DNA of 46,542 bases from assembly GCA_905480575.1 (NCBI GenBank), contig CAJQQZ010000015.1:1-46542 (forward strand), read 5' to 3'. This stretch comes from an uncultured Alphaproteobacteria bacterium. GTDB lineage: Bacteria > Pseudomonadota > Alphaproteobacteria > UBA7985 > CAJQQZ01. A model generated the notes under the pieces. It was not told where the DNA came from, ran no database searches, and saw nothing but the letters and a program-made list of their open reading frames with translations. Below, piece after piece: positions 1 through 46,542 of this stretch. The translations under genes were made by a program, and so were the position numbers. How positions within the stretch are numbered: position 1 is the first letter of the stretch; the number at the start of each line of letters is the position of its first letter.

Positions 1-7
1 CATCGTA

Positions 8-57
8 GTTTCCTTTGTTTGATGTTTTTGGTTTGCACCTACATCAAAACCGGAAAC
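8..57 (+). promoter_or_regulatory. Nested inverted repeat in the terC leader
   Basis: Two nested inverted repeats face each other. GTTTCC (8-13) can pair with GGAAAC (52-57), and TTTGATGT (18-25) can pair with ACATCAAA (41-48), leaving a 15-nt loop and a small internal bulge. In RNA this would be one long imperfect hairpin about 55 nt before the terC start. TerC-family genes in other bacteria often carry the yybP-ykoY manganese riboswitch, but I do not see its consensus here. It could instead be the terminator of a gene outside the window, though no clean T-run follows. Confidence 0.4.
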
Positions 58-81
58 GGCTGGCTCCTTCAAGAGCCGAAC

Positions 82-111
82 GTAGTCCTTCCAGCTAGCT
101 GGAAGGACTAC
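82..111. promoter_or_regulatory. Perfect 30-bp palindrome covering the terC RBS
   Basis: Arms GTAGTCCTTCCAGCT (82-96) and AGCTGGAAGGACTAC (97-111) are exact reverse complements with no spacer. The right arm contains the Shine-Dalgarno-like GGAAGGA (101-107) that precedes the ATG at 113. A transcript could therefore fold into a stem of about 13 bp that hides the ribosome-binding site. Alternatives are a dimeric repressor operator or an artefact at a contig or read junction, because the window begins close by. Confidence 0.6.
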
Positions 112-112
112 T

Positions 113-806
113 ATGTCAGATTAAGTCGGAACTAATTCAGCTTATCGTTCTGGAAGTAATTCTTGGTATCGATAACGTCATCTTTATTGCCGTCCTATCG
201 GGTCGGTTGCCAGAGGAACAACAAGCCAAGGCCCAGCGCATTGGAATCGCTTTGGCTCTGTTGAGCCGCCTCGCTTTACTGGCTTCGATTGCTTGGATCA
301 TAGGTCTTACGCAGCCGATATTTTCTGCCTTTGGCCAGGCTTTTTCTTGGCGAGACGTGATTTTGCTGATGGGCGGCCTGTTTCTAATCTATAAAGCGAC
401 TGCTGAGATTAACAGCCATAGCGAAGGGGATGAAGGTGGTCCTGGCAAAAGTCTGAAGGAAGTGACCTTCACTTCAGTGATTATTCAGATCATGCTGTTA
501 GATATCATATTTTCACTCGATTCTGTGATTACTGCCGTTGGAATGGCGGATCACCTTTGGGTCATGGTTGTCGCTGTGATCGTTGCGTCCATTGTTATGC
601 TGTTGGCAGCACGTTCAATCAGCAGCTTTATCGAGCGGCACCCCGGTGTTAAAATGCTGGCCTTCTCATTCTTGCTGCTGATCGGCTTGGCGCTATTGGC
701 CGACGGCCTACACTTCCATATTCCAAAAGGGTACATCTATGCGGCGATGGGTTTTGCTGCTTTTGTAGAAGGATTGAATCTCGTGACACGGCGGAAGAAA
801 AACTGA
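113..806 (+). CDS. TerC family integral membrane protein, apparent 5' frameshift
   Basis: TerC/Alx-type inner-membrane protein, a family linked to metal-ion (manganese) handling and membrane-protein metalation. The family hallmark LEVILGIDNVIFIAVLSGRLP-like segment is read from about 150 to 209. The second conserved acidic membrane motif is at LDIIFSLDSVITAVG (around 496-540). Several hydrophobic helices follow, and the C-terminus ends FVEGLNLVTRRKKN. The frame holding this homology has no ATG or GTG before 207, and starting at TTG 207 would delete the first GIDN helix. The only ATG with a good ribosome site is at 113, which reads Met-Ser-Asp-stop. Removing one T from the TT at 121-122 would give MSDKSELIQLIVLE, a natural TerC N-terminus. 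I infer a one-base insertion (mutation or sequencing error) or a non-standard start. The downstream TerB-like gene overlaps the stop by one base (TGATG), so the two are probably co-transcribed. Confidence 0.75.
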
Positions 807-1261
807 TGTTCTCCAAGGTAAAAAATCTATTCAAGTCCGAAGCAGAGGAAGCGAAGACCGATGATCTAGATCCTCTACAGTACGCTGCGGCTGTTTTGCT
901 TTTTGAAGTAGCAGCCGTCGATGGTCATATTGGCGAAGATGAAGAAAGCTTGATTGAAGCAATTTTGGTCGAGGAATTCAATTTTTCTCCTGATGAAGCG
1001 GCTCCGCTTTTGGAGGCGGCCAAGTTGCGGGCTCAAACATCTGTTCAGCTTTTGCCAGCCGTCAGGGCAATCAACGACAACTATAGTGATGCGAACAAAG
1101 AACATCTCTTTGAACTTCTCTGGCGAGTGGTATTGGCCGATGGAACGCGCGAAGATTATGAGTCGGTGCTGTTGAGGCGATTAGCAGGCTTGCTTTATGT
1201 TTCAGACAAAGCTAGTGGAATTGCAAGACGGCGAGCGACAAATAAGCTTGAAACCAGCTGA
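806..1261 (+). CDS. TerB-like cytoplasmic protein (COG4103 type)
   Basis: A 151-residue all-helical acidic protein of the TerB/tellurite-resistance-like fold. The sequence shows the two-fold pattern typical of this family: FEVAAVDGHIGEDEESLIEAIL (about 33-54) and LFELLWRVVLADGTREDYESVLLRRLAGLL (about 101-130), each with the acidic D-G-x-x loop that in TerB-like proteins sits at a metal-binding site. There is no signal peptide or membrane helix, so it is cytosolic. Its ATG shares the A of the upstream TerC-family stop codon (TGATG), so translation is coupled. TerB and TerC families are known to associate, so a joint role in metal or envelope stress is a reasonable inference. The precise function of this short TerB subfamily is unknown. 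A possible transcript end after 1261 is not marked by a clear terminator. Confidence 0.7.
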   Translation: MFSKVKNLFKSEAEEAKTDDLDPLQYAAAVLLFEVAAVDGHIGEDEESLIEAILVEEFNFSPDEAAPLLEAAKLRAQTSVQLLPAVRAINDNYSDANKEHLFELLWRVVLADGTREDYESVLLRRLAGLLYVSDKASGIARRRATNKLETS

Positions 1262-1315
1262 CCAGACGCTACGTAAAACGAAACTTTAATAAAAGATTAA
1301 GAGCCCAAAACTGTT

Positions 1316-1651
1316 ATGACATACATCGTTACAGAAGATTGCATTAAGTGTAAGTACCAGGACTGTATTGAGGTCTGCCCGGTTGATTGTTTTTATGTTG
1401 GCGAAAACATGCTGGTCATCCATCCTGATGAGTGCATCGACTGTGGTGTTTGTGAGCCAGAGTGTCCCGCAGAAGCGATTTTACCTGACACGGATGAAGT
1501 TGCCGTCAAATGGTTGGAGCTCAATCGTGAGTATTCTGAGAAATGGCCGAACATCACTGAGATGGGTGAACGACCAGCTGATGCCGAAGAATTCGATGGT
1601 GTAAAAGACAAATTTAGACAGTTTTTCTCAGCAAATCCTGGAAAACCTTAA
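1316..1651 (+). CDS. fdxA: Seven-iron ferredoxin FdxA
   Basis: Small soluble electron carrier with one [3Fe-4S] and one [4Fe-4S] cluster. The cysteine spacing matches the Azotobacter FdI/FdxA pattern: Cys9, Cys12, Cys17, Cys21, Cys25 in the N-terminal half and Cys40, Cys43, Cys46, Cys50 in the second half. The C-terminal extension ([12 protein letters not shown], then an acidic tail) is typical of the roughly 110-residue FdxA family; this protein has 111 residues. The gene lies directly upstream of carD, an arrangement common in alphaproteobacteria. It is probably a housekeeping reductant source, and its redox partner cannot be read from the sequence. No terminator is seen between it and the next promoter. 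Confidence 0.93.
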
Positions 1652-1973
1652 TTCGCTTTCGAGTCGAGTGCCTAAATTCGATCTTGCTTTGGTTGAAAAT
1701 TGGGCAATTTTCTGATATAAGACTTTGATGAAGTTCAGGGTTTCGAGCAAGTATCGCTTGCTTGAAAGTCTGCGCTTCTATTTTTTTTGAGTTCAAAGCG
1801 CTGATCTTGTTTTCTAAATTTATCTAATTGAAACGACCCCCTTTGCTGCCTCGCGGTGCGGAGCAATGAAGGCTATTGCTTGCTGGAACTCTAAAGTGGC
1901 TGGGAAAGATTGAAAAAGTACAAGTCATAAGACTGGCGTTCAATCTTCAAATGAAAGAGGAAAAAGAAGACCT
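1652..1973 (+). other. fdxA-carD intergenic region
   Basis: A 322-base gap without a convincing gene. It holds the carD promoter candidate (1693-1721), leaving a leader of about 245 nt before the carD start. A run of eight or nine T at about 1781-1789 and several short A/T-rich stretches are present, but no stable terminator hairpin was found. The length of the carD leader is its main oddity. Confidence 0.5.
1693..1721 (+). promoter_or_regulatory. Sigma-70 type promoter upstream of carD
   Basis: TTGAAA (1693-1698), 17-bp spacer, TATAAG (1716-1721), followed by a purine-rich start region. Both hexamers and the spacing fit the housekeeping consensus well. Initiation would be about 245 nt before the carD ATG, giving an unusually long leader. 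Confidence 0.6.
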
Positions 1974-2474
1974 ATGATCGAGAGTATTCATTTCGCGAAA
2001 GACGATTACGTTGTTTATCCGACTCATGGTGTAGGGCGCGTTTTGGGCATTGAAGCACAAGATATTTCTGGTGTTAGTCTAAAGCTGGTTGTCATTCACT
2101 TCGAAAGCGAGAGAATGACACTCAAGGTGCCGTTGAACAAAGTTTCAGGCGCTGGTCTTCGTAAGCTGTCCTCTAGAAAGCTAATGGATGAAGCTTTGGT
2201 GACTTTGCAAGGCAAAGCTAAAGTAAAACGCACGATGTGGAGCCGTCGTGCACAGGAATATGAAGCCAAGATTAACTCAGGTGATCCGGTTTCGATTGCG
2301 GAAGTTGTCCGTGATTTGCATAGAAATTCGGAGCAGCCTGAACAGTCTTATTCGGAACGTCAGATATATCAATCGGCGCTAAGCCGCCTGACGAGAGAAT
2401 TTGCTGCGATTGAAGGTCTTGAGCATGCTCAGGCCGAAGAAAAATTGTCCGACGTTTTGACCAAAGCAGCCTAG
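1974..2474 (+). CDS. carD: CarD family transcriptional regulator
   Basis: A 166-residue RNA-polymerase-binding regulator of the CarD/CdnL family, which stabilises open promoter complexes through contact with the beta subunit. The N-terminal Tudor-like interaction domain (about 1-65) has the family signature YVVYPTHGVGRVLGIE (about 13-28) and a following beta-rich stretch. The helical C-terminal domain (about 70-160) contains the conserved tryptophan region MWSRRAQEYEAKINSGD and VVRDLHRN. Start: an ATG preceded by the purine-rich GAGGAAAAAGAAGA. The position after fdxA and the strong terminator right after its stop suggest a short transcript driven from the promoter at 1693-1721. Typical length is 160-170 residues, so it is complete. 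Confidence 0.93.
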   Translation: MIESIHFAKDDYVVYPTHGVGRVLGIEAQDISGVSLKLVVIHFESERMTLKVPLNKVSGAGLRKLSSRKLMDEALVTLQGKAKVKRTMWSRRAQEYEAKINSGDPVSIAEVVRDLHRNSEQPEQSYSERQIYQSALSRLTREFAAIEGLEHAQAEEKLSDVLTKAA

Positions 2475-2492
2475 TTGGCCGATTTCGAAGTT

Positions 2493-2531
2493 AAAATGCC
2501 AGCCTCCGGTTTCCTTGGGCTGGCATTTTTG
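2493..2531 (+). terminator. Rho-independent terminator of carD
   Basis: AAAATGCCAGC (2493-2503) pairs with GCTGGCATTTT (2519-2529), giving an 11-bp stem with a 15-nt loop, followed by a T-rich tail (TTTTTGTTTTCTTT). It sits 19 bases after the carD stop. Confidence 0.88.
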
Positions 2532-2595
2532 TTTTCTTTCACGTCAAAATCGCTAAACTGCGGTTTCTGTAAACAAAATCCTTTGGTTAGGTGAA

Positions 2596-3408
2596 GTGAG
2601 ACAAGCGGGCGGCGTTGCACAGCGATTCCAGTTATTGAAAAGGTGTCGCCGAGTATGGACAGTTTCGCCAATCCATGGTGATGCTGAAAGACTCATCGCT
2701 GCTCACAACACGATTGACACCTACTTTGATGTTGGTGACCGCATTGTCTATCTTGGCAACTATCTAGGGCCAGGGGACGGTGTCAAAGAAACCATTGATG
2801 AAATCCTCTCATTTCGACGCTATACAATGGCGAGGCCCCATGTTTTCCGCCAGGACATAGCCTACCTCCGTGGATCTCAAGAGGAAATGTGGAACAAGAT
2901 CCTTCAATTGCAGTTTGCTGCAACGCCTGTTCGGATCGTCGAATGGATGATGGAGCGGGGCATCGTTGGAACTCTGAAGGCTTATGGCAGCTCGGCAAAT
3001 AATGCTCTTTCGAATGCTAGGGGAACAGTTGCGGACCTTACACGATGGACTTCTGAGCTCAGAGCCGGAATGCAAAGGTTCCCTGGGCACACAGAATTCC
3101 TAAGCAATCTCAAACGCGCTGCCTATACCGACAACAACACCATGCTGTTTGTTCATGCAGGCATTGACCCCAATCTAGCGCTAGATCAACAGAGCGACGC
3201 TTTTTGGTGGGGGAACGTTGAATTCAATCAGGTTGAAAGGCGTTACTTCGGCTTTAATCGGGTTGTCACCGGCTGGGATAGTCAACACGCCGGAGTGACT
3301 GAAACAGAGACAAAGACCGTGATCGACGACGGTTGTGGGTTTGGTGGTTCCTTGCTGTTGGGCTGCTTTGATGCTTACGGTTCTCTTTTGTCAGTCATCG
3401 ACAACTAA
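2596..3408 (+). CDS. Degenerate PPP-type metallophosphoesterase-like protein
   Basis: A 270-residue protein with the layout of bacterial PPP-family serine/threonine phosphatases but eroded catalytic motifs. Where the family has GDIHG it reads SPIHGD (24-29), so the metal-binding Asp is gone. Where it has LGDYVDRG it reads YLGNYLGPG (52-60), with Asp to Asn and loss of DRG. Where it has GNHE it reads GSQEE (93-97). HAGI (187-190) is intact. The later His of the usual HGHT motif is missing in VTGWDSQHAG (about 224-233), and the final strand IDDGCGFGGSLLLG is well kept. The frame opens at GTG 2596, and no ATG start keeps the first motif. Most likely this is a pseudo-phosphatase that still folds and binds partners. 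A conserved gene with altered chemistry is the alternative to a decaying one; the open frame and the intact GCGFGG region favour conservation. It stands alone between the carD terminator and rpoH. Confidence 0.72.
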   Translation: MRQAGGVAQRFQLLKRCRRVWTVSPIHGDAERLIAAHNTIDTYFDVGDRIVYLGNYLGPGDGVKETIDEILSFRRYTMARPHVFRQDIAYLRGSQEEMWNKILQLQFAATPVRIVEWMMERGIVGTLKAYGSSANNALSNARGTVADLTRWTSELRAGMQRFPGHTEFLSNLKRAAYTDNNTMLFVHAGIDPNLALDQQSDAFWWGNVEFNQVERRYFGFNRVVTGWDSQHAGVTETETKTVIDDGCGFGGSLLLGCFDAYGSLLSVIDN

Positions 3409-3705
3409 GTCAGTTTAGTTTTTGAACTGTCATGAAGGGTGAAGTCGTCCGTCATCACAGCATGCTTCCAGTTAATTGCGAAATGCTTTAGCCTCACCTA
3501 ACCATCTATCGTCTTCCAGAATTCGATAATTATGCCGCTGGCATTTATCCAAATTGCCCATTTTGCGAATTTAAATAAAATTTGGCACGACCAATTCTCA
3601 CCGTTTGTTTCGAAAAACGAAACATTGTTTTTCTTTTGTCTCTATTTATGGCGTTTTGACATGGTGTAAGGTTTTTCTGGTATTACCAGATGTTGGGAGG
3701 CGGAA
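3409..3705 (+). other. Intergenic region upstream of rpoH
   Basis: A 297-base gap. TGTTTCG (3606-3612) and CGAAACA (3618-3624) form a 7-bp hairpin followed by a T-rich stretch, which may be a weak terminator for the upstream gene. The rpoH promoter and operator candidates occupy its last 50 bases. No further gene was recognised. Confidence 0.4.
3656..3690 (+). promoter_or_regulatory. rpoH promoter region with overlapping inverted repeat
   Basis: TTGACA (3656-3661) is a perfect -35 hexamer. The -10 is less clear: TATTAC at 3681-3686 gives a long 19-bp spacer. That candidate lies inside the exact inverted repeat TCTGGTA (3676-3682)-T-TACCAGA (3684-3690), a shape expected of a dimeric operator. 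The gene then has a strong ribosome site GGGAGG (3695-3700) before ATG 3706. The regulator is not identifiable from the sequence. Confidence 0.5.
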
Positions 3706-4587
3706 ATGGGGTATGTTGACGACGGTGGATTAAGAAAAGCTAATGCAGCTTTTATCAGGCGCTCAATGAAAGCGCCTCTTCTCTCCAGAGAAGACGAATT
3801 TTCTTATGCAAAGGCGTGGCGTGAAGAACATGATGAGAGCTCACTTCACAAACTTATTGAAGCATATAACAGACTAGTGGTCTCTACGGCCTCTAAGTTT
3901 CGTCATTACGGATTGCCGATGAGCGACCTCATCCAAGAAGGTGTGGTTGGTCTTCTACAAGCGGCGAACCGTTTCGAAACCGAGAGGGACGTTCGTTTCT
4001 CGACTTATGCTTCTTGGTGGATTAGGGCATCCATTCAGGACTTCGTTCTCCGGAATTGGTCAATTGTTCGAACCGGCACCACCGCCGCGCAAAAGTCTTT
4101 ATTCTTTAACCTCAGAAGACTAAGAGCCCAGATCGAAGAGGCTCAAGGCCGTTCTCTTGGTGAAACAGGAAGAGAAAAGGTTGCTGAGAAGTTAGGAGTT
4201 TCATTGCGAGACGTCCGACTTATGGAAGGGCGGATGGCCGCGAGTGACCAGTCGCTCAATGAAGTCATTGGTGAAGAGGGGCAAACGGAAAGACAGAGTT
4301 TAATCCCTGATCAGCGACCTGGACCAGAGGCATTAGCGATAGAGCATCGTGATGGCGAAACCAGACGGGTTTGGCTAAAGGAAGCAATCTCGACGCTTAG
4401 TGACCGCGAAGAAATCATCATCCGGGAAAGAAGACTCAAAGATGAAGGAGTTACTCTCGAACAGTTAGGTCACCGCTTTGGGGTGAGCAAAGAACGAGTG
4501 AGACAACTGGAACACAGAGCTTTACAGAAATTAAAGGCCATTCTGGTTACCCATGTGGCGGAACCTGACGATCTCCTTCTGGAGTAA
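3706..4587 (+). CDS. rpoH: RNA polymerase heat-shock sigma factor RpoH (sigma-32)
   Basis: A 293-residue sigma-70 family factor that directs RNA polymerase to heat-shock promoters. Region 2 is seen as LIEAYNRLVVSTASKFRHYGLPMSDLIQEGVVGLLQAANRFE (core binding) and FSTYASWWIRASIQDFVLRNWSIVR (-10 recognition, about 98-122). The RpoH box follows directly as AAQKSLFFNLRRLR (about 127-140), which identifies it as sigma-32 rather than a housekeeping factor. Region 4 carries LEQLGHRFGVSKERVRQLEHRALQKLK (about 250-276), the -35-reading helix-turn-helix. Length is normal for the family. ATG 3706 is backed by GGGAGG. The groES gene at the end of this window is a likely target. Alphaproteobacteria often have two rpoH genes, and I cannot say which this is. 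Confidence 0.93.
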   Translation: MGYVDDGGLRKANAAFIRRSMKAPLLSREDEFSYAKAWREEHDESSLHKLIEAYNRLVVSTASKFRHYGLPMSDLIQEGVVGLLQAANRFETERDVRFSTYASWWIRASIQDFVLRNWSIVRTGTTAAQKSLFFNLRRLRAQIEEAQGRSLGETGREKVAEKLGVSLRDVRLMEGRMAASDQSLNEVIGEEGQTERQSLIPDQRPGPEALAIEHRDGETRRVWLKEAISTLSDREEIIIRERRLKDEGVTLEQLGHRFGVSKERVRQLEHRALQKLKAILVTHVAEPDDLLLE

Positions 4588-4609
4588 ATTTTCCTAAATT
4601 GATGTTAGT

Positions 4610-4643
4610 ACCCTCTTTCCCAATTTATGTTGGGATGGAGGGT
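4610..4643 (+). terminator. Hairpin downstream of rpoH, possible terminator
   Basis: ACCCTC (4610-4615) pairs with GAGGGT (4638-4643), and inside it CCCAA (4619-4623) pairs with TTGGG (4630-4634), with a symmetric 3x3 internal loop and a 6-nt apical loop. It lies about 20 bases after the rpoH stop and 70 bases before the convergent gshA end. No T-run follows, so it may end transcription with Rho or protect the 3' end. Confidence 0.4.
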
Positions 4644-4710
4644 TGATTGTGGTGCTGTCTTTTCGTCGGTTGTGAGACCAGATAAAAAATCAAGTTTACA
4701 CCAACGAACT

Positions 4711-6078
4711 CTAATAAGCGAGCTCTTGGAAAATGTTATCAATATTTCCCTTCCAATCGCCTTCAAAGAGCTCAAGCAAGTGATCAGCAGGAGATTTTCC
4801 GCTCTCAGTGGACGCTTCCAAGGGTGTTAGATACTGTGTTTCATCTAGTCCACTGGCTTCACTGACAATATTTCTACGCGCCAAGCCGTCTTTTGCGATA
4901 GCCACTGCTCGGCGGGCAATTTCCTGAACAGTAGTATCTCTAAACGGTGCTTGAAGAGCTAGCTTCGGCACGTCTCTTTCTAGAGCTTGCCGTTCTTCAT
5001 CATTCCAATCTTTGACCAGATCCCAAGCGGCATCCAACGCTGTCTGATCGTACAATAATCCGACCCAGAAAGCGGGGAGCGCACACAATGATTTCCAAGG
5101 GCCGGCGTCAGCCCCTCTCATCTCAAGGAATGTCTTTAGTCGGACGTCAGGGAAAATTGTAGTCAGATGATCGGCCCAATCAGTAATGGTCGCGATTTCG
5201 CCGGGAAGAATGGGGAGCTTACCAACGAGGAAGTCTCTAAAAGAAAGCCCAGAGGCATCTAGGTACTCACCGTTTCGGTAAACAAAGTACATCGGCACGT
5301 CGAGCGCATAATCAACGTAACGCTCGAAGGACATGCCATCTTCAAACACGAAAGGTAACCGGCCGGTTCTATCGGGGTCTGTGTCTGTCCAGACATGCGC
5401 TCTAAACGTTTTAAACCCGCTGGGTTTGCCCTCATAGAACGGAGAGTTGGCAAAGAGAGCAGTGGCAATTGGCTGTAGGGCAAGAGACACGCGGAACTTC
5501 TTGACCATGTCAGCTTCGCTACCGAAATCAAGATTGGTTTGCACGGTGCAGCTGCGCAGCATCATGTCTTGGCCAAGGTTGCCCATTTTGGCCATATAGC
5601 GGCGCATGATTTGATAGCGGCCCTTAGGCATCCAGGGGATTTCATCACGGCGCCATTTGGGTTGAAAGCCAGCACCTAACATGCCTATACCGATCTCATC
5701 GCCTATCTGCTTTACTTGGGCCAAGTGCGTATGGACCTCTGAGCAGGTTTGGTGGAGATTTCCGAGCATAGCACCGGACAACTCAAACTGGCCGCCTGGT
5801 TCCAACGTGACCGAGCAGCCATCCATCTTGAGCGCAATTGGATTGCCGTCTTCTAAGACGGGCTGCCAACCAAAACGCTGCAGCCCCTCTAGAAGGGCTC
5901 GAATGCCACTTGGCCCATCGTAGGGTAATTGACGCAGAGTTTTTAGATCAAACCCGAATTTTTCATGTTCAGTACCAATCGTCCAATCGGACTTAGGCTT
6001 GGAACCAGCTTCTAGGTGAGCGATCAAGTCAGCTTTTGATTCAACTGGAGCGCCGGTTTCTGATGGTGGTGCAGACAT
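4711..6078 (-). CDS. gshA: Glutamate-cysteine ligase (alphaproteobacterial/plant type)
   Basis: First enzyme of glutathione synthesis, joining glutamate and cysteine with ATP in the cytosol. At 455 residues it has the length of the GCS2-like class shared by alphaproteobacteria and plants. Conserved segments are GTEHEKFGF (about 36-44), the GCSVTLEPGGQFELSG region (about 87-102, substrate and Mg binding), MPKGRYQIMRRYM, MMLRSCTVQTNLDFGSE (about 173-189) and LFANSPFYEGKPSGF (about 209-223). The C-terminal part has FLEMRGADAG (about 318-327). It lies 33 bases downstream of rsmE on the same strand and is probably co-transcribed, a pairing seen in many alphaproteobacteria. It converges with rpoH. 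Confidence 0.94.
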   Translation of the reverse strand: MSAPPSETGAPVESKADLIAHLEAGSKPKSDWTIGTEHEKFGFDLKTLRQLPYDGPSGIRALLEGLQRFGWQPVLEDGNPIALKMDGCSVTLEPGGQFELSGAMLGNLHQTCSEVHTHLAQVKQIGDEIGIGMLGAGFQPKWRRDEIPWMPKGRYQIMRRYMAKMGNLGQDMMLRSCTVQTNLDFGSEADMVKKFRVSLALQPIATALFANSPFYEGKPSGFKTFRAHVWTDTDPDRTGRLPFVFEDGMSFERYVDYALDVPMYFVYRNGEYLDASGLSFRDFLVGKLPILPGEIATITDWADHLTTIFPDVRLKTFLEMRGADAGPWKSLCALPAFWVGLLYDQTALDAAWDLVKDWNDEERQALERDVPKLALQAPFRDTTVQEIARRAVAIAKDGLARRNIVSEASGLDETQYLTPLEASTESGKSPADHLLELFEGDWKGNIDNIFQELAY

Positions 6079-6111
6079 TCTAAGCCTTTTGTCACAACGG
6101 ATTGTCGAGAC

Positions 6112-6903
6112 TTAGGTCGATGGTCTTTTGGCTTCAAGGGAAAAAGAGTCTGGCCAGAGTGTTTTTTTGGGTCTTTGGTCCCAATCACCATATAAAGATT
6201 GAAAGATTGCTAGGGCGGAGAGGGCTGCGGTTTCCGCGCGGAGGATGCGCGGGCCTAGTGATAAGGCTGTGACAACGGCATGATTCCTCAGAGTCTCCAA
6301 CTCTCCATCGCTAAAACCACCTTCCGGTCCGATCAGAATTGAGACGTTTTTGTCATTAGGTATAGAGAGGTTTTGCGCAAGCTCTGCGTCACCGCTTTCC
6401 AAGCACGCTAGTATGATGTCAGTCCCGGGATTTTCCGCCAGGGACTGCTCTAGGGTGATTGGTGGCAATACTGATGGCACTTCCAAACGGCCACATTGTT
6501 CGGCGGCTTCTATGGCATTGGTCTGCAAGCGTTCCACTCTCACTCGGTCAACGTTGGTAAAGCGGGTAAGGACCGGTTGAAAAATTCCAACACCTAGTTC
6601 TGTTCCTTTTTCAATCAAGAAGTTCAGAGGGTCTTTTTTGATAGGTGCAAAGAGTAAGCGGATGGACGGTGTTGGTGTCTGTTCTTGCCTAAGGTGGACA
6701 GGGAGCACTTCACCGTTTGATTTGCTCAAATGGCTGATTGTTGCAAACCATTCGCCGTCTTGCCCGTTGAAAATGGCGATGGCATTGCCCACCTCCAGCC
6801 GTAAGACGTTCTTTAAGAAGTGGCACTGTTGTTTCTCAAGATAGATTGGCTTTTGTTCGCTCAATTCACCTTGAACATATAATCTAGTCTTGACCTTTGC
6901 CAT
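6112..6903 (-). CDS. rsmE: 16S rRNA (uracil-1498-N3)-methyltransferase RsmE
   Basis: Methylates U1498 of 16S rRNA using S-adenosylmethionine, a late step in small-subunit maturation. The N-terminal PUA-like part includes HFLKNVLRLEVGNAIAIFNG (about 28-47). The C-terminal SPOUT knot has the family motifs EQCGR (135-139), IGPEGGFS (191-198) and LGPRILRAETA (216-226), the last two forming the cofactor pocket. The length of 263 residues is slightly over the usual 240-250 because of a short basic C-terminal tail. It is first gene of an rsmE-gshA pair and is divergent from ubiA with only 45 bases between starts, so the two promoters must overlap. Confidence 0.94.
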   Translation of the reverse strand: MAKVKTRLYVQGELSEQKPIYLEKQQCHFLKNVLRLEVGNAIAIFNGQDGEWFATISHLSKSNGEVLPVHLRQEQTPTPSIRLLFAPIKKDPLNFLIEKGTELGVGIFQPVLTRFTNVDRVRVERLQTNAIEAAEQCGRLEVPSVLPPITLEQSLAENPGTDIILACLESGDAELAQNLSIPNDKNVSILIGPEGGFSDGELETLRNHAVVTALSLGPRILRAETAALSALAIFQSLYGDWDQRPKKTLWPDSFSLEAKRPST

Positions 6904-6948
6904 CGGCTGCTTTTTATCCCGACTTAATCAGATTGAAAGGGCGCTGAA

Positions 6949-7866
6949 ATGACCGCCAGTGATATTCCACGAAATCCACTGATCGAACGATTGCTGCCTT
7001 CTAGGGCTATACCATACTCACGTATGATGCGCCTAGATCGCCCGATCGGCACTTGGCTACTTCTTTTGCCGGGATTGTGGGCGATTTGGCTGAGCGTCAG
7101 CCAAACGGGCGCTGATTTCAAACAAGCCCTATGGATGACTTTCCTATTTTCCGTTGGTGCGATAGTGATGCGTGGTGCCGGCTGTGTTGTAAATGACATT
7201 GCCGACCGTGATTTTGATGCCAAAGTGGCACGCACAGCGACACGACCAATTCCAAGTGGACAAGTTTCAGTGCTGCAAGCCTGCCTCTTTGTGGGGATTT
7301 TGGCTCTCATTGGCTTGGTTATTTTATTGCAGATGAACAGTTTGACTTTGCTCGTAGGCGCGAGTTCTCTGATTCTGATTGTGCTCTATCCCTTTGCCAA
7401 GAGAGTAACTTACTTTCCACAAGCCGTGTTGGGATTAACCTTCAACTATGGGGCATTGATGGGTTGGACTGCCATGATTGGCGAGCTCAACTGGCCAGCC
7501 GTTTTGCTTTACATTGCCGGTTTCTGGTGGACCATGGGCTATGATACAATTTATGCGCATCAAGACAAAGAAGATGACGTTTTGGTTGGGGTGAAATCCA
7601 CGGCACTCGCGCTAGGAGACAAAACCAAAACCTTCCTTTGGTTCTTCTATGCCATAACTTTTTTTTTGTTGGGCTTAGCTGGTTTCTTAACCAACTTAGG
7701 TTGGGCTTTTTATCCGGGGCTTCTTGTGACAGGCGGTTTCTTAGTCTGGCATATCTCGGCGACAGATATTCATGACCCCGAGAATTGTAAGCGACAGTTC
7801 ATCGCTTCAAAGTATACGGGCATGGTTTTCTTGGGCGCTATCCTTGCCGGACTGCTCAGCCAATGA
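6949..7866 (+). CDS. ubiA: 4-hydroxybenzoate polyprenyltransferase UbiA
   Basis: Integral membrane enzyme that attaches the polyprenyl tail to 4-hydroxybenzoate in ubiquinone synthesis. Both Asp-rich Mg-diphosphate motifs are intact: NDIADRDFD (82-90) and YDTIYAHQDKEDD (198-210). MRLDRPIGTWLLLLPGLWA (about 27-45) is the usual first membrane segment, and about eight or nine hydrophobic helices follow. The length of 305 residues is normal. Its stop overlaps the start of the next gene by four bases (ATGA), so it is translationally coupled with the methyltransferase. It is divergent from rsmE. Confidence 0.94.
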   Translation: MTASDIPRNPLIERLLPSRAIPYSRMMRLDRPIGTWLLLLPGLWAIWLSVSQTGADFKQALWMTFLFSVGAIVMRGAGCVVNDIADRDFDAKVARTATRPIPSGQVSVLQACLFVGILALIGLVILLQMNSLTLLVGASSLILIVLYPFAKRVTYFPQAVLGLTFNYGALMGWTAMIGELNWPAVLLYIAGFWWTMGYDTIYAHQDKEDDVLVGVKSTALALGDKTKTFLWFFYAITFFLLGLAGFLTNLGWAFYPGLLVTGGFLVWHISATDIHDPENCKRQFIASKYTGMVFLGAILAGLLSQ

Positions 7867-8528
7867 ATTCTAGCGCGGAAGAGCTAAGGGCCTTCATTCG
7901 CGGTAACACTGAACTTCTGACACCACCGCTCATTCCCGAAATTAAATTGTATCTGGCGAGCGAAGTTGTCCCATTGTGGCAGGCAACGGAAGAAGAGTTG
8001 GCTAAACAAGGCTTACCACCGCCGTTCTGGGCTTTTGCTTGGGCGGGAGGGCAAGCTTTGGCCCGTTTTATCTTGGATGAACCTGAATGGGTAGCAGGCA
8101 AACGAGTGTTCTCCTTTGCAGCGGGCTCAGGTCTCGAGGCTATCGCCTCCGCCAAGTCAGGAGCTGTGACGGTCGCTGCCAATGAAATCGATCCCTATGC
8201 TCTTGCTTCCATAGAATTGAATGCAAAGCAAAATGAATGTGAGCTCTTGGTCATTAGTGGTGATCAAATCGGGTCTCAACTCCACGACTATGATGTCATA
8301 ATTGCTGGCGACGTTTGTTATGAGCAAGGTCTGTCGCAGCGCATTGATGAATGGCTGCAGGTTTTGGCAGATGCAGGAAAAACAGTTCTAATTGGAGATC
8401 CCAAAAGAACTTACTTCAATGCGGGCGACCGGGAACGTCTGCGTGTTTACGCGGTTCAAACGACGCGAGAACTGGAAGACACCGACATAAGAAACGCCGG
8501 CGTTTGGAAAATTAATCCGAGGCCTTGA
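7863..8528 (+). CDS. Seven-beta-strand methyltransferase, COG3897/ETFB-lysine type
   Basis: A 221-residue SAM-dependent methyltransferase of the Nnt1/ETFB-lysine-methyltransferase group. Visible hallmarks are LPPPFWAFAWAGGQALARFI (about 50-69), the substrate-side signature of this group; motif I VFSFAAGSGLEAIASAKSG (about 83-101); acidic VAANEIDPYAL (about 104-114), which binds the SAM ribose; and VIIAGDVCYEQ (about 143-153), the equivalent of the DxxY motif of protein-lysine methyltransferases. Bacterial members are reported to methylate the electron-transfer flavoprotein beta subunit, so that is the best guess, but other substrates are possible. ATG overlaps the ubiA stop as ATGA. The 3' end overlaps the convergent DUF4170 gene by 17 bases. 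Confidence 0.78.
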   Translation: MNSSAEELRAFIRGNTELLTPPLIPEIKLYLASEVVPLWQATEEELAKQGLPPPFWAFAWAGGQALARFILDEPEWVAGKRVFSFAAGSGLEAIASAKSGAVTVAANEIDPYALASIELNAKQNECELLVISGDQIGSQLHDYDVIIAGDVCYEQGLSQRIDEWLQVLADAGKTVLIGDPKRTYFNAGDRERLRVYAVQTTRELEDTDIRNAGVWKINPRP

Positions 8529-9084
8529 GGATGACAGCTTGGCCACAGATCACTCTTTCACCGTTGAAGGTCAGCGAGGGAGAGCCATAAAGTTCATAGC
8601 CTTCAGAGATCGCTTCGCTAACTCTTCGACAAAAGGCATCGTCATCTGGCCCAGTTAAAAACCGATAGCCAAGCTTTCCTGAATTATCACTTGCAGCGTT
8701 TTCTTCTGGTAAAAGGCTTTCCACACGATACCAGGCCGTAGCATCGTCCACCGTTTGCCATGCTTTTTGAGACCATACCTTTTTGGCTTCCTCATAATCA
8801 GTATAAGGCCCTAAACGTTCTTCTTCGCCAATAATCTTTGTAAATTCCGCGTCCTCATACTGACCGCCTACGACCCAATAAAGTGGATTGCTGCCTGGTT
8901 CCATTTCCTCAATGTGGTAATGGGACAGACAATCGTCCACTGTTTCCCAGGCCATGCCTTGCCAAACTTTTTTGGCCTCCTCATAGCCAGAAAACGGACC
9001 TTTGCGGACTTCCTTTTTGCCGTCCGCCAAAGAGGTAAAGTTAGTATCTGTATATTGGCCGCCGACGACCCAATATTGAGGCAT
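8512..9084 (-). CDS. DUF4170-DUF4170-DUF1737 fusion protein
   Basis: A 190-residue soluble protein made of three small alphaproteobacterial domains. Residues 3-60 and 68-123 are two copies of one unit: YWVVGGQY.D..FT....GP...YEEAKKVW....W.TVDD...(W/H)Y..E. This matches DUF4170, usually a stand-alone protein of about 70-80 residues. Residues 140-188 (YRFLTGPDDDAFCRRVSEAISEGYELYGSPSLTF...CGQAVI) match DUF1737, also normally a separate short protein. Neither family has an assigned function. The fused form suggests that the two domains act together (inference). No signal peptide is present. The gene is convergent with the methyltransferase, and its promoter must lie in the 153 bases shared with the divergent P-loop gene. 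Confidence 0.8.
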   Translation of the reverse strand: MPQYWVVGGQYTDTNFTSLADGKKEVRKGPFSGYEEAKKVWQGMAWETVDDCLSHYHIEEMEPGSNPLYWVVGGQYEDAEFTKIIGEEERLGPYTDYEEAKKVWSQKAWQTVDDATAWYRVESLLPEENAASDNSGKLGYRFLTGPDDDAFCRRVSEAISEGYELYGSPSLTFNGERVICGQAVILKASD

Positions 9085-9237
9085 GCTCTGTCTTTCAAGC
9101 TGAGATGAACTTGCCTCTCATATAGGACTTTTGAGAAGCAACCGCAAATTCTCTAACAGAAAATAAAAAGGCGCTGGTTTTTACAGGATATTCAACTAAG
9201 TTGAGCGCGAGTTTTTCTTTGCAGAACAAATATCAAG

Positions 9238-10101
9238 ATGAAATTTTCGAATACGAACGACTATAGGAATTGGTCAAACAAAGCTGTAACTTTGTTAGGC
9301 ATGTCCGGTGTCGGTAAAACACGGCTGGCGAACAATCTACCGCGTAGTCATTGGTTCCACTATTCTGTCGATTATCGCATCGGCACTCGATACATGGAAG
9401 AGCCGATTTTGGATAACATCAAGGCTCACGCGATGCGTGACCCCTTTTTACGATGCTTGCTTCTGACAGATTCGATCCATATTGGTTCCAATATTTCGTT
9501 CAATAATCTTGACCCCTTGTCGACTTTTTTGGGCAAAATTGGCCGTTCCGATCAGGGGGGACTGGGCAAACAAGAATTTGTTCGACGGCAACGTTTGCAT
9601 CACGAAGCGGAAGTTGCCGCTATGTTGGACATGCCAGCTTTTATTCGAAAAGGCAGAGAGATTTACGACTATCCACATTTCCTGTGTGATGCCAGCGGCA
9701 GCCTTTGTGAAGTTGTTGATCTTGATGATCCTAATGATCCAACCTTGAGAGCTGTGACCGACAATTCTTTGTTGCTTTACATCAAAGCTTCACAAGAAGA
9801 TGAGATCGCGCTGAGAGCGAGAGCGCAAGCACAGCCGAAACCCCTCTATTACCGCGAAGAATTTTTGGAGCAGGCTTTGGGCGAATTTCTAATGGAACGA
9901 AATTTATCAGCTCCTGATGATATCGAGCCTGATGATTTTGTTACTTGGGTTTTCCCTAAACTCGTTGAACAGCGCCGCCCCAGATACAACATAATTGGCG
10001 AAACACACGGGTATGTGATTGAGAGCAGCGAAGTGGCTCTGGTAAGAGATGAGCAAGATTTTGAAGATTTGGTTTGCCTTGCTATCTCTCGTGCAAATTG
10101 A
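9238..10101 (+). CDS. P-loop ATPase/kinase-like protein upstream of metA
   Basis: A 287-residue cytoplasmic P-loop protein. Walker A is GMSGVGKT (21-28), directly after the strand AVTLL and close to the N-terminus, as in small kinases. SVDYRIGTRYMEE (about 44-56) sits where kinases hold the acceptor-binding region. FLCDASGSLCEVVD (about 148-161) is a candidate Walker B-like segment, though weak. The C-terminal half is acidic and lacks a recognisable DNA-binding or membrane element. It is a conserved but uncharacterised family in alphaproteobacteria as far as I recall. It ends 18 bases before metA and so is likely co-transcribed with it, suggesting a link to methionine or amino-acid metabolism that I cannot define. 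The start is an ATG after a weak ribosome site (ATCAAG). Confidence 0.62.
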   Translation: MKFSNTNDYRNWSNKAVTLLGMSGVGKTRLANNLPRSHWFHYSVDYRIGTRYMEEPILDNIKAHAMRDPFLRCLLLTDSIHIGSNISFNNLDPLSTFLGKIGRSDQGGLGKQEFVRRQRLHHEAEVAAMLDMPAFIRKGREIYDYPHFLCDASGSLCEVVDLDDPNDPTLRAVTDNSLLLYIKASQEDEIALRARAQAQPKPLYYREEFLEQALGEFLMERNLSAPDDIEPDDFVTWVFPKLVEQRRPRYNIIGETHGYVIESSEVALVRDEQDFEDLVCLAISRAN

Positions 10102-10119
10102 ACAAAGAACGATTTAGTA

Positions 10120-11037
10120 ATGCCAATTAAAATACCTGATAACTTGCCAGCGTTTAAGACACTTTCAGAAGAAGGTGTGTCTTTGATCGGGACTGAAGAC
10201 GCTCGGCGCCAAGATATTCGTCCGATCAAGATCGCTATTCTCAATCTTATGCCGGAGAAAATTCCTACCGAAACCCAATTGGCTAGAGTTCTGGGATCTA
10301 CGCCGTTGCAAGTTGACTTAACTCTTCTGCAAACCTCCTCCTATACGCCGAAGAATACTTCGGTCGAGCATATGAAAGCCTTCTATCGATCTTGGGAGGA
10401 TGTGAAGACGGAGAAATTCGACGGACTCATTATCACCGGCGCGCCTGTTGAAACTTTAGAGTTTGATGAAGTTCTCTATTGGCAAGAATTGGTTTCGATC
10501 ATGGATTGGTCAACAACCAATGTTTTCTCGAATTTCAATATTTGTTGGGGGGCACAGGCAGCGCTTTATCATTTCCATTCTATTCCGAAATACGACCTTG
10601 AGGGGAAGGCTTTTGGAGCAATTTGGCACAAAAATCTCGCGCCTAGCCATCCGTTGATGCGGGGATTCGATGATGAATTTAAGGTTCCGGTTTCACGCCA
10701 CACAGAAAACCTTAGAGAAGATATTGAAAAAGTCAGTGCTTTAGAGATCCTAGCTGAGTCCGATGATGCTGGTCTTTGTTTAATCAGTGAGTTGTCCAAA
10801 CATAGATTCTATATGTTTAATCATCTTGAATATGATGTTGGTACTTTGAAGAAAGAATATGATCGCGACGTTGTGGCGAACAAGCCAATCGATGTTCCTA
10901 AAGACTATTACCCAAGTAACGACCCAAGCTTGGCGCCCGTCAACAGTTGGCGCTCGCATGGCCATATGCTGTATGGCAACTGGGTGAATTACGTTTATCA
11001 AAACACTCCTTATGATCTTAGTTTGATTGGTAGATAG
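10120..11037 (+). CDS. metA: Homoserine O-acetyltransferase, MetA fold
   Basis: Acylates homoserine to open the methionine pathway. The 305-residue protein has the MetA (glutamine-amidotransferase-like) fold with nucleophile Cys142 in FNICWGAQAAL, the partner His in MFNHLEYD (about 227-234) and the lysine region LNLMPEKIPTE (41-51). Position 111, which sets acyl-donor choice in this family, is Glu (GAPVE, 107-111). In characterised enzymes Glu111 gives acetyl-CoA use and Gly111 succinyl-CoA use. I therefore call it an acetyltransferase although the gene name metA is kept. It follows the P-loop gene by 18 bases. No SAM-II riboswitch consensus was found upstream of the pair. Confidence 0.92.
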   Translation: MPIKIPDNLPAFKTLSEEGVSLIGTEDARRQDIRPIKIAILNLMPEKIPTETQLARVLGSTPLQVDLTLLQTSSYTPKNTSVEHMKAFYRSWEDVKTEKFDGLIITGAPVETLEFDEVLYWQELVSIMDWSTTNVFSNFNICWGAQAALYHFHSIPKYDLEGKAFGAIWHKNLAPSHPLMRGFDDEFKVPVSRHTENLREDIEKVSALEILAESDDAGLCLISELSKHRFYMFNHLEYDVGTLKKEYDRDVVANKPIDVPKDYYPSNDPSLAPVNSWRSHGHMLYGNWVNYVYQNTPYDLSLIGR

Positions 11038-11175
11038 CTCTTGTTACTCGGGCATTAATCTAGAGCGACTAAAATTAGAATCCGAGGAAGTTGGCGCGCG
11101 CCCGATAGCCGATTCCAGGTTGAAAAATCGAACTAAAGAGTGCTATTGACTTCCTAATAAGGCATTGTAACGAAG

Positions 11176-11213
11176 AAGAACGTCCGCTTAACTAAAGAAC
11201 GTCCGCTTAACTA
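11176..11213 (+). repeat. Tandem 19-bp direct repeat before the epimerase/dehydratase gene
   Basis: Two exact, contiguous copies of AAGAACGTCCGCTTAACTA (11176-11194 and 11195-11213) end ten bases before the ATG at 11224. They occupy the place where leader and ribosome-binding sequence belong. This may be a recent slippage duplication or a pair of regulator sites. Confidence 0.85.
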
Positions 11214-11223
11214 GGAAACTTGC

Positions 11224-13188
11224 ATGGCTGTTAGTCAAATCACGTGGCGTTGGTCGCGGCGGCTTATCGTGTTTATCCACGATCTGGCGATGACGGCGCT
11301 TTCTTTGCTGTTAGCTTTCTATATCCGGTTTGATATCCAAGGTGTTTTGGAACGCGCGGGGCTGTTGGTGTCAGTTTGCGCCCTGATGTTATTGCTTGCG
11401 ATGATAATTTTTCCATTGTCTGGAATGTATAGAGGGTTCTGGCGTTACGCCTCGATGAGGTATCTTATTAACGTGACCCAAGCGATAACGGTTCTCTCAT
11501 TGGTCGCGGTTTTGATTGTTTTCCTTTTTCCGACTGCGCTCGATATTCCCCGCACAGTGATTGTCGCGAATTGGTTTTGTTTACTGTTTCTGCTCTGCGC
11601 TCCGCGTATTATTTACCGAACTGCGAAAGATCGCGGCCTCATCAATCTGAAAAAGAAATCAAACCGGAGGAAAAAAGCGCCTGTGTTGTTGGTTGGCGAA
11701 GGAATGGAAGCGGCCAATATTCTGCGAATAATTGAGGCAAACTCTGACACGCCGTTTCACGTTCTGGGTATTGTGGGCAACAGAGAATGGACAACAGGCA
11801 GGGAGGTTCATGGGACGCCTGTTCTAGGCAGGGAGCGAGAATTCGAATCGATCGTTCGGGATTTAGAAAAGAAAGGAAATCGCCCAAGAAAACTTCTGTT
11901 AACTGAGGAAGCAATCACTAGGATTGTCAATGAGTCAACGGGATTTCTTGCGTCTGCGAGAAATCTTGGGTTGCCTTATAGTACGATATCGGCCGATGCG
12001 AGTGATCATAGCCCTCTAGGGCGTCAGCTAAACCTCTCTGAAGTAGACATCTCTCACATATTAGGGCGCCAGGCTAAATCAATTGACCGCTACGAGACGG
12101 CAACTTTGTTACAGGGACGCCGTGTCGTCGTGACCGGGGCGGGCGGAACCATTGGTGCCGAACTTTGCCATCAAATAGCCTCCCTTAGGCCCAGTCGTTT
12201 GATGATCCTTGATAATTCAGAGTACGGTCTCTATCGCACAGACCATCTTTTGAAAGGTTTGAAATTAAATTTGTCGATTGAAGTCGTATTGGCTGATGTC
12301 CGTTCTTCAAGTCGCGTTAAAAAGTTGTTCGCTGAATTTCGACCTGAATTGATCTTTCACGCGGCGGCCCTGAAGCATGTTGGTTTGGTTGAAAACAACC
12401 GGCGGGAGGCCGTTTTGACCAATGTGTTGGGCACGCAAAATGTGGCCCTTGCGGCACAGGCTTGCGGTGCCTTAGCCATGGTTAACATCTCAACAGATAA
12501 AGCCGTGGCGCCTTCCAGTTTTATGGGGGCAACAAAACGGATAGCGGAAGCTTTTTGCCAGGTGGCAGATGCGGATAGTCTGAAGCAAAGGAGCCAAAAA
12601 GGCCGTGGTACTCGTTTTTTGTCTGTTCGGTTTGGCAATGTTCTGGGGTCCAGCGGATCTGTCCTTCCGCTCTTCCGCCAACAGATAGCGAATGGTGGCC
12701 CAATTACTGTTACGGATCCCGCTATGGAACGCTTCTTCATGTCGGTTTCAGAAGCCGTAGGATTGGTGCTGGTCGCGTCAAACCATGGTTTGAACGACAG
12801 CCCACTGCCTGGTGGAATCTTGGTGCTGGATATGGGGGAGCCTGTGAAAATTGTCGATGTCGCTCGCAAGATGATCGAGATTGCTGGGTTTAGACCAGAT
12901 AAGGACATTGGAATTGTCTACACAGGTGCTGCATTTGGCGAAAAACTGTCGGAGGTGCTGGTTTCTCGAGAGGAAGATTTGATTTCAACGGAAGTGCCTT
13001 CTGTTATGATTGCCAAACCAAGCTTCATTGAAGCTAAGGAAATTCAATCCAAGTTATCTTTGCTAGAAAAGTTTTGTGTGGCCGATGATGAAGCGAACAT
13101 GGTCGCATTGGTGCAAGAGCTGGTTGATGACTACAGTTTGCCGAGCCAGAAGCAAGGATCGAATTTGGGGCATTCAAAGATGAATTAG
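11224..13188 (+). CDS. Membrane-bound nucleotide-sugar 4,6-dehydratase (WbpM/CapD/PglF type)
   Basis: A 654-residue two-part protein of polysaccharide synthesis. Residues 1 to about 125 carry four hydrophobic helices that anchor it in the inner membrane. A Rossmann-like CoA-binding-type domain follows (VLLVGEGMEAANILRIIE, about 155-172). The C-terminal half is an extended SDR domain with NAD site VTGAGGTIGAEL (about 302-313) and the WbpM-type active site ISTDKAVAPSSFMGATKR (about 422-439), in which Asp-Lys and Met replace the usual YxxxK. These enzymes convert UDP-GlcNAc or a related sugar to the 4-keto-6-deoxy form for O-antigen, capsule or protein glycans. It is a solitary gene here without glycosyltransferases, so its end product cannot be inferred. 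Confidence 0.9.
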   Translation: MAVSQITWRWSRRLIVFIHDLAMTALSLLLAFYIRFDIQGVLERAGLLVSVCALMLLLAMIIFPLSGMYRGFWRYASMRYLINVTQAITVLSLVAVLIVFLFPTALDIPRTVIVANWFCLLFLLCAPRIIYRTAKDRGLINLKKKSNRRKKAPVLLVGEGMEAANILRIIEANSDTPFHVLGIVGNREWTTGREVHGTPVLGREREFESIVRDLEKKGNRPRKLLLTEEAITRIVNESTGFLASARNLGLPYSTISADASDHSPLGRQLNLSEVDISHILGRQAKSIDRYETATLLQGRRVVVTGAGGTIGAELCHQIASLRPSRLMILDNSEYGLYRTDHLLKGLKLNLSIEVVLADVRSSSRVKKLFAEFRPELIFHAAALKHVGLVENNRREAVLTNVLGTQNVALAAQACGALAMVNISTDKAVAPSSFMGATKRIAEAFCQVADADSLKQRSQKGRGTRFLSVRFGNVLGSSGSVLPLFRQQIANGGPITVTDPAMERFFMSVSEAVGLVLVASNHGLNDSPLPGGILVLDMGEPVKIVDVARKMIEIAGFRPDKDIGIVYTGAAFGEKLSEVLVSREEDLISTEVPSVMIAKPSFIEAKEIQSKLSLLEKFCVADDEANMVALVQELVDDYSLPSQKQGSNLGHSKMN

Positions 13189-13314
13189 TTCGTTCAGGAC
13201 TTCTCTAGTTAGAATTTTCTTACTTAAGTAAATTGAAGAGCGATTTTCCGTAGCGTTTGGGAATGTTTAGTTTTAGAGTTTGTTTCTGATTTTATTAAAA
13301 TAGGAAGCAACACT

Positions 13315-13866
13315 ATGCCGATGCTCAAAAGAGGGCTCGCTGGAGAGCCAGTTAAAATTTTACAACGGAAATTGAATGTCGATGCCGACGGCCAATTCGG
13401 TCCAGCAACAGACAAAGCTTTACGCGCGTATCAAAAGGCTAATGGTTTATCCGTCGATGGTATTGCAGGACCTGATACTTTTGCCCAAATGGGTTTGTAC
13501 GAATTAGTGCTTGTTAAGAAAGGCTCACGTGGTGCTACTGTCAAAGCGGTGCAGAAGGCTTTGGGTACCGGCGCGGACGGCATTTTTGGCTCTGGTACGC
13601 AAAAAGCCGTCAAAGCTTTCCAGAAAGAAAACGGTTTGACGACCGACGGCATGGTAGGCCCAGCGACACTGGCTGCTTTGGGTGTCTTTAGTGACATCAC
13701 AGAAGAAGCGATTAAGGTCTCTCGTGCAGAACCGGAAGAGATTGCAGTCTCCAGCGAGGCTGTTGCTGAGGTTGCCGAAGATGCGCCAGCAGCAGAAGCC
13801 GTTGAAGTGGCGGAAGCCAGTGCAGTTGGTGGTGTTTGGGGCAAAATGAAAAGCTGGTTTAACTAA
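13315..13866 (+). CDS. Protein with two peptidoglycan-binding (PGB_1) repeats
   Basis: A 183-residue protein with two PG_binding_1 units. Residues about 5-60 contain VKILQRKLNVDADGQFGPATDKALRAYQKANGLSVDGIAGPDTF, and residues about 66-123 contain VKAVQKALGTGADGIFGSGTQKAVKAFQKENGLTTDGMVGPATL. Both show the D-G-x-F/I-G-x-x-T and G-L-x-x-D-G-x-x-G-P marks of the three-helix fold. The tail (about 130-172) is rich in Glu, Ala and Val and probably disordered, and it ends in the amphipathic GKMKSWFN. There is no signal peptide, which is odd for a wall-binding protein. It may leave the cell by another route or act inside. The region 13189-13314 upstream includes the 12-bp palindrome TTACTTAAGTAA (13220-13231). 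A strong terminator follows. Confidence 0.82.
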   Translation: MPMLKRGLAGEPVKILQRKLNVDADGQFGPATDKALRAYQKANGLSVDGIAGPDTFAQMGLYELVLVKKGSRGATVKAVQKALGTGADGIFGSGTQKAVKAFQKENGLTTDGMVGPATLAALGVFSDITEEAIKVSRAEPEEIAVSSEAVAEVAEDAPAAEAVEVAEASAVGGVWGKMKSWFN

Positions 13867-13892
13867 AAACTATCTTTTCCTTTATTGCTTTG

Positions 13893-13930
13893 ACGGCTGA
13901 GATTGGCTTAGGCTTTTCTCAGCCGTTTTG
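13893..13930 (+). terminator. Rho-independent terminator, or attenuator for the next gene
   Basis: ACGGCTGAGA (13893-13902) pairs perfectly with TCTCAGCCGT (13917-13926), with a 14-nt loop, followed by TTTTGCTTT. It ends only about 15 bases before ATG 13945, so no promoter fits between. The downstream gene must be reached by read-through or from a promoter upstream of the hairpin. Confidence 0.8.
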
Positions 13931-13944
13931 CTTTGGAGGATTGA

Positions 13945-14802
13945 ATGGATCTCAAAATTACGAAATGTGATTGGGGTATGGAATACCTCGGTGATTTGTC
14001 TTCACGGCTTCGGGCTTTTTCTGAGGCGGGCTATGATGGGGTCGAGTGCTTCTTTATTGATTTAGATCCTTCGGAATTCAACGAGCAGGTCTCTGAACTA
14101 AAGTTGGAGCTGAATGCGGGTATGGTGGCTCCTACTGTTGAGGCCTTCCGAGCTGAACTCGCGCGTGTTCTACCCTATAATCCAACGATCATTAATTGCC
14201 ATGGCGGGCGAGACTATTACGATTTTGATCAAGGTAAGGCCTTCTTCGAAGAATGCATCGAGATAGCCAAAGGCGAAACGGATATCGAAGTGGTCCATGA
14301 AACCCACCGTCGATGTGCTCTCTATAGCCCTTGGGGCACCAGGCGTTATCTCGAGGCTATCCCTGAGCTTTTCATCTGTGCTGACTTTAGTCATTTCACA
14401 GTTGTCTCTGAAGGTAACATGAAACTTTCGACGGCGGGGTCACCTGATGAAAATGGCCTCATGGCATTGGTGCCCGATCCTGAAAAAGAAGCCATGATGG
14501 ATATAGCGATCGAGCGGACTCATCATATTCATGCGCGGGTGGGTGATCTCCATCGGCCGCAATGCCTGGACCCTCGTGTTGGGATAGGGCTGGAATGGAC
14601 AGAGCTCTATGAAGAATGGTGGCATCGAATTCTTGATCTTCGCCGCCGCGACGGGCGCCCCTTTATGACTGTTTGCCCGGAGTTTGGTCCGCCACCTTAT
14701 GCCCCGGCTGATCCGGTTACGAACGAACCTTATTCTGACCCTTGGGAGCTTTCATTTTGGATGATGGAACGGTTTCGGAAGCGCTTTAATGGAAATTCCT
14801 AG
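13945..14802 (+). CDS. Sugar phosphate isomerase/epimerase-like TIM barrel
   Basis: A 285-residue cytosolic protein of the AP-endonuclease-2/xylose-isomerase-like superfamily. Candidate metal ligands in the usual order are Glu119 (VVHETHR), Asp147 (CADFSH), His196 (IHARVGD) and Glu246 (CPEFGP). The N-terminus LSSRLRAFSEAGYDGVECF is the classical first barrel turn. Members isomerise sugars, inosose or hydroxypyruvate, and the substrate here is unknown. GGAGG (13935-13939) marks the start at 13945. The terminator-like hairpin sits directly before that ribosome site. The gene converges with dnaE2, their ends overlapping by 17 bases. Confidence 0.78.
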   Translation: MDLKITKCDWGMEYLGDLSSRLRAFSEAGYDGVECFFIDLDPSEFNEQVSELKLELNAGMVAPTVEAFRAELARVLPYNPTIINCHGGRDYYDFDQGKAFFEECIEIAKGETDIEVVHETHRRCALYSPWGTRRYLEAIPELFICADFSHFTVVSEGNMKLSTAGSPDENGLMALVPDPEKEAMMDIAIERTHHIHARVGDLHRPQCLDPRVGIGLEWTELYEEWWHRILDLRRRDGRPFMTVCPEFGPPPYAPADPVTNEPYSDPWELSFWMMERFRKRFNGNS

Positions 14803-17800
14803 ATTTTAGGTAACGTTTTGGGCGCCCTGGCATTTGGCCTTGGGCCAATCCATGGAGGTAGGGGCTGAGGTCTTCGGCTTCATGCAAGATGACGTGAATG
14901 ACCTTGCCGACCTTTTGAACTTCACCGTGCATGCCGAGCAAGATGGCGGGGATCAGCTCACGACGGTGTTCCTCAAATTTCTTTTTCCAAACCACCAGGT
15001 TGGCGATTGAGTTCTCATCTTCAATGGTAATAAAGATGACGCCTTTGGCTGTGCCGGGGCGCTGGCGGACCAAGACGATACCAGCCAAGCTGATCCATGA
15101 GCCATTTTTGACGGAGGTTAAGTCAGCGCAAGTCCGATAGCCTTGTTGGGTCAGGGTCTCGCGTAGAACTGAACAAGGGTGGGCTTTGAGAGAAAAAGTT
15201 AAAGTGCGGTAGTCTTCAATCACATCTTCGCCCAGGGTTGGGTCAGGCAAAATAATAGGCTTTTCGGTTCCTATTTCACTCTCATTCATGGCCGTGAACA
15301 ATGGCAGGTTATCTTTTGGCAGAGAACCGATGTCCCATATGGCCTGTCTGCGGGTGGTCGCAATCGATCCCAATGCGTCGGCTTCTGCAAGGCTTTGCAA
15401 ACTCCGGCGATTGGCTTTTGATCGATGCCAGAGTGAATAGAGATCAGCATAACCATTGTCGCGAGCGTTGATTATCTTGTTGGCTTGGTCTTCTTTTAGG
15501 CTTCGGATTTGGCGCAGACCTAATCTTAAAGCTTGGCCGTTTTCTGTGAGCTCCAGTGTGGAATCCCATTCACTGAGATTAACATCGGCGGGCCTCACTT
15601 CGACGTCATGCTCTATGGCGTTACGTATTAGTTGAGCCGGGGCATAGAAGCCCATGGGCTGTGAGTTTAGCAGGGCACAACAAAAGACCGCGGGATAGTG
15701 GCACTTAAGCCAAGAGGATACGTAAGCCAACAAAGCAAATGAAGCGGCATGGCTCTCTGGAAAGCCGTATGAGCCAAAACCTTCCAGCTGCTTAAAACAG
15801 CGTTCAGCAAAGCCTTGCGGATAACCTCTGTTGATCATGCCGTTGACAAATTTATCCCGAAATTCTGAGATGTGTCCTTTGTTTTTGAAGGGCGCCATGG
15901 CACGTCGCAACTTATCGGCTTCAGAGGGGGTGAAGCCTGCCGCCACAATGGCAATCTTCATGGCTTGCTCTTGGAAGATAGGAACGCCCATGGTCCGCTC
16001 GAGAACGGGCTTTAGCTCTTCACTAATATGATCCCTTTCCTCTAGACCATCACGTCGACGCAGGAATGGGTGAACCATGTCACCTTGGATGGGACCGGGC
16101 CTCACAATGGCGACCTCAATCACCAGATCATAAAAACAAGCAGGCTTAAGACGTGGAAGCATGGACATTTGCGCCCGACTTTCGACCTGGAAGACGCCCA
16201 TGGAGTCGGCATTCTGCAACATCTCGTAAGTCGCTTTGTCGTCCTGAGGGATTGAAGCGAGTTCATGTTCAACACCGTAGTGCTTTTTTAGCAATGTGAA
16301 ACATTTCTTGATGCAGGTCAGCATCCCCAGAGCCAGGACGTCGACTTTCAAGAGCCCCAGTGCCTCGAGATCATCTTTATCCCACTGGATAACCGTTCGG
16401 TCTTTCATGGCCGCATTTTCAATGGGAACCAGTTCCCGCAAGGGCCCCTCGCTCAGAATAAAGCCACCGACATGTTGTGAGAGGTGGCGAGGAAAACCGC
16501 GTATTTCTTCGACCAACTCTGCCAGTAATTGAAGGCGGTAATCCTTGGGATCAAGGCCCGCTTCGATCAAGTCTTCTTCGGAGACCATCGCACCATCGCC
16601 GCTCCGCATCAGGCGAGAGGGTGATGTTAATGCTCTGATTTTATCCTCTGATAGGCCAAGCGCTTTACCGACATCGCGGATGGCCCCCTTGCGGCGATAG
16701 CAAACAACGGTGGCGGCAATGCCCGCACGGTCACGACCATATTTTTTATAGATGTATTGAATGACTTCTTCACGCCGCTGATGCTCAAAATCGACATCGA
16801 TATCTGGTGGCTCATCTCGTTCTGCAGAAATGAAACGCTCAAAGAGCAATGAGTGGTTAACAGGGTTGATTGATGTAATGCCCAGGCAATAACAAACGGT
16901 TGAGTTAGCAGCAGAGCCACGTCCTTGGCAGAGGATTTTCTCCTGCTCGGCAAATTGGACAACATCGTAGACTGTCAAAAAATAGGCCGCGTAATCAAGC
17001 TGTTCTATCAGTTCCAACTCATGCCGGATGTTTGCTTTGATTTCATCGGGCACGAAGCCTTTGTAACGCCAATCCGCTCCTTTCCATGCGAGGTGAGTCA
17101 GTTCTTCTTGTGGGGTACGGCCTTCATTGGTGATCTCTTCTGGGTATTCATAGCGTAACTCATCGAGAGAGAAAGGGCAGGCGTCTAAGATTTCCTGACA
17201 GCGATAGAGCGCATCAGGAAAGTCTTGGAAAAGGCTCTGCATTTCTGCATCGTTTTTTAAATGGCGTTCCGCATTGAGAGCCAGATCCAGGCCAGTCTTA
17301 TCGACGGTGGTGCCGAGACGGATACAGGTTAGAACGTCTTGTAAGCGGCGGCGATCGCTGATGTGATAGAGGATGTCATTGGTAACGAGGAGAGGGATTG
17401 AATGCTTGTTAGAGAGAGCAGATAAATGTTTCCAGCGCTGTTGATCCAGACCATCAAAAGCAGCACTGATGGCGAGGTATGAGCGGCCTTTCAGTTTGGA
17501 GGCGATGGCATTCAGCTGGTGCTCATTTGAGGTAAAAGGGTCAAAGAGCACGACTGTCTGAAAGCCCATTGCTGCTGGCCAAAAATCGCTTGAAAAGAGT
17601 TCGCACTGGCCTTTGTCGGCTCTGAATCGACCAGTAGTGATTAAATCGCAGAGCTTGCCATAGGCTTGGCGGTTCTCTGGGAAAACCAGGAGAGAAGGGA
17701 AGTCATCGACAAAATCCAGACGTGCGCCAACCAGAAAGCGCAAACCAAACTCTTTCGCGGCGACATGCATACGAACCACCCCCGCCAGAGTATTTTTGTC

Positions 17801-17923
17801 AGTGATAGCAATGGCCTTGTGCCCGAGAAAAACTGCAGAAGCGACCAGTTCTTGCGCGGAAGAGGCCCCTTCCAAAAAGGAAAAATTAGAGGTGACTTGA
17901 ATGTCGAAATAGGAACCCGTCAT
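14786..17923 (-). CDS. dnaE2: Error-prone DNA polymerase DnaE2 (ImuC)
   Basis: C-family polymerase alpha paralogue that performs SOS translesion synthesis with ImuA and ImuB. The N-terminal PHP domain begins YFDIQVTSNFSFLEGASSAQELV, and the palm has PPDIDVDFEHQRREEVIQYIYKKYGRDR with catalytic Asp residues and LKVDVLALGMLT for the third carboxylate. A helix-hairpin-helix region (SLKEDQANKIINARDNGYADLYSLWHR) and a C-terminal OB fold (GSWISLAGIVLVRQRPGTAKGVIFITIEDE) follow. I start it at the ATG ending at 17923 (MTGSYFDI) because that ATG overlaps the imuB stop (TGATG) and has GGAGAGG just upstream. The longer in-frame start at 17947 adds eight residues inside imuB. At 1045 residues the length is normal. 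It is the last gene of the LexA-controlled operon. Confidence 0.95.
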   Translation of the reverse strand: MTGSYFDIQVTSNFSFLEGASSAQELVASAVFLGHKAIAITDKNTLAGVVRMHVAAKEFGLRFLVGARLDFVDDFPSLLVFPENRQAYGKLCDLITTGRFRADKGQCELFSSDFWPAAMGFQTVVLFDPFTSNEHQLNAIASKLKGRSYLAISAAFDGLDQQRWKHLSALSNKHSIPLLVTNDILYHISDRRRLQDVLTCIRLGTTVDKTGLDLALNAERHLKNDAEMQSLFQDFPDALYRCQEILDACPFSLDELRYEYPEEITNEGRTPQEELTHLAWKGADWRYKGFVPDEIKANIRHELELIEQLDYAAYFLTVYDVVQFAEQEKILCQGRGSAANSTVCYCLGITSINPVNHSLLFERFISAERDEPPDIDVDFEHQRREEVIQYIYKKYGRDRAGIAATVVCYRRKGAIRDVGKALGLSEDKIRALTSPSRLMRSGDGAMVSEEDLIEAGLDPKDYRLQLLAELVEEIRGFPRHLSQHVGGFILSEGPLRELVPIENAAMKDRTVIQWDKDDLEALGLLKVDVLALGMLTCIKKCFTLLKKHYGVEHELASIPQDDKATYEMLQNADSMGVFQVESRAQMSMLPRLKPACFYDLVIEVAIVRPGPIQGDMVHPFLRRRDGLEERDHISEELKPVLERTMGVPIFQEQAMKIAIVAAGFTPSEADKLRRAMAPFKNKGHISEFRDKFVNGMINRGYPQGFAERCFKQLEGFGSYGFPESHAASFALLAYVSSWLKCHYPAVFCCALLNSQPMGFYAPAQLIRNAIEHDVEVRPADVNLSEWDSTLELTENGQALRLGLRQIRSLKEDQANKIINARDNGYADLYSLWHRSKANRRSLQSLAEADALGSIATTRRQAIWDIGSLPKDNLPLFTAMNESEIGTEKPIILPDPTLGEDVIEDYRTLTFSLKAHPCSVLRETLTQQGYRTCADLTSVKNGSWISLAGIVLVRQRPGTAKGVIFITIEDENSIANLVVWKKKFEEHRRELIPAILLGMHGEVQKVGKVIHVILHEAEDLSPYLHGLAQGQMPGRPKRYLKSRNFH

Positions 17924-19464
17924 CAGGCCTCTCCATGTAAAAACCAACGCTTCTGGTTCTTGCTATAGAAAATCCAGTAAGCATGGCCGGTTGCGTCACG
18001 CACTTGGTAATAATCACGGTAGTCTTCTTGACGCTTTTCCCACCATTCAGGGGAAATGCGTTCCGGTCCCTCCACGCTAACAAGATCTTGTTCCCTTTGA
18101 CGCCATTTCAGCCTCGCAGGTCTCAAGCGTGCATCGGCATCAATATCGATGGGCTGCGGCTTAGCCAGAAGATGCAAAGGTCGCCATCTTTTGCTGCGCC
18201 GTTGGACGGGCAAGCGATCTTTGGCAGCCGTACCAAGTGGCAGGTGAAAAGAAGGCCCGGCGGAGAATTCGGGGATATGACTCTCATGGATAGCCGGGCG
18301 ATAGACTGCCTTTTCACCAAGACGGAAGCGGAGGCCATCAAACAAAGAAGCCAGGCCATTGGTTTGATTGTCTTGGCCAAAGGCAGACTGTTGGTTTGAT
18401 TGAACGGGGCCTGTAAAGGTGACGGTGAGAGCAACAACTTCAATAGCGAAGACGAGCTCAATCTTTTCGCTTTGTGCCTGGATTAGGCGGTAACAGTGAG
18501 CAGGGTCCTGGCTAGCCTCAACCAAGCCGATTTCCAAGCCATAGACTTCCCCTTTTGGGGAAAAAAGCCCGAGACGAAACCGCTGTGCACCTAAACCTTG
18601 TTTGCTCATGCGGTCACAAAGGTGGAAGGTGAGGGATCTTAGAGTGGACTGAACGGAGTCCTGATCCCAAACCGCATCTTGGAAACGAAAATGGCTTTGC
18701 AAAGGTTCTGTGCCGTTGGCGGTATTGATGGCTTCACGTTCTAACCCCAAAGCCTGCTTCAGTTTGCGGGCAACGTCCTGCCCATAACGCAAGGCCAAAG
18801 GGGCGCTTGGAAGATCGTAAAGATCGCCTATCTGGCGCAAGCCCACCTTGTCGAGGTTCTCAACAGTTTGATCAGGCAGGCGCAAAGCGATGAGGAATAG
18901 AAATTTCAGCCAATCGCGTTGTTGATTAGACGGGCAGACGGCCAGATTGCCTTGGCCGTAGCGCGCAAGGGCCCAGGCCGCTCCGGGCGTATCAGCCATA
19001 GCCAGGCAGCCGGTTAACCCCAAAGTATTAAGCTTGTTGTGAAGTGTCTCAAGATAGCTTCGTTCGCCACCGAAGAGCCGTGTGCAGCCACTGGCATCAA
19101 TCCAGATGTTAAGGCCGCCTTTGATATCAATGAAACCCGCGTCAGGCAAGGTCTCATCCAGGCTGATCCAAGGGCTGAATTGCCCTAACCAATGAACCAG
19201 GTGGTCAGCGGCCTGATGATCAATGCGTTGCGTCATGGCATTTTCGCTGAGCGTGATGAGATCAGGCACCATTGCCGTTGCATCAGAGAGAGGCTGTCCG
19301 CCATAAAGTCCGAGCTTGTGTGCTGGGCCATTCACACCGGCCAACTCTAAACGGTTCTGACTGCGCCGGACCTTAGCGAAACTTTGCTCGCGAGATCCCA
19401 AGGTCTGTTGCCAGGGATGTTCAGTGATGAAGTGGGGTAGCCAGAGTGAAACGATGCGTCTCAT
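17923..19464 (-). CDS. imuB: ImuB, Y-family-like mutagenesis protein
   Basis: A 513-residue Y-family polymerase relative that lacks polymerase activity and acts as the hub linking ImuA, DnaE2 and the sliding clamp. The start MRRIVSLWLPHF is typical. DASGCTRLFGGE (about 123-134) and ALARYG (about 167-172) are family landmarks. The helix-hairpin-helix region is seen as LDKVGLRQIGDLYDLPSAPLALRYG. In the family the catalytic carboxylates of true Y-family polymerases are lost. The C-terminal GHAYWIFYSKNQKRWFLHGEA is the conserved tail. It overlaps imuA at its start by 44 bases and dnaE2 at its stop by one base, giving a tightly coupled operon. Confidence 0.93.
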   Translation of the reverse strand: MRRIVSLWLPHFITEHPWQQTLGSREQSFAKVRRSQNRLELAGVNGPAHKLGLYGGQPLSDATAMVPDLITLSENAMTQRIDHQAADHLVHWLGQFSPWISLDETLPDAGFIDIKGGLNIWIDASGCTRLFGGERSYLETLHNKLNTLGLTGCLAMADTPGAAWALARYGQGNLAVCPSNQQRDWLKFLFLIALRLPDQTVENLDKVGLRQIGDLYDLPSAPLALRYGQDVARKLKQALGLEREAINTANGTEPLQSHFRFQDAVWDQDSVQSTLRSLTFHLCDRMSKQGLGAQRFRLGLFSPKGEVYGLEIGLVEASQDPAHCYRLIQAQSEKIELVFAIEVVALTVTFTGPVQSNQQSAFGQDNQTNGLASLFDGLRFRLGEKAVYRPAIHESHIPEFSAGPSFHLPLGTAAKDRLPVQRRSKRWRPLHLLAKPQPIDIDADARLRPARLKWRQREQDLVSVEGPERISPEWWEKRQEDYRDYYQVRDATGHAYWIFYSKNQKRWFLHGEA

Positions 19465-20116
19465 GGTGCCATTTCATCAAAAAATTTCCGGTTGTGCCGG
19501 CTTTGTTGCGGGTTAGGTTTGTTTGCCAATGAAAGTTATTGTGGTGTGAAGCTCCTTGAGCAGATGAAGGAGATATGAGCCAACGGGTCAACGCGGAATT
19601 TGGAACTTCCTTAAGGCTGAGGCCACGCTGTGAGCGGCGCAGAATCAAAATAAGAGGGTTATGACGTTCCGCGGCTAACTGGAGACGGCGAGAACCCAAG
19701 AGGTCAAAGTTCTCGATCTCTCCAATGACAAGACCGAATGCGGAGTTGAAGAGACCTTGTTCTAGAGTCCAGAGCGCATCGATGTCCTTGGGCGCTTCTA
19801 CTAAGACCAGACGATCGAAATCAATCGATAGATTGGCCAATCCTTGAGGATAAAGTGAAGGCCTTTGCATAACCCAGAGCGCTAAACGCTGATCGGTTTG
19901 CTGACGGCGTTGCAGCCAGGCAAGCGTAAAAGCCGTCACAGATGCATCATCCCAACCACTGCGCTTTGGTAAGATCTCATGAGGCTGTCCCAGAACCAAG
20001 CCGCCACCCAGCATGCTATCCAGTTTTGGATCGCCAGAGGCAAGTGGGGTCACTTTTGCGTTCACCCGGGCGGCGAGGGTCAAACCCTTAGCCCAGGTGG
20101 GGATGGAATTGTACAT
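19421..20116 (-). CDS. imuA: ImuA, RecA-like SOS mutagenesis protein
   Basis: First gene of the mutasome operon. ImuA has a RecA-like core that binds RecA and ImuB and modulates translesion synthesis. The sequence shows LDSMLGGGLVLGQPHEILPK (about 33-52), the position of the RecA P-loop, followed by RLALWVMQ and a central strand GLVIGEIE. Two starts are possible. I take the ATG ending at 20116 (MYNSIPTW) because AGGA lies four bases upstream; the ATG ending at 20137 adds seven residues. The gene lies about 70-80 bases from a perfect LexA box and heads imuA-imuB-dnaE2. Confidence 0.88.
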   Translation of the reverse strand: MYNSIPTWAKGLTLAARVNAKVTPLASGDPKLDSMLGGGLVLGQPHEILPKRSGWDDASVTAFTLAWLQRRQQTDQRLALWVMQRPSLYPQGLANLSIDFDRLVLVEAPKDIDALWTLEQGLFNSAFGLVIGEIENFDLLGSRRLQLAAERHNPLILILRRSQRGLSLKEVPNSALTRWLISPSSAQGASHHNNFHWQTNLTRNKAGTTGNFLMKWHHETHRFTLATPLHH

Positions 20117-20183
20117 TGTTTCCTTAGTCACGATCATGCCTGATTAGCGTTTAAGCATCATTCAGACAGTGTGCGTAAAATGT

Positions 20184-20198
20184 GTTCTCTATTTGTTC
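20184..20198. promoter_or_regulatory. LexA (SOS) box, alphaproteobacterial type
   Basis: GTTC (20184-20187), seven bases, GTTC (20195-20198): an exact match to the GTTC-N7-GTTC box that LexA binds in alphaproteobacteria. It sits 68 bases before the chosen imuA start (47 before the longer one), where a repressor would block the operon promoter. Confidence 0.88.
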
Positions 20199-20452
20199 CT
20201 ATTATTGATGAGTCGTACAATTTGTCAATGACTTTGAGACTTTTCAATTATTATTAGAATAAACTGATGAAGCGTGTGTAAAGTCACATACAAAAACTTG
20301 TGAATGAGCCAAAGTGAGGGCCTTTCCAGAGTTATTTGGTGAGTGTTTAGCAATAAGCCATCAGCTGATGGGGAAACCGGCAAGGGAATTGACAGTGAAT
20401 GAACATCACGTTTTCTCGGTTGAAGGCTAAAGAGAAAAGGAAACCCGATCTC

Positions 20453-21286
20453 ATGTTACTAAAAAAATTTCGACTAGCGATAATCGTACTGTTTTCAGTT
20501 GCGATGTTACCAACCATAGTATTTGCGCAGGCATGGGTCGCGCGCCATGGCATGACCTCTGCACAATACCAAAGTGAATTTAATAAGTATGTCGGTCAAG
20601 GTTACCGCCTGACAGATGTGAGTGGTTATGGTGTCAAAGGCACAGCCTATTATGCGGCCATTTGGGAAAAGACCGGTGGTCCATCATGGGTTGCGCGACA
20701 CGGTATGACGTCTTCACAATATCAAAGCGAATTTAATAAGTATGTTGGACAAGGTTATCGTCTGACAGATGTGAGTGGCTATGGTGTCAAAGGCAAGACC
20801 TATTATGCGGCTATCTGGGAAAAGACCGGCGGTCCATCATGGGTTGCGCGCCATGGCATGACTTCTGCGCAATATCAAAGTGAATTTAATAAGTATGTTG
20901 GACAAGGCTACCGTCTGACAAAGGTGAGCGGCTATGGTGTCAGGGGCAAGGCCTATTATGCGGCTATCTGGGTGAAGACTGGTGGTCCATCATGGGTTGC
21001 TCGCCATGGCATGACGTCTGCACAATACCAAAGTGAATTTAATAAGTATGTCGGGCAAGGTTATCGCCTGACAGATGTGAGTGGTTATGGTGTCAGGGGC
21101 ACGATCTACTACGCGGCTATCTGGGTGAAGATTGGTGGTCCGCGATGGGTTGCGCGTCACGGTATGACCTCTGCGCAATATCAAAGCGAATTTGATAAGT
21201 ACGTTGGTCAAGGTTACCGTCTGACCGAAGTAAGTGGTTATGGGGTCAAAGGCAGAGACTACTATGCGGCTATCTGGGTGAAGTAA
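20453..21286 (+). CDS. Secreted protein with five BTRD1-like tandem repeats
   Basis: Exported protein made almost entirely of five 51-residue repeats. I begin it at ATG 20453 because MLLKKFRLAIIVLFSVAMLPTIVFAQA is a classical signal peptide with cleavage after the Ala-Gln-Ala region, and AAGGAAA lies upstream. ATG 20399 would add an 18-residue basic lead. Each repeat reads W-V-A-R-H-G-M-T-S-x-Q-Y-Q-S-E-F-x-K-Y-V-G-Q-G-Y-R-L-T-x-V-S-G-Y-G-V-(K/R)-G ... Y-Y-A-A-I-W. This fits the bacterial tandem repeat domain 1 family (PF17660-like), which also occurs fused to serine hydrolases in other proteins. No enzymatic domain is present here. The function is unknown; extracellular binding or a matrix role is possible. 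It is divergent from the mutasome operon. Confidence 0.75.
   Translation: MLLKKFRLAIIVLFSVAMLPTIVFAQAWVARHGMTSAQYQSEFNKYVGQGYRLTDVSGYGVKGTAYYAAIWEKTGGPSWVARHGMTSSQYQSEFNKYVGQGYRLTDVSGYGVKGKTYYAAIWEKTGGPSWVARHGMTSAQYQSEFNKYVGQGYRLTKVSGYGVRGKAYYAAIWVKTGGPSWVARHGMTSAQYQSEFNKYVGQGYRLTDVSGYGVRGTIYYAAIWVKIGGPRWVARHGMTSAQYQSEFDKYVGQGYRLTEVSGYGVKGRDYYAAIWVK
20534..21283 (+). repeat. Five tandem 153-bp coding repeats
   Basis: Units begin at 20534, 20687, 20840, 20993 and 21146, each exactly 153 bp apart, and the last lacks the Gly-Gly-Pro linker. Conservation is high at both protein and DNA level (for example AATTTAATAAGTATGT recurs in units 1-4), with substitutions mainly at third positions. This indicates recent expansion or gene conversion. 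Confidence 0.92.
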
Positions 21287-21428
21287 TTTAACGCGGAGGG
21301 TAGGGTTGATACTCTCCCCGCTTTGTGTTCAGACAAAACCAGCGCCCGCGAGTAACCAAACAAGCAGCTGTCTATGTAAAACACTGGCGCCAAAAGCAAC
21401 TGTCGGATTGAAAGTAAAGGATTAATCC

Positions 21429-21878
21429 CTAGCCCACAGGCACGCGGTAAGCGATGAAATCGCTCTTAGCTGCGTAGGTATCATAGACCTTGCGGGCGGT
21501 ATAGTTGAACTCCTGAGTGAGCCACATGACGTTAGGAAAGCCTAGATCTTTTGCAAAAGCGAGCACGTAGTCAATCATCGCCCGACCGGCCCCGAAGCCT
21601 CTGATGGCGGGGTTGGTGTAAAGGTCGCTCAAGTAACAGGTCATGCCACCGCCCAATGAGCGATGCATGAGCTGGTACTGCGTAAAGCCGACGATTTCGC
21701 CTTCATCGTTTTCAGCCACCGCGCACCAAAAATTCTCGTTGTCATCGAAGATCCAACCCCAAACGGCGTCGCGCTTCTCTTGGGTTGATTCAACTTTGTA
21801 GAAGTCGGCGTAGGCCTGGAAAAGTTGATTCCAGATTTCCTTTTCATTCGATGCGACAGGGCGAACGGTAACGGCCAT
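21429..21878 (-). CDS. GNAT family N-acetyltransferase
   Basis: A 149-residue GNAT acyl-CoA-dependent acetyltransferase. The fold is read from IVGFTQYQLMHR (strand 4), YLSDLYTNPAIRGFGAGRAMIDYVLAFAKDLG (acetyl-CoA pyrophosphate loop R-G-x-G-x-G-R-A, about 92-98) and WLTQEFNYTARKVYDTYA (about 118-135, the usual N-x-x-A-x-x-x-Y motif). The substrate is unknown. It lies four bases after the amidotransferase gene and is probably co-transcribed with it and the upstream GNAT. It is cytosolic. Confidence 0.82.
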   Translation of the reverse strand: MAVTVRPVASNEKEIWNQLFQAYADFYKVESTQEKRDAVWGWIFDDNENFWCAVAENDEGEIVGFTQYQLMHRSLGGGMTCYLSDLYTNPAIRGFGAGRAMIDYVLAFAKDLGFPNVMWLTQEFNYTARKVYDTYAAKSDFIAYRVPVG

Positions 21879-21882
21879 AGAT

Positions 21883-22599
21883 CTATCCTCGGGCTTGGGT
21901 CATGAAGTTGGTGTAAAGCTGTTCAGCTGACGCTAGAAAAGCGTCGATATTATTGGCAGAAGCAGCTTGCATTTCATCAAAACCTGCTTGACCAATGGTT
22001 GCCATCAAAGCGTCGCTGTAGGCGGGGATAGCACCCCAATTGTCGACGGTATCAGGCTCGATCTCCACGTGGAATTGCATGGACCAAGCGTTGTCACCAA
22101 CACGCATCGCCTGGACACGACAAGCCTCAGAACTTGCGAGGATCGTTGTGTTCTCGGGTTCTTGGGCAACGCGAACAGAATGCCATTGCAGGCATTTTTG
22201 TTTGGTTGGCATGTCTTTGAAGATTGGGTCAACTTTGCCAGCCGCCGTCAATTCCACGTCCATGATACCTATTTCGGATGGGCGCTGAGGGCCACAGGTG
22301 CCGCCCATGGCGTCGGCCAAGAGTTGATGACCGAGGCAAAGGCCAAGATAAGGCCGTTTGAATTCCCCAACCCATTTACGAATTGCCGCTTTCTCTGCAA
22401 TGAGCCAGGGGTTTTCCTCTATGTCCCAGACATCCATCGGCCCACCCATGACCCATAGTGCATCATAACCTTCAAGCTCTGAAATGGTTTCGCCAGCATC
22501 AAGTTCAACCGCGTCCCACTCAACACCATCTTTGGCGAGGAATTGGCGCAAAGATCCCGGGTGTTCACAGTCGATATGTTGAAAAACAAGCAGGCGCAT
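21883..22599 (-). CDS. Class I glutamine amidotransferase-like protein
   Basis: A 238-residue protein of the GuaA/GATase1-like group. The catalytic triad is visible: Cys in YLGLCLGHQLLADAMGG (about 84-100), His in QFHVEIE (about 176-182) and the Glu two residues on. The oxyanion region ALWVMGGPMDVWD (about 47-59) matches. Such stand-alone proteins are often named GMP synthase-like, but they act on unknown gamma-glutamyl or glutamine substrates. It lies between two acetyltransferase genes on the same strand (gaps 4 and 26 bases), suggesting an amine-modifying group (inference). Confidence 0.82.
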   Translation of the reverse strand: MRLLVFQHIDCEHPGSLRQFLAKDGVEWDAVELDAGETISELEGYDALWVMGGPMDVWDIEENPWLIAEKAAIRKWVGEFKRPYLGLCLGHQLLADAMGGTCGPQRPSEIGIMDVELTAAGKVDPIFKDMPTKQKCLQWHSVRVAQEPENTTILASSEACRVQAMRVGDNAWSMQFHVEIEPDTVDNWGAIPAYSDALMATIGQAGFDEMQAASANNIDAFLASAEQLYTNFMTQARG

Positions 22600-22625
22600 A
22601 GCTTTAACCTTTCAGGGTTATTTCT

Positions 22626-23354
22626 TTATCCACGTTGGCTAGGCGTTCGGTTTTCCATAGCCTTTGCGAGGGAAGTCTTGGGTTTGCCGTCGCCGTCGAA
22701 GTTAGCAGGATCAAGCCAATTTTCAATGATAGCGCGCACTTCGGGCCATTCATCGTCGAGTATGGAGTACCAGGCGGTGTCGCGATTCTTGCCTTTGGAA
22801 ATCATATGGTTGTGGAAGATGCCTTCAAAACGGTAACCAAGGCGCAACGCAGCAGCGCGAGATTTGGCGTTCAAAGCGTTGCAGCGCCACTCCATGCGCC
22901 GGTACTCGAGATCATCCATGGCATGTTTGATCATCAAATAAAGCGCCTCAGTAGCGCCGGTTGTGCGTTGTAGTTCTGGGCCAAACCAGATGTGTCCAAT
23001 CTCGATTTGCCCCATGGCAGGTACGATATCCAAGAAGCTGGCTTGACCACAAATCTTGCCAGTCTCGTGAGAACGAATGGAAAAGAAGATCGTCTCGAAG
23101 TTACCTGCTTGCTGTCGGATAGTCGCTCGGTAAGTATCGACATCGGGCCAAGGGCCGTAAGCCAGGTAGTCCCAGATCGCAAGCCCTTCTGGCGTGGAAT
23201 GACCTGCTTCAAAGAGCTCAGCAGTGTGTCTATCAGGGTTTTGTGGCTCCAGTGTCACATGCTTGCCAACAATGTTTGTCCGCGCAGGAATTAAACCAGA
23301 AGGTAGCTTCTCAACTTTTGCATCTGAAAGAGGGCGAGGATAAATCTGTTCCAT
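22626..23354 (-). CDS. GNAT family acetyltransferase, RimJ/RimL-like
   Basis: A 242-residue acetyltransferase of the RimJ/RimL-like (Acetyltransf_3) class. The features are KHVTLEPQNPDRHTAELF (about 31-48), GQASFLDIVPAMGQIEIGHIWFGPELQRTTGATEALYLMIKHAMDDLEYRRMEWRCNALNAKSRAAALRLGYRFEGIFHNHMI (about 103-186) with the acetyl-CoA loop, the Asn for catalysis and the L-G-Y/F-x-x-E-G motif. It first opens a three-gene minus-strand run with the amidotransferase and a second GNAT. Possible regulator sites lie in the 176 bases upstream (23372-23461). Confidence 0.85.
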   Translation of the reverse strand: MEQIYPRPLSDAKVEKLPSGLIPARTNIVGKHVTLEPQNPDRHTAELFEAGHSTPEGLAIWDYLAYGPWPDVDTYRATIRQQAGNFETIFFSIRSHETGKICGQASFLDIVPAMGQIEIGHIWFGPELQRTTGATEALYLMIKHAMDDLEYRRMEWRCNALNAKSRAAALRLGYRFEGIFHNHMISKGKNRDTAWYSILDDEWPEVRAIIENWLDPANFDGDGKPKTSLAKAMENRTPSQRG

Positions 23355-23371
23355 TCTTCAACTCCTTATCC

Positions 23372-23461
23372 AAACTGACCAGTTTACTTGAGTCATCTTT
23401 GCTAATGAGGTTTTGGTCTGAAAAGAATGACCAATTTTGGGGAACTAGGAGGACCAATTTT
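23372..23461. promoter_or_regulatory. Cluster of putative operators between divergent GNAT genes
   Basis: AAACTG-N2-CAGTTT (23372-23385) is an exact inverted repeat. Further on, TTGGTC (23413-23418) faces GACCAATTTT (23429-23438), and GACCAATTTT recurs exactly at 23452-23461, a direct-repeat pitch of 23 bp. Paired direct repeats plus one inverted half-site resemble MocR/GntR-type binding regions (inference). No regulator gene is adjacent. Confidence 0.45.
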
Positions 23462-23530
23462 TCACAAGAGGCTTTAACAAACGGCGATTTGTGATTACGA
23501 AGTAAGAGGTTCTAACAAGGATAAAAAAGC

Positions 23531-24010
23531 GTGATACAACTTCGATCAAGTGACGAGACAAGCCTGGAAGCGATTCTGGCACTCAACAATGACTTTGCCA
23601 AAGAAACCTCATTGCTTGAGAAAGATAAGCTCGCTTCAATGATGGACCGCGCCTTCTATGCTAAGGCTATTGAGCCAGTGGCGGCTTTTCTCATCTGCTA
23701 TGATCAGGACAGTGATCACGATTCACTGCGTTTTGCTTGGTTCAAAGAGCGTTTGGTGAAGTTCGCTTACATTGATCGTATTGTTGTCAGCGGTGATTAT
23801 CAGAAAAAGGGCTACGCTAAATCTCTCTACGAAGATTTCTTCGACGAAGCGCGAGCAGCTGGTCATCACTACGCGACCTGTGAGGTAAATTTCACTCCGC
23901 CTAATCCTGGATCGGATGCGTTCCACGCGGCTCTTGGCTTTGTTGAGCTCGGTAAATCCTATCCCAATGAAGAGGGGAAGGTTGTCACCTACCTGATTAA
24001 GAAGCTGTAG
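23531..24010 (+). CDS. GNAT family N-acetyltransferase
   Basis: A 159-residue acetyltransferase. The acetyl-CoA site is YIDRIVVSGDYQKKGYAKSLYEDFFDEARAAG (about 77-108, with Q-K-K-G-Y-A), followed by ATCEVNFTPPNPGSDAFHAALGFVELG (about 113-139), a pattern of the COG3818 predicted acetyltransferases. The frame opens with GTG 23531, with AAGGA 10-14 bases upstream. The substrate is unknown. It is divergent from the other GNAT gene and shares its upstream region. A bidirectional terminator follows. Confidence 0.82.
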   Translation: MIQLRSSDETSLEAILALNNDFAKETSLLEKDKLASMMDRAFYAKAIEPVAAFLICYDQDSDHDSLRFAWFKERLVKFAYIDRIVVSGDYQKKGYAKSLYEDFFDEARAAGHHYATCEVNFTPPNPGSDAFHAALGFVELGKSYPNEEGKVVTYLIKKL

Positions 24011-24070
24011 GTTTTTTGTTGTCCGAAGCAGTTTAGTTTTGTGGGGTTGAGTAATGTCCTCTAGGCAACA

Positions 24071-24102
24071 AAAAAGCCGCCCTCAGATGAGGACGGCTTT
24101 TT
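24071..24102. terminator. Bidirectional terminator between GNAT and csp
   Basis: AAAAAGCCG-C-CCTC, loop AGAT, GAGG-A-CGGCTTTTT: a strong stem with A-run on one side and T-run on the other, serving the plus-strand acetyltransferase and the minus-strand cold-shock gene. Confidence 0.92.
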
Positions 24103-24122
24103 CGAAAGTCTAAGCTTTTGGC

Positions 24123-24332
24123 TTAACCTGCAGCGATGTTGTCCACTGCGATTTTGCCTGAACGCTGGTCTGTCTTTGTGTCGAAAGTAACTTTCTGACC
24201 GTCTGAAAGACCTGTCATGCCACAACGCTCAAGTGCAGTAGCGTGAACGAATACGTCGTTGCCGCCGTTGTCTGGAGCGATGAAACCGAAGCCCTTTTGG
24301 GCATTGTAAAATTTAACTGTACCTGCATCCAT
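24123..24332 (-). CDS. Cold-shock protein (CspA family)
   Basis: A 69-residue OB-fold RNA chaperone. RNP1 is KGFGFIAPD (13-21) and RNP2 is VFVHAT (27-32), preceded by the universal GTVKFYNAQ start. In the family it binds single-stranded RNA and melts structure, often after cold stress. The gene stands alone with its own terminator and a leader of about 145 nt if the promoter at 24482-24510 is used. Long leaders are typical of cold-inducible csp mRNAs. Which paralogue it is cannot be decided. Confidence 0.95.
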   Translation of the reverse strand: MDAGTVKFYNAQKGFGFIAPDNGGNDVFVHATALERCGMTGLSDGQKVTFDTKTDQRSGKIAVDNIAAG

Positions 24333-24703
24333 GGTAATTTCCTTTAAATAAATCCATGATTAAACATAGACTGGCGCATGCGCGAGCCCTCTTAGTGTCG
24401 AATTTGTTGGGGTAGTTAAGCGCGCGCCCGGAAAAATCCAGGACGGAACGGCCAAGTTGTCCGGCCAAAGTCGATAGCAGTCATATAGTGACTAACTAGA
24501 AACATTACAAGGATCGTTGAGAAAATTTGCCAACTATTTACTAAAAGTTGGATCAAACGGTGAAGCTCAATCTCTGGAATGGTGCAAATTGAGGGAATCT
24601 TGAATGGCAAAACAAGCATGAATTCCCAATTGCTGAGTCATTATTGGCAAAGAAAGGACACAGTTTACTAGCATTCTAACAGTGGAGATTTGTCAGCAAT
24701 GAA
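24333..24703. other. Intergenic region upstream of csp
   Basis: A 371-base gap between the divergent csp gene and a small exported-protein gene. It contains a csp promoter candidate and a GC-rich patch (about 24419-24430, GCGCGCGCCCGG) in the csp leader that could pair internally. A 67-codon minus-strand frame here lacks any family likeness and I do not count it as a gene. Confidence 0.5.
24482..24510 (-). promoter_or_regulatory. Candidate sigma-70 promoter of csp
   Basis: On the minus strand TTGTAA (24510-24505), 17-bp spacer, TATATG (24487-24482). This predicts a transcript start near 24475 and a 5' leader of about 143 nt before the csp ATG, similar to cspA leaders elsewhere. Confidence 0.42.
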
Positions 24704-25231
24704 GTGGGGAAGGCCGTGAAAAAGCTTTGTAGTGTAATTTTTGTTTTGTTCTTTTTTAGTGAAGCAGCTTGGGCTTCTTCTTGGATTAACCATACGGCGC
24801 CTAGTAAGGACGTAGAAGGCGCAACGGTTTATATAGCCTCGACAACAGGGAAAAGAGGGAATCTCTTTGCTGTTGTTTGTGATGATCGTGGTCTAGCTAT
24901 TGATTTAGAAATGAGAGGCAAAGGCGAAGAGGCCGCGTTGGTCGATATCATGTGGAAGGTGGATCGTTGGCCCAGGACAGCCATGACCGGAGAAACTTTC
25001 CTTAAAGAAGCAAGTGGCTACTTCCTGACATTCTACGATGCCTCTTCGGCGCCATTAGTTGGTACTGAAACGCTGGTCCACCGTGTGAAAAAGGGTAACA
25101 GGCTTCGCGCTTTTTATGCGAAGTCTGGTGAACTATTGGATGATTTTTCCCTGAAAGGTTCTCTACGTGTTGTTCACGAAGTAGAACAGGCTTGTGAAGC
25201 AGGTCTGGGGAAAGCACCGGAAGCACAATAG
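24704..25231 (+). CDS. Small exported protein of unknown function
   Basis: Unrecognised protein of up to 175 residues. It has an N-terminal signal peptide (KKLCSVIFVLFFFSEAAWASS, cleavage probably after Ala-Trp-Ala or nearby), so the mature form is periplasmic or secreted. The mature part begins WINHTAPSKDVEGATVYIAST and looks beta-rich. It includes Cys at FAVVCDDRG and EQACEAG, which could form a disulfide. The start is uncertain: GTG 24704 and GTG 24716 are both in frame, the second giving a tidier signal peptide but a very short gap to GGGGAAGG. It ends 21 bases before the PanB-like gene and may be co-transcribed. Confidence 0.6.
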   Translation: MGKAVKKLCSVIFVLFFFSEAAWASSWINHTAPSKDVEGATVYIASTTGKRGNLFAVVCDDRGLAIDLEMRGKGEEAALVDIMWKVDRWPRTAMTGETFLKEASGYFLTFYDASSAPLVGTETLVHRVKKGNRLRAFYAKSGELLDDFSLKGSLRVVHEVEQACEAGLGKAPEAQ

Positions 25232-25252
25232 CTAAGGTAAGCAAAGAAGAAC

Positions 25253-26041
25253 ATGGCAGCATTAACGGTTAAAGATATTCGAGAATGCAAAGGTAAGCAG
25301 CGTTTGGCCTTTGTTCAAGTCGCACGTTTGGAGGAGGCGAAAGCAGCTTCAGAAGCAGGCATGGATATGATTGGCACAGGGTTTCGTCCGGAAACGGCAG
25401 GCTTTGCTGCAGCTGTTCCAAATACGCACTTTCAATTTGGATTGGCTTGGGGCCGGCATGCTTCAGCGGAAGAGGCGTTGCGGGAAGCCATGCAAGCCAT
25501 GGAAGCGGGCGCGCAATCTATCTACTGTGCCATGAGTCCCCATGTTGTTGAGGTACTGGCGCGCGAAGGGGTGCCGGTTATAGCACACGTGGGTCTCGTG
25601 CCACCGAAAGCGACCTGGGTTGGTGGCTTAAAGGCGGTTGGGAAATCACCCGAGCAAGCGATTCAAGTCTACAATGAGACCAGAGCATTTGAGGCGGCGG
25701 GAGCTTTTGCGGTTGAGATGGAGATCTTGCCACGCCAACTCGCAGCAGAGATAACCAAGCGTACCTCTCTTATGACCATATCACTTGGGTCTGGTCCGGA
25801 TTGTGATATCGAATACCTGTTCTCCGCTGATTTGTTGGGAGAAAACACAGGCCATATTCCTCGTCACGCCAAGGTTTATCGTAATTTTGCCGCCGAGCGT
25901 GACCGTCTTCAACAAGAGCGCATTGCGGCATATAAAGAGTACATTGCGGACGTCGCTGGCAATGCCTTTCCATCGGAAGGCAATTTGGTCAATATGACCG
26001 ATGAAGCATTCTCAACGTTTGTTGATCTGATCGAAAAGTAG
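25253..26041 (+). CDS. Divergent PanB-superfamily (ketopantoate hydroxymethyltransferase-like) protein
   Basis: A 262-residue TIM-barrel protein related to PanB. Matching parts are VIAHVGLVPPKATWVGGLKAVGKS (109-132), aligned with the HIGLTPQ ... GGF-VQG segment of PanB; VEMEILPRQLAAEITKR (154-170), aligned with LECVP..LA..I; and SLGSGPDCDIEYLFSADLLG (177-196), aligned with IGIGAG..CDGQVLV..DLLG. Key PanB residues appear lost: the metal-binding Asp of GDSLG is replaced in MIGTGFRP (39-46), and the Lys/Glu pair of the KIEGG motif is replaced by SIYCAMS (89-95). The base Glu (157) remains. It therefore probably does not make ketopantoate by the standard metal-dependent route and may act on another 2-oxo acid. 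It sits with a TauD-type dioxygenase (convergent, 4-base gap). Confidence 0.66.
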   Translation: MAALTVKDIRECKGKQRLAFVQVARLEEAKAASEAGMDMIGTGFRPETAGFAAAVPNTHFQFGLAWGRHASAEEALREAMQAMEAGAQSIYCAMSPHVVEVLAREGVPVIAHVGLVPPKATWVGGLKAVGKSPEQAIQVYNETRAFEAAGAFAVEMEILPRQLAAEITKRTSLMTISLGSGPDCDIEYLFSADLLGENTGHIPRHAKVYRNFAAERDRLQQERIAAYKEYIADVAGNAFPSEGNLVNMTDEAFSTFVDLIEK

Positions 26042-26045
26042 TGTC

Positions 26046-26876
26046 TTAAGTTGGAACTCGTCGGTCCTTAACCACCGTGATCCTATTCATACAGCGATAG
26101 TGTGGCAGGTAATCAGCAACTGCATAGTGTTGCGTACAACGATTGTCCCACATCGCGACGGAGCCTTTACGCCAAGTGAAACGCAGCTGATATTCTGGGC
26201 GATTGATATGATCCAGCAGGTAATTCAATAAGCGGCGGCTTTCTCGTGCTGTTACACCGACAATGTGAGAGGTGAAGCCTTCATTGACATAGAGGAATTT
26301 GCGCCTTGAAGCCGGGTGGGTTTGCACGACTGGATGGATAGCACTGCCAAAACGTTGGTGGGCGGCTGTCACTTTTTCGCCGGTCGTTTCATTGGCTGCA
26401 AAGTTATTGCGGAAATCCCCCATGTCGTGAACTGCGGTCATGCCAGACAAATGATTTTTCATATCTAAGGGCAGGGCATCGTAAGCAGCGGCCATTGAGG
26501 CCCAAAGGGTATCACCGCCGCATTCTGGAACTTCACGTGCTACCAGAATTGAGGCAAAGGGTGGCTCTTGTTTGAAGGTGAGGTCTGTGTGCCAACCGTC
26601 TGTGTCAGGTGGATTGTTAGCATCGTTGGCCAGCTCAACGATACGGTCAAAACCATCGACATGTTTGTAGATCGGATGCGGTTGATCGAGTTCGCCAAAG
26701 GACTGTGCAAAAGCAAGATGCCTTTCAGGCGAGATGTCTTGATCACGGAAGAAGATAGCCTCGTGTTTAACCAAAGCCTCGTAAATGGCGTTCTCTTGAG
26801 CTGTGCTCAATGGTTGGCCAAGATCGAGACCTGTAATCTCTGCGCCGATTGCCGGTGTTAACGCACGGATTTGCAT
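26046..26876 (-). CDS. TauD/TfdA family Fe(II)/2-oxoglutarate dioxygenase
   Basis: A 276-residue non-haem iron oxygenase that hydroxylates small substrates such as taurine or alkyl sulfates, releasing the heteroatom group. Iron ligands are His96 and Asp98 (WHTDLTF) and His250 (DNRCTQHYAVADY), and Arg261 or the following Arg residues bind 2-oxoglutarate. LGQPLSTAQENAIYEALVKHEAIFFRDQ (19-46) is the usual N-terminal signature. The substrate cannot be told from the sequence; taurine is only one option. It lies 72 bases downstream of the LysR gene on the same strand, so LysR may control it, and converges with the PanB-like gene. Confidence 0.85.
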   Translation of the reverse strand: MQIRALTPAIGAEITGLDLGQPLSTAQENAIYEALVKHEAIFFRDQDISPERHLAFAQSFGELDQPHPIYKHVDGFDRIVELANDANNPPDTDGWHTDLTFKQEPPFASILVAREVPECGGDTLWASMAAAYDALPLDMKNHLSGMTAVHDMGDFRNNFAANETTGEKVTAAHQRFGSAIHPVVQTHPASRRKFLYVNEGFTSHIVGVTARESRRLLNYLLDHINRPEYQLRFTWRKGSVAMWDNRCTQHYAVADYLPHYRCMNRITVVKDRRVPT

Positions 26877-26948
26877 GGTAAGTTACTCAACAGCTGTTAA
26901 ACTCACGTCTATGGCAATGCGGGAAACCCGTGCTTCGTGCAAGAAAAT

Positions 26949-27851
26949 TCATCCATTGATTTCTTCTTGCAGCAATTGAATGAAGACTTCTGTGATGGAG
27001 GAACGCCGCAGACCTCGCTTTGTTACTATTTCTATGTTGGTGCTCATACTATGACTCTGCGGTAACAAGGATTGCATCAAACCCAACTTTGTCCAACGAG
27101 AAGCATAGTGAACCGGTAGGTAGCCAACATAGCGACCAGACAAAATCAAAAAAGCAATGCCTTCTATTTGATGCGCTTGTGCGGTCGAAGGCAGATTAGC
27201 GGTTAAGGGAGCTACTTGCTGTTCATCCAAGTAAGCACGGCGTACTAGATCGGTGTTCCTGAGGTCTTCCGGCTGTATGTTGCTTGCTCCAAACAAAGGG
27301 TGCCCTTTGCCACAAAACAATTCTAAGGGATCTTCTTGGATTGGCTCATAAAACAGCCCAGGTTTATGGCGATGGAACACGCCGACCCCCAACGCGATCC
27401 TGCCATCTAACACCGCATGCTCAATATCATCAGGGGCTAGGGAATGGATATCAATCGTTACTTCCGGTGCATCCTCTTTGAAGAGAGCAAGCGCGCGGTC
27501 CAATGGCCCCGGCTGATCGGCGATCCAGTTGTCGATGACTGCCAGGCTTAACTGGCCGGTCAACTGGTCTTTGGTTGCCGCCACACTATCCTGGAATTCG
27601 TCAACGGCAGAAAAGAGACTGTTCGCTGCTCGAAAAACTGCCTGCCCACGATTAGTAAGCTGAAAGCCGCCTCTGCCTCTTGAGCAAAGCCTAAGTCCCA
27701 ACCTGGTCTCTAGTTGGGAAATTTGCCGACTGATCGTCGAAGTTGACACATTCAAACGCACCTGTGCAGCAGAGAAACCACCAGCTTCAACCACAGAAAC
27801 GAAGACTTCCAAAAGATGCAAGTCAGCTTTGGATAGTTTGTTAAGAGACAT
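26949..27851 (-). CDS. LysR family transcriptional regulator
   Basis: A 300-residue regulator. The N-terminal winged helix-turn-helix (about 1-60) reads LHLLEVFVSVVEAGGFSAAQVRLNVSTSTISRQISQLETRLGLRLCSR, followed by a periplasmic-binding-protein-like effector domain (about 90-295). I place the start at the ATG ending at 27851 (MSLNKLSK); a GTG at 27863 would add four residues inside the operator. It is divergent from the dimethylargininase-like gene across a short region containing a 24-bp dyad, the standard LysR arrangement. It probably senses a substrate of that hydrolase or importer and may also control the tauD-like gene downstream of it. Confidence 0.9.
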   Translation of the reverse strand: MSLNKLSKADLHLLEVFVSVVEAGGFSAAQVRLNVSTSTISRQISQLETRLGLRLCSRGRGGFQLTNRGQAVFRAANSLFSAVDEFQDSVAATKDQLTGQLSLAVIDNWIADQPGPLDRALALFKEDAPEVTIDIHSLAPDDIEHAVLDGRIALGVGVFHRHKPGLFYEPIQEDPLELFCGKGHPLFGASNIQPEDLRNTDLVRRAYLDEQQVAPLTANLPSTAQAHQIEGIAFLILSGRYVGYLPVHYASRWTKLGLMQSLLPQSHSMSTNIEIVTKRGLRRSSITEVFIQLLQEEING

Positions 27852-27863
27852 AGCTCGGCACAC

Positions 27864-27887
27864 TAACTTGTTAAGAAATACAAGTTA
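27864..27887. promoter_or_regulatory. LysR-type operator dyad
   Basis: TAACTTGT (27864-27871), 8-bp spacer TAAGAAAT, ACAAGTTA (27880-27887). The arms are exact inverted repeats with AT-rich centre, lying 12 bases before the lysR start and 77 before the divergent hydrolase start. A T-N-A dyad of this size between divergent genes is where a LysR protein would bind. Confidence 0.72.
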
Positions 27888-27964
27888 ACATGACAAAGTT
27901 GCTATTTAACTCAACATATTTTCTCGCTAGCCTGGAATCAATTGATGAAACCAAGAGGTCAGAA

Positions 27965-28843
27965 ATGCTTGAAAAAAAGTGGGGCATTAACAATGACTAT
28001 GCACCTTTGTCGGATGTACTCCTCGGGAAACCAGAATATTTCAAATGGGTAGAAGCCGGTCCTTTAATCGGGCGAACTTTGGCCAACGCGCATAAAACGG
28101 GTGTGAAGTTTGATTTGCAGACCGCCATGGCACAGCATGCTGAGATGGTGTCCATCTACGAAGAAAATGGTGTGAAGTGTCACTATCTCGAAGCCGATGA
28201 AGTTCTGCATCGGAATTTCTTTGCCCGTGATTCCTCTGCCATGACGCCTTGGGGCGCTCTGATTTGCCATATGCAGCTCAAGGTCAGACGCGCCGACTAC
28301 GTGACGGTCATCAAGTACTATCAGGAAAACAACATTCCAATCTGGAACTTCGCGACTGCGGGGCACTTTGAAGGCGGGGATTTTGTTATCCTTGAGCCTG
28401 GTAAAGTGTTGATTGGATATTGCGGTGAGCGCTCAGAAAAAGAAGGGTCCGAGCAGGTTGCTGATTTTGTCCGCAAAGAAGGCTGGGAAGCTGTGACTGC
28501 TCCAATCAGTCGCGAATTCGTTCATATGGACGGTCTTGTCGTACCGCTGGACGAGAAACTGTTGGTGGCTTGCGTTGACGCGTTGGAGCCCTGGGTTGTT
28601 GATCAGCTCAAAGATTGGGGCTTCTCATTCGTTGACGTACCTTACCGCGAAGCCAAGAACTTAGGTGTTAACCTAGTGGCCTTGGGCAACGGTAAAGTAC
28701 TGTCTATGAAAGGCGCGACGGAGCTTAATGAAAAGATGCGAGCTTTGGGCTACGAGGTTTATGACCCCGATATGTCCATGTTCACACTTGGTGGTGGTGG
28801 AGTCCATTGCCTTTGCCAAGCCCTTTGCAGAGAAGAGGTTTGA
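27965..28843 (+). CDS. Dimethylargininase/amidinotransferase-family hydrolase
   Basis: A 292-residue protein of the guanidino-group-modifying enzyme superfamily (DDAH, arginine deiminase, amidinotransferase). Active-site parts visible are FEGGDFVILE (Glu/Asp of the propeller), FVHMDGLVVPL (catalytic His) and the C-terminal GGGGVHCLCQAL with nucleophile Cys. The closest description is N(G),N(G)-dimethylarginine dimethylaminohydrolase, which gives citrulline and dimethylamine, but other guanidino substrates are possible. An ATG at 27890 opens a longer frame. ATG 27965 is preferred because AAGAGG lies six bases before it, the N-terminus WGINNDYAPLSDVLLGKP matches the family start, and the longer form would leave no room for a promoter. 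The ABC importer genes follow in the same direction. Confidence 0.8.
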   Translation: MLEKKWGINNDYAPLSDVLLGKPEYFKWVEAGPLIGRTLANAHKTGVKFDLQTAMAQHAEMVSIYEENGVKCHYLEADEVLHRNFFARDSSAMTPWGALICHMQLKVRRADYVTVIKYYQENNIPIWNFATAGHFEGGDFVILEPGKVLIGYCGERSEKEGSEQVADFVRKEGWEAVTAPISREFVHMDGLVVPLDEKLLVACVDALEPWVVDQLKDWGFSFVDVPYREAKNLGVNLVALGNGKVLSMKGATELNEKMRALGYEVYDPDMSMFTLGGGGVHCLCQALCREEV

Positions 28844-28960
28844 TTCAAACCGCGACATTCTGTCGATTTATCTGGTCAACAGGAGAATCCGCTGTAGGGT
28901 TAAGGCGTTTAGAGGGCCTCTGGAGAGGTTCATGAATGTAAAATACAGGGAGTTACCTAA

Positions 28961-29914
28961 ATGAAAAAAGTACTTAAAAGTCTTGCTGGTGCAGCCTTGC
29001 TGTCATCAGTTGCCATGCCAGCGCTTGCCGCTGATGTTGTAATCGGTGTGCCAAACTGGCCATCTGTTCGCGTAACAGCGCACGTTTTGAAGGTCGTTAT
29101 GGAAGATAACCTCGGTCTTGAGGTCGAGTTGCAGAACGGTTCAAACCCAGTTGTGTTCGAAGGTATGGACGCTGGTTCCATGCACGTTCACCCAGAGGTC
29201 TGGCTGCCAAACCAAACCAACCTAAACAACAAGTATGTTCAGGAAAAGGGCACAGTGCGCCAGAATCCTAATGGTGTTGCTGGCGACCAGGCTATGTGCG
29301 TAACGAAAGGCACGCAAGAACGCACAGGTATCACAGATCTGTCTCAACTGACGGATCCTGATATGGCTGCCAACTTTGACACAGACGGTGATGGCAAAGG
29401 CGAAATCTGGATTGGTGCTGCTGGTTGGGCGTCAACCAACATCGAGAAAATCCGCGCTAAGTCCTACGGCTATGACGAGACCATGAACCTCAAGGAAATG
29501 GACGAAACTCTTGCCTTGGCTGAAGTTGACAACGCCGTTGCACAGAACGAAGACATCGTTTTCTTCTGTTACACACCACACCATATGTTTGCGCTGCATG
29601 ATCTTGTGATCTTGAAAGAGCCTGCACACGATTCTGCTAGTTGGAACGTTATCCAGCCTACAGACGATCCTGAGTGGCTTGAGAAGTCAGAAGCTGGTTC
29701 CGCTTGGAGCACAGCTTACTTGCACATTCACTATGCAACAGGTCTAGAAGAGTCAAACCCAGCTGCAGCTTCAATGCTGTCTAAGGTTTCTCTAGACACA
29801 GCTGCTGTTTCTGCAATGACCTATGCTCTGGTTGTTGAGAAGCAGGATCCTGCTGAATTCGCTGCAAAGTGGGTTTCAGAGAACGGCGCTACAGTTGATG
29901 CTTGGTTGCAGTAA
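28961..29914 (+). CDS. Betaine-type ABC transporter substrate-binding protein (OpuAC family)
   Basis: A 317-residue periplasmic binding protein. The signal peptide MKKVLKSLAGAALLSSVAMPALAA is followed by DVVIGVPNWPSVRVTAHVLKVVMEDNLG, and typical OpuAC stretches occur at FEGMDAGSMHVHPEVWLPNQ (about 67-86), IWIGAAGWASTNIEK (about 148-162) and IVFFCYTPHHMFALHDLVIL. Trp residues in NW, VW and GW fit an aromatic cage for a quaternary ammonium or methylated guanidino group. DTDGDGKGEIW looks like a Ca-binding-type acidic loop. It lies 117 bases after the hydrolase with no terminator seen, and is followed by a stable hairpin before the ATPase. Confidence 0.88.
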   Translation: MKKVLKSLAGAALLSSVAMPALAADVVIGVPNWPSVRVTAHVLKVVMEDNLGLEVELQNGSNPVVFEGMDAGSMHVHPEVWLPNQTNLNNKYVQEKGTVRQNPNGVAGDQAMCVTKGTQERTGITDLSQLTDPDMAANFDTDGDGKGEIWIGAAGWASTNIEKIRAKSYGYDETMNLKEMDETLALAEVDNAVAQNEDIVFFCYTPHHMFALHDLVILKEPAHDSASWNVIQPTDDPEWLEKSEAGSAWSTAYLHIHYATGLEESNPAAASMLSKVSLDTAAVSAMTYALVVEKQDPAEFAAKWVSENGATVDAWLQ

Positions 29915-29930
29915 ACTTGGCTGACTAATG

Positions 29931-29963
29931 TAACGGCGGTGCCTCTCTGGGGTGCCGCCGTTA
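29931..29963 (+). promoter_or_regulatory. Intercistronic hairpin after the binding-protein gene
   Basis: TAACGGCGG (29931-29939) pairs with CCGCCGTTA (29955-29963), and the inner TGCC/GGTG extends it to about 13 bp with a 7-nt loop. No T-run follows. Such stem-loops between binding-protein and permease genes often protect the upstream mRNA so that the binding protein is made in excess; partial termination is the alternative. Confidence 0.72.
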
Positions 29964-30016
29964 TGCGTTTAAGAACAATCAAAAAGCTAAACTAGTTTAA
30001 TTGGGGAGACGGCCGG

Positions 30017-31066
30017 GTGAGCGAAGACGTCATCATTCTAGAGAATGTCTGGAAGATTTTCGGCGATCGTGCTGACGAAGCAATGAAAGCCATCGAAGAA
30101 CGTGGGTTGGGCAAACCGGAAGTACTGGCTGAATTTGCTTGTGTGGTCGGAATCGCCGACTGTTCATTTACCGTCAAGCGTGGCGAGATTTTCTGCGTTA
30201 TGGGACTGTCCGGCTCAGGGAAGTCGACAATGGTTCGACACCTCAATCGGTTGATTGAACCGACTGCTGGCAAAATCTCTGTCCTTGGCCAAGATATGAT
30301 GGCTCTCAGCGGTGACAAGCTTCGCGAGATGCGCGCTATGCACCTCGGCATGGTTTTTCAACACATGGCTTTGCTGCCCCACCGCACGGTTCGAGACAAT
30401 GTCGCCTTTCCGTTGCAAGTACGCGGAGAGCCCAAATCGAAACGTTGGGAAGTCTCACAGCGCTGCCTAGAAATGGTGAATCTTGATGGCTATGAAGATC
30501 GCTTCCCAAGAGAACTATCTGGCGGCATGCAACAGCGTGTCGGCCTTGCACGAGCCCTGGCCTCTGATCCAGAAGTTCTGCTCATGGATGAACCTTTCTC
30601 AGCACTGGATCCACTTATCCGTCGTCAGTTGCAAGATCAGTTCATGGCGCTGTCAGCAGAATTGAACAAAACAACAGTTTTTATCACTCATGATCTTGAC
30701 GAAGCGATCCGTATTGGAAACCGCATCGCAATTATGAAAGATGGGCGTATCGTTCAAATCGGTACACCAGAAGACATCGTGACTAAGCCGGCGGATGACT
30801 ATGTCCGGGACTTTGTCGAAGGCATATCCAGATTAAAATTGGTTTTTGCCCATACAATTATGGAAGATATCAAGTCTTACAAAGTTGCCAGAGGCGAGGA
30901 CTTGAGCAAGTCACCTCGTGTCTCGCACGATACCGATTTGGATCACTTGATCGATATCACAACTGAAACCGACCAACCGATCGTTATTCAAGACGACGAC
31001 GGCAAGGATGTTGGTGTGATCAATAAGACGACCCTGCTGAAGGGCATTCAAGGAGGCAAGGCATGA
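30017..31066 (+). CDS. Betaine-type ABC transporter ATPase (ProV/OpuAA-like)
   Basis: A 349-residue ATP-binding subunit of an importer. Walker A is GLSGSGKST (about 67-75), the Q-loop MVFQHMALLPH (about 112-122), the signature LSGGMQQR (about 167-174), Walker B EVLLMDEPFSALDP (about 187-200) and switch His in FITHDLDEA. A C-terminal CBS-like regulatory part (about 280-345) matches ProV-type subunits that sense ionic strength. The start is GTG 30017 with GGGGAG eight bases upstream. It overlaps the permease gene by four bases (ATGA). Confidence 0.92.
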   Translation: MSEDVIILENVWKIFGDRADEAMKAIEERGLGKPEVLAEFACVVGIADCSFTVKRGEIFCVMGLSGSGKSTMVRHLNRLIEPTAGKISVLGQDMMALSGDKLREMRAMHLGMVFQHMALLPHRTVRDNVAFPLQVRGEPKSKRWEVSQRCLEMVNLDGYEDRFPRELSGGMQQRVGLARALASDPEVLLMDEPFSALDPLIRRQLQDQFMALSAELNKTTVFITHDLDEAIRIGNRIAIMKDGRIVQIGTPEDIVTKPADDYVRDFVEGISRLKLVFAHTIMEDIKSYKVARGEDLSKSPRVSHDTDLDHLIDITTETDQPIVIQDDDGKDVGVINKTTLLKGIQGGKA

Positions 31067-32640
31067 GTACCGATACAGGCCTAGAGCTGGGCCCTAAAGC
31101 TCTTGATTCCTCGGTTGGCGAATTCGTAAAAACCAATGAGGCTTATTACTCCAAAGAATTTGCAAAGATTCAGGGTACCACCGGTTTCCCTTGGTCATGG
31201 AACACCATGGCCGCCGTCTGCGGTCCTCTGTGGGGAGCCTTTAGAGGTGCCTGGGGGTTCTTCTGGATTTTCCTCGTTCTAGAGCTTTTTGCCTTCGTTC
31301 AACTTGGTCGAGGCATCTGGGGCGAATTGGGTGCTGACCAGATTGCGAAGGTAGAGCGACTCACTATTAAAATTGCAGAACGTAAACAACAAGCGATTGA
31401 CGCGCTCGCTGCTAGTGATCAAGCTGCGGCTGACTTGGCCGAAAAAATTGCCTCTAATCTAACCAAAGCAGCTGAAAAGGCCCAGGCCGCTGCTGATGCA
31501 GCAGCAGGGGAAGCGATGATGATCCTCGCTGTCGGTGTTTTGCTGCTCATTGCTGTCAAAATCCTAGAGGGATTTTACGCCAACATGTCTTACGAGAAGC
31601 TGTATTTGAAATGGCGGGCGCGCCCTGCCTCTGTTCAAACCGGCCCTCGCAATTCCAGTCTGATATTTGGTGCATTTCTGTTGGTGGCTATTTGGCCATT
31701 AACGCTGTTCCGTTTCACTGTTTCTAATCCAGACGGTGTTCTGGCTAAGCTCACGAACGGATTTATCGGCGAAAGGCTCCCCATTACGGAATTCCCTGTT
31801 GGTAAACAGTATTTTGCCTATTGGGCAAAGAAAGGCGACGTGGCCTTCGAGTGGCTGGCCTTTAAGTTTGGCGACGTTTTCGACGGGGTCACTGCTTCTA
31901 TTCGTGCGGTGTTAGATGGCCTCGAAATCATTCTAATAGAGACGCCGTGGCCTGTTGTGATGATCGTTATCGTCGTTATGGCCTATCGGTTGGCGGGTAT
32001 TAGGGTGGCGATATTTACAGCAGCAGCTCTCGCATACCTTGCCTTTATGGGACTGTGGGAACTCTCAATGATTACTGTGGCGCTCATTGGTGCCGGTGCC
32101 GCGCTCTGTATAATTTTCGGCATTCCTTTGGGTATCTGGTTTGGTAAGAGTCGACGTGCTTTTGCATTCGCTGAACCAATTCTCGATTTCATGCAGACCA
32201 TGCCAGCCTTTGTTTACCTCATTCCGATTATTGCATTCTTCGGCACTGGTAAGCCGCCAGGCGTGTTGGCGACAATCATCTTTGCCATGCCACCCGTCAT
32301 TCGTTTGACCGGTCTTGGTATGCGTGGCGTACCTGAAGCAACGAAGGAGGCTGCTATTGCTTTCGGTTGTTCGAAGAGACAGCTCTTGTTCAATGTTGAA
32401 CTGCCCTTGGCCATGCCTTCGATCATGACAGGGATCAACCAAACTATCCTGATGTCTTTGTCGATGGTTGTGATTGCGTCTCTCATTGGCGCTGAAGGTC
32501 TTGGTGCCTTGATCCTGGAAGCTCTGCAATATGCTGCAAAAGGCCAAGGTCTGCTTGGTGGTTTGGCTATTCTGTTCTGTGCCATGGTGATCGATCGTAT
32601 CGCTCAGGGCATGTACAAAAAGAAAATGGCTGGAGACTAA
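31063..32640 (+). CDS. Betaine-type ABC permease with an extended N-terminal region
   Basis: A 525-residue membrane subunit. The C-terminal part (about 300-525) is the ordinary ProW/OpuAB permease: FMQTMPAFVYLIPIIAFFGTGKPPGVLATIIFAMPPVIRLTGLGMRGVPEATKEAAIAFG is the substrate-path and EAA-loop region, then NQTILMSLSMVVIASLIGAEGLG. The first 190 residues are unusual. A soluble lead containing SWNTMAAVCGPLWGAFRGAWGFFWIFLVLELF resembles a DUF2628-like membrane domain. A charged, Ala-rich helical stretch (about 90-150) likely to form a coiled coil follows, then a further membrane helix and ANMSYEKLYLKWRARP. Ordinary ProW proteins are about 280-350 residues. Overlap with the ATPase gene by ATGA and a terminator after it mark the operon end. 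Confidence 0.85.
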   Translation: MSTDTGLELGPKALDSSVGEFVKTNEAYYSKEFAKIQGTTGFPWSWNTMAAVCGPLWGAFRGAWGFFWIFLVLELFAFVQLGRGIWGELGADQIAKVERLTIKIAERKQQAIDALAASDQAAADLAEKIASNLTKAAEKAQAAADAAAGEAMMILAVGVLLLIAVKILEGFYANMSYEKLYLKWRARPASVQTGPRNSSLIFGAFLLVAIWPLTLFRFTVSNPDGVLAKLTNGFIGERLPITEFPVGKQYFAYWAKKGDVAFEWLAFKFGDVFDGVTASIRAVLDGLEIILIETPWPVVMIVIVVMAYRLAGIRVAIFTAAALAYLAFMGLWELSMITVALIGAGAALCIIFGIPLGIWFGKSRRAFAFAEPILDFMQTMPAFVYLIPIIAFFGTGKPPGVLATIIFAMPPVIRLTGLGMRGVPEATKEAAIAFGCSKRQLLFNVELPLAMPSIMTGINQTILMSLSMVVIASLIGAEGLGALILEALQYAAKGQGLLGGLAILFCAMVIDRIAQGMYKKKMAGD

Positions 32641-32659
32641 TCCTAGCTCTAGAGAATGG

Positions 32660-32695
32660 AAAAAGCCCTGGCCATTGTGCTGGGGCTTTTTTTTG
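32660..32695 (+). terminator. Rho-independent terminator of the ABC operon
   Basis: AAAAAGCCC (32660-32668) pairs with GGGCTTTTT (about 32683-32691), with a T-run of eight and more following. It ends the transport operon 20 bases after the permease stop. Confidence 0.85.
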
Positions 32696-32704
32696 TTTTG
32701 CTTA

Positions 32705-32739
32705 TTGACTCACACTTAAATAACTATAAAACTAGTTAT
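32705..32739 (+). promoter_or_regulatory. arsR-type promoter/operator directly before the start codon
   Basis: TTGACT (32705-32710) serves as -35, and TATAAA (32725-32730) is a plausible -10 though 14 bp away. The exact inverted repeat ATAACTA (32720-32726), 6-bp spacer, TAGTTAT (32733-32739) covers that -10 and touches the ATG at 32740. No ribosome site precedes the ATG, so the transcript may be leaderless. An ArsR/SmtB dimer would bind an AT-rich dyad of this kind. Confidence 0.55.
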
Positions 32740-33075
32740 ATGGAAAAATCAAACACAGAACTCGTTATTGAAGAAGCAGCGCAAGGTTTCGCGGCTATCG
32801 GCTCCGAAGCTCGCTTGCAGGTTTTGTTAACTTTAGTGAAGGCCGGAGATGGCGGCTTGTCCGTTGGTGAGATCCAAGATCGAACCGACATGGCAGCGTC
32901 CACGTTGGCTCATCATCTGAAGTTTTTGACCTCTGCTGGCTTGGTGGCTCAGGAAAAGCAAGGACGTACGGTCTACAACCATGCTGTCTTTAATCATCTT
33001 GAAAAACTCGCTGGTTATATTCTTCGCGAGTGCTGTGCAGATCAAATAAGTGGACATAATCATGAGCACGAATGA
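32740..33075 (+). CDS. ArsR/SmtB family regulator
   Basis: A 111-residue metal- or metalloid-type repressor. The winged helix reads IGSEARLQVLLTLVKAGDGGLSVGEIQDRTDMAASTLAHHLKFLTSAGLVAQEKQGRTVYN. The C-terminus has adjacent Cys residues (LRECCADQ) and the His-rich tail SGHNHEHE, either of which could bind a metal or trivalent arsenical. The frame extends upstream to 32656, but that part encodes the preceding terminator, so ATG 32740 is the start. Its stop lies inside the ArsP-like permease gene (14-base overlap), giving a two-gene unit that it presumably represses. Confidence 0.88.
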   Translation: MEKSNTELVIEEAAQGFAAIGSEARLQVLLTLVKAGDGGLSVGEIQDRTDMAASTLAHHLKFLTSAGLVAQEKQGRTVYNHAVFNHLEKLAGYILRECCADQISGHNHEHE

Positions 33076-34102
33076 ACAAATAGCACCACGGCCTTCATCC
33101 TTTGACCAAATCAAATCTTGGCTGTTGACGCCCTGGGCTCTGATTGTCGCCATCCCTCTTTTGGTCTGGGTTCTAGATCCAGGTGAGTTTAGCAACATAA
33201 TGAACGCAGCCGTCGGCTCTTTCTTCGGGACATTGCCCTACATCTTGTTTGCGGTTTTGCTGATCGCTTGGCTAAAGGCGGCAGGAGCGGAAGCGATGAT
33301 CGCTAATGCCTTTAAGGGCCGTGAGGTCAGAATGATTTTCCTGGCCGCAGCCTTTGGTGGATTGGCCCCATTTTGCTCTTGTGAGGTCATTCCCTTCATC
33401 GCAGGTCTCCTGGCTCTGGGAGCACCTTTGTCTGCTGTCATGGCTTTTTGGTTATCTTCGCCTCTGATCGATCCGCCAACTCTGTTGATTACGGCTTCAG
33501 CGTTGGGTTGGCCTTTTGCGGTGGGTAAGGCTGTGTCAGCAGTTGCCTTGGGCTTGTTCGGTGGCTTTGCTATTAAGACCATGATGAGCGCTGGTTTGTT
33601 CAAGGAACCCTTGAAAGAAGTAAGTGGCAGCGGTTGTGGTTGTGGGCCATCGCCTTTCAGCGGTAAGCCGCAGTGGGCGGTCTGGAAAGACATGGACCGT
33701 CGCCAAACATTCAAATCTGAATTCATCTCAAACGCGTTGTTTTTGATCAAATGGTTGGCACTTGCTTATGTGTTGCAAGGCGTTCTTATCACTTACGTTC
33801 CAGCTGAACTCATTGCTTCAGCCGTTGGTGGCGAGGGGATCGGCTCAATTGCAATTGCAGCCATTGTCGGTATGCCTGCTTACTTAAACTCCTATGTGGC
33901 TCCGCCTCTGTTGGCCGGGCTGATGGAGCAGGGTATGGGCAGTGGCGCGGCTATGGCCTTCATGATCACCGGAGCGATCTCTTGTATCCCAGCTATGGCT
34001 GCAGTCTGGTCATTGGTTAAGACGCAAGTATTCTTCAGTTACGTTGGATTAGGTATTGCTGGTGCGATCATCTCTGGCATCATATTCCAGATGATCATCT
34101 GA
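33062..34102 (+). CDS. ArsP-like permease (COG0701, UPF0718/DUF318)
   Basis: A 346-residue membrane protein with about eight to ten hydrophobic helices. The conserved GGLAPFCSCEVIPFIAGLLALGAPL (about 101-125) contains the C-x-C pair shared by this family, and a soluble loop carries CGCG (about 192-195). A second repeat has the GMPAYLNSYVAPPLLAGLMEQGMG segment. ArsP members export trivalent organoarsenicals; other family members are uncharacterised. The ArsR partner immediately upstream supports a metalloid or thiol-reactive-compound efflux role (inference). ATG 33062 is chosen; GTG 33050 is a four-codon-longer option. It overlaps the convergent DUF3237 gene by eight bases. Confidence 0.83.
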   Translation: MSTNEQIAPRPSSFDQIKSWLLTPWALIVAIPLLVWVLDPGEFSNIMNAAVGSFFGTLPYILFAVLLIAWLKAAGAEAMIANAFKGREVRMIFLAAAFGGLAPFCSCEVIPFIAGLLALGAPLSAVMAFWLSSPLIDPPTLLITASALGWPFAVGKAVSAVALGLFGGFAIKTMMSAGLFKEPLKEVSGSGCGCGPSPFSGKPQWAVWKDMDRRQTFKSEFISNALFLIKWLALAYVLQGVLITYVPAELIASAVGGEGIGSIAIAAIVGMPAYLNSYVAPPLLAGLMEQGMGSGAAMAFMITGAISCIPAMAAVWSLVKTQVFFSYVGLGIAGAIISGIIFQMII

Positions 34103-34559
34103 CGCAATAAAGAGAAATCTCGACAGAGCTTGCGTTGCGGGCTCCGCTACCTACAAACAACAGGCGATTAACCCAGGAATAGCGGGGATCGCCTGTTTCC
34201 ATTTTTGCATGGGTGCGCATGTAATAAAGTGCCGGATCCACTGGTTCACCACGTCCAACAGCAGCAATAACCTCAGCCGGACCATGACGGAAACCGTAGT
34301 TGATAATCTCAATCAAGGCACCGTCATCGGTCTCGAAGGCATAGCGCGTATCGAGTTCAGCAACGTCATCGCTGAATATCGTTTGCCAATCCGCACCTAG
34401 ATTGAGGATGGTCCCATTAATCGCGGGCCCTTTGACTGTCCCACCAATGATCGGGATAATGCGCCTTTTACCAGCACGTCCGAGACCCATTTCGCGTATG
34501 GGACCAAGTTCAACGCGGAGGTCACAGGCGTGTTCCAGTTTTGGTTCCATCAGTTGCAT
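34095..34559 (-). CDS. DUF3237 family protein
   Basis: A 154-residue protein matching DUF3237: LRVELGPIREMGLGRAGKRRIIPIIGGTVKGPAINGTILNLGADWQ (about 14-59), TRYAFETDDGALIEIINYGFRHGP (about 71-94) and the closing YSWVNRLLFVGSGAR. It is a small beta-barrel-like protein often found beside catabolic and dehydrogenase genes; no activity is established to my knowledge. It ends a minus-strand run and starts three bases after the GhrA-like gene's stop, so they are probably one transcript. Confidence 0.8.
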   Translation of the reverse strand: MQLMEPKLEHACDLRVELGPIREMGLGRAGKRRIIPIIGGTVKGPAINGTILNLGADWQTIFSDDVAELDTRYAFETDDGALIEIINYGFRHGPAEVIAAVGRGEPVDPALYYMRTHAKMETGDPRYSWVNRLLFVGSGARNASSVEISLYCVR

Positions 34560-34562
34560 CGC

Positions 34563-35498
34563 TTAATACCCTTTTGAACGGTCAACTTCGTTGAGCAGAG
34601 ATTGGCCGTTCATGAGCCGTTTGTAGTTCTCCGCGACATCAATGAGCCCTTCGTCGGCATGCCAACCAGAGACATGTGGCGTGATTGTTATTTTGGGATG
34701 AGCCCAAAAGGGGTGATTGCTGGGCAAGGGTTCTGTGCGGACAACGTCTAGGACAGCGGCTTCTATAGGGCCGTTCGCCAAAGCGTCAATCAAATCGTCT
34801 TCAACCATCAAATCACCACGACCTGCGTTGATTAAGATCGATCCTACCTTCATTGCTGAGAAGAGACCCAGATCAAAGAGATCTCTGGTCTTCTCAGTCG
34901 ATGGCAATATAGAAACCACATAATCGCAATCACCGAGTAGCGGTTTCAAGGCTTCAGCGCCATGTCGGCAATCAACGCCTTCAATAGATTTTGTTGATTG
35001 GCTCCATCCCAAAACTCTAAACCCAAGGCTCGCAAAAGTCTTGGCGGCTAGGCTGCCGATATGACCTAGCCCAAGAACACCAACAGTCGTATGAGGTGCG
35101 CGCTTTGGTGGTATAGGCTGCCAGCTCGATTGCATTTGGTTTTGGGCATGGAACAAGAGATTACGTTGGCGCTGGAGCACAAAAGCAACCGCATACTCTG
35201 CGATTTCTTGCGCTGGGCCGAGCGGTTTAAGACGTGTCAATTTCACTTCAGCTGGTAAATCTGGATCACTGACCATGGTATCAACACCCGCGCCAAGCTT
35301 TTGGACAAGCCGTAGATTGGGCAGTTGTTTGGCAACGCCGGGGTGTAGTTTAACCGCAGCCACCATTGTCACGTCGTCATAAGTACGCCCCTCATTGCCA
35401 GCATAAATTTGGACACCAGGCAGTTTGGGTGCAAGAAGCGCCGCCAGATCCTCTTCCTTCATCCAAGATGGATCACGAATATCGATGAGTAGAGCCAT
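34563..35498 (-). CDS. D-2-hydroxyacid dehydrogenase, glyoxylate/hydroxypyruvate reductase A-like
   Basis: A 311-residue NAD(P)H-dependent 2-hydroxyacid dehydrogenase of the GhrA branch. The nucleotide site is VGVLGLGHIGSLAAKTF (about 138-154). The catalytic triad is Arg in INAGRGD (about 226-232), Glu in VRTEPLP (about 255-261) and His in ITPHVSGWH (about 277-285), the W-H ending being typical of GhrA. The enzyme would reduce glyoxylate or hydroxypyruvate in the cytosol. It lies between DUF3237 and a ureidoglycolate-lyase-like cupin, and ureidoglycolate cleavage yields glyoxylate, so the two enzymes could act in sequence (inference). Confidence 0.86.
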   Translation of the reverse strand: MALLIDIRDPSWMKEEDLAALLAPKLPGVQIYAGNEGRTYDDVTMVAAVKLHPGVAKQLPNLRLVQKLGAGVDTMVSDPDLPAEVKLTRLKPLGPAQEIAEYAVAFVLQRQRNLLFHAQNQMQSSWQPIPPKRAPHTTVGVLGLGHIGSLAAKTFASLGFRVLGWSQSTKSIEGVDCRHGAEALKPLLGDCDYVVSILPSTEKTRDLFDLGLFSAMKVGSILINAGRGDLMVEDDLIDALANGPIEAAVLDVVRTEPLPSNHPFWAHPKITITPHVSGWHADEGLIDVAENYKRLMNGQSLLNEVDRSKGY

Positions 35499-35507
35499 GG
35501 CGCTGTC

Positions 35508-36176
35508 CTATTCGGGTGGGTTGCTTTGAAGTGGAACAGCGAGATAGACACCGAACTCCTTGCCAACGTCACAGCTCACTCGGGCATGGACCTTACCTTG
35601 GCGATCCAAGAAACGTTGACTGTTCTCAACAGGGAAAATTCCTTCATGCCAAATATTGGGGTGAATGTAGAGGCCTTGACTGCCATCACACCAGAAAGCC
35701 ACCACTTTATCAGGGGTCAGGTTATCTCCGGGCGGCGCGGCTGGGATGACAAAAGGTTTGTCATCTAGTGGATAGAACAACTGACCACCGTCGGGGTGGT
35801 AATTCATATGCCACAACAAGACTTTGTCACGTGGGCCAGTGGCTTTTTCCGCGGAGGCTTGCTGTGGATCTTGTGACCAACCAAGAACATAATGGCCGTT
35901 AACCGCTTCATTCGCGCCGTAAAGAATGTCGCCGCGCCAATCACCATGGAAAACACCCTCTATCCAGCCTGCTTCATCGCCTGTGCCTTCATCGATTGGA
36001 CGCCAGCCTTGTGCTGGCCATCGGACGATTTCGATATCAAAGGTCTCAGGATCGTCGACCAAGCAGCCATAGCCCTTAACGGAATCAGGAGTGGCTTTGA
36101 TCAAGGGAACTTTATGCAGAGGAAGCGAAGGTTTTTCGGAGGCCTCAAAGATGTAGGCTGGTTCAGATTTTTCCAT
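35508..36176 (-). CDS. Ureidoglycolate lyase-like cupin protein
   Basis: A 222-residue protein of the ureidoglycolate lyase (AllA) superfamily. The features are VDDPETFDIEIVRWPAQGWRPIDEGTGDEAGWIEGVFHGDWRGDILYGANEAVNGHYVLGWS (about 41-102) and the later GLYIHPNIWHEGIFPV (about 168-183), whose His residues and Glu suit a cupin active site. AllA itself is about 160 residues, so this longer form may use a different but similar ureido or carbamoyl substrate. If it cleaves ureidoglycolate, glyoxylate and urea result. It ends nine bases before the reductase gene and starts six bases after the GDCCVxC gene, forming a compact minus-strand operon. Confidence 0.74.
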   Translation of the reverse strand: MEKSEPAYIFEASEKPSLPLHKVPLIKATPDSVKGYGCLVDDPETFDIEIVRWPAQGWRPIDEGTGDEAGWIEGVFHGDWRGDILYGANEAVNGHYVLGWSQDPQQASAEKATGPRDKVLLWHMNYHPDGGQLFYPLDDKPFVIPAAPPGDNLTPDKVVAFWCDGSQGLYIHPNIWHEGIFPVENSQRFLDRQGKVHARVSCDVGKEFGVYLAVPLQSNPPE

Positions 36177-36182
36177 TGGTGT

Positions 36183-36386
36183 TCAACAGCAGGTGTTGCC
36201 TTCTTGGATCGGAGGGCAGGGAACGGTACCGTAAGAGCAGTAGACACAGCAGTCGCCAGGCTTTGGCTGAAGCACTTCTTTGCAACCTTTACAGTCGTAG
36301 AACCACTGACATGCATCAGTCGGCATGGTTTCAGTTTCAACATGGCCGCACAAAGGGCAAGTGAGGGTGGATTGTAATTCTGTCAA
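36183..36386 (-). CDS. GDCCVxC domain protein (Cys form)
   Basis: A 67-residue cysteine-rich protein with eleven Cys. Cys10-x2-Cys13 and Cys32-x2-Cys35 look like a zinc ribbon, and the family signature GDCCVYCSYGTVPCPPIQ spans 44-61. It ends in a Cys-Cys pair. In related proteins one of the GDCC cysteines is replaced by selenocysteine; here both are ordinary cysteines. The family is small and its role is unknown, although a redox or metal-handling function would fit. It starts the minus-strand operon and is divergent from the NylB-like gene (about 60 bases apart). Confidence 0.85.
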   Translation of the reverse strand: MTELQSTLTCPLCGHVETETMPTDACQWFYDCKGCKEVLQPKPGDCCVYCSYGTVPCPPIQEGNTCC

Positions 36387-36447
36387 CGCAAGCTTTCCTT
36401 CCCAGATCTATGGACTATAGTCTCTATCGAAAAATGAAGGAATGACA

Positions 36448-37635
36448 ATGCCCAATCTTATGTCGCAGTTTCCATCTCCTCCCGAAGAGCAAGTGTCCCT
36501 CGCCAATTGGCGCATGGCCCCTTTCAGTGAATGGGCTTTCCATCATGTTCGGGAAATTGTCGTTTCAGCAGACGTGCCAAACAACCCGAATGACGTTTGG
36601 CAGCTGGAAGAAGATCGGGCCGAATTCTCGACACTGACCATCGAGGGGAAATCCCTAGCTCAGGTTTGCGATGAGACCAAGAATGACGGCTTGGTAATCC
36701 TGCACAAGGGTAAGCTGGTGCACGAGTCCTACGGTCACGGCATGGATGCAGTGACGCCTCACATCTTGATGTCTGTGTCTAAATCAGTACTTGGGTTGCT
36801 CGGCGGAATCCTGGTCAACAAAGGCCTCCTCGACACGGAAGCTTTGTTGACGGACTATATTCCTGAGTTAGAAGAGACAGCCTGGAAGGGTGCGACGGTT
36901 AGAGAAGCTTTGGATATGCGGGTCGGCATCCTTTTTGATGAAGACTACCTCATCACTGAGGGGGCCATCATTGATTATCGCAAAGCGACCAATTGGAACC
37001 CGCTGGAACCAGGTGACGTAGCAACCGATCTCCGGTCTTTCTTTCTGACTTTGACAGATAGAGATGGCCCTCATTCTGGTAAGTTTCACTATGTGTCGCC
37101 AAACACTGATCTTTTGGCGTGGGTCTATGAGCGGGCGTCGGGGCAACGCTATGCTGATTTGTTGAGTAACCTTCTGTGGAGACCCATGGGTGCCGAACGC
37201 TCGGCCTATTTCACTGTTGATCGATTTGGCGCGCCCAGAGCGGCGGGCGGTGTCTGTGTGACGACCCGTGATTTAGCTCGCTTGGGCCAGCTGGTGGTTC
37301 AAGGTGGCAGTCGCGATGGACAGGAAATCATACCAAAGTCTTGGATTGATGACATTACGCTCAACGGCGATCCAGAAGCTTGGCAGCAAGGTGAGTTTGC
37401 TGAGCTTTACCCCGACCTGGACGCTCATTATCGTTCCAAGTGTTATGTTCTTCGCGGTGAAGAGCCCCTGATCTTTGGGCTTGGCATCCACGGTCAGAAT
37501 GTCTTTGCTGACCCGGTCAATGATATCGTGATCGCTAAGCATTCCTGCCAGGCTTTACCGATTGATGATCCGGCTAATGATCTCACGATGAAAATGGTTG
37601 AAGCCGTTCGGAACTTCTTGAAAGCAAGGGGATAG
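36448..37635 (+). CDS. Cytosolic serine hydrolase, beta-lactamase class C / NylB-like
   Basis: A 395-residue penicillin-binding-protein-like hydrolase. The active-site motif SVSKS (S-x-x-K, about 109-113) and Y-x-N-like YVSPNTD (about 213-219) are clear. The third motif is probably HGQ in GLGIHGQNVF near the C-terminus, in place of K-T-G. There is no signal peptide, unlike real beta-lactamases, which points to an esterase or amide hydrolase such as 6-aminohexanoate-dimer hydrolase. ATG 36448 is selected because AAGGA lies six bases before it; ATG 36442 would be too close. It is followed after three bases by the ATC-hydrolase-like gene. Confidence 0.82.
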   Translation: MPNLMSQFPSPPEEQVSLANWRMAPFSEWAFHHVREIVVSADVPNNPNDVWQLEEDRAEFSTLTIEGKSLAQVCDETKNDGLVILHKGKLVHESYGHGMDAVTPHILMSVSKSVLGLLGGILVNKGLLDTEALLTDYIPELEETAWKGATVREALDMRVGILFDEDYLITEGAIIDYRKATNWNPLEPGDVATDLRSFFLTLTDRDGPHSGKFHYVSPNTDLLAWVYERASGQRYADLLSNLLWRPMGAERSAYFTVDRFGAPRAAGGVCVTTRDLARLGQLVVQGGSRDGQEIIPKSWIDDITLNGDPEAWQQGEFAELYPDLDAHYRSKCYVLRGEEPLIFGLGIHGQNVFADPVNDIVIAKHSCQALPIDDPANDLTMKMVEAVRNFLKARG

Positions 37636-37638
37636 GGT

Positions 37639-38115
37639 ATGGCGAAAACCGACCTTCCTATCCTCGAGCAACGACGCATTGAGGCATCCATCATCAAGCC
37701 AATCTATGATGAAATGGTCGAACAGCTAGGTAAAGAGCAGGCAACAGACATTCTTGGGAAAGCAGTCATTAAAGACGCGATAGCACAGGGCCAAGCCTAT
37801 GCGGAGACCCAGGAGCAACCGACAACTTTAGCCTCTTTTCATGCATTGCTGCCACAATGGACAGCCGGTGGCGCTCTTGAAATCGAGATGGTGGAAGAGG
37901 GGGAAGAGAAAATGGCCTACAACGTCACGCGCTGTAGATACTCAGAAATGTACAAAGCCATGGGCATGGGCGACATCGGACACCTGCTGTCTTGTAATCG
38001 CGACGGCTCATTTTGCACGGGCTATAATCCAAATATCAAACTTGAACGCAGCCAAACCATCATGAAAGGCGCTAGTCATTGTGATTTCCGTTTCAGGTGG
38101 GAGGAAGATAAGTGA
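37639..38115 (+). CDS. L-2-amino-thiazoline-4-carboxylic acid hydrolase family protein
   Basis: A 158-residue protein matching the ATC hydrolase family (PF14196). These enzymes open a thiazoline ring to S-carbamoyl-cysteine in cysteine-producing pathways, although most members are uncharacterised. Matching features are the helical N-terminus IKPIYDEMVEQLGKEQATDILGKAVIKDAIAQG and the conserved Cys/His tail: NVTRCRYSEMYKAMGMGDIGHLLSCNRDGSFCTGYNPNIKLERSQTIMKGASHCDFRFRW. The gene is three bases after the NylB-like gene and overlaps the next by four bases (GTGA). Together they look like one translation-coupled unit for breakdown of an amide or thiazoline-type compound (inference). Confidence 0.78.
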   Translation: MAKTDLPILEQRRIEASIIKPIYDEMVEQLGKEQATDILGKAVIKDAIAQGQAYAETQEQPTTLASFHALLPQWTAGGALEIEMVEEGEEKMAYNVTRCRYSEMYKAMGMGDIGHLLSCNRDGSFCTGYNPNIKLERSQTIMKGASHCDFRFRWEEDK

Positions 38116-38606
38116 AGATTGCTGCTCGTACGATAATTTGGGCTGTCCTACTTTTTCTTCCCACGTCTCTACTTCATGCTCAGAAACTCGGAGAAGGGCA
38201 GTTGGTTGCGGCCGAGCAAGAATTTATCGACGGCTGCGACGCTAATGTAAAGTTAATAAGTACTAAACTTTCAGAAAGTGCGGGCTTTCAATTGAACACG
38301 AATCTGCGTTCTTTAGAGTATCTTGATGATTTTGTAACGCGTGTGTTGGCTGGCGAAGATAAAGAAAAGTTGGGATCACTCCCCTCAGTCATTGGATGTT
38401 TTCTCGGCCAAGTTATCATCAGCGAAATCGGTGGCAAATGGATGAAATCTACAGAGTTTGGTTACGCGGTTGAGCTTAAGGGAGGCACAATGGCGTTCCC
38501 ATTTAATACGTCATACGATCATTTGGTAAATGGGCCGGAGGATTCGATCCTTGGATTTTTCAACGCATTTAAAGCGATTTCAGAAAATGGGCTAAAAACG
38601 GATTGA
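38112..38606 (+). CDS. Small exported protein of unknown function
   Basis: Unrecognised 164-residue protein. Signal peptide MKIAARTIIWAVLLFLPTSLLHAQ with likely cleavage after His-Ala. The mature part is mixed helix/strand and has two Cys (about 41 and 97). The GTG start overlaps the previous stop as GTGA, so it is translationally coupled to the cytosolic hydrolases, an odd pairing. No membrane helix other than the signal. It could bind the substrate of that module outside the cytosol, but nothing in the sequence proves it. Confidence 0.62.
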   Translation: MKIAARTIIWAVLLFLPTSLLHAQKLGEGQLVAAEQEFIDGCDANVKLISTKLSESAGFQLNTNLRSLEYLDDFVTRVLAGEDKEKLGSLPSVIGCFLGQVIISEIGGKWMKSTEFGYAVELKGGTMAFPFNTSYDHLVNGPEDSILGFFNAFKAISENGLKTD

Positions 38607-38732
38607 AGAATTCAGTTCTCGTTGCCGAGAATTGGTCTGGTGAAATTCCCAAATAATTGAACTTGTTTAAACCAGTTGGGACGACTATCTGTCTGAGTAC
38701 GAGATAACTAACGGAATTTTCCCGAGGAAAGC

Positions 38733-40175
38733 ATGGAACAAAAAACCAACTTTTATATCAATGGTCAATGGGTGGCTCCTGCTGCACCTAAGACGATGGG
38801 CGTCATCAACCCTGCAACGGAAGAGGCCTTTGCTCAGATCTCTTTGGGGTCGAAAGCGGATGTCGATGCAGCAGTGGCAGCGGCGAGAGCTGCCTTCGAA
38901 ACCTACAGTGAAACCCCTGTTGAATACCGAATTGAGTTGTTAGAAAAGTTGGCAGAAGTGTATGGCAACCGCTCAGACGAAATGGCGAAGGCGATTTCTT
39001 CTGAAATGGGGGCGCCTATGACTTTGGCGACAACAGCCCAGGCTGCGGCTGGTCGTGGTCATATCAAAGCTTTCATTCGTGCCTTGAAAGAATTCCAGTT
39101 TGAGCAACCTTTCAATGACAAAGGCGAACAGATTGTACACGAAGCCATCGGTGTTTGTGGTTTGATTACCCCTTGGAACTGGCCAATGAATCAGGTGGCC
39201 TTGAAAGTTGCTCCTGCTCTCGGCGTTGGTTGTACGGTTCTGTTGAAGCCAAGTGAGATTGCACCGACTTCTTCAATGTTGTTTGCTGAGTTCATTGATG
39301 AAGCTGGTTTCCCAGCTGGCTCATTCAACTTGGTTAACGGTGACGGTCCTTCCGTCGGTGAAGCCATGTCATCACACCCCGATATTGACATGATGTCTTT
39401 CACAGGCTCGACACGAGCCGGTAAGGCAGTAACGATAGCGGCTGCGGACTCCGTAAAGCGTGTGAGCCTTGAACTCGGTGGTAAGTCGCCAAACATTGTT
39501 TTTGCTGACGCGGATGTTGAACGTGCCGTTAAGACAGGTGTTCTGCACTGTATGAACAACACGGGTCAGTCTTGCAATGCTCCAACCCGTATGTTGGTTG
39601 AACGTTCGGTTTATGACCAGGCGGTTGAAGTTGCTAAAGCGACTGCTGCTAAGATTCAGTCTGGCAATCCTTCTGAAGAAGGTCGCCATATGGGACCTTT
39701 GGTCAGTGAAATGCAATTCAACAAAGTCCAGGGCTTGATTGAAGAAGGCATCAAAGAAGGCGCTAATTTGATCGCCGGTGGTGTGGGGCGCCCAGAAGGG
39801 TTCGAGAAGGGTTACTTCGTTAAGCCGACGATCTTTGCCGACGTGAACAATGATATGACGATTGCTCGCGAAGAGGTCTTTGGCCCTGTTTTGACGATGA
39901 TCCCCTTTGAAGGCGAAGCTGAAGCTATTCAAATTGCCAATGACACCCCTTATGGCCTCGCGGCCTATCTCAGCTCTGGTGATCCTGCTAAAGCCAACCG
40001 TGTCGCTAAAAAGCTTCGTGCCGGCATGGTGATGATCAATGGTGCGAATCGCCCTGCTGGCAGTCCATTTGGCGGCTACAAGCAGTCTGGTAACGGTCGT
40101 GAAGGCGGTAAATGGGGTTTGGAAGACTTCCTCGAAGTCAAAGCTGTTAGCGGTTACGCTCAAGCCGCCGAATAA
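38733..40175 (+). CDS. NAD(P)-dependent aldehyde dehydrogenase
   Basis: A 480-residue ALDH-superfamily enzyme that oxidises aldehydes to acids. ITPWNWPMNQ (about 146-155), the NAD-binding KPSEIAPTSS, FTGSTRAGK (about 221-229), catalytic Glu in LELGGKSPN (about 243-251), nucleophile Cys in GQSCNAPTR (about 274-282) and EEVFGPVL (about 375-382) are all intact. The length matches the family. The aldehyde cannot be specified. It has its own leader (126 bases) and terminator, so it may be separate from the upstream hydrolase trio. Its aldehyde could nevertheless come from that locus. Confidence 0.93.
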   Translation: MEQKTNFYINGQWVAPAAPKTMGVINPATEEAFAQISLGSKADVDAAVAAARAAFETYSETPVEYRIELLEKLAEVYGNRSDEMAKAISSEMGAPMTLATTAQAAAGRGHIKAFIRALKEFQFEQPFNDKGEQIVHEAIGVCGLITPWNWPMNQVALKVAPALGVGCTVLLKPSEIAPTSSMLFAEFIDEAGFPAGSFNLVNGDGPSVGEAMSSHPDIDMMSFTGSTRAGKAVTIAAADSVKRVSLELGGKSPNIVFADADVERAVKTGVLHCMNNTGQSCNAPTRMLVERSVYDQAVEVAKATAAKIQSGNPSEEGRHMGPLVSEMQFNKVQGLIEEGIKEGANLIAGGVGRPEGFEKGYFVKPTIFADVNNDMTIAREEVFGPVLTMIPFEGEAEAIQIANDTPYGLAAYLSSGDPAKANRVAKKLRAGMVMINGANRPAGSPFGGYKQSGNGREGGKWGLEDFLEVKAVSGYAQAAE

Positions 40176-40197
40176 CCAAACGCTAAGCTAGAGCAGT

Positions 40198-40232
40198 AAA
40201 GCCCGCAGGAGTGATCTTGCGGGCTTTTTTTA
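40198..40232 (+). terminator. Rho-independent terminator of the aldehyde dehydrogenase gene
   Basis: AAAGCCCGCA (40198-40207) pairs with TGCGGGCTTT (40218-40227), loop of ten bases, followed by a T-run. The T-run lies against the 3' end of the convergent trkH gene. Confidence 0.9.
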
Positions 40233-41675
40233 ATCCCGCCAAAAACTTGGTAACAAGATCACAATAACAGAAAACAACTCCAAACGACCAAGGAGCATAC
40301 CGGCTGACATGGCCCACTTTGCGCTGTCGGGTAGGGTGGAGAAATTTCCATTGGGTCCAATTACATCGCCTAATCCAGGGCCAACATTGGCAACGGCCGT
40401 AGCAGCGCCAGTGATCGCTGTGATAAGGTCCAACCCACAGGCACCAAGGATGAGCGCTAGGACTGCAAATGTCGAGATGAAGAGGCAGAAAAAGCCCATC
40501 ACAGATGTCGGTACATCCTCCGGCATGGGTTTACCGTTATAGTATGGGATAAAAATACCGTTGGGTTGGACAAGCCTGCTCATCTGTACGCGAGCAGCGG
40601 CAAACAGAACCTGGAAGCGAAAGATTTTGATGCCGCACGTCGTTGATCCAGCACATCCACCAATGAACATTACAATGAACATTAAGGCGACAGCAAAGCC
40701 GCCCCAATTGCCGTAGTTTGCTGTTGAGTATCCCGTGCCTGTCATAATAGACGTGACATTGAATGCGGACAGCCGAATGGCATAGCCCAAGTTGTAATCT
40801 TGTGACCAAACCAACCAGATAACCATGGAGCCCACAGCAGCTCCCAACAAGGTAAAGAAAGTGGCGATTTGACCGTCTTCGAAGAAGGGTTTGATCCCTA
40901 CTCTAAGTGCAACGAGGAAAACGGCAAACGGCAGGCTGCCGATGATCATGAGAGCGATGATGATCCAGTCGATCAGCGCACTATCAAAATACCCTATCGA
41001 AGCGTCATGGCTGGAGAACCCTCCTGTCGCTAGAGAAGTCATCGCGTGAACAACGGCATCGAAAAGGCCCATCCCGGCAATCCAAAGCAAAATAGCGCCG
41101 ATGGCAGTGCAGGCACAATAGAGAGTAAGGATTGCCACCGCGATTTCAGCGGCACGCGGCAGGATCTTTTCACTTTGATCAAAGGCTTCTGTTTTAAACA
41201 GCTGCATGCCACCCACTTGCAGCATAGGCAAAAAGGAGACGGCCATGACAATAATACCAACACCGCCAAACCATTGTAGGAGGGCGCGCCACAGTAGAAT
41301 ACCGTGAGGACTGTTGTCCAAATCGACCATGACGGTCGAGCCGGTGGTCGTTACGCCGGACATAGATTCGAAGAAAGCATTGGCGAGCGTCATGCCATCG
41401 ACAGCAAGCAAAAAGGGTAAAGAGCCAAAAACAGCGATCGTTAGCCAAATTGCGACTGTCATGACAAAGGCTTCTTTTAGCGAGAGATTTGATTTTTTGC
41501 CTTGTGTCGTGAAGAGGAGGGCGACACCGATGAACAAAGTAATAAAGGCAGATGACAGAAAGGCTTGCCAATCGACGGATTTATCAGCCAAGGCAATAAG
41601 AGCAGTCAAAGTCATCGCCACGGCAAGGATGATCATTAAGACGCCAACGATAAAGGCGACGGGTCTAAAGTCCAT
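40230..41675 (-). CDS. trkH: TrkH family potassium uptake protein
   Basis: A 481-residue K+ transporter subunit of the SKT superfamily. The four pore-loop signatures are seen in order: TTTGSTV (about 113-119), LATGGFSSHD (about 218-227), TGTGYST (about 311-317) and VGPGLG (about 428-433). About ten or more membrane helices surround them. It would import K+ with a cytosolic TrkA-type regulator, not found in this window. It is convergent with the aldehyde dehydrogenase gene. No partner gene is adjacent. Confidence 0.93.
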   Translation of the reverse strand: MDFRPVAFIVGVLMIILAVAMTLTALIALADKSVDWQAFLSSAFITLFIGVALLFTTQGKKSNLSLKEAFVMTVAIWLTIAVFGSLPFLLAVDGMTLANAFFESMSGVTTTGSTVMVDLDNSPHGILLWRALLQWFGGVGIIVMAVSFLPMLQVGGMQLFKTEAFDQSEKILPRAAEIAVAILTLYCACTAIGAILLWIAGMGLFDAVVHAMTSLATGGFSSHDASIGYFDSALIDWIIIALMIIGSLPFAVFLVALRVGIKPFFEDGQIATFFTLLGAAVGSMVIWLVWSQDYNLGYAIRLSAFNVTSIMTGTGYSTANYGNWGGFAVALMFIVMFIGGCAGSTTCGIKIFRFQVLFAAARVQMSRLVQPNGIFIPYYNGKPMPEDVPTSVMGFFCLFISTFAVLALILGACGLDLITAITGAATAVANVGPGLGDVIGPNGNFSTLPDSAKWAMSAGMLLGRLELFSVIVILLPSFWRD

Positions 41676-41891
41676 TAAGTGCCTCTTAGCTCTGCTAATG
41701 CAGTTTTGTTTTCAACGAATCACCATCAAAACAAAAGCTGGCGCTGTATCAACTAGTTACGTTGGCGTTTCACTCACAACTTGCTCCAAGTAATTCGCGA
41801 AACGCTCCAGGCTTTCATTGTTACAGTTTAGGCTATTTTAATCGCTAACAAAAGCTATACCGTCTTGCGAAAAGCCGACAAGAACCGAAGC

Positions 41892-42563
41892 TTAAACGGG
41901 GGAAGCTTGGTTGCTGACCGACCCTAGGGCATGAAACAAGGTTTGTCGTACTTCCTCATCGCTTTTGAACAAGCCGGTGAGTTTACAAGTAACCATTGAA
42001 ACATCCCCTTTGTGGACGCCTCTGGTTTTCATGCAGTGGTGTTCCGCTTCAACATAGACAGCGACCCCTCTTGGGCTGAGCGCCTCATTCATTGCGTCGG
42101 CTATTTGAGCTGTCATTTTCTCTTGAACTTGTAAGCGTTTGGCGAATGCATTGACGATTCTAGCCATTTTTGAAATCCCAACCACGCGACCATTAGGCAA
42201 GTAGGCAACATGTACTTTGCCGATGATGGGTGCCATATGGTGCTCGCAGTGCGATTCAAAGGCTATGTCTTTCAGCAAGACGATGTCGTTGTAACCCTCT
42301 ACTTCCCTGAAAGTACGAGAAAGTAAATCCACAGGATTTTGTTGGTAGCCTGCAAAATGTTCCTCAAAGGCCTTTGCAACACGAGAGGGAGTATCAACAA
42401 GCCCTTCACGACTTGGATCATCACCAGCCCAGGCGAGTAGAGTTTTTACGGCAGCTTCTGCCTCTTCACGACTAGGGCGGACCACTTCATTTTCGTTGCC
42501 AACTTTCGCTAAAGAGTCGGTGGCGATTGATTGGGCGGAATGAATGTTGTGCACAATGCTCAT
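41892..42563 (-). CDS. folE: GTP cyclohydrolase I (FolE type)
   Basis: A 223-residue enzyme that converts GTP to dihydroneopterin triphosphate, the first step of folate synthesis. Zinc ligands are in [36 protein letters not shown] (Cys and His) and [12 protein letters not shown] (Cys). The core region is [21 protein letters not shown]. The start is taken as ATG 42563 (MSIVHN); TTG 42578 would add five residues and lies inside the ribosome-site stretch TTGGAAAC. It lies just downstream of apaG on the same strand (gap 41 bases). Confidence 0.94.
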
Positions 42564-42604
42564 TGAGGTTTCCAACAATAGTTGTGAAGAGTGGTGGATT
42601 GGAT

Positions 42605-42997
42605 CTAGTTGACAGCTTGATGACTGTAGGGACTATCCAGTGAGAAGGCTGGGATAGTCACGTCGAAAAATGTTCCGTCCCCGTCTTGCATTTCATATTT
42701 TCCGGTCATGATCCCGGAAGAGGTATCAAGGGGAGTACCGCTCTCATATTGAAAAGAATCACCTGGTCTTAACTTTGGCTGTTCGCCAACAACACCTTCG
42801 CCTTGTACTTCTGTTAGGAAGCCATAGGCATTTGTAATTTTCCATTCGCGATTGATGAGTTGCACGATGTTTGAACTATTGTTTTCGATTGTTACGCGGT
42901 AAGCCCAAACAAAGTGAGCGTTCTCTGGTTCCGATTGGTCCTCAAGAAAAAAAGGCTCAACAGAGATTGCGATTCCTTTTGTCGTTTCGGAATACAT
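42605..42997 (-). CDS. apaG: ApaG protein
   Basis: A 130-residue immunoglobulin/fibronectin-III-like beta protein of the ApaG family. Landmarks are [75 protein letters not shown]. ApaG has been linked to Mg/Co resistance and diadenosine tetraphosphate levels, without a settled biochemical role. Length is normal. A likely partner of folE in a minus-strand transcript. Confidence 0.92.
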
Positions 42998-43093
42998 GAA
43001 ACTTTCGTTGCCTTTTTAATCTGCCGTCATCAGATACATAGGAAAGTTTGTAAAATTTTCCATAAAAATCTGAAAATTTGGACCTTATAAGAA

Positions 43094-43126
43094 AAAATGG
43101 CTGCCCGAATTACGGACAGCCATTTT
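43094..43126 (-). terminator. Terminator downstream of the OmpA-family gene
   Basis: On the minus strand AAAATGGCTG pairs with CAGCCATTTT around a 13-nt loop and is followed by TTTTTTC. The perfect 10-bp stem sits about 38 bases past the OmpA-family stop. Confidence 0.88.
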
Positions 43127-43163
43127 AAACTCTCACTTCGTTAGAAGTGATTGCCAACTATGC

Positions 43164-43679
43164 TTAGTTGATCGCGATGAATTCAACGCGACGGTTCATA
43201 GCACGGCCTTCAGAAGTACCGTTGTCAGCAATTGGGCGAGCTTCACCAACTGAGCGTGTGCTCAGGTTGGAAGAACTTACACCCTTAGTTACGAGGTATG
43301 AAACTACAGAGTTCGCACGACGCTTAGCAAGGCTAGCGTTGTATGAGTCAGAACCCTGTGCGTCTGTGTGACCTTCAACTACGAACTTCTGACCAGAAGC
43401 TACGATAGCAGCAGCCTGGCTGTCGAGAAGAGCGCGTGCGCCTTCTTTCAAAGTTGCAGAACCAGAGTCAAACAATACGTCGCCTGTGAGGCGTGCAACA
43501 ACCTGGACTTTAGAAGCGTGGCTGGCACATGAGCCGTAGCGAGTTTGCATCGCGCCGCCGTAGCGAGTTTGCATTGCGTCACCGTAGCGTGTCTGCATTT
43601 CGCAAGAAGCGGAAGCAGTCATCGCAGAAGTGGCTGTCATCAAACCAGCTGCAGCAACTGTAAGAACGATTTTCTTCAT
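43164..43679 (-). CDS. OmpA family outer-membrane/peptidoglycan-binding protein with octapeptide repeats
   Basis: A 171-residue exported protein. Signal peptide MKKIVLTVAAAGLMTATSAMTASA is followed by Cys26, then three tandem units MQTRYGDA (28-35), MQTRYGGA (36-43), MQTRYGSC (44-51), ending at Cys51. An OmpA C-terminal domain follows (about 60-171): VLFDSGSATLKEGARALLD, VVEGHTDAQGSDSYNASLAKRRANSVVSYLVTKGV, GEARPIADN, NRRVEFIA. This domain binds diaminopimelate of peptidoglycan through the Asp and Arg residues. The codons of the repeats are almost identical at DNA level (43527-43598). Cys26 and Cys51 could bracket the repeats as a disulfide loop. It is not a beta-barrel protein; it is probably periplasmic. 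Confidence 0.85.
   Translation of the reverse strand: MKKIVLTVAAAGLMTATSAMTASASCEMQTRYGDAMQTRYGGAMQTRYGSCASHASKVQVVARLTGDVLFDSGSATLKEGARALLDSQAAAIVASGQKFVVEGHTDAQGSDSYNASLAKRRANSVVSYLVTKGVSSSNLSTRSVGEARPIADNGTSEGRAMNRRVEFIAIN
43527..43598 (-). repeat. Three tandem 24-bp coding repeats
   Basis: Three consecutive units each code for Met-Gln-Thr-Arg-Tyr-Gly-x-x and share the DNA core ATGCA(A/G)AC(T/A)CG(C/T)TACGG with few changes. Length variation between relatives would be expected at such a locus. Confidence 0.85.
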
Positions 43680-43979
43680 TTTTTTCGTTTCCTTAAAGCA
43701 GCAATTTTACTTTTATCATGATAAAGGGCTCCTAACACCGTTACAGAGTCTTCACATAGAGCTTTGGGTTCTTGATTTTTTTTCCCCAAAGTAACCTCAA
43801 TGATCGGAAACCCCATTCCGTTTGAGTGTGCTTTTCACCCAGGAAGGTATTTATCAAGCTTTCATGGAGATTGCCAGACTGAAAAAGTTTCGATCCAGCT
43901 CAAAACAACCAGGAATCGGTCCAAAAAGGGGTTCTCGCCCTTTCATTGTGACTTTTGCGCACTTCTTGTGGTTTTTTGG
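43680..43979. other. Intergenic region upstream of the OmpA-family gene
   Basis: A 300-base gap between the OmpA-family start and the 3' end of ctaA. It contains the 14-bp palindrome TTTATCATGATAAA (43712-43725), placed 33 bases before the start codon, and the inverted repeat CTTTGGG (43762-43768)/CCCAAAG (43785-43791). No promoter hexamers could be assigned with confidence and no gene is supported. Confidence 0.5.
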
Positions 43980-45062
43980 TTACAGTTTCTGAGGGTCAGA
44001 ATCGGCACCGTGAGGCAAATTCTCAAAGAAAAAGCAGCGAATTCCCAGAATCAGCAACACAATTGCGCCTGATTGATGAAGCGCTCCCGCCCAAATAGGC
44101 ACAATAAGCAGCAGTGTTGTGACGCCTAGGGCTGCCTGGCACCAAATCCATAGAGTAAGCAGAAGCCAAGCTTGGCGTCGTTGGCCGGTTTCCAATGCAA
44201 CAACTTGCTGATATCCGAAAACAGTGATGACAAGTGTCGTCACAATTGCAAGAAAGCGATGGTTCCATTGGACAGCGGTCGGATTCTCAAAAACATCGGC
44301 CAAGAAACCCCGGCCAGTGGTGTAGTCGCTCGGGATGATTTCACCGCCCATGAGCGGAAAAGTATTGTAGATAACACCAGCATTCAGACCAGCAACAAAG
44401 GCTCCTGAGAATACTGTGATGCTAACCATTATGATCGCGGCAAGGCTGTAGCCCTTTGATTTCGAGTCGAATTTTAGCGTTTGTACTCTGCCGTACTCGA
44501 GGTTGAGATAGAGCCAAAGCAGATAACAGAGTAAAAGAAGTGCTAAGCCCAAATGGGCCGCTAGTCGATATTGGCTAACGTCAGTTCGGTCGCCGAAACC
44601 ACTGGCGACCATGTACCAGCCCATGAGGCCCTGTGCGCCTCCGAGGAAGAGCGCGATCAGGAGATGTTTCTTGATCCAAGAAGGCAGCCAGCCCTTCATC
44701 CAAAAGAAAACCATGGGCATTACAAAGACGAGACCTATCATGCGGCCCAGCAGGCGGTGACCCCATTCCCACCAAAATATGGTTTTGAATTCAGATAAGG
44801 TCATGTCTGGATTATCCCATTTATACTCCGGGATCGTTTTGTAGAGTGCAAAAACCCGCTCCCACTCGATCTCGTTCAGAGGAGGGAGCGCGCCTTTGAT
44901 AGGAGCCCATTCCATAATCGAGAGTCCGGACTCGGTTAGCCTCGTTATCGCACCGACGACGGCCATAATGAAAATAGTTGCGATGACGAACAGCAGCCAA
45001 AGCCCTACTGAGCGGTGATTATTCAACTTTTTTTGAGGTTTGGAGTCGATCATATTTGGCAT
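43980..45062 (-). CDS. ctaA: Haem A synthase, COX15/CtaA family
   Basis: Inner-membrane enzyme that oxidises haem O to haem A for cytochrome c oxidase. The 360-residue protein has about eight membrane helices and the four conserved haem-ligand His regions: WEWGHRLLG, LAAHLGLAL, WNHRFLAI and GALHQSGA. The N-terminal part VGAITRLTESGLSIMEWAPIKGALPPLNE is a strong COX15 signature. The length and type match the alphaproteobacterial/mitochondrial branch. It lies alone on the minus strand, divergent from the L,D-transpeptidase-like gene (70-150 bases between starts). Confidence 0.94.
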   Translation of the reverse strand: MPNMIDSKPQKKLNNHRSVGLWLLFVIATIFIMAVVGAITRLTESGLSIMEWAPIKGALPPLNEIEWERVFALYKTIPEYKWDNPDMTLSEFKTIFWWEWGHRLLGRMIGLVFVMPMVFFWMKGWLPSWIKKHLLIALFLGGAQGLMGWYMVASGFGDRTDVSQYRLAAHLGLALLLLCYLLWLYLNLEYGRVQTLKFDSKSKGYSLAAIIMVSITVFSGAFVAGLNAGVIYNTFPLMGGEIIPSDYTTGRGFLADVFENPTAVQWNHRFLAIVTTLVITVFGYQQVVALETGQRRQAWLLLTLWIWCQAALGVTTLLLIVPIWAGALHQSGAIVLLILGIRCFFFENLPHGADSDPQKL

Positions 45063-45213
45063 CTTTTCGGATTCGCGCTATAGTCCGGCGATATTTGATG
45101 ATGAGGTCTTTATATTATAGGCCGCTATTTGGGTGCGAATCGAGTGTTGGAAAGTAGACTTCTTGTCTCAGCCGCCTTCGAATGACCCGATGAATTTGAA
45201 AGCTGTAGCACTT

Positions 45214-46251
45214 ATGACTAGGTATTTTTTAGTCTCTTTCTTAGCCGCCCTAACATTTGTCGCAGTGAGTGGTTGTTCAGAGATCCATAAACTTCGTGGT
45301 GGTTCCAATGATGAAAAGCCACAGGAGATTGCAACCTTGTCAAATGAGAGCCAATTACCGACGTCAGAGCGTTCAACTGAGATTGTTGCTCGTCAAACGG
45401 GGCCCCTAAGCGAACAGCTTTCGAATAAAGGCTTGAGAATGGGGAACGCTGTTTTCCTTCAGATCTTCAAGCAAGAGGGTGAAGTAAAGGTTTGGATGGA
45501 ACCTGGAAAAGGCCAAGCGTTCAAATTGTTCAAGACCTATCCGATTTGTAACTTCTCCGGTGATCTGGGTCCTAAGCTGAAAGAGGGGGACAAACAAAGC
45601 CCTGAAGGTTTCTATAATGTTGCGCCGCAGGCGATGAATCCGCATTCAAATTACCATCTCTCCTTTAATCTTGGCTTCCCTAATGCTTTTGATCGTTCGC
45701 ATGGTCGCACGGGCTCATATCTGATGGTTCACGGCAACTGTGTCTCCGTTGGGTGCTATGCCATGGGCGACGACCAGATTGAGGAGATCTACACTCTGGC
45801 GGAGGCCGCGTTAAGATCCGGCCAAAAGTCTTTTGATGTTCATGCCTTTCCGTTCAAGATGACGGAAGATAACCTTTCAGAGCATAAGTATTCCAAATGG
45901 TATCATTTTTGGAAGAATCTGAAAGAAGGCCACGATGCCTTTGAAGAAACTAAAATACCTCCTCGAATCAAGGTCGCAGCTAAGTCCTATAAAGTGGAAA
46001 GCCGTGCGGTGGCCCAGAAAGATATCCTAACTGTCATCAAAGAAACGGATGAAAAGGCATTGACCAAAGATGCCGACCGTAAGCAAGCTCTCGCAGAGCC
46101 GGAAATTTCTACTTTTAAGGACGGGCGTTATACCAAAGAGCCCGATGTTGATGGTGTCGGCGAAGACAAAGCAGCGGCTGAATGGGATCGGATCATGATG
46201 GACGAACGTATCCTCTCGTCAGAAGACGAAGACTTGAAAAGCCGCAACTAA
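45214..46251 (+). CDS. YafK-like L,D-transpeptidase-domain lipoprotein
   Basis: Envelope protein with a signal peptide ending in a lipobox: MTRYFLVSFLAALTFVAVSGC, lipidated Cys at about residue 21. I start it at ATG 45214; ATG 45190 and GTG 45133 are longer in-frame options. The catalytic YkuD-like domain is seen around YPICNFSGDLGPKLKEGDKQSPEGFYNV and the motif MVHGNCVSVGCYAMGDDQIEEIYTL, with His and Cys as in H-G-x(4)-G-C-x-x-M of the YafK branch. The C-terminal third is charged and Lys/Glu-rich, probably disordered. YafK/DpaA-type enzymes act on peptidoglycan cross-links or release lipoprotein attached to it; here the activity is inferred only. It lies just upstream of groES. Confidence 0.82.
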   Translation: MTRYFLVSFLAALTFVAVSGCSEIHKLRGGSNDEKPQEIATLSNESQLPTSERSTEIVARQTGPLSEQLSNKGLRMGNAVFLQIFKQEGEVKVWMEPGKGQAFKLFKTYPICNFSGDLGPKLKEGDKQSPEGFYNVAPQAMNPHSNYHLSFNLGFPNAFDRSHGRTGSYLMVHGNCVSVGCYAMGDDQIEEIYTLAEAALRSGQKSFDVHAFPFKMTEDNLSEHKYSKWYHFWKNLKEGHDAFEETKIPPRIKVAAKSYKVESRAVAQKDILTVIKETDEKALTKDADRKQALAEPEISTFKDGRYTKEPDVDGVGEDKAAAEWDRIMMDERILSSEDEDLKSRN

Positions 46252-46314
46252 GGTTAGATCGAGCGACTCTTAGGCGAACGACTCCAAAAAAGTATATTTT
46301 TTAGAACGCTGTTC

Positions 46315-46343
46315 TTGACAGTTGGCGACCCACTTCCTACATC
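46315..46343 (+). promoter_or_regulatory. groES promoter (sigma-70 or sigma-32 type)
   Basis: TTGACA (46315-46320), 17-bp spacer, TACATC (46338-46343), with CTTGAC overlapping. The perfect -35 fits sigma-70; the CTTG and CCTACAT parts also resemble alphaproteobacterial RpoH promoters. The CIRCE element starts one base later. Confidence 0.65.
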
Positions 46344-46344
46344 C

Positions 46345-46371
46345 TTGGCACTCACTAGGGGAGAGTGCTAA
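46345..46371. promoter_or_regulatory. CIRCE element (HrcA operator)
   Basis: TTGGCACTC (46345-46353), 9-bp spacer, GAGTGCTAA (46363-46371). It differs from the consensus TTAGCACTC-N9-GAGTGCTAA by one base. It overlaps the expected transcript start of groES, the classical position for HrcA repression. Confidence 0.93.
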
Positions 46372-46447
46372 CAATGGTCAGCATTGCTTCCTTATGTGAT
46401 TCTGACAATTAACGAAATCGTTAACCTTTATATTTAAGAGGACTATC

Positions 46448-46542
46448 ATGAAGTTTCGCCCTTTGGGAGACCGCGTAGTTGTTCGTCGCACAGACGCAGA
46501 AACAAAAACTGCTGGCGGCATTATTATTCCTGATTCAGCTAA
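46448..46542 (+). CDS. groES: Co-chaperonin GroES, 5' part only
   Basis: The reading frame starts [18 protein letters not shown] and continues to IIIPDSA, the universal GroES beginning with the start of the mobile loop. The 3' end is cut by the window edge. GroES caps GroEL during protein folding. AAGAGGA lies about 10-16 bases upstream of ATG 46448. The leader is about 100 nt and is preceded by CIRCE and a promoter; RpoH from the same window is a plausible second controller. Confidence 0.97.

Follow-up and report, generated by a model that had tools for sequence, protein, structure and literature searches.

Do three tightly packed genes in the genome of an uncultured alphaproteobacterium encode consecutive steps of a pathway, or do they form a transcription unit particular to one species? 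The genes lie on the plus strand of a 46,542-nucleotide stretch of DNA, the whole of which we call the window. They encode P0001, a NylB-like serine hydrolase of 395 amino acids (36448..37635), recognised by a PF00144 profile match, solved relatives and an active-site alignment; P0002, a protein of the PF14196 (ATC-hydrolase) family of 158 amino acids (37639..38115), recognised by its Pfam profile, alignment and predicted fold; and P0003, a near-orphan of 164 amino acids (38112..38606), defined by its open reading frame and a weak profile match. A preliminary description of this DNA had proposed that the first two act in turn on an N,S-heterocycle or lactam, with the third as an exported partner.

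The layout given there was borne out by the ORF coordinates: 3 nt separate P0001 from P0002, and P0002 and P0003 overlap by 4 nt (GTGA), with the GTG start codon of P0003 inside the overlap with the P0002 stop. A second in-frame ATG for P0001 is present at 36442, directly after a GAAGGA motif; by eye, 36448 is the better-spaced start relative to that motif. The tight spacing of the trio is ordinary for this window, as 12 of its 32 co-directional neighbour pairs sit no more than 10 nt apart, and scans for promoters and terminators gave no clear surplus of sites over shuffled sequences. An aldehyde dehydrogenase gene begins at 38733, 126 nt past P0003, and its product falls under every NCBIfam cut-off shown. 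On the other side, a divergent run on the minus strand (34095-36387) encodes zinc-ribbon-like, ureidoglycolate-lyase-like, 2-hydroxyacid dehydrogenase (GhrA-like) and DUF3237 proteins. Elsewhere in the window are genes for a TauD-like dioxygenase, a LysR regulator, a dimethylargininase-like protein and a glycine-betaine-type ABC transporter, which are consecutive (26046-32640; some names assigned by eye), and a protein that consists of five almost identical repeats, each some 50 residues long (20399-21286; WVARHGMTSAQYQSEFNKYVGQGYRL...).

The naming of P0001 as NylB-like held up. It matches PF00144 with an E-value of 5.6e-27 in a profile search, and its closest solved structures by sequence are 6-aminohexanoate-dimer hydrolases (E 9.5e-65); no signal peptide was recognised by eye. 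The similarity to NylB and NylB' (both PF00144) extends over almost the full length, and S109, K112, Y215 and Y167 occupy the aligned positions of NylB Ser112, Lys115, Tyr215 and Tyr170, so that the Ser-x-x-Lys motif and both tyrosines are retained. All 24 aligned rows (P0001 and 23 homologues) have the catalytic Ser, Lys and Tyr215. P0001 differs from NylB, however, in carrying Arg (R178) for Asp181 and Ala (A266) for Asn266, two residues reported to be important for hydrolysis of the linear dimer by NylB (PMC7019077). Because of these replacements, we describe P0001 as NylB-like and not as a nylon-dimer hydrolase, an activity that its sequence does not establish; the same replacements weaken the direction towards 6-aminohexanoate taken in the preliminary description. 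Arg at position 178 is shared by P0001 and 18 of the 23 homologues, the other five having Asp (including L076, in which the alignment is gapped at this position). A large NylB-like subfamily has Arg where NylB has Asp181, and calling its members 6-aminohexanoate-dimer hydrolases is probably a misnomer because of that substitution. At L079, L081 and L083, two NylB-like genes are paired in tandem, one with Arg and the other with Asp at the position of NylB Asp181; the two are 1 nt apart in L079 and L083, and the listed ORFs overlap in L081. At L067, L068 and L070, a class IV aminotransferase gene adjoins the NylB-like gene on the opposite strand.

P0002 is the sole PF14196 match in the 4.03-Mb source genome and scores far over the gathering cut-off (135.4 bits against 28.1; E 3.4e-39; residues 11-152), in agreement with its earlier naming as ATC-hydrolase-like. 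C99, C119, D122, R137, T140, G144, C148 and F150 are invariant in all 119 aligned rows, for which the 80 named rows were retrieved by patterns covering C99, D122 and C126 and the 40 class rows without patterns. Although a sequence search found no relative of P0002 in the PDB, a structure model built from an alignment of 20 sequences reached a mean pLDDT of 92.8. Its top Foldseek matches were the phenol-sensor domains of MopR and PoxR and TRAPP subunits (E from 2.8e-5), and VIA-align placed it with Bet3 (2pwn; Z 10.2, rmsd 4.1, 142 aligned) and MopR (5kbg_B; Z 9.1, rmsd 4.1, 144 aligned), ahead of H-NOX and V4R proteins. P0002 is predicted to adopt a fold of the V4R/H-NOX/MopR type. That PF14196 is related to these domains has already been published, in the form of a methanogen domain linked to PF14196, V4R and HNOB via a conserved cysteine cluster (PMC5847659). 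Unlike the MopR/PoxR/DmpR sensor domains, V4R and H-NOX, P0002 is a stand-alone protein of 158 amino acids, with identities of at most 16% in the VIA-align rows. The characterised point of reference is the Pseudomonas ATC hydrolase pathway, described as leading from ATC to N- or S-carbamoyl-cysteine and on to cysteine (PMC10821248); P0002 resembles it by family profile, the one level at which the two were compared, but has a NylB-like neighbour and no adjoining M20-type amidohydrolase.

P0003 offers few clues. Its N terminus looks like a signal peptide by eye, which is as far as the earlier claim of an exported third protein could be upheld. The sole profile match, to DUF6278 (PF19794), scores 23.3 bits, under the gathering cut-off of 26.4, and no PDB relative had a meaningful E-value. 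Matches at E ≤ 0.01 occurred in 5 of 385 class genomes, including the source genome, with those in the others at 2.8e-5 or above. There was no match in 10 relatives from the genus and order, and one weak match (33% identity) among plasmids. A single-sequence structure model was too poor for use (mean pLDDT 48). Both the GC content (43.8) and GC3 (41.2) of the gene are below those of neighbouring genes.

To assess the conservation of the trio, we searched genomes of the same class and phylum. P0002 matched 40 of the 385 genomes in the class sample and 20 of the 378 in the phylum sample; P0001 matched 143 of 385 (E ≤ 0.001) and 91 of 378 (E ≤ 1e-20), respectively, with up to four P0001 candidates per genome scored in the class sample and up to five in the phylum sample; the phylum sample was searched with P0001 and P0002, leaving out P0003. 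Among the matches listed, from the 40 class and 20 phylum genomes, a P0001 match lay within 20 kb of a P0002 match in the source genome only, and the next nearest pair was 21 kb apart. As this genome-wide scoring took few candidates per genome, at E ≤ 1e-20 in the phylum sample, tblastn of 120 loci of P0002 relatives provided a stronger test. None of these loci (80 named, covering 5 kb per side where the contig permits, and 40 from the class; at least five are duplicated records with identical rows in the tree) had a relative of P0001 or P0003 near the P0002 relative. Conversely, the surroundings of P0001 homologues at 20 loci yielded no P0002 relative, and P0001 relatives of 54-62% identity occur without an adjoining P0002. 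No second trio was recovered from the same taxonomic order, searched with DNA and with P0002 and P0003, or from the class, the phylum or the 80 named loci, and plasmid searches with single proteins, with gene neighbourhoods taken from two plasmid records, gave no second case. The operon of NylB-like, PF14196 and exported-protein genes is not conserved in the genomes searched, an outcome that the preliminary description had itself named as counting against its proposal. In the open-licence literature, titles and abstract openings contained no description of a NylB-PF14196 operon.

We also inspected the corresponding region in G001, another species of the genus. Its P0001 relative (77% identity over the first 136 amino acids) adjoins the 2-hydroxyacid dehydrogenase gene, the ureidoglycolate-lyase-like gene being absent between the two, and is cut short by the contig end; the aldehyde dehydrogenase gene lies on a contig that starts with the tail of a different ORF, not P0003. 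P0002 and P0003 were not found in this genome, but loss of P0002 from G001 is not proven, given a completeness of 84% and contig breaks within this region.

The neighbourhoods of PF14196 genes in relatives revealed a different and recurrent arrangement. In 20 of the 80 named loci (L154, L158, L165, L166, L168, L172, L174-L177, L182, L187-L189, L193, L195 and L198-L201), an M20 amidohydrolase gene lies downstream of PF14196 in the same orientation, with 7-50 nt between the tblastn matches. A gene for an FAD oxidoreductase of the DAO type precedes PF14196 by 10-68 nt in all 20 and in one further locus, and in 9 of the 80 a Cds1-like L-cysteine desulfhydrase gene comes next after M20. A representative M20 protein scored 341 bits against TIGR01891, above its cut-off; the Cds1-like protein reached 538 against a cut-off of 600, and the DAO protein was nearest to L-pipecolate oxidase, far under the cut-off. 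ABC transporter genes, of branched-chain type and partly named by eye, are frequent near these PF14196 genes, and an annotated Sagittula plasmid carries, consecutively, genes for an ABC transporter, a class V PLP enzyme, an FAD oxidoreductase, an ATC hydrolase and an M20 aminoacylase. Titles and abstract openings of open-licence papers likewise yielded no account of the DAO-PF14196-M20 cluster. The cluster would fit a route in which a thiazolidine is oxidised, its ring opened to give an acyl-cysteine, the acyl group removed and the cysteine desulfurated; cysteine is a fitting end product because genes for an FAD oxidoreductase, M20 and a Cds1-like protein surround PF14196 in the relatives. We regard these alphaproteobacterial clusters, with or without the Cds1-like gene, as a candidate thiazolidine/thiazoline-to-cysteine route; bacteria have been reported to convert thiazolidine-4-carboxylate (timonacic) to N-formylcysteine (PMC9814826).

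P0002 shares with these clusters its family and its tight packing with an amidohydrolase gene, but it belongs to another clade, the amidohydrolase is of another family than P0001, and the order is reversed: the ring hydrolase gene lies upstream of the amidohydrolase gene in the clusters and downstream of it in the trio, where the gene after P0002 is P0003 and not M20. In a quick tree of 119 of 121 rows (two with a stop codon in the matched stretch were left out), the M20-linked rows form a starred group of 23 and P0002 falls in a separate starred group of 28, whose neighbours, judged from ten chosen proteins, are varied and include a response regulator, an AbrB-type protein, HutD and an M24 peptidase. 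None of the 40 class loci showed an M20 neighbour, and a Cds1-like gene turned up at one of them. The source genome carries four M20 homologues of 45-53% identity on other contigs, and no Cds1-like gene resembling the operon type was found in it (best 25% identity). Stepwise ring opening and amide hydrolysis, as envisaged in the preliminary description, finds support in the M20-linked branch of PF14196 but not for an upstream NylB-like partner.

The reading that we favour, with moderate confidence, is that the trio is one recently assembled transcription unit of this species and not a conserved pathway. P0001, P0002 and P0003 would be co-transcribed, and the common transcript may mean shared regulation only. 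With one of the conserved cysteines in its V4R-type fold, P0002 would open a cysteine-derived, thiazoline-like ring; the product would be a cysteine acylated (carbamoylated or formylated) on N or S, from which an amidohydrolase encoded elsewhere, most likely one of the four M20 homologues, would release cysteine. Carrying the function of the M20-linked clade over to P0002 is a guess, because that clade is not its own. P0001 may cut another amide or ester, with R178 suggesting a substrate bearing an acid group, and P0003 would act outside the cytoplasm and take no part in the chemistry. Against this reading stand the gaps in the G001 assembly and the distance of the best Cds1-like match in the source genome; moreover, packing of the kind associated with translational coupling often means shared function. 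P0001 might then deacylate, in place of M20, the N-acyl or N-carbamoyl cysteine that P0002 makes from a thiazoline. The 3-nt spacing, the amidohydrolase gene directly after PF14196 in a quarter of the named loci, the complete NylB-type catalytic centre and an R178 that could hold the cysteine carboxylate all speak for such consecutive steps; we nevertheless consider them unlikely, given the absence of the pair from all 120 loci, the P0001 relatives that lack an adjoining P0002 and the M20 homologues already in the source genome. Less likely still would be the fuller version, in which a NylB-type hydrolase replaced M20 as the partner of PF14196 in a two-step salvage of cysteine from thiazolines, with Arg178 as the carboxylate anchor.

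Two further explanations were weighed. P0002 might be a ligand-binding protein instead of an enzyme, like the MopR, PoxR and DmpR sensor domains of the same fold, as its best Foldseek matches, its Z values against Bet3 and MopR and the published relation of PF14196 to V4R and HNOB (PMC5847659) would allow. A common fold shows no function, however, and the Z values are middling; PF14196 takes its name from a characterised hydrolase, and relatives of P0002 sit between two enzymes in metabolic gene clusters, making a sensor a rather improbable reading. A nylon-oligomer or lactam route, with P0001 acting on 6-aminohexanoate dimers and the aldehyde dehydrogenase oxidising adipate semialdehyde, draws on the match of P0001 to NylB structures and on the dehydrogenase gene that follows the trio. 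We rejected it as highly improbable: P0001 lacks both NylB Asp181 and Asn266, no aminotransferase gene was seen by eye beside P0001 in the ORF list of the window, and the dehydrogenase gene is set apart by 126 nt and its product scores under all cut-offs shown.

The trio itself, a grouping of known families that is specific to one lineage, is of minor importance, and the PF14196-M20 cluster is of more interest. Through the recurrent combination of an FAD oxidoreductase, PF14196 and M20, in some cases with a cysteine desulfhydrase, PF14196, a family that has received little study, would become open to tests with thiazolidines and thiazolines as substrates.
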